From Patescibacteria group bacterium (GTDB taxonomy: Bacteria > Patescibacteriota > Patescibacteriia > UBA9570), in NCBI GenBank assembly GCA_024277435.1, contig JAJRVJ010000017.1, positions 1-47,772 of the forward strand: a stretch of 47,772 bases of DNA. Direction: 5' to 3'. Of the stretch, positions 1 to 47,772 are shown piece after piece (positions within the stretch are counted from its first letter, which is position 1; each line of letters starts with the position of its first letter). A model generated the notes under the pieces. It had not been told where the DNA came from. It made no database searches and worked only from the letters and a program-made list of their open reading frames with translations. The position numbers and the translations under genes are program-made.

Positions 1-159
1 CCTATTGATAAAGGGCAAAAAGTAATGATACGAAAATCTCATCGCTCAACACACATTGTCTATTTTAAGGGAAAGCATTATCGACAATATAACATTGGTA
101 TTGGCGAGGAGCGTATCCAGTTAGGATTTTGTCAGATTTGTTCAACGCCAATCGCATGA
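1..159 (+). CDS. C-terminal fragment of a protein, possibly NAD kinase (5' truncated by window edge)
   Basis: Open frame from base 1: PIDKGQKVMIRKSHRSTHIVYFKGKHYRQYNIGIGEERIQLGFCQICSTPIA*, stop TGA 157-159 in an ATGA overlap. Weak resemblance to the NAD kinase C-terminus (GDxVxIRxS...). Confidence 0.35.
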   Translation, partial: PIDKGQKVMIRKSHRSTHIVYFKGKHYRQYNIGIGEERIQLGFCQICSTPIA

Positions 160-722
160 GGGAAATTGCTTTCGTAACCGGCAATGATCAAAAAGCCAAA
201 GAGGTAGCGGAAGTATTGCAATCATATGATATCTCGATTATTCGAGCTAATATTGATTTGCCAGAAATTCAATCCGATCGAATTGAATCTGTTGCAACCG
301 ATAAAGTTACTCAGGCATACAATGCTGTGCATAGAGCCGTAATTGTAGATGATGCGGGAATGTTTTTTGATGGCTATCGGCACTTTCCGGGCGTGTATTC
401 AAAATTTATGTTTATGGCACTTGGCTTTGAAGGCTTATTTAAGCTTATTCAACCAGGTCAGAAAGCGCACTTTACGAGTTATATAGCGTATAAGGAGAAA
501 GATGAGGGTAGAGTACATCTATTCCGAGGAGAATGTCATGGCACGCTAGTGAATGAAGTTCGTGGTAAGGAGAAATTTGGTATGCCATACGATAATTTTT
601 TTATCCCTGACGGTGAAAGTCGAACATTTGCTGAGATGACAGTTCAGGAAAAGCAGCAATATGATCATCGCTCAAAGGCGGTAGCTGAGTTCGCTAAATT
701 TTTATCAGAGCAGTCACAATGA
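156..722 (+). CDS. Non-canonical purine NTP pyrophosphatase, RdgB/HAM1 family
   Basis: IAFVTGNDQKAKEVAEVL, VIVDDAGMFFDGYRHFPGVYSKFM motifs. ATG at 156 overlaps the previous stop (ATGA), preferred over the TTG at 129. Confidence 0.85.
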   Translation: MREIAFVTGNDQKAKEVAEVLQSYDISIIRANIDLPEIQSDRIESVATDKVTQAYNAVHRAVIVDDAGMFFDGYRHFPGVYSKFMFMALGFEGLFKLIQPGQKAHFTSYIAYKEKDEGRVHLFRGECHGTLVNEVRGKEKFGMPYDNFFIPDGESRTFAEMTVQEKQQYDHRSKAVAEFAKFLSEQSQ

Positions 723-2065
723 AGTTAACATTCTACGGCGCAGCCGAAATGGTTACAGGATCGTGTTACTTATTAGAGCACGGTAGCACAAGGATATTAA
801 TAGATTGCGGCATGGTGCAGGGTGCTCAATTTACTGATAATAAAAATTATGATCCATTCCCATTTGATCCAGTAAGTATTGATTATGTTGTTCTTACACA
901 TGCGCACATTGATCATTGTGGAAGAATTCCACGTTTAGTGCGCAAGGGGTTTAGTGGTAAGATTGTTTCTACTCATGCAACGCTTGATTTTGCACACTTA
1001 ATGTTATCCGATAGCGCGCATGTGATAGCCTATGATGCGGAAAAAAATAATTATCCGCCGTTGTATACCGAGGCTGATGTTGAGAAAGCTCGTGAGCAAT
1101 TTCAACCAACTGATTATCATCAATCTATTACATTGGGTGATATCATGGTAGAGTTTTTTGATGCCGGACACATCTTAGGGTCATCGTTTATACGCATTGA
1201 AGCCGATGGTAAGAGCATTGTATTTTCAGGAGATTTAGGTAATTCCCCAGTACCATTATTACGTGATTTAGAAGGCTTGCCAGAAACGGATTATGTAGTG
1301 ATGGAATCTACGTATGGAAATCGTATTCATGAATCTGGTAGGGATCGTCAATTGTTACTGTGTTCCGCTATTTATGAAACCATTACAATGGGCGGAGTGT
1401 TAATGATTCCTGCGTTTGCGCTCGAACGTACTCAGGAGATCCTATTTGAATTACATCAATTGGTTGATAATAGAGATATTCCAAAGGTGCCTATATACAT
1501 TGATAGTCCATTAGCCATTAAAGCAACGCGATTATATAAGAAATATGAGGGCTTATTTGACACTCAGGCCACTGATATGATTAAGTCTGGTCATGATCTA
1601 TTCAAATTCAAAGGGCTGAGGCTGACGGAAACTCGTAATCAATCTAAGGCTATTAATAATGTTACTGGTCCAAAAATTATTTTGGCAGGATCTGGGATGA
1701 TGCAGGGTGGTAGAATTCGCCATCACTTAAAACGCTACCTCAGTAATGAAAAGAATCAATTATTAATCGTGGGATATCAAGTTGAGCATTCTCTGGGCCG
1801 GCAATTACTTGAGGGAGCTGAGGAGATAGAGATTGATAAGAAAATGATTGCGGTAAAGGCTAAGGTACGCGCTATAGGTGCATATTCCGCCCATGCCGAT
1901 AAAACTAAATTAGTGAATTGGCTTACATCGTCTCCATCCAATTTAAAGCATGTTTGGTTAACGCATGGAGAAGTGGATCAATCCGTTCCATTTTCCAAGT
2001 CATTACAAGATGATTACTCTATTACAGCATCGGTTGCAACATATGGACAAGTAGTAGACCTTTAG
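719..2065 (+). CDS. MBL-fold/beta-CASP RNA-processing exonuclease (CPSF/YSH1-like)
   Basis: HAHIDHCGR metal motif, DAGHILGSSF, SGDLG, beta-CASP GSGMMQGGRIRHHL, SAHAD. Confidence 0.9.
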   Translation: MKLTFYGAAEMVTGSCYLLEHGSTRILIDCGMVQGAQFTDNKNYDPFPFDPVSIDYVVLTHAHIDHCGRIPRLVRKGFSGKIVSTHATLDFAHLMLSDSAHVIAYDAEKNNYPPLYTEADVEKAREQFQPTDYHQSITLGDIMVEFFDAGHILGSSFIRIEADGKSIVFSGDLGNSPVPLLRDLEGLPETDYVVMESTYGNRIHESGRDRQLLLCSAIYETITMGGVLMIPAFALERTQEILFELHQLVDNRDIPKVPIYIDSPLAIKATRLYKKYEGLFDTQATDMIKSGHDLFKFKGLRLTETRNQSKAINNVTGPKIILAGSGMMQGGRIRHHLKRYLSNEKNQLLIVGYQVEHSLGRQLLEGAEEIEIDKKMIAVKAKVRAIGAYSAHADKTKLVNWLTSSPSNLKHVWLTHGEVDQSVPFSKSLQDDYSITASVATYGQVVDL

Positions 2066-2107
2066 TTATTATATAATTCTACACAACTATTAATATATAC
2101 ATATTGT

Positions 2108-2566
2108 ATGCGTCATAAACATCGTCGATCACCACTAAAAAAAGCTAAGCGCGTTGCCCTTGGTACAACTCTTGGGGCTGTATTGGCAGCTAGTGCGGCT
2201 GCGTATTTTTTTACACAAACTAAAGCAGGAAAAAAAACAGTTCAGACTATCAAAGAGCATGCAACTCATGTTTCAAAGGAGATTTCACATCGCGTTGCAA
2301 AGGTACGTACCCTTACCAAGGTAAAGTACGAAGAGATTGTAGATGAAATTGTTGATGAGTATGCCGGTAAGAAAAAAATTGCCTCCAAGCAAGTTATTGA
2401 ATTAAAGAATGATCTTAAAGCACATTGGAAGGATGTGCAGCGTGAAGTAAAGAAATCTAAAGTAAAACCTAAAGCTACTGCTAAAAAATCAACAGCTAAG
2501 AAAAAAGTAGTAAAGAAGCCAGCAGTCAAAAAAACTACAAAGAAATCAACTAAGAGGCGCTCATAG
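2108..2566 (+). CDS. Small membrane-anchored protein with a Lys/Ala-rich basic C-terminal tail (YtxH-like)
   Basis: N-terminal hydrophobic segment LGTTLGAVLAASAAAYFFT and C-terminus KPKATAKKSTAKKKVVKKPAVKKTTKKSTKRRS. Confidence 0.6.
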   Translation: MRHKHRRSPLKKAKRVALGTTLGAVLAASAAAYFFTQTKAGKKTVQTIKEHATHVSKEISHRVAKVRTLTKVKYEEIVDEIVDEYAGKKKIASKQVIELKNDLKAHWKDVQREVKKSKVKPKATAKKSTAKKKVVKKPAVKKTTKKSTKRRS

Positions 2567-2937
2567 TTATTTGTTTACAAGGCATTGTTCAACCTCATAA
2601 GGGTAGAGGGACTCAGCTAGGGTATCCAACTGCTAATGTTCGTGTTAATAAATCAGTTGACGAAGGCATTTATGCTGGATATACGTGGATTGCTGGCGAG
2701 AAATATTGGGCAGCAATTTTTGTTGGACCAGCTATTACATTTGGTGAAACAGAAAGTCAGTGCGAGGTGCATGTATTAGACTTTAATGAAGACATTTATG
2801 GTCAAGAAATAGTAATAGAGCTTGTAAAAAAAATTCGAAATAATGAAAAATTTTCTTCCGCCGAAGAATTGGTTCAGCAGATTAATAAAGATATTATAGT
2901 TATCAGAAAATGTTTACAGGAATTATCCAATCAATAG
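2563..2937 (+). CDS. Standalone riboflavin kinase (flavokinase domain), non-AUG start (ATA 2563 or ATT 2569)
   Basis: Translated by hand; absent from ORF track: (M)VICLQGIVQPHKGRGTQLGYPTANVRVNKSVDEGIYAGYTWIAGEKYWAAIFVGPAITFGETESQCEVHVLDFNEDIYGQEIVIELVKKIRNNEKFSSAEELVQQINKDIIVIRKCLQELSNQ*. Flavokinase motifs GRGxxLGYPTAN, GIYAG, EVHxLDFxxDIYG. Upstream in-frame TAA at 2551. Confidence 0.8.
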   Translation: MVICLQGIVQPHKGRGTQLGYPTANVRVNKSVDEGIYAGYTWIAGEKYWAAIFVGPAITFGETESQCEVHVLDFNEDIYGQEIVIELVKKIRNNEKFSSAEELVQQINKDIIVIRKCLQELSNQ

Positions 2938-3500
2938 CAACTATCTCTAAACGAGAAATACGCGATACCCTTCTTGTAATTGAAATAGATCTTGATGGTG
3001 CAGAGGAGTATGAAGTTGGTGATAGTATTTCGCTTAATGGAATTTGTTCCACAGTTACGGCTAAGGCATCTCATATACTCACTGTGGAGTACATGAAGGA
3101 AACTCAAGATATAACGACTGTTATGGATTGGAAAGTTGGTAATGCAGTGAATGTAGAATCACCACTTACACTTCAAGCAAAATTATCAGGCGGCTTAGTA
3201 AGTGGACACGTGGATGTTGTTGGTGAGATTCATGCTGTTAAACACGTTGCTTCTCAGTACATTATTACTGTGAAATATCCAATAGAGTATGCACAGTATG
3301 TTGTACCAAAGGGTAGTGTCACGTTAGATGGTATAAACCTCACGATAGTAGATGTCGTTGAGAAGATGTGTACAGTGCATATTATTCCTCATACGTGGGA
3401 ATATACAACACTAGCGCAAGCTTCGGTAGGTGATTCAATTAATATTGAATTTGATTATTTCGCTAAGCTAGTTACGCAGTTGATGGATCGGCGTCGCTAG
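2910..3500 (+). CDS. ribE: Riboflavin synthase alpha subunit
   Basis: MFTGIIQSIATI start, duplicated lumazine-binding barrels, SLNGICSTVT, SGGLVSGHVD, VTLDGINLTIV. Confidence 0.92.
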   Translation: MFTGIIQSIATISKREIRDTLLVIEIDLDGAEEYEVGDSISLNGICSTVTAKASHILTVEYMKETQDITTVMDWKVGNAVNVESPLTLQAKLSGGLVSGHVDVVGEIHAVKHVASQYIITVKYPIEYAQYVVPKGSVTLDGINLTIVDVVEKMCTVHIIPHTWEYTTLAQASVGDSINIEFDYFAKLVTQLMDRRR

Positions 3501-5079
3501 TTCTATCTGATCGCACTTTGTCAGCCATTTTCTCTGCGTCTGTGTGTTTTTGTTTTATTGGAATTTTAAATGTGAAGATAGATCCTTTATCTTCTTCTGA
3601 GGAGAACTCAACAGTACCTTGGTGTTTTATAATAATGTCCTTAACAACAAATAGGCCTAATCCGCTACCTTCAGTAATTACTTTTAAAATATTCTGACCG
3701 CGGAAGAATTTGGTAAATACTTGATCGAATGATTCTTTAGCAATGCCAAGGCCATGATCTTGTACAGAGCATATGATATGTTGCTTTTCTTTTTTTATAG
3801 TAATTTCAATTTTTCCCTTATCATGTGAATATTTTATAGCATTATCAATAAGATTTTCTAGTGCAATGCCGAGCTTATCTTCATCCACTTCGGCTTGCAT
3901 CTTTTTTGTATCATGAATAACTTTAATACTCAGATGCTTTTCAGTGAGTGCATTTTCAAATCTCTTAATAACATTATTCGTTATATCAACGATATCATGT
4001 TGTACAAAATCATAATTAAAACGTTGCTCTTCTATTTTTGTTACATCAAGTAAGTCGTTAATCAACGTTACCATTCGATTGATGTTTTCTAGAGCATTAC
4101 CTAAGTGATGTTTCTGTTCTTTAGTAAGTTCGCCCATATCACCTTCAAATAACATGTTGGCAACCCAACGAATGCCGGACATTGGTGTACGAAGTTGATG
4201 CGCAGCGATAGATAGGAATTCAGATTTTTGAGCATCTAACTTTTTGGTTTTTTCCAATTCTTCTTCCAGCGCTGCTTGGCTGGCAGCAATATCTGTTCCC
4301 ATTTTATTAAATGTTTTGGCGAACAGTCCAAGTTCATCGTTGCGTTTAAGATGGATTTTTACGAAATTACCCTTACCAAATTGTTCCGCAGCTTTAGTTA
4401 ACGTTTTTAAGGGCTTACGAATATCATTAGAAATGAATGATAACACAAAGGCAATAACGAGAATAACAATTAAAGCAACGCCAATTAGAAAGTAACGGAT
4501 TGTGCTAGCAGTACTATTAATTTCTTCATTCGTAGATGCTATTTGTTGGCCAATCTGATTAGTAACTTCATTTTCTAGAAAAATATTAAATTCATCACGT
4601 AATATATTAAGGTTTTCAAGTTTATTGTGTAATTCAGGACTATCAGGATTAGCTTCATATATTTTTACTAGTTCGTCTGTGGCATTATATACAGCTAATA
4701 AACGATCATTAAAATTTTGGGTAAAAATAAAATCTTTCGCCGACTGAGATAAGAGAAATAATTCGTATTCTGCTCCAAAGGCTTCTTGAAATTGTTGCTG
4801 ATATAGTTCCTTACTTGCTGTATTGCCAGTATTTACGTAATCATAGACAGCAAGCATTGAGATGTGGACATGATCTTTGAGTTCAGATGTGGCTATAACA
4901 CTTGGAAAGGCGTAGCTTTCTACAGATTCGAAGCTTTGTTGAAAGTCAATAATTGTTGTGAATGTGAATCCCCAAGAATTAATAACAAGGAATATCATTA
5001 CCAAAAAAATAACAAATATTTTTTGCGTTAACTTTAAATCTCGTAGGATATTAAATGACTGTTTTTTTCTATTTGCCAT
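3472..5079 (-). CDS. Membrane sensor histidine kinase with HAMP domain (orphan)
   Basis: Two TM segments, HAMP-like linker, H-box FLSIAAHQLRTPMSGIRW, N-box ENLIDNAIKYS, G-boxes DHGLGI and GSGLGLFVVKDII. Start placed at MANRKKQ (5079). Confidence 0.9.
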   Translation of the reverse strand: MANRKKQSFNILRDLKLTQKIFVIFLVMIFLVINSWGFTFTTIIDFQQSFESVESYAFPSVIATSELKDHVHISMLAVYDYVNTGNTASKELYQQQFQEAFGAEYELFLLSQSAKDFIFTQNFNDRLLAVYNATDELVKIYEANPDSPELHNKLENLNILRDEFNIFLENEVTNQIGQQIASTNEEINSTASTIRYFLIGVALIVILVIAFVLSFISNDIRKPLKTLTKAAEQFGKGNFVKIHLKRNDELGLFAKTFNKMGTDIAASQAALEEELEKTKKLDAQKSEFLSIAAHQLRTPMSGIRWVANMLFEGDMGELTKEQKHHLGNALENINRMVTLINDLLDVTKIEEQRFNYDFVQHDIVDITNNVIKRFENALTEKHLSIKVIHDTKKMQAEVDEDKLGIALENLIDNAIKYSHDKGKIEITIKKEKQHIICSVQDHGLGIAKESFDQVFTKFFRGQNILKVITEGSGLGLFVVKDIIIKHQGTVEFSSEEDKGSIFTFKIPIKQKHTDAEKMADKVRSDRTSDADPSTA

Positions 5080-5114
5080 TGATTTTAAGTATATACGAAA
5101 AGCGCCTGCTATGC

Positions 5115-5120
5115 TATACT
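5115..5120 (+). promoter_or_regulatory. Candidate extended -10 (TGC-TATACT) of a leaderless transcript
   Basis: TATACT 5115-5120 preceded by TGC; the ATG lies at 5127, only 6 nt downstream. Confidence 0.45.
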
Positions 5121-5126
5121 GCGCAT

Positions 5127-5807
5127 ATGTTTGACGATGTTCCGCAGTCATCTGCAACTAATCAACCTCCAGTATCGCCGCCGAATGATGGTCCGCCATC
5201 ACCGGTAATACCTAGTATCACACCACCACAGCCAGGACAGTCAACGCCTAGTGGTCCTCCGTATCAACCTCGTACTGAACCAGTTGGTAGTGAATCCACT
5301 ACTCAGCAAGCTTCAGTTCAACAGCAGTCAGCGGGAGTTCTACCAAAGACATATGCAGCAGATCAAGAGATGGTTGATATGTTTAAGCGAGAGAGCTTGA
5401 GCTCCACGCAAAAAATTGTCCTTATTATTATTACCGTTATTGTTGTAGGGGCATTGATTGGTGGAGGTGTATGGTTATTTTTCTTGTTGGACCCATTCTC
5501 TAATCAGCCGGTAGAAAATACCAATGCCGTTGAAAATGTGAATACATTGGAATCAAATGAAAATATTAATCAGCCGGTAGATAGCGGAGATGCTGATGGA
5601 GATGGCTTGAAAGACGTTGATGAAAAGAAGCGTGGTACCGATCCTAATAATCCAGATACCGATGGAGATGGTTTAACCGATTATGAGGAGATAGAAATAT
5701 ATGCTACTAAACCGCTCATTACTGATACCGATGGAGATGGTTATGCGGATGGCAGTGAAATAGATAATGGATATGATCCAAATGGTCCGGGGAAGCTTGA
5801 AGAATAA
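5127..5807 (+). CDS. Single-pass protein with Pro-rich N-terminus and thrombospondin type-3-like Ca-binding repeats
   Basis: PPVSPPNDGPPSPV...; TM IVLIIITVIVVGALIGGGVWLFFLL; DADGDGLKDVDE / DTDGDGLTDYEE / DTDGDGYADGSE repeats. Confidence 0.75.
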   Translation: MFDDVPQSSATNQPPVSPPNDGPPSPVIPSITPPQPGQSTPSGPPYQPRTEPVGSESTTQQASVQQQSAGVLPKTYAADQEMVDMFKRESLSSTQKIVLIIITVIVVGALIGGGVWLFFLLDPFSNQPVENTNAVENVNTLESNENINQPVDSGDADGDGLKDVDEKKRGTDPNNPDTDGDGLTDYEEIEIYATKPLITDTDGDGYADGSEIDNGYDPNGPGKLEE

Positions 5808-7071
5808 TTATCAGTCCTTCTGTATAGCGCTAGTACTATCGTTGGGTGTTATTTTTTTAGCTAATTCCTCGGTTCAGGCAAAGCAGCCAAATAGCTTCAT
5901 TAACCTTGATAAGGTAACGATGGAGCGGGGGTATACAAATGAATTAAATGATCTACGCGTTGGTGTTCCAGCTGGAACATTTTCGAGTGCCGCAGATTTT
6001 TTATTACGCGAAAAAAAGAACTATCCCAATTTGCCAAAATACTTAGAACCAGTTTCTAGTGCGTATGTGTACAGTATTGATATCGCTAATCCTGGTTATA
6101 CGGCAAGTCCAATTTGGTTATCGTATGAGTATGAAGAGGATCCGAAATATCAGCGAAATTTTTATTATTATGACGGTACTTCAGAATGGGTAAAATTACC
6201 TACAAATCTTGATACGGTAAATAATCGTGTACGTGCGGCTTGGCATTTTTCGTATTCAATTATCGGCGTATTTGATGATACGCGATATGATGTTGGCCCA
6301 ATTAAAAAGGATTCTTACAGTGATTTTGGAGGCATTGCATCTACGTCAGCAATTGCCATTGATAACGCTACTGGTGTTGTGCTGTATGAAAAAGATGCTA
6401 ATACAAAGCGCTCCATTGCTTCTCTTACAAAGTTAATGACAGCCTATGTATTACTTCAGAATGATGTAAATTTAGAAAAGGAAATTATCTATTCATCTTC
6501 ATATGATCAAATAGGTGCGCGGCTACGTTTAAATAGTGGAGATATTGTATCAATGGATGATTTAATGTACGCCATGGTGGTTGGCTCAGCTAATAATGCA
6601 GCGTACGCGTTAATGTATGAAGGAGGATATAGTAAAGAGCAGTTTGTGAAGAAGATGAATAAAGCTGCAAAAAATTTAGGCCTCTCAAATACCACATTTG
6701 CCGACCCTTCGGGCTTGGATGCAAACAATCAATCTACTGCAGCGGACTATGCTAAATTTATGCGTTCGATTATGAGTGATCCTAAGATGTTACATTATTC
6801 AACTACAAAGGCGTATGCATTTACTACGCGCAATACTGGTGAGTATCATGATTTTGACAATACTAATGCATTAATGAAAACCAGTGATTTATATATCACT
6901 GGCAGTAAAACAGGATACCTAGATGAAGCGGGGTATTGCTTGGCGTTTAAAGCTAAAGAAGGGGATGATGAGGTGATTACTGTTGTGCTTGGGGCGTCAT
7001 CCGGTTGGGCTCGATTTACAGAGTCTGAGAGGTTAATGCGCTGGGCGTTTACGAATTACTCTTGGCAGTAG
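5797..7071 (+). CDS. Serine-type D-Ala-D-Ala carboxypeptidase (PBP5/DacA-like), probable TTG start
   Basis: SIASLTKLM (SxxK), SANNAAY (SxN), GSKTG (KTG); signal peptide directly after TTG 5797. ORF-track ATG 5767 lies inside the upstream gene. Confidence 0.88.
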   Translation: MKNNYQSFCIALVLSLGVIFLANSSVQAKQPNSFINLDKVTMERGYTNELNDLRVGVPAGTFSSAADFLLREKKNYPNLPKYLEPVSSAYVYSIDIANPGYTASPIWLSYEYEEDPKYQRNFYYYDGTSEWVKLPTNLDTVNNRVRAAWHFSYSIIGVFDDTRYDVGPIKKDSYSDFGGIASTSAIAIDNATGVVLYEKDANTKRSIASLTKLMTAYVLLQNDVNLEKEIIYSSSYDQIGARLRLNSGDIVSMDDLMYAMVVGSANNAAYALMYEGGYSKEQFVKKMNKAAKNLGLSNTTFADPSGLDANNQSTAADYAKFMRSIMSDPKMLHYSTTKAYAFTTRNTGEYHDFDNTNALMKTSDLYITGSKTGYLDEAGYCLAFKAKEGDDEVITVVLGASSGWARFTESERLMRWAFTNYSWQ

Positions 7072-7642
7072 CCTGTTCAACCATCGCTCCAAAATATTTG
7101 TGAATAATTATAGAGTCGGATAGCTCTGGATGAAAAGTGCCAGCTAAAATAGTTTTTTGCCTAACTAACACAGGCTCTTTATCATACGCTATGAGGGTTT
7201 CTGTTGTATCGTGCGTTTTGAGAATTCGTGGCGCCCGAATAAACATGCCAGTTATAGTGTTACCTTGAAAGGTGAGGGGAGTTTCAAATGAATCTACTTG
7301 TCTACCAAAGGCATTGCGCTGCGCTGTAATATCAATAAGCTGTAGTGAATATTCTGAATCGACTGTTTTAGCTAATAATACGCAGCCTGCACAGGTGCCA
7401 TATACAGGATAGCCTTGTTTAACACGCTTTATTATCCATGCATCTAGTTTTGTGGATCGCAATAGTTTACCAATAGCTGTACTTTCACCACCAGGTATAA
7501 TTAAACCAGCTGTTTGTTCAGCCTCGCTGATTGTACGCACAGGAATAGCGGGGTAACCAGCTGCTTCGAGTGATGTAATATGTTCTCTAAAATCGCCTTG
7601 TAGAGCAAGTACTCCAATGGTAGGTTTTACAACCTTAGACAC
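7049..7642 (-). CDS. pdxT: Pyridoxal 5'-phosphate synthase glutaminase subunit PdxT
   Basis: [40 protein letters not shown]. Confidence 0.93.
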
Positions 7643-8549
7643 CGCGTTCGGACATCATAACGTTAACTTCATCCATATCGATACCCGTCATTGGTGCACC
7701 CAAGTTTTCTGATACCTTAGCTAATACCTCAGCATCGTTATAATGTGTAGTAGCTTGTACAATGGCTTTAGCTCGCTTTGTTGGATTCTTTGATTTAAAG
7801 ATACCGCTACCTACAAATACACCATCTACACCAAGTTGCATGCATAATGCCGCATCAGCCGGAGTAGCAATGCCGCCAGCTGCAAAGTTTACTACTGGTA
7901 AGCGACCAAGTTTTTTTACTTCTTTAACAAGTGCTACTGGTACACGCATTTCCTTGGCGGCCTTTTTGAGTTGCGCCTCATTCATTTTCTTGAGGTTTTC
8001 AATATCTGTTTTTAGGGTAGTGATGTGACGGACAGCTTCAACGATGTTTCCAGTTCCTGCCTCACCTTTTGTGCGAATCATAGCGGCGCCCTCATCAATA
8101 CGACGTAGTGCTTCCCCTAAATTACGACAGCCGCACACATAAGGAATCATAAATTCATTTTTATCAACATGGAGCACTGGGTCAGCTGGAGTAAGTACCT
8201 CTGATTCATCAATATAGTCAACGCCAATGGCTTCAAGAATTTGCGCTTCTACAAAATGGCCGATGCGTACTTTTGCCATCACTGGAATGCTTACGGCCTT
8301 CATAATGCTCTTGATCATTTGTGGGTCACTCATGCGAGCTACGCCGCCAGTTTTACGAATGTCTGCTGGTACACGTTCAAGTGCCATAACAGCCACTGCT
8401 CCTGCATTTTCAGCTATTTTAGCCTGCTCTGGAGTAACAACATCCATAATAACGCCACCCTTAAGCATCTGGGCTAGCCCAGCCTTAAGGCGGAAAGTGT
8501 TCTTTTTTGTAGTTGTTTTTTTACTTGTGCGTTTGCGTTGTTTTGCCAT
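7635..8549 (-). CDS. pdxS: Pyridoxal 5'-phosphate synthase subunit PdxS with Lys-rich N-terminal extension
   Basis: [68 protein letters not shown]. Confidence 0.95.
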
Positions 8550-8616
8550 AATATGATATTACGAATACGGCTATGACTATAGCATATTATTTTTTGAAGA
8601 ACAACATACAATATAT

Positions 8617-9714
8617 ATGAAAATCGCAGTTGCTATGAGCGGGGGAGTGGATTCCGCTGTTTCTGCCGCCATCTTAAAAAAACAAGGCCACGAAGTGGAG
8701 GGTTTTTTTATGAAGAACTGGTCTGATGAGGCGGAGGCAGCCTACCGTAAAACTCACGATGGAAAGTTACCTGGGCAATCGGAATGTCCGTGGATTGAAG
8801 ATTTACAAGATGTAGAGAAGATTTGTGCAGCGTTGGATATTCCATTTCAGAGTTTTAATTTTGAAAAAGAATACAGAGAAAAAGTATTCCAATATTTTTT
8901 AGCTGAATATCAGCAGGGGCGTACTCCTAATCCAGATATTTTGTGTAATACAGAGATAAAATTTAAATCCTTTCTTAAGCGCACCATGAAAATGGGCTTT
9001 GATAAGGTGGCTACAGGTCATTACTCTCAGGTACATGAACAATCCGACGGGAGATATACGTTAGAACGCGGAGCTGATCCAAACAAAGATCAATCCTATT
9101 TTATTTACCACCTTAATCAAGATCAGTTATCGAAGTCACTCTTTCCTATTGGCCATCTACAAAAACCACAAGTACGTGAGCTGGCAGAAAAATTCAAACT
9201 GCCAGTTGCTACAAAAAAAGATAGCCAAGGATTATGTTTTGTTGGAGAAATAGATTTTCCTACATTTCTTGAGCATTATATTCCGCATAAGCCAGGTCCA
9301 ATGATTACCGTTGAGGGTGAAAATATGGGTGAGCATAAGGGCTTGGAGTACTATACGATGGGACAGCGCTATGGCTTGAATATTGGTGGTACGGGGCCGT
9401 ATTTTGTAGTTGATAAGCGTTTGGAGGACAACACTCTCATTATTTGCCAAGGCGCTGACCATCCTAGTTTATTATCGAAATGGTTTACTATAGAAACTTC
9501 TCATTGGATTTCAGGAGAGCAACCAGCAGAGAAATTTGAATGCACTGTAAAAGTGCGGTATCGCTCGCCAGATGTACCCTGCACTGTTGAAGGTGATACA
9601 GTTACTTTGCATAACCCTGAGCGCTCCGTAACACCTGGTCAGTTTGCAGTATTTTATGACGGTGACGTGATATTAGGTGGCGCAATTATTAATTCTAGAG
9701 AATTAAACATATAG
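8617..9714 (+). CDS. mnmA: tRNA-specific 2-thiouridylase MnmA
   Basis: KIAVAMSGGVDSAVSAAILKKQGHEVEGFFMKNW, TPNPDILCNTEIKF, ATGHYS, DQSYFIY, DSQGLCFVGEIDF. Confidence 0.95.
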   Translation: MKIAVAMSGGVDSAVSAAILKKQGHEVEGFFMKNWSDEAEAAYRKTHDGKLPGQSECPWIEDLQDVEKICAALDIPFQSFNFEKEYREKVFQYFLAEYQQGRTPNPDILCNTEIKFKSFLKRTMKMGFDKVATGHYSQVHEQSDGRYTLERGADPNKDQSYFIYHLNQDQLSKSLFPIGHLQKPQVRELAEKFKLPVATKKDSQGLCFVGEIDFPTFLEHYIPHKPGPMITVEGENMGEHKGLEYYTMGQRYGLNIGGTGPYFVVDKRLEDNTLIICQGADHPSLLSKWFTIETSHWISGEQPAEKFECTVKVRYRSPDVPCTVEGDTVTLHNPERSVTPGQFAVFYDGDVILGGAIINSRELNI

Positions 9715-9733
9715 ATCTTGTTTCTAGTAAATA

Positions 9734-9764
9734 AAAAAGACACCCAACGAAAGAGTGTCTTTTT
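9734..9764. terminator. Bidirectional Rho-independent terminator between convergent genes
   Basis: AAAAAGACAC (9734-9743) / GTGTCTTTTT (9755-9764), 10-bp perfect stem with A/T tracts on both sides. Confidence 0.85.
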
Positions 9765-9777
9765 AGATACTGTTGTA

Positions 9778-10362
9778 TTAGCTTTGTAGCTGATACTGAG
9801 CGATAAATTCTCCTTGAATTGATGATCCATATGTATCTTCAGATCGTACTTCACCGCATACGTAATCTTCTCCTACGTAAGTTAATTCAACTTCATCCTC
9901 TTCATTGAATACAGCTCCTGCTAAGTCAATTGTTGAGATATTAAATTCTGAAACTTGCAGCTCGGCTTCATCAGCCTTTGTGTATACGCCCGTAGTAAAT
10001 CCGTCTTCACCAATAGCATCTAACTTAATAACAGTAAGTACATCTGTTTCTTCGTAGGTGTGTCCATAAATACTCTGTGGATCAACTTCATAGTTAGCAA
10101 ATACGAGGTTAGCTCCAGTTGTTCCCCAATCTACAAAATATGATTGTTCGTGTGATACCTCTACTGTTCCTGCCTCATCAGATTTTACAGTAAGGCTATT
10201 GTTAACTGGACAGCCTTCCGGCACATCTTTTACTGTAGCGGTTACTTCAGCTACTGGATCCGTAGTGACTTCAGTATTTGTGGTGTTTGTGGCTTGCGTG
10301 CAACCGGCCAGTAATAAAGTGCTGGCCGCTAATCCTAAAAATAGGGAACGTGTTAGGTTCAT
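9778..10362 (-). CDS. Putative lipoprotein of unknown function
   Basis: MNLTRSLFLGLAASTLLLAGCTQ signal peptide with lipobox LLAGC; start moved from 10455 to 10362. Confidence 0.7.
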   Translation of the reverse strand: MNLTRSLFLGLAASTLLLAGCTQATNTTNTEVTTDPVAEVTATVKDVPEGCPVNNSLTVKSDEAGTVEVSHEQSYFVDWGTTGANLVFANYEVDPQSIYGHTYEETDVLTVIKLDAIGEDGFTTGVYTKADEAELQVSEFNISTIDLAGAVFNEEDEVELTYVGEDYVCGEVRSEDTYGSSIQGEFIAQYQLQS

Positions 10363-10391
10363 AGTATTTGTTTGTATTAATATTAATAATG

Positions 10392-10409
10392 CTAACTTTG
10401 ATAAGTTAG
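10392..10409 (-). promoter_or_regulatory. 7-bp perfect hairpin in the 5' leader of the lipoprotein gene
   Basis: CTAACTT-TGAT-AAGTTAG inverted repeat about 30 nt upstream of the minus-strand start. Confidence 0.35.
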
Positions 10410-10502
10410 GAGGGATAGGTGAATCATAGCGCATTAAATGTCGCTGCGCAATCAATAAAGGTGCTAGACTAGACTGTAAATACCTGTTACTATTTCCACA
10501 TT

Positions 10503-12272
10503 ATGAGTATTACATCCAAGGAAATCCGACAAAAGTACTTAGATTTTTTTTCCGAACAGGGCCATTCCATTATTGGCTCAGCTCCACTAGTTCCAGACAA
10601 CGATCCAACTGTATTGTTTACCACAGCTGGAATGCATCCTTTAGTTCCTTATCTTTTGGGTGAGACGCACCCAGCTGGAGTGCGCATTGCAAACTATCAA
10701 AAATGTATTCGAACAGGTGATATCGAAGAAGTAGGTGATCGGTGGCATCTTACATTTTTTGAGATGCTTGGCAATTGGTCATTAGGTGATTATTTTAAAG
10801 AGGAAGCAATTTCAATGAGTTGGGAGTTTCTTACTTCAGAAAAATGGCTAAATATTCCTATTGATCGTTTGCGTGTTAGTGTGTTTGAGGGTGATGATGA
10901 TGCACCGCGCGATGAAGAGGCGGCTAGCTTATGGAAGGATTTAGGCATGCCAGCAGAGCAGATTTATTATTTTCCTAAATCTGAAAACTGGTGGGGTCCG
11001 GCAGGTGAAACGGGTCCGTGTGGTCCGGATACAGAGATGTTTTACGATACCGGTTTAGCAGATTGCAGTCCGGGGTGCGATCCTAGCTGTTCATGTGGTA
11101 AATATGTAGAGATCTGGAATGATGTATTCATGCAATACAATAAGCAAAGCGATGGCACGTATCCTCCACTTGAACAGAAAAATGTGGATACGGGAATGGG
11201 ATTAGAGCGTATTGTGGCTGTGTTAAATGGTAAAAAAGAGGTGTACACAACCGATTTATTTAAGCCATTGATGGATAAAATTAGTGCGTTAACTGTAAAT
11301 CACGAGGATACTTCAAAGGAAATTATTGCAGATCATATTCGAGCTGCAACCTTCATTATTGCTGATGGAGTTTCTCCATCTAATATGGATCAAGGATATG
11401 TATTGCGGCGGTTACTGCGTCGAGCTATGCGTCATGGACGTAAACTTGGCATCGGAGATTTCTTTCTAGAGGATTTGGCAAAGATCGTAGTGGATCAGTA
11501 TTCAGAATTTTATCCAGAATTAGAAAAGAATAAGTCTGAGATTTATGTTGAAATTGTGGGTGAAGAGGAGAAATTTGCCAAAACACTACGTGATGGTGAG
11601 AAACAATTTGCAAAAATTACCAAACATTTAAAAGCAAACGATACGATGCCAGGCGAGCAAGCCTTTCATTTATTTGATACCTATGGCTTTCCTTTAGAAA
11701 TTACTAAAGAATTAGCTTCTGAGAAGGGGATTGTTGTTGATGAAGATGGATTTGATGAATTCTACAAGCAACATCAGGAATTATCACGGGCTGGTGCGAA
11801 AAAACGCTTTAAAGGTGGTTTAGCCGATGCCTCTTGGGAAACGATTCGTGGACATACCGCTACGCATCTCTTGCAATCTGCATTACGCGTAGTGCTTGGT
11901 GAGCATGTGTTACAGAAAGGTTCAAATATTACTCCAGAGCGCTTACGGTTTGATTTTTCGCATCCAGACAAAATGACAGAAGAGCAAATTAAGGCCACTG
12001 AGGATTTGGTAAATGAAAAAATCCAAGAAGGTATTGATGTGCATTATGAAATCATGAGTATACAAGATGCATTAGATATGGGTGCTATTGGTTTATTTGA
12101 TGATAAATATGCAGAAAAAGTGAAGGTATATATTATGGGTGAGTTTTCAAAAGAATTTTGTGGCGGACCTCATGTAAATAACACTAAAGAGGTTGGTAAA
12201 TTTCGCATCGTAAAAGAAAAAGCGTCCTCATCTGGAGTGCGTCGTATCAAAGCAGTAGTAGAAGAAGCATAA
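10503..12272 (+). CDS. alaS: Alanyl-tRNA synthetase, reduced form lacking C-Ala domain
   Basis: FFSEQGHSIIGSAPLVPDNDPTVLFTTAGM, FFEMLGNWSLGDYF, editing-domain HTATHLL and FCGGPHV; 589 aa only. Confidence 0.95.
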   Translation: MSITSKEIRQKYLDFFSEQGHSIIGSAPLVPDNDPTVLFTTAGMHPLVPYLLGETHPAGVRIANYQKCIRTGDIEEVGDRWHLTFFEMLGNWSLGDYFKEEAISMSWEFLTSEKWLNIPIDRLRVSVFEGDDDAPRDEEAASLWKDLGMPAEQIYYFPKSENWWGPAGETGPCGPDTEMFYDTGLADCSPGCDPSCSCGKYVEIWNDVFMQYNKQSDGTYPPLEQKNVDTGMGLERIVAVLNGKKEVYTTDLFKPLMDKISALTVNHEDTSKEIIADHIRAATFIIADGVSPSNMDQGYVLRRLLRRAMRHGRKLGIGDFFLEDLAKIVVDQYSEFYPELEKNKSEIYVEIVGEEEKFAKTLRDGEKQFAKITKHLKANDTMPGEQAFHLFDTYGFPLEITKELASEKGIVVDEDGFDEFYKQHQELSRAGAKKRFKGGLADASWETIRGHTATHLLQSALRVVLGEHVLQKGSNITPERLRFDFSHPDKMTEEQIKATEDLVNEKIQEGIDVHYEIMSIQDALDMGAIGLFDDKYAEKVKVYIMGEFSKEFCGGPHVNNTKEVGKFRIVKEKASSSGVRRIKAVVEEA

Positions 12273-12481
12273 TGGAAACGAAAGACAGCAACGGAAACGT
12301 ACTTACTAGCGGTGATTCTGTGCAAGTAATTAAAGATCTTAAAGTAAAGGGCTCTTCTATTAATCTTAAGCGTGGGCAAGTGCTCAAAAATATTAAGCTT
12401 ACCGATGACTCTGGATTAGTTGAGTGTAGAGAAGGTAAAAAAACTATGATTCTAAAGACCGAGTTTCTCAAAAAGCGCTAG
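12272..12481 (+). CDS. PhnA/YjdM C-terminal-domain-like small protein
   Basis: KDSNGNVLTSGDSVQVIKDLKVKGSSINLKRGQVLKNIKLTDD...; resembles the PhnA C-terminal domain. Confidence 0.7.
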   Translation: METKDSNGNVLTSGDSVQVIKDLKVKGSSINLKRGQVLKNIKLTDDSGLVECREGKKTMILKTEFLKKR

Positions 12482-12487
12482 TAGTTC

Positions 12488-12733
12488 ATGGAAGAGATAT
12501 TTGGAACATATTATGGATTAGATTGGGTTGCAATGATTACGTCATTGTTGTTTATCTATTACATCGGCAATAAAAAACGGTTTGCATTCTTATTTGGTTT
12601 GGTTGCGGCAGTGGCTTGGATATTCGCCAATTCAATCGCTCACCTCTGGGCCGGAACACTCTTGAATTGTATATTAATAATCCTCTATATTCGCGGCTAT
12701 ATTAAATGGGGTAGGGAAGATAGTAAGAAATAG
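12488..12733 (+). CDS. Small multi-pass membrane protein (PnuC-like fragment/family)
   Basis: YGLDWVAMITSLLFIYYIGNKKRFAFLFGLVAAVAWIFAN...; three hydrophobic segments. Confidence 0.5.
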   Translation: MEEIFGTYYGLDWVAMITSLLFIYYIGNKKRFAFLFGLVAAVAWIFANSIAHLWAGTLLNCILIILYIRGYIKWGREDSKK

Positions 12734-12766
12734 CATTACTTATCCACAGTTTTTTAGGGTGGTGAA

Positions 12767-12795
12767 TTGACACGAATTGTTATTGCTCGTATAAT
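12767..12795 (+). promoter_or_regulatory. Consensus sigma70-type promoter for the infA/ribosomal-protein operon
   Basis: TTGACA (12767-12772) - 17 nt - TATAAT (12790-12795). Confidence 0.85.
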
Positions 12796-12857
12796 ATCGC
12801 TTGCTGTCTGAATTACTAGAACTAGACATAGACAAGTTGACAAATTACCTAACATTC

Positions 12858-12897
12858 GCCAAATCTGAGCGTTTCCGCTTACGATTTAGGCTTTTTT
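12858..12897 (+). promoter_or_regulatory. Terminator/attenuator-like hairpin in the infA 5' leader
   Basis: GCC-AAATC-TGAGCG-[TTTC]-CGCTTA-c-GATTT-a-GGC followed by TTTTTT (12892-12897), ending 1 nt before ATG 12899. Confidence 0.6.
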
Positions 12898-12898
12898 G

Positions 12899-13159
12899 AT
12901 GGCTAAACCACAACAACAAAAGAAGAAACGATCTCAACCTCGCTCTAGTAAGAAGGGTTTTGTTGAGGTGAAGGGTGAAGTTACGGAATTGTTGCCAAAC
13001 GCAATGTGTCGGGTAACGTTGGAAAATGGCCATGAGGTATTAGGTATTTTATCTGGCAAAATGAAGATGTTTAAGATCAAAGTGATGCCAGGGGACACCG
13101 TTACACTGGAAATGACCCCGTACGATCTTACAAAGGGTCGAATAATTTTTAGAAGCTAA
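12899..13159 (+). CDS. infA: Translation initiation factor IF-1 with basic N-terminal extension
   Basis: [66 protein letters not shown]. Confidence 0.95.
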
Positions 13160-13175
13160 ATAACACGAAACGTAA

Positions 13176-13289
13176 ATGAAAGTTCAATCTTCAGCAAAAG
13201 CACGATGCAAAAACTGTCGAGTGATACGTCGAAAACGACGCGTTCATGTTATTTGTAAAACAGCTAAACATAAACAACGACAAGGATAA
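13176..13289 (+). CDS. rpmJ: 50S ribosomal protein L36 (too short for ORF track)
   Basis: [37 protein letters not shown]; Cys/His zinc-ribbon pattern, placed between infA and rpsM. Confidence 0.92.
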
Positions 13290-13292
13290 TAT

Positions 13293-13685
13293 ATGGCTAC
13301 ACGCATTTCAGGAGTTTCACTACCAAATAAACGATTAGAAATCGCTCTTACCTATATTTATGGAATTGGTTTGTCTCGTTCAAAAGCAATTTTGAAAGCA
13401 ACTGGTGTAGATGTAAATATTCGGGCTAATGATCTTACCGAGGAGGATGCAAGTCTTATCCGTAAGGAAATTGATAAAGGTGATTATCCTATTGAAGGTG
13501 ATTTACGTCGTGAAGTGCTTTCAAATATTAAACGTTTGAAAGAAATTAGTAGTTACAGAGGTACGCGTCATCAGAAGCATTTACCGTCTCGTGGGCAAAG
13601 TACAAAAACAAATGGCCGCACAGTTCGCGGAAATGTACGTCGCACAATGGGATCAGGACGAACTGGCGCAGCTCAAAAGACATAA
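13293..13685 (+). CDS. rpsM: 30S ribosomal protein S13
   Basis: [25 protein letters not shown]...; [24 protein letters not shown]. Confidence 0.97.
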
Positions 13686-13710
13686 TTAAAAAAAGATTCG
13701 ATTTATATTC

Positions 13711-14094
13711 ATGGCTGAAGTAAAGAAAAAACGAAAGAAGCGACCGCACGTAAGTAAAGGTATTATTCACGTGCACGCAACGTATAATAATACGATTATT
13801 ACGTTTACTGATGAAAAAGGTAACGCACTTGCACAAGGAAGCGCTGGTCGTTATGGATTTAAGGGTCCTAAAAAAGCTACTCCGTATGCAGCTGGAGTTG
13901 TTGTTCGTGAAACATCTGAGCTTATCAAGGATCTTGGAATGAAAGATGTTGATGTACACATTAAGGGAATTGGTAGTGGTCGTGATGGTGCGCTTCGAGC
14001 AATTAATGGGGCTGGATATAATATTACTAAAATTGTAGATCTAACACCGATTCCACATAACGGATGTCGGGCTAAGAAACCTCGTCGAGTATAA
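13711..14094 (+). CDS. rpsK: 30S ribosomal protein S11
   Basis: GIIHVHATYNNTIITFTDEKGN..., DLTPIPHNGCRAKKPRRV. Confidence 0.97.
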   Translation: MAEVKKKRKKRPHVSKGIIHVHATYNNTIITFTDEKGNALAQGSAGRYGFKGPKKATPYAAGVVVRETSELIKDLGMKDVDVHIKGIGSGRDGALRAINGAGYNITKIVDLTPIPHNGCRAKKPRRV

Positions 14095-14100
14095 TATATT

Positions 14101-14700
14101 ATGGGAAGAAATTTGCAACCAAAATGGAAACGTTATCGTCGGCTTGGATTACCAGTGCCGGGCGGAAAGTCGAATCGTAATTATGCTCCAGGACAGCATG
14201 GTAATAAACGTCGTCCACGATTGACTGAATACGGATTACAGTTACGTGAAAAGCAGAAGGCCAAGTTGTTTTATGGAGTAATGGAAAAACAATTTAGTAA
14301 TTACTATTTGAAAGCAAGTAGTCAAGAGGGTAATACAGGAGATTTGCTATTGGGCTTACTAGAACGTCGATTAGATAATGTTGTTTATCGGGCTGGATTT
14401 GCGGCAACGCGTAGTCAGGCACGACAACTTGTAAGTCATGGGCATCTTATGGTGAATGGTACTCGCTGTGATATTCCATCTCGTCAAATGAAAATAGGAG
14501 ATATTGTTACAGTGCGTGAGAAAAGCTTAAAAACAGAATACTTTAAGGAATTACCGAATGACATGAAGCTGCGTGAAGTTCCAGAGTGGCTTGATATGAG
14601 CACTGAACAATTATCTATTAAGATACAGGCTTTACCAAAATCAACTGATGCAGAACAAGCAATTACAGTTAACTTAATCGTTGAATTCTATTCACGTTAA
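14101..14700 (+). CDS. rpsD: 30S ribosomal protein S4
   Basis: [37 protein letters not shown]4 domain [27 protein letters not shown]. Confidence 0.97.
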
Positions 14701-14724
14701 CTAATTAACCAATATCCTAGAAAT

Positions 14725-15486
14725 ATGGAGATTCATTTACCAAGCCAAATTCAATCAAACCCAGAGGGCGATAATCGCGCTGTATTTACGATTTCTCCAT
14801 GCTATCCAGGGTACGGTACTACACTTGGAAATGCATTACGACGCGTATTGCTTTCATCATTGCCTGGGGCAGCGATCACAGCTGTTCGTATTAAAGGCGC
14901 TGACCATGAATTTTCAACTATAGAACATGTAAAGGAAGATGTTGTAGAAATTTTACTTAACTTAAAACAGGTGCGTATTAAAATGCATACTGATGAACAA
15001 GTTGAATTAACGTTAAAAGTATCAGGAAAGAAAAAGATCACCGCAAAGGATTTTGAAAAAAATAGTGATGTTGAAATTGTTAGTCTAGATTCACATATTG
15101 CAACAGTTACCGATGATAAAAAGGATTTTGAAATGACTGTTGTGGTGGAAACTGGTCGTGGTTACGTTCCGGTAGAAGCGCGAGAGCATGAAAAAATGGA
15201 AATTGGTTACATGGCTATTGATGCAGTGTATACACCAGTACGTAATGTAAATTTCAAGACTGAGCATGTACGTGTAGAACAGATGACTAACTACGATAAA
15301 TTGATGCTTGATATTACCACCGATGGTTCTATGTCTCCAGATGAAGCGGTTGAGCAAGCTAGTCAATTATTAGTAGAGCATTTTGCATTAATTGGTAATG
15401 CTGTAACTGCTGAGGGTTCTGCTGATGAAAGTAAGGATACAGAAGAGGTAGTTGAAGAAGAGATTACTGAAGAATCCGCAGAGTAA
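14725..15486 (+). CDS. rpoA: RNA polymerase alpha subunit, NTD only (no alpha-CTD), acidic tail
   Basis: GYGTTLGNALRRVLLSSLPGAAITAVRI, GRGYVPVE, LDITTDGSMSPDEAVEQASQLL; ends EGSADESKDTEEVVEEEITEESAE at 253 aa. Confidence 0.96.
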   Translation: MEIHLPSQIQSNPEGDNRAVFTISPCYPGYGTTLGNALRRVLLSSLPGAAITAVRIKGADHEFSTIEHVKEDVVEILLNLKQVRIKMHTDEQVELTLKVSGKKKITAKDFEKNSDVEIVSLDSHIATVTDDKKDFEMTVVVETGRGYVPVEAREHEKMEIGYMAIDAVYTPVRNVNFKTEHVRVEQMTNYDKLMLDITTDGSMSPDEAVEQASQLLVEHFALIGNAVTAEGSADESKDTEEVVEEEITEESAE

Positions 15487-15520
15487 TATATTCATTAAGA
15501 TAGATTGATTAAAAGGAATT

Positions 15521-15868
15521 ATGCGTCATAGTAAGAACACAAAAGTATTTGATCGAAAGAAGGCTGCGCGCGTTGCTATGATGCGAAGTTTAGCTATTAG
15601 TCTTATTGATAAAAAACGCATTACTACTACAGAGGCTAAGGCAAAGTATTTACGTACCTATATTGAACCTCTTGTTACAAAAGCTCGAGTTGGTGATTTA
15701 GCAGCGAGACGCCAATTGATGAAGGTACTAAATAACGAAAATGCTGTTAAGCAGATTATTGAACTTGCTCCTGAATATAAAGATCGACCAGGCGGTTATA
15801 CGCGTATTACACGACTAGGAGAGCGTACTGGCGATGGAGCGGTAGTTGCATTGATTGAATTTATCTAA
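15521..15868 (+). CDS. rplQ: 50S ribosomal protein L17
   Basis: MRHSKNTKVFDRKKAARVAMMRSLAISLI..., GGYTRITRLGERTGDGA. Confidence 0.96.
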   Translation: MRHSKNTKVFDRKKAARVAMMRSLAISLIDKKRITTTEAKAKYLRTYIEPLVTKARVGDLAARRQLMKVLNNENAVKQIIELAPEYKDRPGGYTRITRLGERTGDGAVVALIEFI

Positions 15869-15881
15869 TATCATCGATAGT

Positions 15882-16232
15882 ATGACACAGACACAACGCG
15901 AAACACATGTAATAGACGCTACCGGTAAAGTGCCAGGACGGCTTTCTACTGAGGTAGTAAAATTACTTATGGGTAAGCACAAAACTAGCTATGAACCACA
16001 TATTGATGCTGGAGATATTGTTATCATTGAAAATGTTGATTACATGAAGGTAACTATCAAGAAGCTTGATGATATAATATATTATTCTCATTCCGGATAT
16101 CCAGGCGGATTAAAAGAAAAGAGAGCGAAAGAAGTAACTCGTGAAGATATGTTTCGCAATACTATTTATAATATGTTACCCAAGAATAAATTACGTGCTC
16201 GCATGCTTAAACGACTAAAGTTCTCTAACTAA
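15882..16232 (+). CDS. rplM: 50S ribosomal protein L13 (short form)
   Basis: VIDATGKVPGRLSTEVVKLLMGKHKTSYEPHIDAGDIVIIENVD; start at MTQTQRETH. Confidence 0.93.
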   Translation: MTQTQRETHVIDATGKVPGRLSTEVVKLLMGKHKTSYEPHIDAGDIVIIENVDYMKVTIKKLDDIIYYSHSGYPGGLKEKRAKEVTREDMFRNTIYNMLPKNKLRARMLKRLKFSN

Positions 16233-16639
16233 TGGCTGATACTAAAAAACTACCATACATCTATGCAGTAGGACGTCGCAAGACGGCTGTTGCCCGTGTG
16301 CGCTATTATAAAAAAGGCGAAGGCGAAATTGAAGTAAATGGTCAACCATTCGATCAATATTTTGATACAAAAGAAATGCACTCAATTGTGAAGAGTCCAT
16401 TAAAGTTAGCGAATATGTTAGAGGAAGGAAAAATTACTATTCGAGTCGTTGGCGGTGGAAAGAAATCTCAATCAGAAAGTGTACGCCTGGGTATTGCTAG
16501 AGCGTTACTAAAATTGAATGAAGACTTACGACAGACGTTTAAAGAATCTGGATATTTGACTCGTGATTCACGTAAGAAGGAGAGGAAGAAGCCTGGTTTA
16601 AAGCGTGCGCGTCGTGCACCACAATGGTCTAAACGTTAA
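16232..16639 (+). CDS. rpsI: 30S ribosomal protein S9
   Basis: YAVGRRKTAVARVRYYKKGEGEIEVNGQPFDQYF..., GYLTRDSRKKERKKPGLKRARRAPQWSKR. Confidence 0.97.
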   Translation: MADTKKLPYIYAVGRRKTAVARVRYYKKGEGEIEVNGQPFDQYFDTKEMHSIVKSPLKLANMLEEGKITIRVVGGGKKSQSESVRLGIARALLKLNEDLRQTFKESGYLTRDSRKKERKKPGLKRARRAPQWSKR

Positions 16640-16651
16640 TAGAGAGGCTAC

Positions 16652-18109
16652 ATGTCTCTCACTTCGAAGATTGCTAAAAATACGACATACCTGTCGTTGT
16701 CGTCGTTATTTCAAAAAATTCTCTCTTTTGGATTTTATATTTATTTAGCAAATCAGTTAGGTGAAGTGTTGTTAGGGCGTTATAACTTTGCTCTCAACTA
16801 TACAACTATTTTTGTTATTGTCATGAATTTCGGCTTAGTCCCTGTGCTTACGCGGGAGGGAGCTAAGTTTAAAGAAAAAATAGAAGAACTGTTCGGTTTT
16901 ATTCTTTCTGTTAAATTGATTTTAGCGGTTATTACACTACCATTAATGTTTGGTATTTTTCATGCTTTGAATTTATCAAAGGAAATGCCAATAGAAACAA
17001 TTCAGCTTGTATACTTAGCTGGTATCGTTGTGTTATTGGATACATTTAGATCTGTATTTTTAGCAGTATTGCGGGCTAAACAGGAAATGCATTATGAAGC
17101 TATTGGTCAAGCGCTATATCAAGTTGTTGTAGTTGCTGGGGGGGCAGCTGTGCTTATGAGTGGATTTAAAACGCGGGCAATGGTACTGGTTATCATGGCG
17201 GCAAGTTTAGTGTATTTTTGTTATTCAGTGTACGTTGTTGTGGCTAAGGCCAAAATTCGTCCACATCTACGCTGGACAGCAGGGCAATTAATACCACTAT
17301 TAAAGGTAGCGGCTCCGTTCGCATTAGCGGATATATTTTTTAAATTAAATGGTTCTATTGATACGGTTATGCTGGAATATCTAGCAGGGGATCGATATAT
17401 TGCTTGGTATAATATTGCTTCTAAATTAACGATAACACTTACCATTATTCCCGGTGCTTTTGCTACAGCCTTTTTCCCAGCTATGAGTAAGGCATTTGTT
17501 GAATCCAAGGATGTGCTAAAGCAAATTTTTGAGCAGACAACTCAGTATTTAATTATTGTTGCTATTCCGATTTCATTTGGTGCTTACTTATTAGCGCCAC
17601 AGATAATCAATATTGCTTTTCCAGATTTTCCTGCTGCCATACCAGCGCTGCAAATATTTATGGCAGGCTTGTTGTTTTTATTTATTAACTATCCAATCGG
17701 AAATTTATTAAATGCCGCCAACAAGCAGAAGATGAATACTATAAACATGGGAATAGCATTGATAGTGAATATTGTTCTGAATATCATATTAATTCCACAG
17801 CATACATATTTAGGCGCTTCTATTGCAGCTGTAGTAAGTGTAGTTGTATTGGTGGGATTAGGGCTTCCTCGAGCGTATCAGATAATTCAGTTTAATGTTC
17901 TTGATCTATTAGAGCGTCTTGCTAAAGCAGTGTTAGCAGCCACTGCCATGGCAGTGGCATTATATGCATTTGCACCATATAGCGGTGTATTAACGTTAAT
18001 GGCGATTGGGATAACTAGTTACTCCGTTGTATTATTTTTGGTGCGAGGCATTACCATAGCTGAATGTAGATTGTTATTTCAATCAGTATTGTCTAAACGG
18101 AAAGCATAA
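16652..18109 (+). CDS. Oligosaccharide/polysaccharide flippase (Wzx/MOP superfamily)
   Basis: About 12-14 hydrophobic segments, N-terminal KNTTYLSLSSLFQKILSFGFYIYLANQLG typical of Wzx-like proteins. Confidence 0.85.
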   Translation: MSLTSKIAKNTTYLSLSSLFQKILSFGFYIYLANQLGEVLLGRYNFALNYTTIFVIVMNFGLVPVLTREGAKFKEKIEELFGFILSVKLILAVITLPLMFGIFHALNLSKEMPIETIQLVYLAGIVVLLDTFRSVFLAVLRAKQEMHYEAIGQALYQVVVVAGGAAVLMSGFKTRAMVLVIMAASLVYFCYSVYVVVAKAKIRPHLRWTAGQLIPLLKVAAPFALADIFFKLNGSIDTVMLEYLAGDRYIAWYNIASKLTITLTIIPGAFATAFFPAMSKAFVESKDVLKQIFEQTTQYLIIVAIPISFGAYLLAPQIINIAFPDFPAAIPALQIFMAGLLFLFINYPIGNLLNAANKQKMNTINMGIALIVNIVLNIILIPQHTYLGASIAAVVSVVVLVGLGLPRAYQIIQFNVLDLLERLAKAVLAATAMAVALYAFAPYSGVLTLMAIGITSYSVVLFLVRGITIAECRLLFQSVLSKRKA

Positions 18110-18121
18110 ATATATTTTTTT

Positions 18122-19174
18122 ATGAAGCGAACGGCTTTAATAACATTAGAATACCCACCAATTGTTGGGGGTGTGGCTAATTATTATGCAAATATCGTTT
18201 CAGCAGTAGGTGAAGATCTTATTGTTATTGATAATGCTTCGGGGTTATTTGTCCCGTGGTGGCGCTCTATAAAAAGATTGATGCGTATATTGAAGCAAAA
18301 AAATATTGAGCACGTACTTGTTGGGCAAATACTTCCGCTTGGTACAGCGGCGGCTATTATTTCAAAAATGAAAGACATGCCTTATACAGTATTTGTGCAT
18401 GGTATGGATATTACTGTGCCACAGAAATATTGGCGTAAGCGTGTACTGTTGCGCTGGATTTTACGTAATGCTGAAGCAGTTATTACCATTTCTGATTACA
18501 CAGAAAAGAAAATTCGTGAACTGGTTCCTGATGCATCTTTGCAGATCACACAAATTCCACCAGGCGCACATGTTACACCGGAAATGTTACCACAAGAGAC
18601 TCATTCTCAATTAACAGATAAAAAACCATACATTTTATCTGTTGGGAGATTGGTAAAGCGCAAGGGGTTTGATAATTCAATTAAGGCGTTTGCAGAAATC
18701 GCGGATAGTTATCCTGATTTACAATATATTATTACTGGTAAAGGCGCGTATAAATCTGAGTTAGAAAAAATTATTATTGAATACCATTTACAGCAGAGAG
18801 TTCATATAGTTGAGAGTATGGCTGACGCGGAATTAGCGGATGCGTATAGTAATTGCGAATTTCATGTTATGCCAGCGCGAACTATTGGTGGCGTAGATTT
18901 TGAAGGTTTTGGAATCACTGTATTGGAGGCTGGATTATTTGGTAAGCCAACAATTGGTGGGTTAGATAGTGGAATGACAAGTTCAATAATTGATAAAGAA
19001 ACAGGATTATTAGTAGATGGCGCTAGCATTAGCGAAATTTCTATGGCGCTTCAGCACTTATTAGCGGATTCTAATTACGCAGCGCAACTGGGTGGAGCCG
19101 CTAAACAATTTGTTGAAGCCGAACACATATGGTTAGCTAAGGGTAAGGCTCTGCGTGAATTAATTAGTGATTAA
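18122..19174 (+). CDS. Glycosyltransferase family 4-like (GT-B)
   Basis: EYPPIVGGVANYYANI, ILSVGRLVKRKGFDNSIKAFA, FEGFGITVLEAGLFGKPTIGG. Confidence 0.88.
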   Translation: MKRTALITLEYPPIVGGVANYYANIVSAVGEDLIVIDNASGLFVPWWRSIKRLMRILKQKNIEHVLVGQILPLGTAAAIISKMKDMPYTVFVHGMDITVPQKYWRKRVLLRWILRNAEAVITISDYTEKKIRELVPDASLQITQIPPGAHVTPEMLPQETHSQLTDKKPYILSVGRLVKRKGFDNSIKAFAEIADSYPDLQYIITGKGAYKSELEKIIIEYHLQQRVHIVESMADAELADAYSNCEFHVMPARTIGGVDFEGFGITVLEAGLFGKPTIGGLDSGMTSSIIDKETGLLVDGASISEISMALQHLLADSNYAAQLGGAAKQFVEAEHIWLAKGKALRELISD

Positions 19175-19183
19175 TTCACATCT

Positions 19184-19606
19184 ATGCGCATTACATCTAC
19201 CAATCCAGCGCAAAATTACACGCCAATTAATAGCGTTGCTGTGGCGAGCGCTAAAGACATTGCTGATGCGATACAGGCGGCTCATGTTACTAAGGATAGA
19301 TGGGCTGAATTATCTGTTAATGAGCGAGCAGAACAGTTAGCGCCACTTAGTCAGCTTCTGGCTGAGCAATCTGATGAGCTGGCTAATATGATTACTGCAG
19401 AAACCGGTAAGCCATTGCGTGAGGCTCATGATGAATTTGAATCGGGTCAAGGATATATTGATTATTGCATTCAGAATGGACCAATAAGTTTGCAAGATCA
19501 GGAATTATTTAATGATGGCGCTACTACGGGCAAAGCGGTATTTGAACCCTTCGGTGTTGCAGCGGTTATTACACCTTGGAACTATCCATTAGAAATGCCA
19601 TTATGA
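19184..19606 (+). pseudogene. N-terminal part of NAD(P)-dependent aldehyde dehydrogenase, ended by in-frame TGA at 19604-19606
   Basis: VAAVITPWNYPLEMPL* continues in the same frame as GIIPNLITGNRVVFKPSEE; both pieces in frame 2. Confidence 0.85.
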
Positions 19607-19639
19607 GGAATCATTCCAAACTTAATTACTGGTAATCGT

Positions 19640-20557
19640 GTGGTATTTAAACCATCAGAAGAAACTCCATTAGTTGGTCAGTTATTAGCTGATGCGATTA
19701 AGAAGTTGAATCTTCCATCCGGTGTGTTCACCATAGTGCATGGGGCTGGTGATGTAGGCAGGCAATTGGCGGAGGCTAATATAGATTTATTGTGGTTTAC
19801 TGGTAGCTCAGCAGTTGGACAAGAGTTGTATACTGTAGCGGCGAAGAAATTTATTAAAGTGGTATTTGAACTGGGTGGTAGTAGTCCAGGCTTGATATTT
19901 CCTGATGTTGATGTGCAGTATATTGCGGATCAAGTGTACGGTACGCGATTTTATAATTGCGGCCAATCATGTAGTGCGTTAAAGAGGTTATTTGTGCATA
20001 AGGATATATTTGCCGATGTTGTAGAAGCATTGCGTCTGAAGTTAGCTGTAGCAGTTGTAGGAGATCCGCTCGATGACAAAACGGATATTGGTAGCTTAGT
20101 TGCAGAACGGCAACAAATATTATTAGAAGCACAATTGGCTGACGCTATTGCAAAAGGCGCAAAGGTTGAAGTTGGTGGAGGAGATCTTGAGCAGCTTGCT
20201 GGTGCTTATTTTGCTCCAACCATACTTACTAATGTAACGAATGAGATGCGTGTGTACAATGAGGAAGTATTTGGGCCGTTATTGCCGATTATGTCTTTTA
20301 GCACAGAGGAGGAAGCTATTACATTAGCTAATGATACCGAGTATGGCTTATCGGCAATGATCTATACAGCTGATAGTGATCGAGCTGCTAGAATAGCCCA
20401 ACGTTTGCAGGCTGGCACAGTATCTATTAATACAACTAACTATCATAAGGCCGAGTGTCCATTTGGTGGATATAAAAAAAGTGGCCTAGGTCGTGAGCAT
20501 GGTCATTTTGGATTTCAAGAGCTATCACAGATAAAGCACATTCATCGAAAGTTGTAA
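19640..20557 (+). pseudogene. C-terminal part of the same aldehyde dehydrogenase (retains catalytic Glu/Cys region)
   Basis: FTGSSAVGQ, VVFELGGSSPGLIFPDVD, FYNCGQSCSALKRLFVH, EEVFGPLLPIMSF, PFGGYKKSGLGREHG. Confidence 0.88.
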
Positions 20558-20568
20558 CTATCGTGGCA

Positions 20569-20597
20569 TTGAAATAATTACAAAGAAATGGTATAGT
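20569..20597 (+). promoter_or_regulatory. Candidate sigma70-type promoter with extended -10
   Basis: TTGAAA (20569-20574) - 17 nt - TATAGT (20592-20597), TGG extension; ATG 20608 is 10 nt downstream. Confidence 0.6.
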
Positions 20598-20607
20598 TCT
20601 TCGAGTT

Positions 20608-21450
20608 ATGGATTTATCGATCATCATAGTTTCATGGAATGTGCGCGATCATTTACGCGCCTGCTTGCAGTCTATTTATGACCATACCGATGGAGTTACA
20701 TTTGAGGTGTTTGTTGTAGATAATGATTCACACGATGGATCAGCGGATATGGTAGCTGAGAATTTTTCTCAGGTACACTTGATTCGGAATAAGAAAAATC
20801 GTGGATTTGGGGCTGCCAATAATCAAGCATATGCCAAAGCGAAGGGGCGTTATATTTTATTTCTTAATGATGATACGAAAATCGACGGGAATATTTTTAA
20901 AACCCTCGTACAAAAATATGACGAACAGGATAGTTTAGTAGGAATGATTGGTTGCCAATTACGTAATGTTGATGGATCTATTCAAGAATCGGTTAGGGCG
21001 TATCCAACAATTTTTGATCAAACTATTATTCTATTAAAGCTACACATTCTCTTTCCTTGGTTAATAAGGGGTTACATGCAAATCCATTTTGATTACACTA
21101 AAGAGCAGTCTGTAGATCAGGTGATGGGTGCATTTATGATTTCTCCACGATCTGTTCTTGATGAAGTTGGTGTATTTGATGAGGAATTTTTTACCTGGTT
21201 TGAAGAAGTGGATTTGCAAAAGCGCATGCGGCTGGCTGGATATACAGTGTTGTTTACACCTGATGTTCAGTGCACTCATGTAAAGGGCGCAAGTTTTGGA
21301 CAGTGGCGAAAACCGAAGGCGCAGAAAATATTTAATCACAGTATGCGCACCTATTTTCGAAAGCGCCACATGTTTTTTAGTTATTTATGGGTGTCCTTTA
21401 TTCAACCAATAAGTATTACTCTATCCTATGTGGCACAAATTATTCGGTAA
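20608..21450 (+). CDS. Glycosyltransferase family 2 (rhamnosyltransferase-like)
   Basis: LSIIIVSWNVRDHLRACLQSI, VVDNDSHDGSADMV, NDDTKIDG, DEEFFTWFEEVDLQKRMRLAGY. Confidence 0.9.
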   Translation: MDLSIIIVSWNVRDHLRACLQSIYDHTDGVTFEVFVVDNDSHDGSADMVAENFSQVHLIRNKKNRGFGAANNQAYAKAKGRYILFLNDDTKIDGNIFKTLVQKYDEQDSLVGMIGCQLRNVDGSIQESVRAYPTIFDQTIILLKLHILFPWLIRGYMQIHFDYTKEQSVDQVMGAFMISPRSVLDEVGVFDEEFFTWFEEVDLQKRMRLAGYTVLFTPDVQCTHVKGASFGQWRKPKAQKIFNHSMRTYFRKRHMFFSYLWVSFIQPISITLSYVAQIIR

Positions 21451-22903
21451 GTCCGTACTATTATTACTAGTCATCGAATGCATTTCATGGCTTTCATACG
21501 ATTCTGCAAGTTTAAAGCAGTTAGCTTTCTGGGTAGTGGTAGTAGGGGTCTTAATAGCTAGTCTCTATAAGCTAGAATACGGAGTGTATGCAATTATAGC
21601 AGAGTTAGCTATTGGTTCGCAGGGATATATTCTCAGCACTACAATTGGCGGTTTTAATGTATCTATTCGTTTGGGTATTTTCTTGGTTGTTATGATTGCG
21701 TGGGGTATTGCGGTAGCTCGTGAGAAGCGTATCTATTTCTTTCAATCAAGTTTATGGAAATGGTATGTTGCACTCATAACATTTTTGGCAATCGGTGTAT
21801 TTATTGGATATGTGAATGGAAATAGTGTATCGAATATATTCTTTGATTGGAATGGATACTTGTTCTTTGGAATGGTGCTACCGCTTACACAAGCCATTCG
21901 AAATGAGGCACAAGTGCGCAAGCTTATTACGGTGTTATTTGCTGGGGTAACGGTACTAGCTATTCAAACGCTAACGATATTGTTCCTATTTTCTCACGGT
22001 GAATTTTTTAGATATTATTTGTCGGATATATATAAGTGGGTTCGAGATTTCCGGATTGGTGAAATTACATTACAGGAGAGTGGATTTTATCGCGTCTTCT
22101 TTCAGAGTCATATCTATGTTGTATTTGCGCTGCTGCTTAGTTTAGCGCTCTTGGTAAAACACTGGGCTTGGGAATATGTATTGGTGCTTGGTGTATCAAC
22201 TACACTGGTATTTTTGAGCTATTCAAGAAGTTTTTGGGTTGCCATTATAGTAACTCTTGGATTTGTTGCGATATATTTATTATGGAAAGAACGCATTAAA
22301 TTTTCCAAAGTACTGAAGTTATATTTATCGATAGTTGTATTATTTATTGCTGGATATGTATTTGTGTTGGGAGTTATAAATATTCCACTTTCTAGTGATG
22401 CTGGGTCGGGAGTATCTGCTGGTAGTTTACTTACGGAACGCACTCAGGACCCCACAGAAGACGCTGGTGGCGGTTCGCGTATGGCACTACTACGTCCGTT
22501 GGTAGATAAAAATTTAGAGCATCCACTACTAGGATCTGGCTTTGGAACTACTGTAACGTATGCCACGCAAGATCAGCGAGCTTTAGAAAATAATGCAGAT
22601 GGCTTATATACAACATTTGCTTTTGAGTGGGGGTATTTAGATTTATGGTTGAAGCTTGGTATCGCAGGTACTGCGGTGTATATTGTCATTCTCTGGCTCT
22701 TATTTACTAATGGAATGCGTATTAGCTCTGCACTTACAGTGAGTACAGATCGTTATATAGTAATGGGAATTATGTTTGGAGTTGTAGCGCTTGGATTAAT
22801 TCATGCCTTAACCCCGTATTTAAATCATCCACTTGGCATTGGCTGGATTGTAGTGGCCACCGTGGTATTCGATATTTATGGAAGATCAAAAACCACTCGT
22901 TAG
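21428..22903 (+). CDS. O-antigen ligase/Wzy-like polymerase, polytopic membrane protein
   Basis: Many TM helices, SYSRSFWVAIIVTL and PLLGSGFGTTVTY segments typical of the O-antigen ligase family. Confidence 0.8.
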   Translation: MWHKLFGKSVLLLLVIECISWLSYDSASLKQLAFWVVVVGVLIASLYKLEYGVYAIIAELAIGSQGYILSTTIGGFNVSIRLGIFLVVMIAWGIAVAREKRIYFFQSSLWKWYVALITFLAIGVFIGYVNGNSVSNIFFDWNGYLFFGMVLPLTQAIRNEAQVRKLITVLFAGVTVLAIQTLTILFLFSHGEFFRYYLSDIYKWVRDFRIGEITLQESGFYRVFFQSHIYVVFALLLSLALLVKHWAWEYVLVLGVSTTLVFLSYSRSFWVAIIVTLGFVAIYLLWKERIKFSKVLKLYLSIVVLFIAGYVFVLGVINIPLSSDAGSGVSAGSLLTERTQDPTEDAGGGSRMALLRPLVDKNLEHPLLGSGFGTTVTYATQDQRALENNADGLYTTFAFEWGYLDLWLKLGIAGTAVYIVILWLLFTNGMRISSALTVSTDRYIVMGIMFGVVALGLIHALTPYLNHPLGIGWIVVATVVFDIYGRSKTTR

Positions 22904-23831
22904 TATTATTATTTTAGCGTATAATAGCCGGGAGCATCTCCCTGGATTGTTTGCGTCGCTGCAGCAGCAAACGTATTCTGCTTTGGAAATTATTGTTGTA
23001 GATAATGCTTCGGTAGATGATACGGTGGATTGGGTAAAGAATAATGCCCAATACGATTTGCTCATAGAAAATCCCAAGAATGAATGGTTCAGTAAGGGTA
23101 ATAATATTGCGGTACGTAAAGCCAAGGGTGAGTACATACTATTTTGTAACGATGATATTGTATTAACCGATGATTGCATTGAAAAATTAGTGGAAGAATG
23201 TATTTCTGATAGAAGTATTGGGATGGTAGGAGTAAAGTTATTAAAATTACAAGACCATTTTAAATTTGATAGCGCTGGAATTGAATTGCACAAGAATTTT
23301 CAAGCAGTGAATAGGGGAGAGAATGAAGAAGATATTCAGCAATATGATACAGCGGAAGATGTATTTGGTATTACGGGTGCATTAATGATGGTATCACGGG
23401 AAGCTCTTGATAAAACTCGATATAATGATGAGTTTTTTGATGAAGATTTTGTTGCCTATAAAGAAGATGTGGATTTAAGCTGGCGCATGCATCAATCTGG
23501 GTATCGCGTACGGTATTATCCAGACGCGGTTGCATACCATGCTCGGACAATTCAGAAAACAGATTTACAGCAACGCAGTACACAGTCGCCGATTATTCGT
23601 GGGTATTCATATCGCAATCATTGGTGGATGCTTATAAAGAATATGACGGCAGGTGATTTTGTGCGTTCAGCTTGGCGGTTTTTGCCATACGAGCTGGTAA
23701 AATTTGCGTACATTTGTATAATAGAGTGGCCCACGCTACGATATGTACCGCAGTTGCTTAAGGGATTGGTAATTATGCGTCGTAAGCGATCCGTTATTAA
23801 TAATATGTCTATCTGGAAATGGATCAAGTAA
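22878..23831 (+). CDS. Glycosyltransferase family 2
   Basis: VSIIILAYNSREHLPGLFASLQQQTY, VVDNASVDDTV, CNDDIVL, DEDFVAYKEDVDLSWRMHQSGY. Confidence 0.9.
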   Translation: MEDQKPLVSIIILAYNSREHLPGLFASLQQQTYSALEIIVVDNASVDDTVDWVKNNAQYDLLIENPKNEWFSKGNNIAVRKAKGEYILFCNDDIVLTDDCIEKLVEECISDRSIGMVGVKLLKLQDHFKFDSAGIELHKNFQAVNRGENEEDIQQYDTAEDVFGITGALMMVSREALDKTRYNDEFFDEDFVAYKEDVDLSWRMHQSGYRVRYYPDAVAYHARTIQKTDLQQRSTQSPIIRGYSYRNHWWMLIKNMTAGDFVRSAWRFLPYELVKFAYICIIEWPTLRYVPQLLKGLVIMRRKRSVINNMSIWKWIK

Positions 23832-24652
23832 CATTATCAATTATTATATTCAATTATAAAACCAATCATTTATTGCGGTTGGCGATTCGTAATTTACAGA
23901 CATTGGAGTTATCATGTTCATATGAAATTATTGTAGTTGATAATGCATCAGATGATGGTAGTGTGGAGATGGTGCAAACACTATATCCAGATGTAACGTT
24001 GATTGCTAATGATGAGAATGTTGGTCACGCTAAAGGTAATAATATTGGTATCTCAGCTGCGCAGGGTAAATATCTGTTAGTAATGAATACTGATATTATT
24101 ATTACTGAACCCTCTGACGTAACAAAGATGTTGGAGTATCTTGAAGAGCATGAGGAAGTTGGCTTGATTGGCCCGCAGCTAAAAAATGGTGATGGTTCAA
24201 TTCAGCGATCATGCTTTAGGCCATATAGTCAGTTTACACCCTTATATCGTAGAACGCCTCTTGGAAAATTACCCTCCGCACAAAGAGATTTACAGAATCA
24301 CCTGATGGTAGATTTTGATCATTTAGAAATTCGAGAAGTAGATTGGATATTGGGGGCATGCTTTATTGTGCGTAAAGATATTATTGATGCAATTGGTCCG
24401 TTTAACGAGTCATTTTTTCTATACTTTGCCGATTATGAATTATGTGATCGGTTGAAGGCTAATGGATATATGGTTATATATTATCCCCATACGTCTATTG
24501 TCCACTATCATCGTCGTGAGTCTGCACAGCGGTCGATTTGGGGAGGATTGGGTAGTCTGCTAAACTATGTAACGCGTATCCATGTTAAAGATTGGATGCA
24601 ATATAAAAAAATAGTAAAACAAGGCTATGGCGTTGGTTCCAGAGATTCATAA
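23819..24652 (+). CDS. Glycosyltransferase family 2
   Basis: LSIIIFNYKTNHLLRLAIRNLQ, VVDNASDDGSVEMV, MNTDIIIT, FFLYFADYELCDRLKANGY. Confidence 0.9.
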   Translation: MDQVTLSIIIFNYKTNHLLRLAIRNLQTLELSCSYEIIVVDNASDDGSVEMVQTLYPDVTLIANDENVGHAKGNNIGISAAQGKYLLVMNTDIIITEPSDVTKMLEYLEEHEEVGLIGPQLKNGDGSIQRSCFRPYSQFTPLYRRTPLGKLPSAQRDLQNHLMVDFDHLEIREVDWILGACFIVRKDIIDAIGPFNESFFLYFADYELCDRLKANGYMVIYYPHTSIVHYHRRESAQRSIWGGLGSLLNYVTRIHVKDWMQYKKIVKQGYGVGSRDS

Positions 24653-26735
24653 AAAATCACCAAAGAAGAAATCAGTTAAAAGTAAGTCCACTACAACTAG
24701 TAAGTCTTCATCGCGTAAAAAGGTAAAGCCAGCAGCAAAGCCTGTTATGGATGTTACACCTCCAAAAAAGGAAGTAGCTGTTAAGAAGGTAGTGCGTAAG
24801 AAAAAGGTTACTAAATCTGTACCAGCAAAAACTCGCAGAATGAGTCGAAAGAAAAAAGCACTTATTATCTTAGGGGTAATTGTAGTATTTGGTGGTCTAG
24901 GTAGTTGGTCTCTCTATACCAATGGCATGAAATTATATGACGAATCATTGGCTGCCAAGGATGATTTTGTTTTTGCTCAGGCCGCTCTTACAGAGCAGCG
25001 TTTTACTGACGCGGCAGATAATTTAACTAGCGCGGAACAACATTTAGCTAATGCTGGTGATGCTTCTGATAATCTTGGCTGGATAAAATGGGTGCCATGG
25101 GTATCAACGCAGTTCAAGGCGGTAGATAATTTACTACTTGGTGGTGAAAAAATTGCAAGTGCGTTGGTTGGTTTAAGTTATGTGGGTGATAGTATATTTA
25201 GCGCAATTGAATCTGACGATGTTACTATATCGAATATTACACCAAAGCAGCGCAAAGCTATTCTTGAAGAAATTAGTAAATCACCAGAAACATTACGGAC
25301 TGTACAAAGTGAATTAGCGATAGCAGTGGATGCACTAAATGAGATTCCGGATGAAGGACTACTTTCACCATTAGCTGTTGCTACAATTCCTATTAAAGAA
25401 CAACTGCCTACATTGGATCAAATTGTTGAAAAGGCAATTCCTTTCTTAGAAATCGTCCCTGGGTTAGTTGGGTATCCAGACGAGAAGACCTACTTATTCC
25501 TATTACAAAATAATACAGAATTGCGACCGACGGGTGGATTTATTGGAACATACGGGATTCTGATTCTTAAAAATGGTGATATTAAAGAGTTTAATACAGA
25601 TAACATTTATAATCTTGATAGTCCTAAAAAACAGGAATTATTTATTGATCCGCCAGAGGCGTTTAGCAAGTACATTGGCTCAACGCAGTGGTTTATGCGT
25701 GATGCAAATTGGCATCCAGACTTTCCTATCACCGCTGAAAAAGTTGAAGAGTTCTACCATTTAGAGGATGGGCCCATTGATAACATTGATGGTGTAATAG
25801 CAATGACACCTGAGGTGATTCATGACTTACTTGAATTAACCGGTTCAATTACCGTTGATGGCGAGGAATACACTTCCGATAATTTAACCGAGAAGCTTCA
25901 ATATAAAGTAGAGGTAGGATATCGCTTAGAAGGAACTAGTGACGCTGATCGAAAAGAGGTGATTGGTGATTTAGCTGGTCAAATTATGGATCGCATGTTA
26001 AATCTTCCAAAAAACCAGTGGGGTGACTTATGGACAATGGCGGTTGAGAATTTAGATCAAAAACACTTATTAATTTATTCAAAGGATGAGCAGACCCAGG
26101 AGTTAGTTGGTGAGCTTGGTTGGGATGGAGCAATGGTGCAAACCGATGGAGATTATTTAATGGTTGTAGATGCGAATTTGGCAGCGTTAAAAACAGATCG
26201 TGTTATGACAAAGGATGTTGAGTATGCAATTACGAAAGATGGTGATCGCTATAAAGCGAATCTCACATTAAAGTATTATAACGATGGAACTATTGGCACG
26301 TTCACAACTCGATACCGAACATATACTCGTATCTATGTTCCTCTAGGTAGTGAGCTTGTACAGACTAGTGGATTTTTAACAAATGATCGTTACTTGGGAG
26401 GAGATCCAGTTTCTGCCAAGGTGGCTCAGGACGATAAGATAAATCGTAGTATCTTTGAAGGCTTTATTTCTGTCGAACCTAAGACTGAGGAAATTATCAC
26501 TTTAGAATACTACTTACCAGATACAGTGATTCAACAGATAGAAGATGGAACATATGAGCTATACCTGCAGAAACAGTCCGGTACGGACAATGTATGGTAC
26601 GATTTCACCTTTGATATCGGTAGTAAAATTGATCAAACCACGGCGGTTGACGAGGTGGAAGAAATGAGTAATAATAAGGTGCATTTATCCAATCAATTAG
26701 ATGTGGATAAAGAAGTAATTATTGAATTACGTTAA
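24627..26735 (+). CDS. DUF4012 domain-containing membrane protein with Lys-rich cytoplasmic N-terminus
   Basis: K/S/T-rich first ~75 aa, TM ALIILGVIVVFGGLGSWSLY, YLFLLQNNTELRPTGGFIGTYGILILKNGDI (DUF4012 signature region). Confidence 0.82.
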   Translation: MALVPEIHKKSPKKKSVKSKSTTTSKSSSRKKVKPAAKPVMDVTPPKKEVAVKKVVRKKKVTKSVPAKTRRMSRKKKALIILGVIVVFGGLGSWSLYTNGMKLYDESLAAKDDFVFAQAALTEQRFTDAADNLTSAEQHLANAGDASDNLGWIKWVPWVSTQFKAVDNLLLGGEKIASALVGLSYVGDSIFSAIESDDVTISNITPKQRKAILEEISKSPETLRTVQSELAIAVDALNEIPDEGLLSPLAVATIPIKEQLPTLDQIVEKAIPFLEIVPGLVGYPDEKTYLFLLQNNTELRPTGGFIGTYGILILKNGDIKEFNTDNIYNLDSPKKQELFIDPPEAFSKYIGSTQWFMRDANWHPDFPITAEKVEEFYHLEDGPIDNIDGVIAMTPEVIHDLLELTGSITVDGEEYTSDNLTEKLQYKVEVGYRLEGTSDADRKEVIGDLAGQIMDRMLNLPKNQWGDLWTMAVENLDQKHLLIYSKDEQTQELVGELGWDGAMVQTDGDYLMVVDANLAALKTDRVMTKDVEYAITKDGDRYKANLTLKYYNDGTIGTFTTRYRTYTRIYVPLGSELVQTSGFLTNDRYLGGDPVSAKVAQDDKINRSIFEGFISVEPKTEEIITLEYYLPDTVIQQIEDGTYELYLQKQSGTDNVWYDFTFDIGSKIDQTTAVDEVEEMSNNKVHLSNQLDVDKEVIIELR

Positions 26736-26750
26736 GTTCAAATTAGCTCA

Positions 26751-27758
26751 ATGTTTGTAAAAAAGATTGGTATTGACCTTGGCACAGTTAATACACTTGT
26801 ATATGTACCAAAAAAGGGCATTGCTATTAATGAGCCATCGGTTGTGGCAGTAGGCGAGTCTGATCGCCGAGTGTTAGCTGTGGGTAGTGAGGCTCGTGAG
26901 ATGCTTGGCCGCACACCAGATAGCATTATTGCCAAAAGGCCACTAAAAGATGGTGTTATCGCAGACTATAAAACTACGGAAAGTATGTTGCGCTTTTTTA
27001 TTAATAAGGCACTTGGTGGCGTGCGGTTTGTGAGCCCTGAAGTGATGATTGCTGTTCCGGCTGGTATCACCTCTACCGAGCGCCGGGCGGTTATTGATGC
27101 AACATTACAGGCTGGTGCGAAAGCGGCATTTATTATCAAGCAGCCGATTGCAGCGGCTATTGGTGCGGGCATTCCAATTGGTTCGGCGTCTGGGCACATG
27201 ATTATTGAAATTGGTGGTGGAACAAGTGAGATTGCGGTTATCTCTCTCGGTGGAATTGTAGCGAGTACGTCGGTTCGAATTGGTGGAACAAAGTTGGATT
27301 ATGCTATTCAGGAGTATGTGCGAAAAAAATATAATTTAGCAATTGGTGAACGGTCGGCCGAAGAATTAAAAATTAAGATAGGTTCTGCATTGCCATTAAG
27401 TGAAAAAATGTCGATGGAGGTGCGTGGTCGAGACATGCTTTCTGGTCTACCTCGTACAACGGAAGTGACTTCAGATGATATTACTGAAGCTATAGAAGAT
27501 GAATTACAAGGAATTGTGCAAGCAGTAAAATCGGTATTGCAAGAAACACCACCTGAATTGTCTGCCGATGTTATTGATAAGGGCATGGTTATTTCTGGTG
27601 GAACTGGTCAATTACGCAATCTTGATGAATTACTAGCTCGATCAATTGATGTTCCAGCATACGTAGCTGATGATCCTCTACAAAATGTAGTAAAGGGAAC
27701 TGGTGTTGCACTTGAGAATCTAGATTCCTACAAACGATCTATTTTATCTGCAAAATAG
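26751..27758 (+). CDS. MreB/Mbl family rod-shape actin homolog (paralog 1)
   Basis: KKIGIDLGTVNTLVYVPKKGIAINEPSVVAV, MIIEIGGGTSEIAVISLGGIV, GMVISGGTGQLRNLDELL. Confidence 0.93.
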   Translation: MFVKKIGIDLGTVNTLVYVPKKGIAINEPSVVAVGESDRRVLAVGSEAREMLGRTPDSIIAKRPLKDGVIADYKTTESMLRFFINKALGGVRFVSPEVMIAVPAGITSTERRAVIDATLQAGAKAAFIIKQPIAAAIGAGIPIGSASGHMIIEIGGGTSEIAVISLGGIVASTSVRIGGTKLDYAIQEYVRKKYNLAIGERSAEELKIKIGSALPLSEKMSMEVRGRDMLSGLPRTTEVTSDDITEAIEDELQGIVQAVKSVLQETPPELSADVIDKGMVISGGTGQLRNLDELLARSIDVPAYVADDPLQNVVKGTGVALENLDSYKRSILSAK

Positions 27759-27759
27759 C

Positions 27760-28929
27760 ATGGCTGTTATCGGGATCGATGCATCGCGTGCAAACGTAGA
27801 AAAACGTACTGGAACAGAGTGGTATATTTATAACTTACTCAAGCAATTGCGTGATATCATACCTGAAAAACATACGGTAGTACTCTATACGAAAGAGCCG
27901 CTACGGGGTGATTTTGGTGTACTACCGAAGAATTGGAAGAATCAAGTATTACGGTGGCCTCCTCAATTAATGTGGACTCAACTAAGAATGTCCTTCACGA
28001 TGCTTAATCCACGTAAGCGTCCAGATATTTTATTTATTCCCGCTCATACGATTCCAATAATTCATCCGAAAAAAACTGTCTACGTAGCACATGATTTAGG
28101 GTTTGAGCGGATTAGCGAATTGTATTCTAAAAAGTATATTGGCGGAAAGGGTATGAATGCGTTAATTCGCATATTCTCATTCGGTAGATATAGTACCAAT
28201 GAGTTGGATTATCATCGTTGGTCTATGGCGTTTGCCGCACGACACGCTCAGTCCATTATTGCTATTTCACAATTCACTAAACAAGAGTTAGGTGAATTTT
28301 ACGATGTACAAGATGATCAAGTGACAGTTGTCTATAACGGGTTTTCGAGTGATGATTATATGCCATTGCCAAAAAACGATACGCAAGATCCGTATGTATT
28401 ATTTGTTGGTAGAATTGAACACAAAAAAAATATATTGAATTTGGTAAAAGCCTTTTCAATATTGCGAGAGAAATATAGCAGTGCGCATCGTTTGGTGTTA
28501 GCAGGATCTCCAGGGTATGGTTATGAAGACATCGATAAGGAGGTTCATAATCTAGGATTAGAAGATGTTGTAGAGATTACTGGCTATGTACCTCAGGAGG
28601 ACATGAACGCACTCATGAATAATGCTGACGTATTTGTATTTCCTTCACAGTACGAGGGTTTTGGAATTCCTGTATTGGAGGCTTTATCTACGAACACTCT
28701 CGTGGCATGTTCTGATATTCCACCGCTACACGAAGTAGGCGGCGATGCCTGTTGGTATTTTGATCAGCGTGATCCTCAGTCTATTTCCACAGTGATACAG
28801 AAGGCTATTACAAGCACTGAATCTGAGCGAGGGCGAAGGCGTTCGTTAGGGATGGATCAAGTACAGTTATTTTCATGGCAGCGTTGTGCATCGGAAACTT
28901 GGCAATTAATGCAAGCGGTACTAGAATAA
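27760..28929 (+). CDS. Glycosyltransferase family 4 (GT-B)
   Basis: GIDASRANVEKRTGTEWYIYNLL, YVLFVGRIEHKKNILNLVKAF, PSQYEGFGIPVLEALSTNTLVACSDIPPLHEV. Confidence 0.9.
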   Translation: MAVIGIDASRANVEKRTGTEWYIYNLLKQLRDIIPEKHTVVLYTKEPLRGDFGVLPKNWKNQVLRWPPQLMWTQLRMSFTMLNPRKRPDILFIPAHTIPIIHPKKTVYVAHDLGFERISELYSKKYIGGKGMNALIRIFSFGRYSTNELDYHRWSMAFAARHAQSIIAISQFTKQELGEFYDVQDDQVTVVYNGFSSDDYMPLPKNDTQDPYVLFVGRIEHKKNILNLVKAFSILREKYSSAHRLVLAGSPGYGYEDIDKEVHNLGLEDVVEITGYVPQEDMNALMNNADVFVFPSQYEGFGIPVLEALSTNTLVACSDIPPLHEVGGDACWYFDQRDPQSISTVIQKAITSTESERGRRRSLGMDQVQLFSWQRCASETWQLMQAVLE

Positions 28930-28934
28930 ATATA

Positions 28935-29906
28935 ATGCAGTATACAAAAGAAATTATTGGTCATGAGGAGCAGGTGGTGTACTTGCAAAATCAGGTAAAA
29001 AATGGTACGGTACCACATGCTCAGTTATGGTCTGGACCTAACCACATAGGTAAGAATACGCTCCTTGCTAACTATATTTATTGGCAGATTTGCGATGCTA
29101 GTGATCATTTATCAGCTTGCCTAGATTGCAGAAATTGTTTAATGGCTCAGTCTGGTACACATCCAAATATTACTATTTTAGATGGCGCTTATGGCACAAT
29201 TAAAATTGACGCTATTAAGCCAGTACTTTCAAGCTTGCGGCAATCCAGTTTAACGAAGGGACGGCGCTTTGTTGTGATTTTGAATGCGCACCAACTTACG
29301 CTGGGTGCAGCCAATGCTTTACTTAAGGCACTTGAGGAGCCGAATGATAGCATTCATTTTGTGATTGTTAGTGATCAACCTGATATGTTGCTCGAGACAA
29401 TTCGTTCTCGCTGCGCGGTGATTGAGTTTTATTCGGTAAAGAGCGAGTTAATGAGTCGCATTACACATAATACAGATATATTGGCTATTGCTCAGGGGCG
29501 TCCAGGAATTGCCAGGCAACTCTCAAAAGAGAGTGTTATAGAAGCATTGCGTGGTCGTGTAACGCAATGGACTGCAATTATGCGTTCAGCCTTATTTAGT
29601 GAGCGTAAAAATTTATCATCTGCCATGAAGTTAGATAAGCTAGATCGATCTAAGGCCATCCGAGAACTTAATGTACTAGAAGGTGTTGCGCACGATGTGT
29701 TATTATTGCAGCAGGGTATGCGTTCAAATTTACGCTATCCATTCGTTGCATCTGAGTTAGAAGAAATTGCTAAACAGTCGTCGCAGAAATCGAGTATACA
29801 AGCAGTGTATCTACTTAACAGAATACGAAAAGATCTCCAGTCTACTGGATCTGTGAAATTATCGTTTGATCATATTTTATTAACTCTCTATAGAGAATCC
29901 CTATGA
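28935..29906 (+). CDS. holB: DNA polymerase III delta' / clamp-loader subunit
   Basis: IGHEEQVVYLQNQVKNGTVPHAQLWSGPNHIGKNTL, CLDCRNCLMAQSGTHPNI, NALLKALEEPNDSIHFVIVSDQPDMLLETIRSRCAVIEF. Confidence 0.9.
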   Translation: MQYTKEIIGHEEQVVYLQNQVKNGTVPHAQLWSGPNHIGKNTLLANYIYWQICDASDHLSACLDCRNCLMAQSGTHPNITILDGAYGTIKIDAIKPVLSSLRQSSLTKGRRFVVILNAHQLTLGAANALLKALEEPNDSIHFVIVSDQPDMLLETIRSRCAVIEFYSVKSELMSRITHNTDILAIAQGRPGIARQLSKESVIEALRGRVTQWTAIMRSALFSERKNLSSAMKLDKLDRSKAIRELNVLEGVAHDVLLLQQGMRSNLRYPFVASELEEIAKQSSQKSSIQAVYLLNRIRKDLQSTGSVKLSFDHILLTLYRESL

Positions 29907-31027
29907 AACAAAGTCGCTATACAATTGGATTATTCGTTGCAGCGTTGGTGTTAACTGGAGCTAGTTGCGGAACAACTCTTGATGGAGGTGTGTATCGCAG
30001 TATAGATTACGCAGAAACATGGGAGTCGAGAAATTATATTGGTGAAGATGGCCGCAAGACACTTACTATCGGCAATGTGAGTGTAGCTGATATGGCATTT
30101 CATCCTGAAGATTCTAATGTAATCTTTTTAGGAACAAAAGGGAATGGACTGTATGTTTCTGTTGATGCAGGTGAACATTGGTCACAGGGGCAAATTCCAT
30201 CTGGTAATGTATATGCCGTTACATTTGATCCTGTAGAGCCTGAGATTGCGTACGCAGGAAAGGATACCTCAATTCTTAAAACACTTGATTCAGGACAGAC
30301 TTGGGAGACTGTGTATACAGACCCGAAAGGAGCAAAGATTAACGATATCGTTATTGATAGTTTTGATCATCGGATTGTATATGCTGCAACTTCAGTGGGT
30401 GGTATATATAAATCATATGATTTTGGTGAGAATTGGGATTTACGATTACAATATGAAGAGCCGGTAAATGAATTATTAATTCCATCATATAATACTCGAA
30501 TTATTTACGCCCTATTAGGCGATGGAAAATTATACGTTACTCATAATAGTGCTGAGCCAGATGATCCTGAGGTTGCTGACTTGATCAATACTGGATGGGA
30601 TAATTTACTTACCGAAGAAGTGCAAACTGAATTTGAAGGCTTTGGTGAAATAAAAGATATTGCGATGGATCCTAATGAGCAATCTGTCATCTATGCGGTA
30701 ACGCGGCGTGGTATCATGCGCGGTGAGCTTGAGGGTACAGCATGGTCTGACGTGCCAACGCTATTTGGATTCGATGACGATCAAAATAATAGTATTCGTA
30801 ATCTTACGATAACACCAGGGGATTCAAATATATTGTATTATAATGTAGGGAATACATTATATAAATCTACTGACGCTGGTATTACTTGGACAACTCTTAC
30901 GTCGTTTCCATCGAGCCGAAGAATTACATTATTACGAATTGATCCTGAAGTAAATAATGTGGTATATGCGGGAACAGAGGAGGTTGAACAGCAAAAAGGC
31001 TTAATTAAGAAAAGTAGTGACCAATAA
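29903..31027 (+). CDS. Lipoprotein with BNR/Vps10-like beta-propeller repeats
   Basis: Lipobox LTGASC; repeated YxSxDxGExW motifs (SVDAGEHWSQG, LDSGQTWETV, YKSYDFGENWDL, YKSTDAGITWTTL). Confidence 0.78.
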   Translation: MKQSRYTIGLFVAALVLTGASCGTTLDGGVYRSIDYAETWESRNYIGEDGRKTLTIGNVSVADMAFHPEDSNVIFLGTKGNGLYVSVDAGEHWSQGQIPSGNVYAVTFDPVEPEIAYAGKDTSILKTLDSGQTWETVYTDPKGAKINDIVIDSFDHRIVYAATSVGGIYKSYDFGENWDLRLQYEEPVNELLIPSYNTRIIYALLGDGKLYVTHNSAEPDDPEVADLINTGWDNLLTEEVQTEFEGFGEIKDIAMDPNEQSVIYAVTRRGIMRGELEGTAWSDVPTLFGFDDDQNNSIRNLTITPGDSNILYYNVGNTLYKSTDAGITWTTLTSFPSSRRITLLRIDPEVNNVVYAGTEEVEQQKGLIKKSSDQ

Positions 31028-31051
31028 TAAAGATTAATATATAAGGTATTT

Positions 31052-31585
31052 ATGAGTGACGTGTTTAATTCAACCATAGAGCATTTAGAAAAAGAACTAT
31101 TAGGTTTACATCCAGGTAGAGTAACTCCTGCCGTGCTTGATGATATAAAAGTGAAGGCTTATGATACAGAAACAGAATTGAATCAGCTGGCTTCTATCAC
31201 TTCACAGGATGCTCAAACACTACTTGTGCAGCCGTGGGACGCATCTATTCTTAAAGATATTGAAACAGCGTTACGGGATGCTGGTAGAGATTACAATCCT
31301 GTTGTTGATGGTACTACTATTCGTCTTGTGTTTCCATCACTTACCGAGGAGAAGCGTAAGGAGTTAGTGAAGCGTATGCAGCAGCGCTGTGAAGAGGCGC
31401 ATGTTTCCATTAAGCGCATTCGTGAAGATATAATGAATGATCTCAAGGATAAGAAAAAAAATGGCGAGGTATCTGAAGATGAGTTTTTTTCTGAACAAAA
31501 AGATGCTCAGTCAATAGTGGATGAGTATAATAAAAAAATTAAGGATATAGCTCAGGCTAAGGAAACCGAGCTTATGACAATATGA
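31052..31585 (+). CDS. frr: Ribosome recycling factor
   Basis: ELLGLHPGRVTPAVLDDIKVKAYDTETELNQLASIT, AQTLLVQPWDASILKDIETAL, RLVFPSLTEEKRKELVK. Confidence 0.94.
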   Translation: MSDVFNSTIEHLEKELLGLHPGRVTPAVLDDIKVKAYDTETELNQLASITSQDAQTLLVQPWDASILKDIETALRDAGRDYNPVVDGTTIRLVFPSLTEEKRKELVKRMQQRCEEAHVSIKRIREDIMNDLKDKKKNGEVSEDEFFSEQKDAQSIVDEYNKKIKDIAQAKETELMTI

Positions 31586-32694
31586 TCACATCTGTAATTG
31601 TTTTCCTGCTGGTATTGGGTTTACTTGTTGTAGTTCATGAGTTGGGTCATTTTTTGGTAGCAAAGTTTTTTCGTGTAGGAGTTGATGAATTTGGCATTGG
31701 CTTCCCACCCCGTATAGGTGGTATACGATTTGGTAAAACCTTGTATTCTGTGAACTGGATACCGATTGGCGGGTTTGTGAAAATTAAGGGTGTTGTTGGA
31801 GGTGATCAAATGAACGATGATTCAGGTAAAGCATTAGGTGATGCGCAAGAGGATGATAATTTTTCTCAGAAACCAATTTGGCAGCGTTTTTTAATTTTAT
31901 TTGCTGGCATTGCCATGAATATTGGTTTGGCAGGAGTGCTCTTGAGCGTTGGCTTTATGATTGGTCTACCGTCGTCACTTGAGTCGTTACCGGTTGGAGC
32001 AAGTGTGAGCAATGAAGAAGTGATAGCAATTGATTTTAGTGATAACTCCACAGCACAGCAAGAAGGCTTACTGGTAGGAGATATACTAAGGGTGATTGAT
32101 GGCCGCACTATTAAGTCGGGTGATGATTTGCAAGGAGTATTTCATGATGTTTCTGATGAGGATGTTGTTACAGTAACGCTGGAGCGTTCGGTAGATGAAT
32201 TAATAGAAATTCAAGTGCCAGTTCAAAATCTTGGAGAAGGTCAATATGGTATCGGTGTGTATTATGCGGAATCCGGAATTGCGAAGCTTCCATGGTATCG
32301 AGCTATATATGAAGGTCCACGATTAGCCCTAAATCTCACCGAGGCTGTTTTACTAGGTCTAGCTGATACAATGATGGATGTATTTAATGGTAATGCTCAG
32401 GAATCCAGTGTTGCGGGCCCTGTAGGTATCGCCTCGTTAACTCATCAAGCAACTCAATTAGGTGTTGTCTATGTACTACAATTTGCTGCCCTATTATCGG
32501 TAAATCTGGCGATATTTAATTTATTACCTATACCCGCGCTTGATGGTGGAAGAATTGCATTTGTTGGATACGAATTGATTTTCCGTAAGCCTATTAATCA
32601 GAAAGTTGAAGCCATTGTCCACAATATTGGATTTTTACTGTTGTTACTATTAATATTGGCTGTTACTATTAAAGATGTATTTAGTTTTTTCTAA
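31582..32694 (+). CDS. rseP: RIP-type site-2 zinc metalloprotease with PDZ domain
   Basis: VVVHELGHFLVAKFF (HExxH), PDZ segment, NLAIFNLLPIPALDGGRIAF. Confidence 0.93.
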   Translation: MITSVIVFLLVLGLLVVVHELGHFLVAKFFRVGVDEFGIGFPPRIGGIRFGKTLYSVNWIPIGGFVKIKGVVGGDQMNDDSGKALGDAQEDDNFSQKPIWQRFLILFAGIAMNIGLAGVLLSVGFMIGLPSSLESLPVGASVSNEEVIAIDFSDNSTAQQEGLLVGDILRVIDGRTIKSGDDLQGVFHDVSDEDVVTVTLERSVDELIEIQVPVQNLGEGQYGIGVYYAESGIAKLPWYRAIYEGPRLALNLTEAVLLGLADTMMDVFNGNAQESSVAGPVGIASLTHQATQLGVVYVLQFAALLSVNLAIFNLLPIPALDGGRIAFVGYELIFRKPINQKVEAIVHNIGFLLLLLLILAVTIKDVFSFF

Positions 32695-32700
32695 TTTGTT

Positions 32701-33933
32701 ATGAAACAATCACATTTATTTACAAAAGTGCGCAAGGAGTTACCGGCTGATGAAGTATCGATTAATGCACAATTATTATTGCGGGCTGGTTACATCCATA
32801 AAGAAATGGCTGGTGTATATGCGTATCTGCCATTAGGTTGGCGTGTAATGAATAAGGTGATGCAGGTTATTCGTGAAGAAATGAATGTGGTAGGTGGACA
32901 GGAATTGTTTCTTACATCATTGCAAGATTCAAAGAAGTGGAAGGATACTGGTCGCTGGAGTGATGAAGTGATTGATGTGTGGTTCCGGACCACTATGGCT
33001 AATGGTACAGAAGTTGGCTTAGCGAATACTCATGAAGAGGCGATCGCACAAGTCATGATTAATCACATTCATTCATATAAGGATTTACCGGTAGTGGCGT
33101 ATCAATTTCAAACAAAGTTTCGGAATGAATTACGTGCTAAGAGTGGAATAATGCGGTCTCGTGAATTTATTATGAAGGATATGTATTCATTTTCTCGAAA
33201 TAAAGAGGAGCATGATGCATTTTATGAAAAAGCCCAGCAAGCATATATTAATGTATTCGAACGATTAGGGATTGGTAATGTAACATATTTTACATTTGCG
33301 TCTGGTGGATCATTCTCGCAATTTTCTCATGAATTTCAAACGGTAAGTGAGGTTGGTGAAGATACTATTTATATTGATGAAGAAAAGGGGATTGCTCTTA
33401 ACAAAGAAGTGTATACCGATGAAGTGATGGAAATGCTAGGAGTGAAGAAAGATACGCTAGTAGAGAAGGCTGCTGTTGAAGTTGGTAACATTTTTACATT
33501 AGGCACTAAATATGCAGAAGCATTGAATCTATCATATACTGATGAGGACGGTTCAGTGAATCCTGTATTTATGGGAAGTTACGGTATTGGTCCAGGTAGA
33601 GTGATGGGGGCGATCGTTGAGTTGCTACATGATGATAAAGGTATCGTTTGGCCAGATGCTATTGCACCATTTAGATTTCATCTAGTAAATTTGAACAAAG
33701 ATAGTGTTCAAGCGGACTCTGTATACGACTCTTTACAGAGAGCTGGTTTTGATGTACTGTATGACGACCGTTCTGCATCGGCTGGAGCTAAATTAGCAGA
33801 GGCTGATTTGTTAGGAATGCCATATCGCTTAGTGATAGGTTCACGTACTGGTGATAAGGTAGAGCACACAGTTCGTAAAACGGGTAAATCTGATTTATAT
33901 AGCGTAGATGAATTAATTTCTCAACATGCTTAA
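32701..33933 (+). CDS. proS: Prolyl-tRNA synthetase lacking the editing (INS) insertion
   Basis: MKQSHLFTKVRKELPADEVSINAQLLLRAGYIHKEMAGVYAYLPLGWRVMNKVMQVIREEM, MSR-type motif 2, MGSYGIGPGRVMGAIVE, only 410 aa. Confidence 0.93.
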   Translation: MKQSHLFTKVRKELPADEVSINAQLLLRAGYIHKEMAGVYAYLPLGWRVMNKVMQVIREEMNVVGGQELFLTSLQDSKKWKDTGRWSDEVIDVWFRTTMANGTEVGLANTHEEAIAQVMINHIHSYKDLPVVAYQFQTKFRNELRAKSGIMRSREFIMKDMYSFSRNKEEHDAFYEKAQQAYINVFERLGIGNVTYFTFASGGSFSQFSHEFQTVSEVGEDTIYIDEEKGIALNKEVYTDEVMEMLGVKKDTLVEKAAVEVGNIFTLGTKYAEALNLSYTDEDGSVNPVFMGSYGIGPGRVMGAIVELLHDDKGIVWPDAIAPFRFHLVNLNKDSVQADSVYDSLQRAGFDVLYDDRSASAGAKLAEADLLGMPYRLVIGSRTGDKVEHTVRKTGKSDLYSVDELISQHA

Positions 33934-34975
33934 TAGACTATTTGGACGTGTATCAAAAGACATTGGCATCGATCTAGGTACAGCTAATACATTAGTGTAT
34001 GTAAATGATCGCGGCATTGTTATTGATGAGCCATCTGTTGTAGCAATCAATGAGCGCAGCGGACAAATTTTAGCTGTGGGTCAGGAGGCTAAAGAGATGG
34101 TTGGAAAAACACCAGCGCATATTGTGGCGATACGGCCATTGGCGAATGGTGTTGTTTCGGATTTTGAAGTAACTGAAAAAATGCTTAAACATTTTATTGA
34201 TAAAGTGCATCGTGAAACGTTTTCGATATTACCACGACCTCGTGTAGTAATTGCTATTCCCTTAGGTGTTACGGAAGTAGAGCGTAAGGCGGTTGAAGAT
34301 GCAGCCAAGAACGCTGGTGCTCGAGAGGTTGTATTAGTAGAGGAATCTATGGCGGCGGCTATTGGAGCGCGTTTACCAGTACAAGAATCTACTGGTAGTA
34401 TGGTTATTGACATTGGTGGTGGAACCACAGAAATGGCTGTTATTTCTTTAGGTGGAGTTGTTACATGGCGTTCATTGCGAACAGCTGGTGATGACCTCAG
34501 TCAAGACATTATTAATTATTGTCGCGATGAATTTAGTTTATTAATAGGTGAGCGTACAGCCGAAGGTGTAAAGATTGCTATTGGCTCGGCCATGCCTTTA
34601 GAAGAAGAGTTGAGTACGCAGGTTCGTGGTAGAGATTTGGTAACCGGCCTACCTAAAGAGGTGGAAATTAATAGTCAGCAGGTACGAGAGGCAATTGAAA
34701 AGACGATTAATATTTTTTTAGAGAATATAAAAAGTACAATTGAAAATACCCCTCCAGAATTATTGGCAGATATATTTGATAGAGGAATACTTTTAACCGG
34801 TGGTGGTGCTTTATTGCAGCGACTTGATGAGCGGATTGCCGAAGAGATACAAATGCCAGTGCAGGTTGTTGATGATCCTCTTACTACTGTAGCGCGTGGT
34901 ACCGGTTTAATTTTGGAAGACCTTGATACGTTGAAGAGGGCCATCGTGTTAAATAGCGAAGCTGAAGCTAACTAG
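33926..34975 (+). CDS. mreB: Rod shape-determining protein MreB (paralog 2)
   Basis: DIGIDLGTANTLVYVNDRGIVIDEPSVVAI, MVIDIGGGTTEMAVISLGGVV; followed by mreC/mreD. Confidence 0.95.
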   Translation: MLNRLFGRVSKDIGIDLGTANTLVYVNDRGIVIDEPSVVAINERSGQILAVGQEAKEMVGKTPAHIVAIRPLANGVVSDFEVTEKMLKHFIDKVHRETFSILPRPRVVIAIPLGVTEVERKAVEDAAKNAGAREVVLVEESMAAAIGARLPVQESTGSMVIDIGGGTTEMAVISLGGVVTWRSLRTAGDDLSQDIINYCRDEFSLLIGERTAEGVKIAIGSAMPLEEELSTQVRGRDLVTGLPKEVEINSQQVREAIEKTINIFLENIKSTIENTPPELLADIFDRGILLTGGGALLQRLDERIAEEIQMPVQVVDDPLTTVARGTGLILEDLDTLKRAIVLNSEAEAN

Positions 34976-34979
34976 ACGT

Positions 34980-35783
34980 ATGCAATTTTTTCGGGAACAT
35001 GCCCGAATTTTATTCATTATCGCAGCCATTATATTTGGCGCTTTTATATTGTATCTCATGGGAGCATTGCGTCCGCTATTATGGTTGGGTGATTATACAA
35101 TCGAACCAATGCAAGTTGGCGCGTATCGTGTAATTGATCGCATTAATCCATTGTATACAGCGAGTGATGCCCAATTACAAGAAGAGAATATAGAGCTTAA
35201 AAATCAGTTAGCAGATACAGTTACGCGATATAATGATTTGTTAACCCAGCTAGACCAGTATCAGGAATATAGCGAGCAATTAGCGTTTGCTCAGGAGAGT
35301 GAATATGAGATAGTGCCAGTTGAAATTATATCTCGCGTAGGACAAGGTGTCGCAACGGATATCCTTACTGTTAATAGAGGTTCACTGGATGGATTGAAAG
35401 AGGGGTATCCAGTAATGTATGATAACGGCGTATATATAGGGGTAGTATATGATGTATTTGATACATATGCGGAGGTTGCAATAGTGAGTAGCCAACTTAC
35501 TTCGCTACAAGCTACTATCCAAACCGATAATCCTGCATTTGGTATTATTAGTGGTGATGTAGGTGAAGCGTTAACTATGGATTTTATCTTAAAAGAACAG
35601 TTATTATCTGAGGGTGATGTTGTAGTAACTAGTGGTGAGGATGAAGATATCCCGGCTGGCTTACTTATTGGAACGGTAGATCAAATTCGTGACGAACCAA
35701 GTGAGTTATTTAAATCAGCAACGGTGCGACCACTGCGCATGTATGGATCCCATTCCATTGTATCGGTAATTATTCCTAACTAA
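34980..35783 (+). CDS. mreC: Rod shape-determining protein MreC
   Basis: N-terminal TM, coiled coil, beta-rich C-terminus (SRVGQGVATDILTVNRGSLDGLKEGYPVM), downstream of mreB. Confidence 0.9.
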   Translation: MQFFREHARILFIIAAIIFGAFILYLMGALRPLLWLGDYTIEPMQVGAYRVIDRINPLYTASDAQLQEENIELKNQLADTVTRYNDLLTQLDQYQEYSEQLAFAQESEYEIVPVEIISRVGQGVATDILTVNRGSLDGLKEGYPVMYDNGVYIGVVYDVFDTYAEVAIVSSQLTSLQATIQTDNPAFGIISGDVGEALTMDFILKEQLLSEGDVVVTSGEDEDIPAGLLIGTVDQIRDEPSELFKSATVRPLRMYGSHSIVSVIIPN

Positions 35784-35787
35784 TTCT

Positions 35788-36300
35788 ATGCGACGAAGAG
35801 ATGTGATCATCGTTGTACTAATTGGCCTGCTCATTGTTGTCCTTGAAAATGGCGTGTTATTACCAGCTCAGCATTTGTCGTATACGTTTAGCCTAATGTA
35901 TATAGGAGCACTTGTTATTGGTTTATTGTGGCCTTTTCAGCACGCTATTCTTTGGGCAACAATTACTGCTCTTGTTATTGATTTATTTAGAATTGGTCCA
36001 TTTGGTATATTTACGTTGTCCGTAGTGTTATTAGTAATTATTGCTAATCTACTTAAATATACGTGGCTTAAACAGATCTCGGGATTATCCGTGTTTGTTA
36101 TTAGTAGTATAAGTGTTATTATGGCATACGGATTTATGATTTTTAGTCACCTACTGGTAACATCTATTGGGTTACTAGATATCAATCCACTTACTGTAAT
36201 TACCTGGCAGAGTTTAGTAGTTGGAATAGTTATACAGTGCTTCATTGTAAGTTTCTTAGTAAGAATGTTTGCCGTTGTGCAACGATATACATCTCAATAA
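35788..36300 (+). CDS. mreD: Rod shape-determining protein MreD
   Basis: Polytopic 170-aa protein between mreC and mrdA. Confidence 0.8.
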   Translation: MRRRDVIIVVLIGLLIVVLENGVLLPAQHLSYTFSLMYIGALVIGLLWPFQHAILWATITALVIDLFRIGPFGIFTLSVVLLVIIANLLKYTWLKQISGLSVFVISSISVIMAYGFMIFSHLLVTSIGLLDINPLTVITWQSLVVGIVIQCFIVSFLVRMFAVVQRYTSQ

Positions 36301-36309
36301 TATATATTT

Positions 36310-38253
36310 ATGAGCGCATTATTTGATCCATTTGTTGATCCATCGATAAAAGATAGTGGTATTTCTAAGGCGTATGCTCGTAGGGTGGTTGATAGGATTG
36401 ATGTGCCACATAGTACTGATCGACCCGAGTATTTAATAGCTCCTATTTCATCGCGAAAGTTTTTATTGCTATTATTATTAATGTTTGTAGGGGTAACTGG
36501 ATTGCTTGCACGTTTGGCGTACTTGCAGCTGTGGAATGGCGTGTCGTATCGTGAGGTTGCAGAGGGTAATCGTACTCGTTTAGAGCGCTTAGCTGCTCCT
36601 CGTGGCATTATTTATGATTATAATAGCAATCCATTGGTAAAGAATATACCAAATTTTGCTGTAACCATTACGCCAAGTGAATTACCACGTGATGCAGCCG
36701 AACGTGATTCGGTAATTGCTAAGACAGCTAATATTTTGGAGCTGCCTCCTTCTGAATTAGAGACACAATTAGAAGATCAGCCAGATGAGTTATATTACTT
36801 GCCTTTAGTATTGGAGGAATTTGTTCCTTACGAAAAGGCACTAAAATTAACAACGGAGTTATCGAGTTTGCCAGGCGTTACTGTAGACGTGCAGGCATCG
36901 CGTGAGTATGCTGATGCAGAAGTTTTTTCACATGTGCTTGGATATCTAGGAAAGATAACCGCTGATGATTTAGAGGAATTTGATGCCGATGCATATCTTC
37001 TAACCGATTCTTTAGGTAAGGCAGGTATTGAATGGCAGTATGAGGAGGAATTGCGTGGCGAGAAGGGTCGTAAACAAGTAGAGGTGAACGCGGCGGGTAA
37101 TGATATTGAAGTGATTGCACATAGCGATCCTCAACCTGGTACTAACGTTGAGTTGGCGATTGATGGCGATTTGCAACGCACGTTATATGAGGAGCTTGGT
37201 AACTATAGCGATCGCACTGGCTCACCTGGTGGTGCTGCGGTTGCAATAGATCCGCGTAACGGCCATATTCGCGCACTGGTAAGCTACCCTGGCTTTGATA
37301 CAAATGTATTTACGCAAGGAATCAAGAGTGAGGCGTATCAGGAATTATTAAATGATGAACGTAAACCACTTTTTAATAAGGCAATTTCTGGAGAATATCC
37401 TACTGGCTCAACCTTTAAGTTAGTTATTGCCGCCGCTGGATTACAGGAGGGTGTGATGACGCCGGAGCAAACAATAAATAGTACAGGTGGCATTCAGATT
37501 AATCAATGGTATTTCCCAGATTGGAAATCTGGCGGCCATGGAGTAACAGATGTACGTAAAGCATTAGCAGAATCTGTAAATACATATTTTTATATAGCGA
37601 GTGGTGGTATATATAATGAGGAGACACTGGAAATTGAAGGTGGCTTAGGAGCTGTACGTATGAAAGAATACGCCGAACTATTTGGTATGGGTGCACTGAC
37701 GGGTATCGACATACCAGGTGAGTCCGACGGGTTTTTGCCGGATCCAGAGTGGAAGGAATCCACGATTGGTGAGCAATGGTATATTGGTGATGCGTATCAT
37801 TTTGGTATCGGTCAAGGGTATTTGCTGGCCACACCCTTGCAAGTAGCTCTATTTACTAGCGCTGTAGCAAATGGCGGTACAGTATATCAACCTACATTAA
37901 TTGAGCAGTTTAGTAATCAGACGACGGACGAAAGCTATGCCCCAGAACCCACTGAATTATCTAGTGGCTTTATCGATCCGTATTATATGAATCTTGTGCA
38001 GCAGGGTATGCGTCAGGCTGTTACATCGGGTAGTGCGAAGCGTCTAAATAGCTTACCGTTTGCAGTAGCTGGCAAAACTGGCACAGCTCAGGTAGGCGGC
38101 ACAGAAGAAACCCATTCTTGGTTTACCTCATACGCACCATATGATAATCCAGAGCTTGTTATTACTGTACTTGTTGAGTTTGGCGGTGATGGAACGGAGG
38201 CTGCCTTACCAATTACTGAAGAAGCGCTCAAGACATATTTCATTGACAGTTAA
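36310..38253 (+). CDS. mrdA: Penicillin-binding protein 2
   Basis: APRGIIYDYNSNPLVKN, SGEYPTGSTFKL (SxxK), SVNTYFY (SxN), AGKTGTAQV (KTG). Confidence 0.94.
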   Translation: MSALFDPFVDPSIKDSGISKAYARRVVDRIDVPHSTDRPEYLIAPISSRKFLLLLLLMFVGVTGLLARLAYLQLWNGVSYREVAEGNRTRLERLAAPRGIIYDYNSNPLVKNIPNFAVTITPSELPRDAAERDSVIAKTANILELPPSELETQLEDQPDELYYLPLVLEEFVPYEKALKLTTELSSLPGVTVDVQASREYADAEVFSHVLGYLGKITADDLEEFDADAYLLTDSLGKAGIEWQYEEELRGEKGRKQVEVNAAGNDIEVIAHSDPQPGTNVELAIDGDLQRTLYEELGNYSDRTGSPGGAAVAIDPRNGHIRALVSYPGFDTNVFTQGIKSEAYQELLNDERKPLFNKAISGEYPTGSTFKLVIAAAGLQEGVMTPEQTINSTGGIQINQWYFPDWKSGGHGVTDVRKALAESVNTYFYIASGGIYNEETLEIEGGLGAVRMKEYAELFGMGALTGIDIPGESDGFLPDPEWKESTIGEQWYIGDAYHFGIGQGYLLATPLQVALFTSAVANGGTVYQPTLIEQFSNQTTDESYAPEPTELSSGFIDPYYMNLVQQGMRQAVTSGSAKRLNSLPFAVAGKTGTAQVGGTEETHSWFTSYAPYDNPELVITVLVEFGGDGTEAALPITEEALKTYFIDS

Positions 38254-38271
38254 GCGGCGCTTTAGTAGAAT
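38243..38271 (+). promoter_or_regulatory. Candidate sigma70-type promoter for greA, overlapping the mrdA stop
   Basis: TTGACA (38243-38248) - 17 nt - TAGAAT (38266-38271). Confidence 0.7.
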
Positions 38272-38307
38272 AACTGGCGTTATAAAAATCAGTTCCACAT
38301 ATATATC

Positions 38308-38775
38308 ATGAATCAAAAAACCGCTTATGTTAGTGCAGAAGGACTCGAAAAATTACAGCGAGAACTTGAGTATCTAAAAACAACCAAACGTAAAGATATT
38401 GCGAATCGTATCGCATCAGCCAAGGAATTGGGCGATCTATCTGAGAATGCTGAATATAGCGAAGCTAAAGAAGAGCAAGGCTTGGTAGAGGGTAGAATTC
38501 TTGAATTAGAAGATATTCTTCGTAACGTAGAGTTAGTAAAGAAGCCTAAGCAGTCATCAACTGTAGTTATTGGTACAACAGTTGATGTTGTAGATGACTC
38601 AGGCAATGCGCATAATTTCGAAATTGTTGGATCAAATGAAGCTGATCCATCCAATGGGAAGATTTCTAATGAGTCCCCAATTGGTAGCGCTCTACTAGGT
38701 AATAAGGTGGGTGAAACAGTAGAAGTAACTATTCCTAAAGGAGTAGTGAAGTACACTGTTAAGAAAATTTCTTAA
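38308..38775 (+). CDS. greA: Transcription elongation factor GreA
   Basis: YVSAEGLEKLQRELEYLKTTKRKDIANRIASAKELGDLSENAEYSEAKEEQ. Confidence 0.96.
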   Translation: MNQKTAYVSAEGLEKLQRELEYLKTTKRKDIANRIASAKELGDLSENAEYSEAKEEQGLVEGRILELEDILRNVELVKKPKQSSTVVIGTTVDVVDDSGNAHNFEIVGSNEADPSNGKISNESPIGSALLGNKVGETVEVTIPKGVVKYTVKKIS

Positions 38776-38805
38776 CTTCCATCCAACATAAATTAATAAT
38801 AAGTT

Positions 38806-40905
38806 ATGGGAAGTCAGCAAACTGAACAAGATCTGCGTATAAAAAAATTTAATGCCTACGAAAGTGAAGTGGGTGAGAGTTTTCCTTCGAAAAGTAATCG
38901 TACGCATACTGTACAAAATATATTTGATAACTTTGATGATCTCGCTGATACGAAAGTAGTTATCGATGGCCGCGTACGTTACTGGCGCGATCATGGTAAG
39001 TTGACATTTGCACATATTGAGGATGTAACGGGAAAGATACAAGTGGCGTTATCTGCTCAGGATATGGATGCTGCGGAGTATGAGCGCAGAAAGTTATACG
39101 ACGTTGGTGATATTCTTGAAGTATCAGGTACACCATTTGTTACTCACAAGGGCGAACAATCACTATTAGTAAGTAGTGTGCGATTGCTTTCAAAAGCAAT
39201 TCAGCCGTTACCTGATAAGTGGCATGGAATTCAGGATGAAGAGATGCGTTATCGTAAGCGGTATGTTGACATGCTCATGAATCCAGAATTACGTGAGATG
39301 TTTGTGAAGAAAAGTATTTTTTGGAACTCCATTAGAACATTTTTATTACAAGATGGTTTCTTAGAAGTGGAAACACCTGTGTTGGAATCAACTCCTGGTG
39401 GAGCCGATGCTGAACCATTCGCTACGCATCATAATGCGTTAGACATTGATGTGTATTTGCGTATTTCAATGGGTGAGTTATGGCAGAAGCGTTTAATGGT
39501 TGCTGGCTATGAAAAAACATTTGAAATTGGTAGACAATTTAGAAATGAAGGAATGAGTCCAGAGCATCTGCAGGATTATACGCAAATGGAATTTTATTGG
39601 GCGTACGCAAATTATGATGATGGTATGGATTTGACTGAGCGTTTATATAAACATTGTCTTAAGGAAACATTTGGTACGTTACAATTTTCTGTGCGTGGGT
39701 TTGATATCGATTTAGATAAAAAATGGGAGCATTTAGATTTTACTACAGCGGTAAAAGATGGCACGGGTGTAGATATTGGTACAGCTTCAGTTGAAGAAAT
39801 GCGTGATAAGTGTAAAGAATTAGGTATATCAATACCAGACGTGTTGAGTAAGGGGCGCTTAATGGATACATTGTGGAAGTATTGTCGCAAAAGTGTTGGC
39901 GGTCCAGTATTTTTAGTGAATCATCCAGTAGAGGTATCGCCATTAGCAAAACGCAAGGCTGATGCACCACATTTAGTAGAGCGTTTTCAAATTATCATAG
40001 CTGGAAGTGAATTAGGTAACGGGTATTCGGAATTAAATAATCCATTCGATCAAAAGCAACGTTTTGAGACACAATCTGAATTGCGTGAAGCAGGGGATGC
40101 TGAGGCGCAAATGCATGATCAAGAATTTGTAGAAGCCCTTGAGCATGGCATGCCTCCAACGTGCGGCTTTGGTTTGAGTGAGCGATTATTCTCATTCATG
40201 ATGGATAAGCCCGTGCGCGAGTGTGTAATGTTTCCATTATTGCGTCCTAAGCATGTATCCGGTAGTGAATCTCAATCTGAATCAGTAAATACTATTTTAT
40301 CTGAGGATATAACGCTTCAAGAATTTTCAGCTAATATCTCGCGCGCTGATGCATTGGCGTTTATACAGAAGCATGTGAAGGATGAAAATTTACGACGGCA
40401 TATGATTGCAACAGAAGCATTAATGAAAAAATTAGCAGAGCATTTTGAGGCGAAATCAGCTGAGACATGGGGTATTACAGGATTACTTCATGATGTAGAT
40501 TGGGAAGAGACTGAACCAGAGCAGCACAGTATGGTTGGTGCTGATATGTTAGAAGCAGAGGGCGTGCATGCTGAGGTGGTAAATGCCGTGCGTGAGCATA
40601 ATGCACTACATGGATTAGAGCCAAAAACAATTATGTCTAAATCGTTACAATGTTTAGAACAGTTAACGGGATTGATAATCGCTGCAACTCTGGTACGGCC
40701 AGATAAAGATGTGCGGCAAGTAAAGTTGAAAAGCGTTCGAAAAAAGTTTAAAGATAAATCTTTTGCTAAGGGTGTGAATCGAGATAATATCACTCGTTGT
40801 GATAAATTACTAGGCTTAACAGTAGATGAATCCATTCAACTTTGTTTAGAAGGTATGCAAGCCATGGCGGAAGACCTTGAGCTTGATGGGAGAATGGCAA
40901 ATTAA
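38806..40905 (+). CDS. lysS: Class II lysyl-tRNA synthetase fused to a C-terminal HD-domain phosphohydrolase
   Basis: LysRS: OB fold, YRKRYVDMLMNPE, EVETPVLESTPGGADAEPF, FEIGRQFRNEGMSPEHLQDYTQMEFYWAY, ELGNGYSELNNP, CGFGLSERLFSFM. C-terminal ~190 aa: RRHMIATEALM, TGLLHDVDWEE, VREHN, LTGLIIAATLVRPDK, SFAKGVNRD. Confidence 0.93.
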   Translation: MGSQQTEQDLRIKKFNAYESEVGESFPSKSNRTHTVQNIFDNFDDLADTKVVIDGRVRYWRDHGKLTFAHIEDVTGKIQVALSAQDMDAAEYERRKLYDVGDILEVSGTPFVTHKGEQSLLVSSVRLLSKAIQPLPDKWHGIQDEEMRYRKRYVDMLMNPELREMFVKKSIFWNSIRTFLLQDGFLEVETPVLESTPGGADAEPFATHHNALDIDVYLRISMGELWQKRLMVAGYEKTFEIGRQFRNEGMSPEHLQDYTQMEFYWAYANYDDGMDLTERLYKHCLKETFGTLQFSVRGFDIDLDKKWEHLDFTTAVKDGTGVDIGTASVEEMRDKCKELGISIPDVLSKGRLMDTLWKYCRKSVGGPVFLVNHPVEVSPLAKRKADAPHLVERFQIIIAGSELGNGYSELNNPFDQKQRFETQSELREAGDAEAQMHDQEFVEALEHGMPPTCGFGLSERLFSFMMDKPVRECVMFPLLRPKHVSGSESQSESVNTILSEDITLQEFSANISRADALAFIQKHVKDENLRRHMIATEALMKKLAEHFEAKSAETWGITGLLHDVDWEETEPEQHSMVGADMLEAEGVHAEVVNAVREHNALHGLEPKTIMSKSLQCLEQLTGLIIAATLVRPDKDVRQVKLKSVRKKFKDKSFAKGVNRDNITRCDKLLGLTVDESIQLCLEGMQAMAEDLELDGRMAN

Positions 40906-40920
40906 GTAATAATCAATACT

Positions 40921-42204
40921 ATGTTAGACATCCGTTTTATTAGAGAGTACCAAGAAGAAGTTAAAGAGGCAGCTGATAATAAAGGTATTGAGATTGAGCT
41001 CTCTAAATTACTTGATATTGATGAAGAGCGTCGTAAATTACAGAAACGGATTGATGATTTGAAGTCAGAGCAACACAAAGCCAATGATGAAATTGCCGTT
41101 GCTGACGATGCGGTAAAACAGGATAAAATAAAATTGATGCGAAAGATCGCTCTTGAGGTTAAGGATTTAGACAAAATTCATTCCAAAATAGAGAAGGAGT
41201 TCAAGCAATTATTGTTAACCATTCCAAATATTCCACACGAGCGCGTGCCGGTAGGAAAAACGGAAGACGATAATATTGAGTTAGAAAAAGTTGGTGAGAT
41301 TCCACAGTTTGATTTTGAGCCAAAGGATCATTTAGCGCTTGGTAAGGAATTGGGTTTAATTGATGTAGAGCGCGGTGTAAAAGTTACAGGAAATCGGGGG
41401 TATTATCTTACGGGTGTTGGCGCACAATTAGAAACGGCATTAATGCAGTATGCGTTAGATTTTTTACGCGAGCGTGGCTTTACACAAATGAGCACACCAC
41501 TCATGACCTACGAAGATTATTTTATCGGAACGGGGTATTTTCCATGGGCTCGTGAAGAAACATTTAAGGCTGTTGATAAAGATAAAGAACAACATTTAAT
41601 CGGTTCTTCTGAAATTACCTTATGTGCCTATCATGCCGAGGAAACATTTACAGAGAAAGATCTACCAAAGCGGTATACAGCCTGGACACCGTGTTTTAGA
41701 ACTGAAGTTGGTAGTTATGGTAAAGATACACGTGGGTTGTATCGTGTGCGTCAGTTTAATAAAGTGGAGCAAGTATTATTTTGTGAGCCAAATGAAGAGG
41801 TTGCTATGGAATTATTTGAAGAAATAATGAATAATTCTAAGGATTTTTTAAGCTCTTTGGAATTACCGTATCGAGTGATGGAATTATGCACTGGAGAAAT
41901 GGGTGCGCCACAAAAATATAAACGTGATATTGAAACGTGGATGCCATCGCGAGAGGGTTATGGTGAAACACACTCATGTTCATGGATGGGAGATTTTCAA
42001 GCTCGTCGTTTGAACATTAAAGTAAAATCAGGTGGTAAGAAAGCCCAATATTGTCATACATTAAACAATACATTAGTTGCATCTCCACGTGTACTTATTT
42101 CGCTATTAGAAGTACATCAACAAGCTGATGGTAGCGTTGTACTACCACAGGTACTCCATAAGTACATGAGTGGTTTGGCTAAAATTATACCTCCTACAGA
42201 ATAA
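40921..42204 (+). CDS. serS: Seryl-tRNA synthetase
   Basis: MLDIRFIREYQEEVKEAADNKGIEIELSKLLDIDEERRKLQKRIDDLKSEQHKANDEI coiled coil; FRTEVGSYGKDTRGLYRVRQFNKVEQ; LNNTLVASPRVLISLLEVHQ. Confidence 0.96.
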   Translation: MLDIRFIREYQEEVKEAADNKGIEIELSKLLDIDEERRKLQKRIDDLKSEQHKANDEIAVADDAVKQDKIKLMRKIALEVKDLDKIHSKIEKEFKQLLLTIPNIPHERVPVGKTEDDNIELEKVGEIPQFDFEPKDHLALGKELGLIDVERGVKVTGNRGYYLTGVGAQLETALMQYALDFLRERGFTQMSTPLMTYEDYFIGTGYFPWAREETFKAVDKDKEQHLIGSSEITLCAYHAEETFTEKDLPKRYTAWTPCFRTEVGSYGKDTRGLYRVRQFNKVEQVLFCEPNEEVAMELFEEIMNNSKDFLSSLELPYRVMELCTGEMGAPQKYKRDIETWMPSREGYGETHSCSWMGDFQARRLNIKVKSGGKKAQYCHTLNNTLVASPRVLISLLEVHQQADGSVVLPQVLHKYMSGLAKIIPPTE

Positions 42205-42774
42205 TTAGTAGCCGCGGCGTTTGCGGCGAACTGTTTCAACTGTATAGCTAAGCCAGTACTTAGCGGTAAGTGGCTTATCTTGCGCGTGAACGTACGCTTG
42301 GCTATATCCGCCAAAGCCTTTTTTGAATAAACTAAGGCCTTTCCATGGATGATTTGGTTGAGATTCAATATCGATGATTCCCCAAAAATTATAACGCTGA
42401 CAACCACGACGCTTGGCTTCTTGTATGGCTGTCCATTGTAGTAAGTGAGGTGCAGGAATTTTTGGATATTTACGTATCGATGCGCCTTGGTGGTAAAAGC
42501 CTGAGTATTTGGTATACACCATCATAGCTGCTGCAACTGGCTCGTTATTATATTCTGCTACAAATATACGCATGGAATCTGTTTCCATAAATGTGCGCAA
42601 TTCTGTTTTGAGATATTCAAGAGAGAACGGTGTAAATTTTTGACGCTCTACTGTTGCTTGGTAGAGGTCGTTAAATATCTCTACATCTGATTCGGAGGTA
42701 GAAACACGTATTATTACGCCTTCGCGCTCAGCTTTGCGAATAGAGTGGCGACTGGTTTTACGCATGTTTTTCAT
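42205..42774 (-). pseudogene. C-terminal part of FemAB/FemX-type peptidyltransferase (GNAT fold)
   Basis: MKNMRKTSRHSIRKAEREGVIIR..., YHQGASIRKYPKIPAPHLLQWTAIQEAKRRGCQRYNFWGI. Same frame as the upstream piece, split by TAA 42784-42786. Confidence 0.82.
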
Positions 42775-42783
42775 TAACTCATC

Positions 42784-43227
42784 TTAACTTGGTGTGATAT
42801 CAAGTGTCCAGGCTAATTCTGGGTGTTCATGGATTGGTGCTGGACGGAAGCCGTTATCCTTAAAGATCTGTACATTTTCTGCTGTATCTGGAAGGGTGGG
42901 GGAGAAGCGAATGAAATCGAATTTCTCATCACGTCCGATTTTTTCAACCTGTTGTATAAATGCTGTAACTATAGCTGGGTTATCATTTTTTATAATTGGG
43001 CCATGTGGGCAAAAAAGATACGAGCCACGTCGAGCATTAATTTTTAATAGTAAACATACCCCAACGAGTTCATTGGATGCTGAATATGCTCCTAAGCGGA
43101 TGATGCCGCGTGCACTGTTGAATTTCCCCCATTCCCAGGTATGTAAAAATGTATCAGCCTGTTGAGCGTTAAAAAAATCAGACCATTCTTGCTGATTAGT
43201 TATTGTTTGTATGGTGTAATTATTCAT
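42784..43227 (-). pseudogene. N-terminal part of the same FemAB/FemX-type peptidyltransferase
   Basis: FLHTWEWGKFNSARGIIRLGAYSASNELVGVCLLLKIN...GPIIKN; ends ELAWTLDITPS*-DELMKNMRKT in frame. Confidence 0.8.
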
Positions 43228-44477
43228 TGTGTAAAATAGGTGTTTATGACCTCAATTATGTACTTGGCATCTGTTGTTGAAATATTGATATGGGTTGGTA
43301 AATTTATTACGTGTTTTGCGACATATTCTGATGAAGGACAACTAGATTTTGTATAGCACATTGTATCAAATTCTGTTCCCACTGGATCGATAGTTGCAGA
43401 GTACCATGTGCCTAGCTGAATTCCTTTGTTCTTACAGTAATTATATAGTTCTTGAGGATTTTTAACTTGAATAGTATATCGTAAATAGACGGGTTGTTCA
43501 ATGCCTGGTACTTCCTTTTTAGGATGGATAATACCATTGGCTTGTAAGCCTTCTCGATAGAGATTAGCTATGGTTTTTCGATGAGTATTGTATCTATCTA
43601 ATTTGTTGAACTGATTTAGCGCAAGACTAGCTAGCGCATTAGGTAATTGGGCGGGGAATGCTTGTGGTTTTTTACCGGCCCTCTCACCCTGAGTAACTGC
43701 AACAGAAATCATATTTAGGCGTTTACTTGTTTCTAGTATAGCTTTTCCGATATGGAATATGTTGTAGAGTGGTTTGGCTAAAGAAAAAATTATTGGATGC
43801 TGTATTTGTTGTTTAACCCACTTAATGGATGGCATGGGTAGTGTTTGATGGGATTTTTGTAATGTAGTGTAGAGAGTAGCATCCTTCACTAAGGTAGCTC
43901 CACCATATACAGATGAAATAATTTTATCTCTACCAAAACTAAATATACTCGCGTCACCAAGCGTACCAACTAGTGTGTCTTTATAATATGCTCCAAGCGC
44001 TAAAGCGCAATCTTCTATAACAAATAGATTGTGTTTACGCGCTACGGTTAATAGTTCATCAAGTGGGGCGGGAAAGCCAAAGCTATGCTGAATGATAAGC
44101 ACCTTGCTTTTCGGGGTTATAGCTGCTCTTAAAGATTCTGGCGACATGCAATACGTTTCTGAATTGATATCAACATACCGTGGTGTGGCTCCTGCCCATA
44201 ATATGGGATTAGGAACCGCATTGCATGTAAAGGCCTGTACAAGTACCTCGTCATCGCTATTGAGCTCTAGAGATTCCAGTAGGTTATACAGAGCCGAGCG
44301 TCCGCTATTGTACAGTAATACGTTTTGAGTTCCAAAGTAGTTAGCTATTGCGCTAGTGAGCTTATCGATGGACGGGCCATTAATGTACTCCTTTTTTTTG
44401 AGCCATAATTTCTTAGCTAATCGAATATCATCAGCTTCTGTATTTGGTGATAGGGCTGTTGTAATATATTTGTTCAT
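43224..44477 (-). CDS. DegT/DnrJ/EryC1/StrS-family PLP aminotransferase
   Basis: NVLLYNSGRSALYNLLESL, IIQHSFGFPAPLDELLTVARKHNLFVIEDCALALGAYY, SIFSFGRDKIISSVYGGATLV (PLP Lys). Confidence 0.9.
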   Translation of the reverse strand: MNKYITTALSPNTEADDIRLAKKLWLKKKEYINGPSIDKLTSAIANYFGTQNVLLYNSGRSALYNLLESLELNSDDEVLVQAFTCNAVPNPILWAGATPRYVDINSETYCMSPESLRAAITPKSKVLIIQHSFGFPAPLDELLTVARKHNLFVIEDCALALGAYYKDTLVGTLGDASIFSFGRDKIISSVYGGATLVKDATLYTTLQKSHQTLPMPSIKWVKQQIQHPIIFSLAKPLYNIFHIGKAILETSKRLNMISVAVTQGERAGKKPQAFPAQLPNALASLALNQFNKLDRYNTHRKTIANLYREGLQANGIIHPKKEVPGIEQPVYLRYTIQVKNPQELYNYCKNKGIQLGTWYSATIDPVGTEFDTMCYTKSSCPSSEYVAKHVINLPTHINISTTDAKYIIEVINTYFTQ

Positions 44478-45409
44478 ACAGTGCTGGTAGTTATCGTGTG
44501 ATTGTTGATAAATGTAACAGTAGAATTTTTTACAATAAAAGGAGTTTGCAATAGGGGGATAGATAGTACAGTGTCGTTTAGGGTTGTAGTGAAATCAGAG
44601 TTTGTAGAAATTGCAATACGGTCACTTCCAACCCAGCCAAATTCACCAGACTTATATGAACGGGATTGTGTAGATAGTTGACCAGCTGAAGGGTCGGCGG
44701 GTATCCACTCGCCTGATGGAAGCATAAATTCAATCCAGGCATGCATGTCATTCGCACTGTATCCGGCCCAATAGCCTGCAACGAGGCGAGCAGGAATACC
44801 TAGCTTTCTATATGCTGCAATCAATAACGTAGAGAATCCACCACAATCCACAGTAGTGCTACTCATTGCCTCCTGGCTGGTGTAGAGACCCTCTATGGCG
44901 TGTCCGTAGGTTAATTTACCTATAACGGCTGTATAGAGTGTTTTTGAGGCTTCTAGTACCGGCGTTGATTCATGTATCGCAAGATTATCTATGAAGTCTT
45001 TCAATTGCGGGCTATTGATATCAATACACGGTGTGGCATTAAGTAGAGTGTCATCTACTTGTATCTTGGCGTAATCGCTTAGAGAAGCTGTAGTTTTAAC
45101 TAGTGACCGTGGCTGGACAGTGATTGTATAAGTGATGGATATTTTCGTACTATTATTATTTTGCAAATCAATTGCAAATAGCTTGTTTTCATCTATATCG
45201 ATAGATTGCGTAGGGGAGTGTGGCGTAGATTGTATAATGACTTCAGATACAAGTTCCTGATAATTAGTTGTTTGAGGATAGGGGATATACACGATAGCGT
45301 TTCCATCGTACTCAACAATATGTTGTACGGAGTATGTGCGTTGTTTACTAAAGCGTTTTTTGTTTAAACGATATTTAATTGGAAATACAATTGTATGCTT
45401 GATGGACAT
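44474..45409 (-). CDS. Transglutaminase-like cysteine protease/acyltransferase domain protein, no signal peptide
   Basis: TTVDCGGFSTLLIAAYRKLGIPARLVAGYWAG, NDMHAWIEFMLPSGEWIPADPSAG (Cys-His-Asp triad). Confidence 0.88.
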   Translation of the reverse strand: MSIKHTIVFPIKYRLNKKRFSKQRTYSVQHIVEYDGNAIVYIPYPQTTNYQELVSEVIIQSTPHSPTQSIDIDENKLFAIDLQNNNSTKISITYTITVQPRSLVKTTASLSDYAKIQVDDTLLNATPCIDINSPQLKDFIDNLAIHESTPVLEASKTLYTAVIGKLTYGHAIEGLYTSQEAMSSTTVDCGGFSTLLIAAYRKLGIPARLVAGYWAGYSANDMHAWIEFMLPSGEWIPADPSAGQLSTQSRSYKSGEFGWVGSDRIAISTNSDFTTTLNDTVLSIPLLQTPFIVKNSTVTFINNHTITTSTV

Positions 45410-45414
45410 ATTGG

Positions 45415-46305
45415 TTATTCTTTTACAATATTTCTTTGAATTGCTTGCTGGATTAATTCATCAAGCAATTTTCCGAATGATATATTATCTTTTTTAGCAG
45501 CACTTACCAATATGCTATGCTCTGAAATTCGTGGCATTGTATTTGCTTCGATGAAATAAAATAATTTAGCATTTTCATTGTACATAAAGCGAATAGCTAA
45601 AATTCCGTATGCACCAATAGCATTAAATGTGCGGCGTCCAAGATTTTTTAATGTTTCTATCGTTTCTTCGCCCAGATCGGTAGGATAGAGTTTTTTTACT
45701 AATTGCTGATCAGGTGTTCGAATGAGTTCGGTAGGAGATAGTACTTTGGCAGTATCTCCATTCACCCCTAATACGTGTACTATAAATTCACGTCCATGAA
45801 TGAGTTTTTCAACGAGCAAGGTATCGCTATTATTAAAAGCCCTTTGTAGGGCGTGTCGCAATTCATTATATGTTTGCGGAATGGTAATTCCTGAACGCAT
45901 ACCGATCGCTCCTGGCTTAATAACACATGGCAGTTCAATGTTTCGCAAATCAATGTCGTCAGCTTTATCGATGATATCGAATTCAGGTGTAAGTGTTCCG
46001 TGAGCCATCATAATGCGCTTTGTAGTAGCTTTATGGTTGCTTAATATCGTTGCATGGATATTTGATCCGATGTAGGGAATATTTAAAGCTGAGCAAATAC
46101 CTTGGATAGCTCCTTCCTCGATAGCGGAGTTATGGGTTAATGGAAAGATTACATCAATGACACCATGTAAAATATCATTGATAAGATTATCTACGGCAAT
46201 GGAATGATCATAAACCATTGTTTTATGGTTTAGATTTAATATATCCTGTACTTGTTGAGTGGATTTAGTTTTTGTTGCAACTAAGGCAATGCGAAGGGGT
46301 TGCAT
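45415..46305 (-). CDS. D-alanine-D-alanine ligase-like ATP-grasp ligase
   Basis: FPLTHNSAIEEGAIQGICSALNIPYIGSNIHATILSNHKATTKRIM, ELPCVIKPGAIGMRSGI, FYFIEANTMPRISEHSILV. Confidence 0.82.
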   Translation of the reverse strand: MQPLRIALVATKTKSTQQVQDILNLNHKTMVYDHSIAVDNLINDILHGVIDVIFPLTHNSAIEEGAIQGICSALNIPYIGSNIHATILSNHKATTKRIMMAHGTLTPEFDIIDKADDIDLRNIELPCVIKPGAIGMRSGITIPQTYNELRHALQRAFNNSDTLLVEKLIHGREFIVHVLGVNGDTAKVLSPTELIRTPDQQLVKKLYPTDLGEETIETLKNLGRRTFNAIGAYGILAIRFMYNENAKLFYFIEANTMPRISEHSILVSAAKKDNISFGKLLDELIQQAIQRNIVKE

Positions 46306-46379
46306 AGAGGTATATTATGCCTAATTTTAGTTATTTGGTCTAGCCTTAGGCCATAAGATTTTGTATACTACAGTATAGT

Positions 46380-47498
46380 ATGAAATCATCACAAAAACGA
46401 TTTGAGAATCCTTATTTTCAGAACAACCCTAAAATGAATTTAGCAAATATATGGAAGTGGCTTATACGTAGCGATGTCTGGGTGTATAGTGTATTAATTA
46501 TTCTGCTTCTAGTGGGTACTGGCTATGTGTTTAATAAACAACATTGGATGCAAGTGGATTATATTACGCTTGTTGGATACAAGCATTTAACGGCAGATGA
46601 ACTAGTTAATCCAGCTAGAGAGGCGTTATCTGATCGTAAATGGTTAGTATTATCACAACGATGGTATCCATTTACTGATACGGAGTATATTGAGGAGTAT
46701 ATTCGTACAGCACTAGCAGAAACGGTGGCGCTTGAAGATGTGATGGTAACTAAGGACTTTCCAGACACTATTGTCGTGTCTGTACGAGAGCGCTTACCAG
46801 GGCTTGTATATATTAATACAAACGACCAATATCATTATCTTGATTTATCTGGAGTTGTTACTGAGCGCTTGCAATCTAGTAACAATGTAAATCCATTTTT
46901 CCCAAGGGTGCGAGATTATAATGTGCGGTCTAGTGATGTTAATCAAACGGTGTTTCGTCAGTCGCTCGTAGATACGATTACCATGCTAGATAAAAATTTT
47001 ACGAATACCGTGGATATAGATATAGCTGAATATGCTGTTGAGGAAATCACGTGCTACCAGAAGGAGTATGTTGAAGAAAAGATCTTTGCGGATGAGATTG
47101 AAAGTTCATCTAATGAAGTGATTCGAAATGAGAAAAAAGATATTTTAGCAAGACTTGAAGAAGGTGACATATCTATTGATCAGAGTTTATCACTATTAGA
47201 AGAAACTAAGCGCACGGAGTTAGGAGATGATGCCGAAGATGCGTTACTGGAAGGAAATCAAGCGTACTTACAAATTGAGACTGAGTATATAGATGGTGAT
47301 TGTAATTATGTGGAGACAATTAGAGACATCACCGTTGTTACTCAGGATGGTCCAAAGGTATATTTTGATACAGAACTTAATTTAGAAGTGCAGTTGGAAA
47401 ATTTACAAACTGTTTTACGACAACAATTAAATGATAGGGATCTATCGGAGATTGAATACATAGATTTGCGATTTCCAGACAGAGTCTATTATAAGTAG
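46380..47498 (+). CDS. FtsQ-like cell division protein (POTRA domain)
   Basis: Single N-terminal TM, VDYITLVGYKHLTADEL POTRA-like segment, VTKDFPDTIVVSVRERLPGLVYI, YHYLDLSGVVTE. Confidence 0.75.
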   Translation: MKSSQKRFENPYFQNNPKMNLANIWKWLIRSDVWVYSVLIILLLVGTGYVFNKQHWMQVDYITLVGYKHLTADELVNPAREALSDRKWLVLSQRWYPFTDTEYIEEYIRTALAETVALEDVMVTKDFPDTIVVSVRERLPGLVYINTNDQYHYLDLSGVVTERLQSSNNVNPFFPRVRDYNVRSSDVNQTVFRQSLVDTITMLDKNFTNTVDIDIAEYAVEEITCYQKEYVEEKIFADEIESSSNEVIRNEKKDILARLEEGDISIDQSLSLLEETKRTELGDDAEDALLEGNQAYLQIETEYIDGDCNYVETIRDITVVTQDGPKVYFDTELNLEVQLENLQTVLRQQLNDRDLSEIEYIDLRFPDRVYYK

Positions 47499-47506
47499 TA
47501 TCTCAC

Positions 47507-47548
47507 TATACTAGTGTCGTATAAGATATATTGTCCGACACTAGTATA
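47507..47548. repeat. 13-bp perfect inverted repeat with 16-nt spacer
   Basis: TATACTAGTGTCG (47507-47519) / CGACACTAGTATA (47536-47548). Confidence 0.85.
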
Positions 47549-47646
47549 TAAAGAAAAGCCTAATAATAAGGGCTTACTATCATTATCCCCTGTGGTTAAT
47601 GTTTGTATTATGTAATTAATGTCACATTACGCCTGAATTCTAGAAT

Positions 47647-47772
47647 CTAATGCCCCACCTCTCTAGCAATAACCTCATTAGGAGTTAGATAATTAAGACC
47701 TTTGCGAGGTCGGTTGTTTAACCTTTCTTGTATAGCATAAATATCTTCATCAGTCATTATGGAAAGATCGGC
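47647..47772 (-). mobile_element. IS30-family-like transposase, C-terminal fragment cut by window edge
   Basis: Minus strand: ADLSIMTDEDIYAIQERLNNRPRKGLNYLTPNEVIAREVGH*; LNNRPRKxLxYxTPxEV is the IS30/rve C-terminal signature. Confidence 0.8.

Follow-up and report, generated by a model that had tools for sequence, protein, structure and literature searches.

In the window, the whole 47,772-nucleotide stretch of contig JAJRVJ010000017.1 from a Patescibacteria group bacterium, the + strand carries a gene at positions 38806-40905 that encodes a lysyl-tRNA synthetase (LysRS) continued by an HD module (699 aa plus stop, without internal stop). The gene for GreA (38308-38775, + strand) ends 30 bp upstream, and the gene for seryl-tRNA synthetase (serS; 40921-42204, + strand) begins 15 bp downstream, both being recognised by Pfam. 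The LysRS part comprises an N-terminal OB-fold anticodon-binding domain (residues 51-128, positions 38956-39189, PF01336) and the class II catalytic core (residues 144-478, positions 39235-40239, PF00152). The full TIGR00499 model of class II LysRS covers residues 7-482 with 475.2 bits (cut-off 427.6), PRK00484 covers residues 8-482 with 530 bits (cut-off 468), and the Pfam models tRNA-synt_2 and OB-fold match as well. The class II motif residues R246, N247, E248, G249 and R460 are invariant in 39 fused LysRS-HD proteins. The C-terminal HD module, delimited with Pfam, NCBIfam, an alignment and an AlphaFold model, extends from approximately residue 503 to residue 699 (positions 40312-40902). 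It is placed in the HD superfamily by PF01966 (27.9 bits, cut-off 22, residues 531-605) and by TIGR00277 (HDIG; 36.5 bits, cut-off 27.6). An earlier note, made from the letters of this DNA alone, had described one uninterrupted frame of 699 codons with LysRS followed by an HD module, and the Pfam and NCBIfam matches, including that of the C-terminal part to PF01966, bear this description out.

No ATG, GTG or TTG codon occurs between residues 480 and 516, so that the HD part has no obvious start codon from which it could be made separately. The AlphaFold model of the HD module taken singly is all helical, with a mean pLDDT of 94.3. In the full-length model (pTM 0.72), the linker between the two parts (residues 484-498, positions 40255-40299) is predicted to be flexible and is of low confidence (pLDDT <50). 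Because of this pTM and the disordered linker, no contacts between the LysRS and HD domains are claimed.

The three remaining genomes of the family (G001-G003) and four genomes of the order (G004-G007) have the same fusion, as a single open frame of 679-710 aa whose identity is 46-67% along almost its full length. The earlier note had reckoned with an absence of the fusion from all close relatives; the recurrence of the one-frame fusion in these seven genomes disposes of that possibility and indicates that neither an assembly frameshift nor chance is its origin, though in two genomes of the same order (G008 and G009) LysRS lacks the HD module, and no HD match is listed for either. By sequence, two genomes of the window's class correspond to the named records Parcubacteria group bacterium GW2011_GWA2_43_13 and Patescibacteria group bacterium STA_78, which places the window in the CPR/Patescibacteria. 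The genome of the window contains one other HD match, a weak one (E 0.017) whose sequence reads like RNase Y, and no further ones.

The predicted metal site of the HD module and its relation to YqeK

The first putative metal ligand, His532 (positions 40399-40401; all coordinates of the site are on the + strand), corresponds to the first His of YqeK and occurs in all 164 homologues that have a residue there. The HD doublet, His562-Asp563 (40489-40494), is present in 165 of 165 homologues, and the ligands of the second metal, His574 (40525-40527) and His598 (40597-40599), in 161 and 165 of them, respectively. The last acidic ligand is Glu618 (40657-40659), a position occupied by Asp in 116 and by Glu in 49 of the 165 homologues. 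The H...HD...D ligands of the HD superfamily are present (H532, H562, D563 and D/E618), with Glu as the last of them in the window, and G622, F653 and R659 are also invariant among those of the 165 homologues that have the residue. The earlier note had correctly pointed to the Glu in front of LTGL (CLEQLTGL), but its suggestion that metal binding may be altered by this residue was rejected: on the HD tree the Asp/Glu state changes twice, and both states are common to fused (20 Glu, 24 Asp) and unfused proteins. Since the exchange is clade-wide and occurs in fused and unfused homologues alike, it is neither a consequence of the fusion nor a sign of decay.

In the alignment, the full six-ligand set of a two-metal site of the YqeK type is retained. 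These six ligands are diagnostic of a dinuclear HD site (PMC8177086), and the YqeK of S. pyogenes binds two Mg ions with the same ligand set (PMC11857287). In a profile-profile comparison (hhalign), the HD family reached YqeK with a probability of 96.7 and an E value of 3e-10; the six ligands (H, HD, H, H, D) were aligned, the last Asp being Glu in the window. The best PDB matches of the family profile were all YqeK structures, i.e. 8jja (E 7.5e-6), 2ogi, 8wmy, 2o08 and 3ccg. YqeK was reached by the family profile only, and a phmmer search of the PDB with the HD module as a single sequence returned nothing. The YqeK model TIGR00488 did not match the window protein at E values up to 1, nor did it match anything in the window's own genome. 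A Foldseek search of the PDB yielded no match at E values up to 0.001; among its weak matches, PgpH and the HD domain of glycyl-tRNA synthetase (GlyRS) beta ranked above YqeK. Since Foldseek gave no specific match, no structural assignment was drawn from it.

The resemblance to YqeK (COG1713, TIGR00488), a symmetrical Ap4A hydrolase, therefore consists in the same H-HD-H-H-D ligand order, the two-metal site and the homology detectable between profiles. The module differs from YqeK in its last ligand, Glu, in its C-terminal half (K-x-FAxGVNR), which does not align, and in its partner, which is LysRS here and NadD there; compared with S. pyogenes YqeK, it has HDxD where that enzyme has HD plus Lys62. 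As judged from its sequence, the module has a YqeK-type site, yet it stands outside the YqeK family. In the NadD-YqeK fusion of mycoplasmas, YqeK hydrolyses wrong products of NadD (PMC9426524). This fusion is similar to LysRS-HD in that an HD hydrolase, which clears wrong products, is joined to or clustered with an adenylate-transferring enzyme (PMC9426524), whereas the synthetase and the HD family are different ones.

Association of the HD family with LysRS

The HD module has homologues in the class (45 of 148 genomes, E 1e-8) and in an evenly drawn sample of the phylum (144 of 389 genomes, E 1e-10); no member of the family is shown by 63% of the sampled phylum genomes. The flanking DNA of 162 homologues from Patescibacteria (CPR) in all was sorted with profile HMMs. 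Among the 118 homologues from the even phylum sample, 34 were fused to class II LysRS, 28 were encoded directly downstream of lysS, five lay near a LysRS gene (within about 1.2 kb) and eight were linked to class I LysRS. In total, 75 of the 118 were linked to LysRS, a share that may be somewhat too high because weaker matches in the phylum were left out of the flank set; 40 were unlinked within the fetched flanks, and three had too little flank. Every sampled HD frame of at least about 550 aa was a LysRS fusion, and no other fusion partner occurred among the sampled HD frames. The HD tree requires 17 changes of the fused state, and the starred branches force at least 8 of these; with shuffled labels, the mean is 39. 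The mapping of fusions across Patescibacteria, proposed in the earlier note, thus reveals a repeated theme of the CPR that goes beyond a curiosity of one genome. In the unfused pairs, the two genes often share a few bases or have just one in-frame stop between them (L023, L056, L083, L132, L154), and such gene pairs look like the expected intermediates of fusion.

The association extends to class I LysRS. A class I LysRS gene (PF01921, TIGR00467) lies upstream, mostly directly, at eight CPR loci where the HD gene had been classed as alone, and also at L223 and L247. Class II LysRS is missing in eight of nine checked genomes with class I LysRS. One genome (G396) possesses both classes (class II, C3:4756-6057; class I, C9:11027-12121), and its HD gene stands beside the class I copy. 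Family f134 contains one HD clade with strong support whose members continue a class II LysRS in eight genomes and adjoin class I LysRS in three. The two LysRS classes have unrelated folds and share only their reaction and tRNA. Therefore, the linkage of the HD module to both classes indicates that it tracks the function of lysylation. This amounts to a natural experiment, which suggests that the hydrolase serves lysine activation or tRNA-Lys and not one particular synthetase fold. The appending of an HD domain to a synthetase or adenylyltransferase is of a known kind, as NadD-YqeK and GlyRS beta illustrate; new are LysRS as the partner, the intact HD site and a family that follows both LysRS classes.

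When GTDB genomes were scanned with the HD family, 80 loci emerged, about 70 of which are not named as CPR. Among these roughly 70 loci, lysS adjoins the HD gene at L243 only. Since LysRS stands next to the HD gene at most once outside the CPR, the link to LysRS is a CPR trait and not a general one. With about 35-60% identity across the entire domain, the standalone proteins of Clostridia, Caldisericota, Thermodesulfobacteriota, CPR and others are members of this family and carry the same invariant residues as the fused module, which agrees with the resemblance that the earlier note saw to such proteins in Firmicutes and CPR; unlike CPR members, those outside the CPR do not stand beside LysRS. 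They are annotated as 'HD domain-containing protein' or 'HDIG domain-containing metalloprotein'. Among open-licence papers, nothing was found on the LysRS-HD fusion or on COG2316, which may be the number of this family. The linkage to LysRS is a first hint at the function of this widespread HD family, for which no paper was found.

Possible functions of the tethered HD module

The reading favoured here, to which we give an even chance, is that the module is an active two-metal HD phosphohydrolase, a sister of YqeK, which is tethered to LysRS and removes an adenylylated by-product of lysine activation, most likely Ap4A or NpnN. LysRS is the first known maker of Ap4A, which arises by nucleotide attack on lysyl-AMP (PMC7705103). 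According to the proposed mechanism, LysRS forms lysyl-AMP, attack on it by ATP or another nucleotide can yield Ap4A or NpnN, and the YqeK-like HD site, kept close to LysRS through fusion or translational coupling, would cut this by-product and so destroy it at its source. NadD-YqeK is an experimentally tested model for such an arrangement (PMC9426524). The persistence of the fusion in the family and in most of the order, the LysRS linkage of 75 of the 118 homologues, the six ligands and the homology to YqeK speak for this reading. The retained ligands suggest that the site is catalytically active, and the association with LysRS suggests that its substrate would be a by-product of this enzyme. 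That the substrate is Ap4A or NpnN alone is a prediction that we think less likely to hold than not. ApaH and YqeK are nearly absent from the phylum: ApaH scored above its cut-off in none of the 389 genomes and YqeK in four of them, so that a niche exists.

Several observations count against these assignments. The host encodes four Nudix matches and one HIT protein, which might handle Ap4A. About a third of the CPR homologues and nearly all of those outside the CPR are not near LysRS. Most genomes of the phylum sample (63%) show no HD homologue of this kind. Ap4A chemistry does not lead one to expect the link to class I LysRS, unless class I enzymes also make Ap4A, and no Ap4A data for class I LysRS were found. 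Against a YqeK-like activity stand the unmatched TIGR00488, the unaligned C-terminal half and the unspecific Foldseek result. The coupling of alarmone synthesis and destruction, put forward in the earlier note, has gained from the recurrent fusion and operon link, the YqeK-type site and the YqeK profile matches, with Ap4A as a candidate substrate. If the module does clear Ap4A or NpnN, both synthesis and destruction of the alarmone would be combined in one CPR polypeptide, and the question of whether LysRS-derived Ap4A is a signal or waste could be tested with one protein and two point mutants. A wider model, which we hold only tentatively and think doubtful as a whole, describes a self-cleaning CPR LysRS: the HD module follows either class of the synthetase, at times together with B3/4 and DUF2000 domains, and, with ApaH and YqeK missing, would be the main control of Ap4A/Np4A.

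Because B3/4 domains sit on some of the same LysRSs, the main rival to the clearance of Ap4A or NpnN is the proofreading of lysylation, which we regard as unlikely. Here, the module would be one of several editing-type modules attached to CPR LysRS and would hydrolyse wrong aminoacyl-adenylates formed from lysine analogues, or aid the clearance of tRNA-Lys mischarged with them. It is consistent with an HD family that accompanies two LysRS classes alike in reaction and tRNA, not in fold, and the NadD-YqeK fusion is a precedent for the proofreading of products by an HD domain (PMC9426524). The B3/4 domain, of the editing type known from PheRS-beta, occurs on class I LysRS (L113 and L223) and on class II LysRS (L093, L111, L161 and L166), and DUF2000, a relative of Atu0240 (PDB 2gax), on L071, L107 and L111. 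Moreover, a standalone B3/4 protein is a proven canavanyl-tRNA-Arg deacylase (PMC10018355). On the other hand, HD hydrolases usually cut phosphate bonds and not the ester of aminoacyl-tRNA, B3/4 is found in only a minority of the HD-linked LysRSs, and a known reason why lysine alone should need such editing is lacking. Judged by their position on CPR LysRS, B3/4 and DUF2000 may possibly be LysRS editing modules that have not been described. Among the genes concerned are L223:2632-4986 and L093:841-3693, besides those at L113, L161 and L166; the gene at L111:2591-5947 encodes a 1119-aa protein with the order LysRS-HD-B3/4-DUF2000, and another HD gene of this family (6443-6985) comes after it.

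An RNA-directed HD enzyme, which would strip from RNA the Np4 caps added by LysRS or repair tRNA 3' ends, appears improbable. In vitro, LysRS can cap RNA with Np4, and the Ap4A hydrolase ApaH also acts as a decapping enzyme (PMC10148737). Outside the CPR, RNase R often comes immediately after the HD gene, and SmpB and enolase lie nearby (13, 9 and 7 loci, respectively). However, this argument is one of gene neighbourhood, no RNA-binding extension was recognised in the module, and the RNase R link was not seen in the CPR sample. L220 and 12 further GTDB loci of Bacillota and relatives show the HD gene immediately before RNase R (and SmpB), in the vicinity of enolase.

The fusion might also be neutral, a stop codon having been lost between co-transcribed genes, with the HD protein being a general nucleotide cleaner without a functional tie to LysRS. 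The single-stop intermediates, the many unlinked homologues and the lack of the module in G008 and G009 fit such an origin, but fusion or adjacency appears on many branches, the HD module follows LysRS where class I replaces class II (f134), and a partner other than LysRS was not seen, all of which makes neutrality hard to credit. Least of all do we expect a non-catalytic tRNA-binding module: the HD domains of bacterial GlyRS beta, joined to a tRNA synthetase as in LysRS-HD and found among the weak Foldseek matches, do bind the tRNA acceptor stem (PMC9908026), but their catalytic doublet is lost, being Ser-Lys (PMC8464048), whereas His-Asp is kept in all 165 homologues here, fused or not, no sequence match between the two kinds of HD domain was seen, and the same domain also occurs alone, far from LysRS.

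As regards the neighbourhood of the fused gene, the succession of lysS, HD and serS recurs at many CPR loci (L126, L137 and others), and at some loci without a LysRS gene nearby, too, serS is located downstream of the HD gene. Beyond serS, the window contains a FemX-type peptidyltransferase-like gene (42205-43227, - strand) that is interrupted by one in-frame TAA at codon 149; its homologues in related genomes are intact, with about 350-372 aa, and one of them lies near the same lysS locus in G007.
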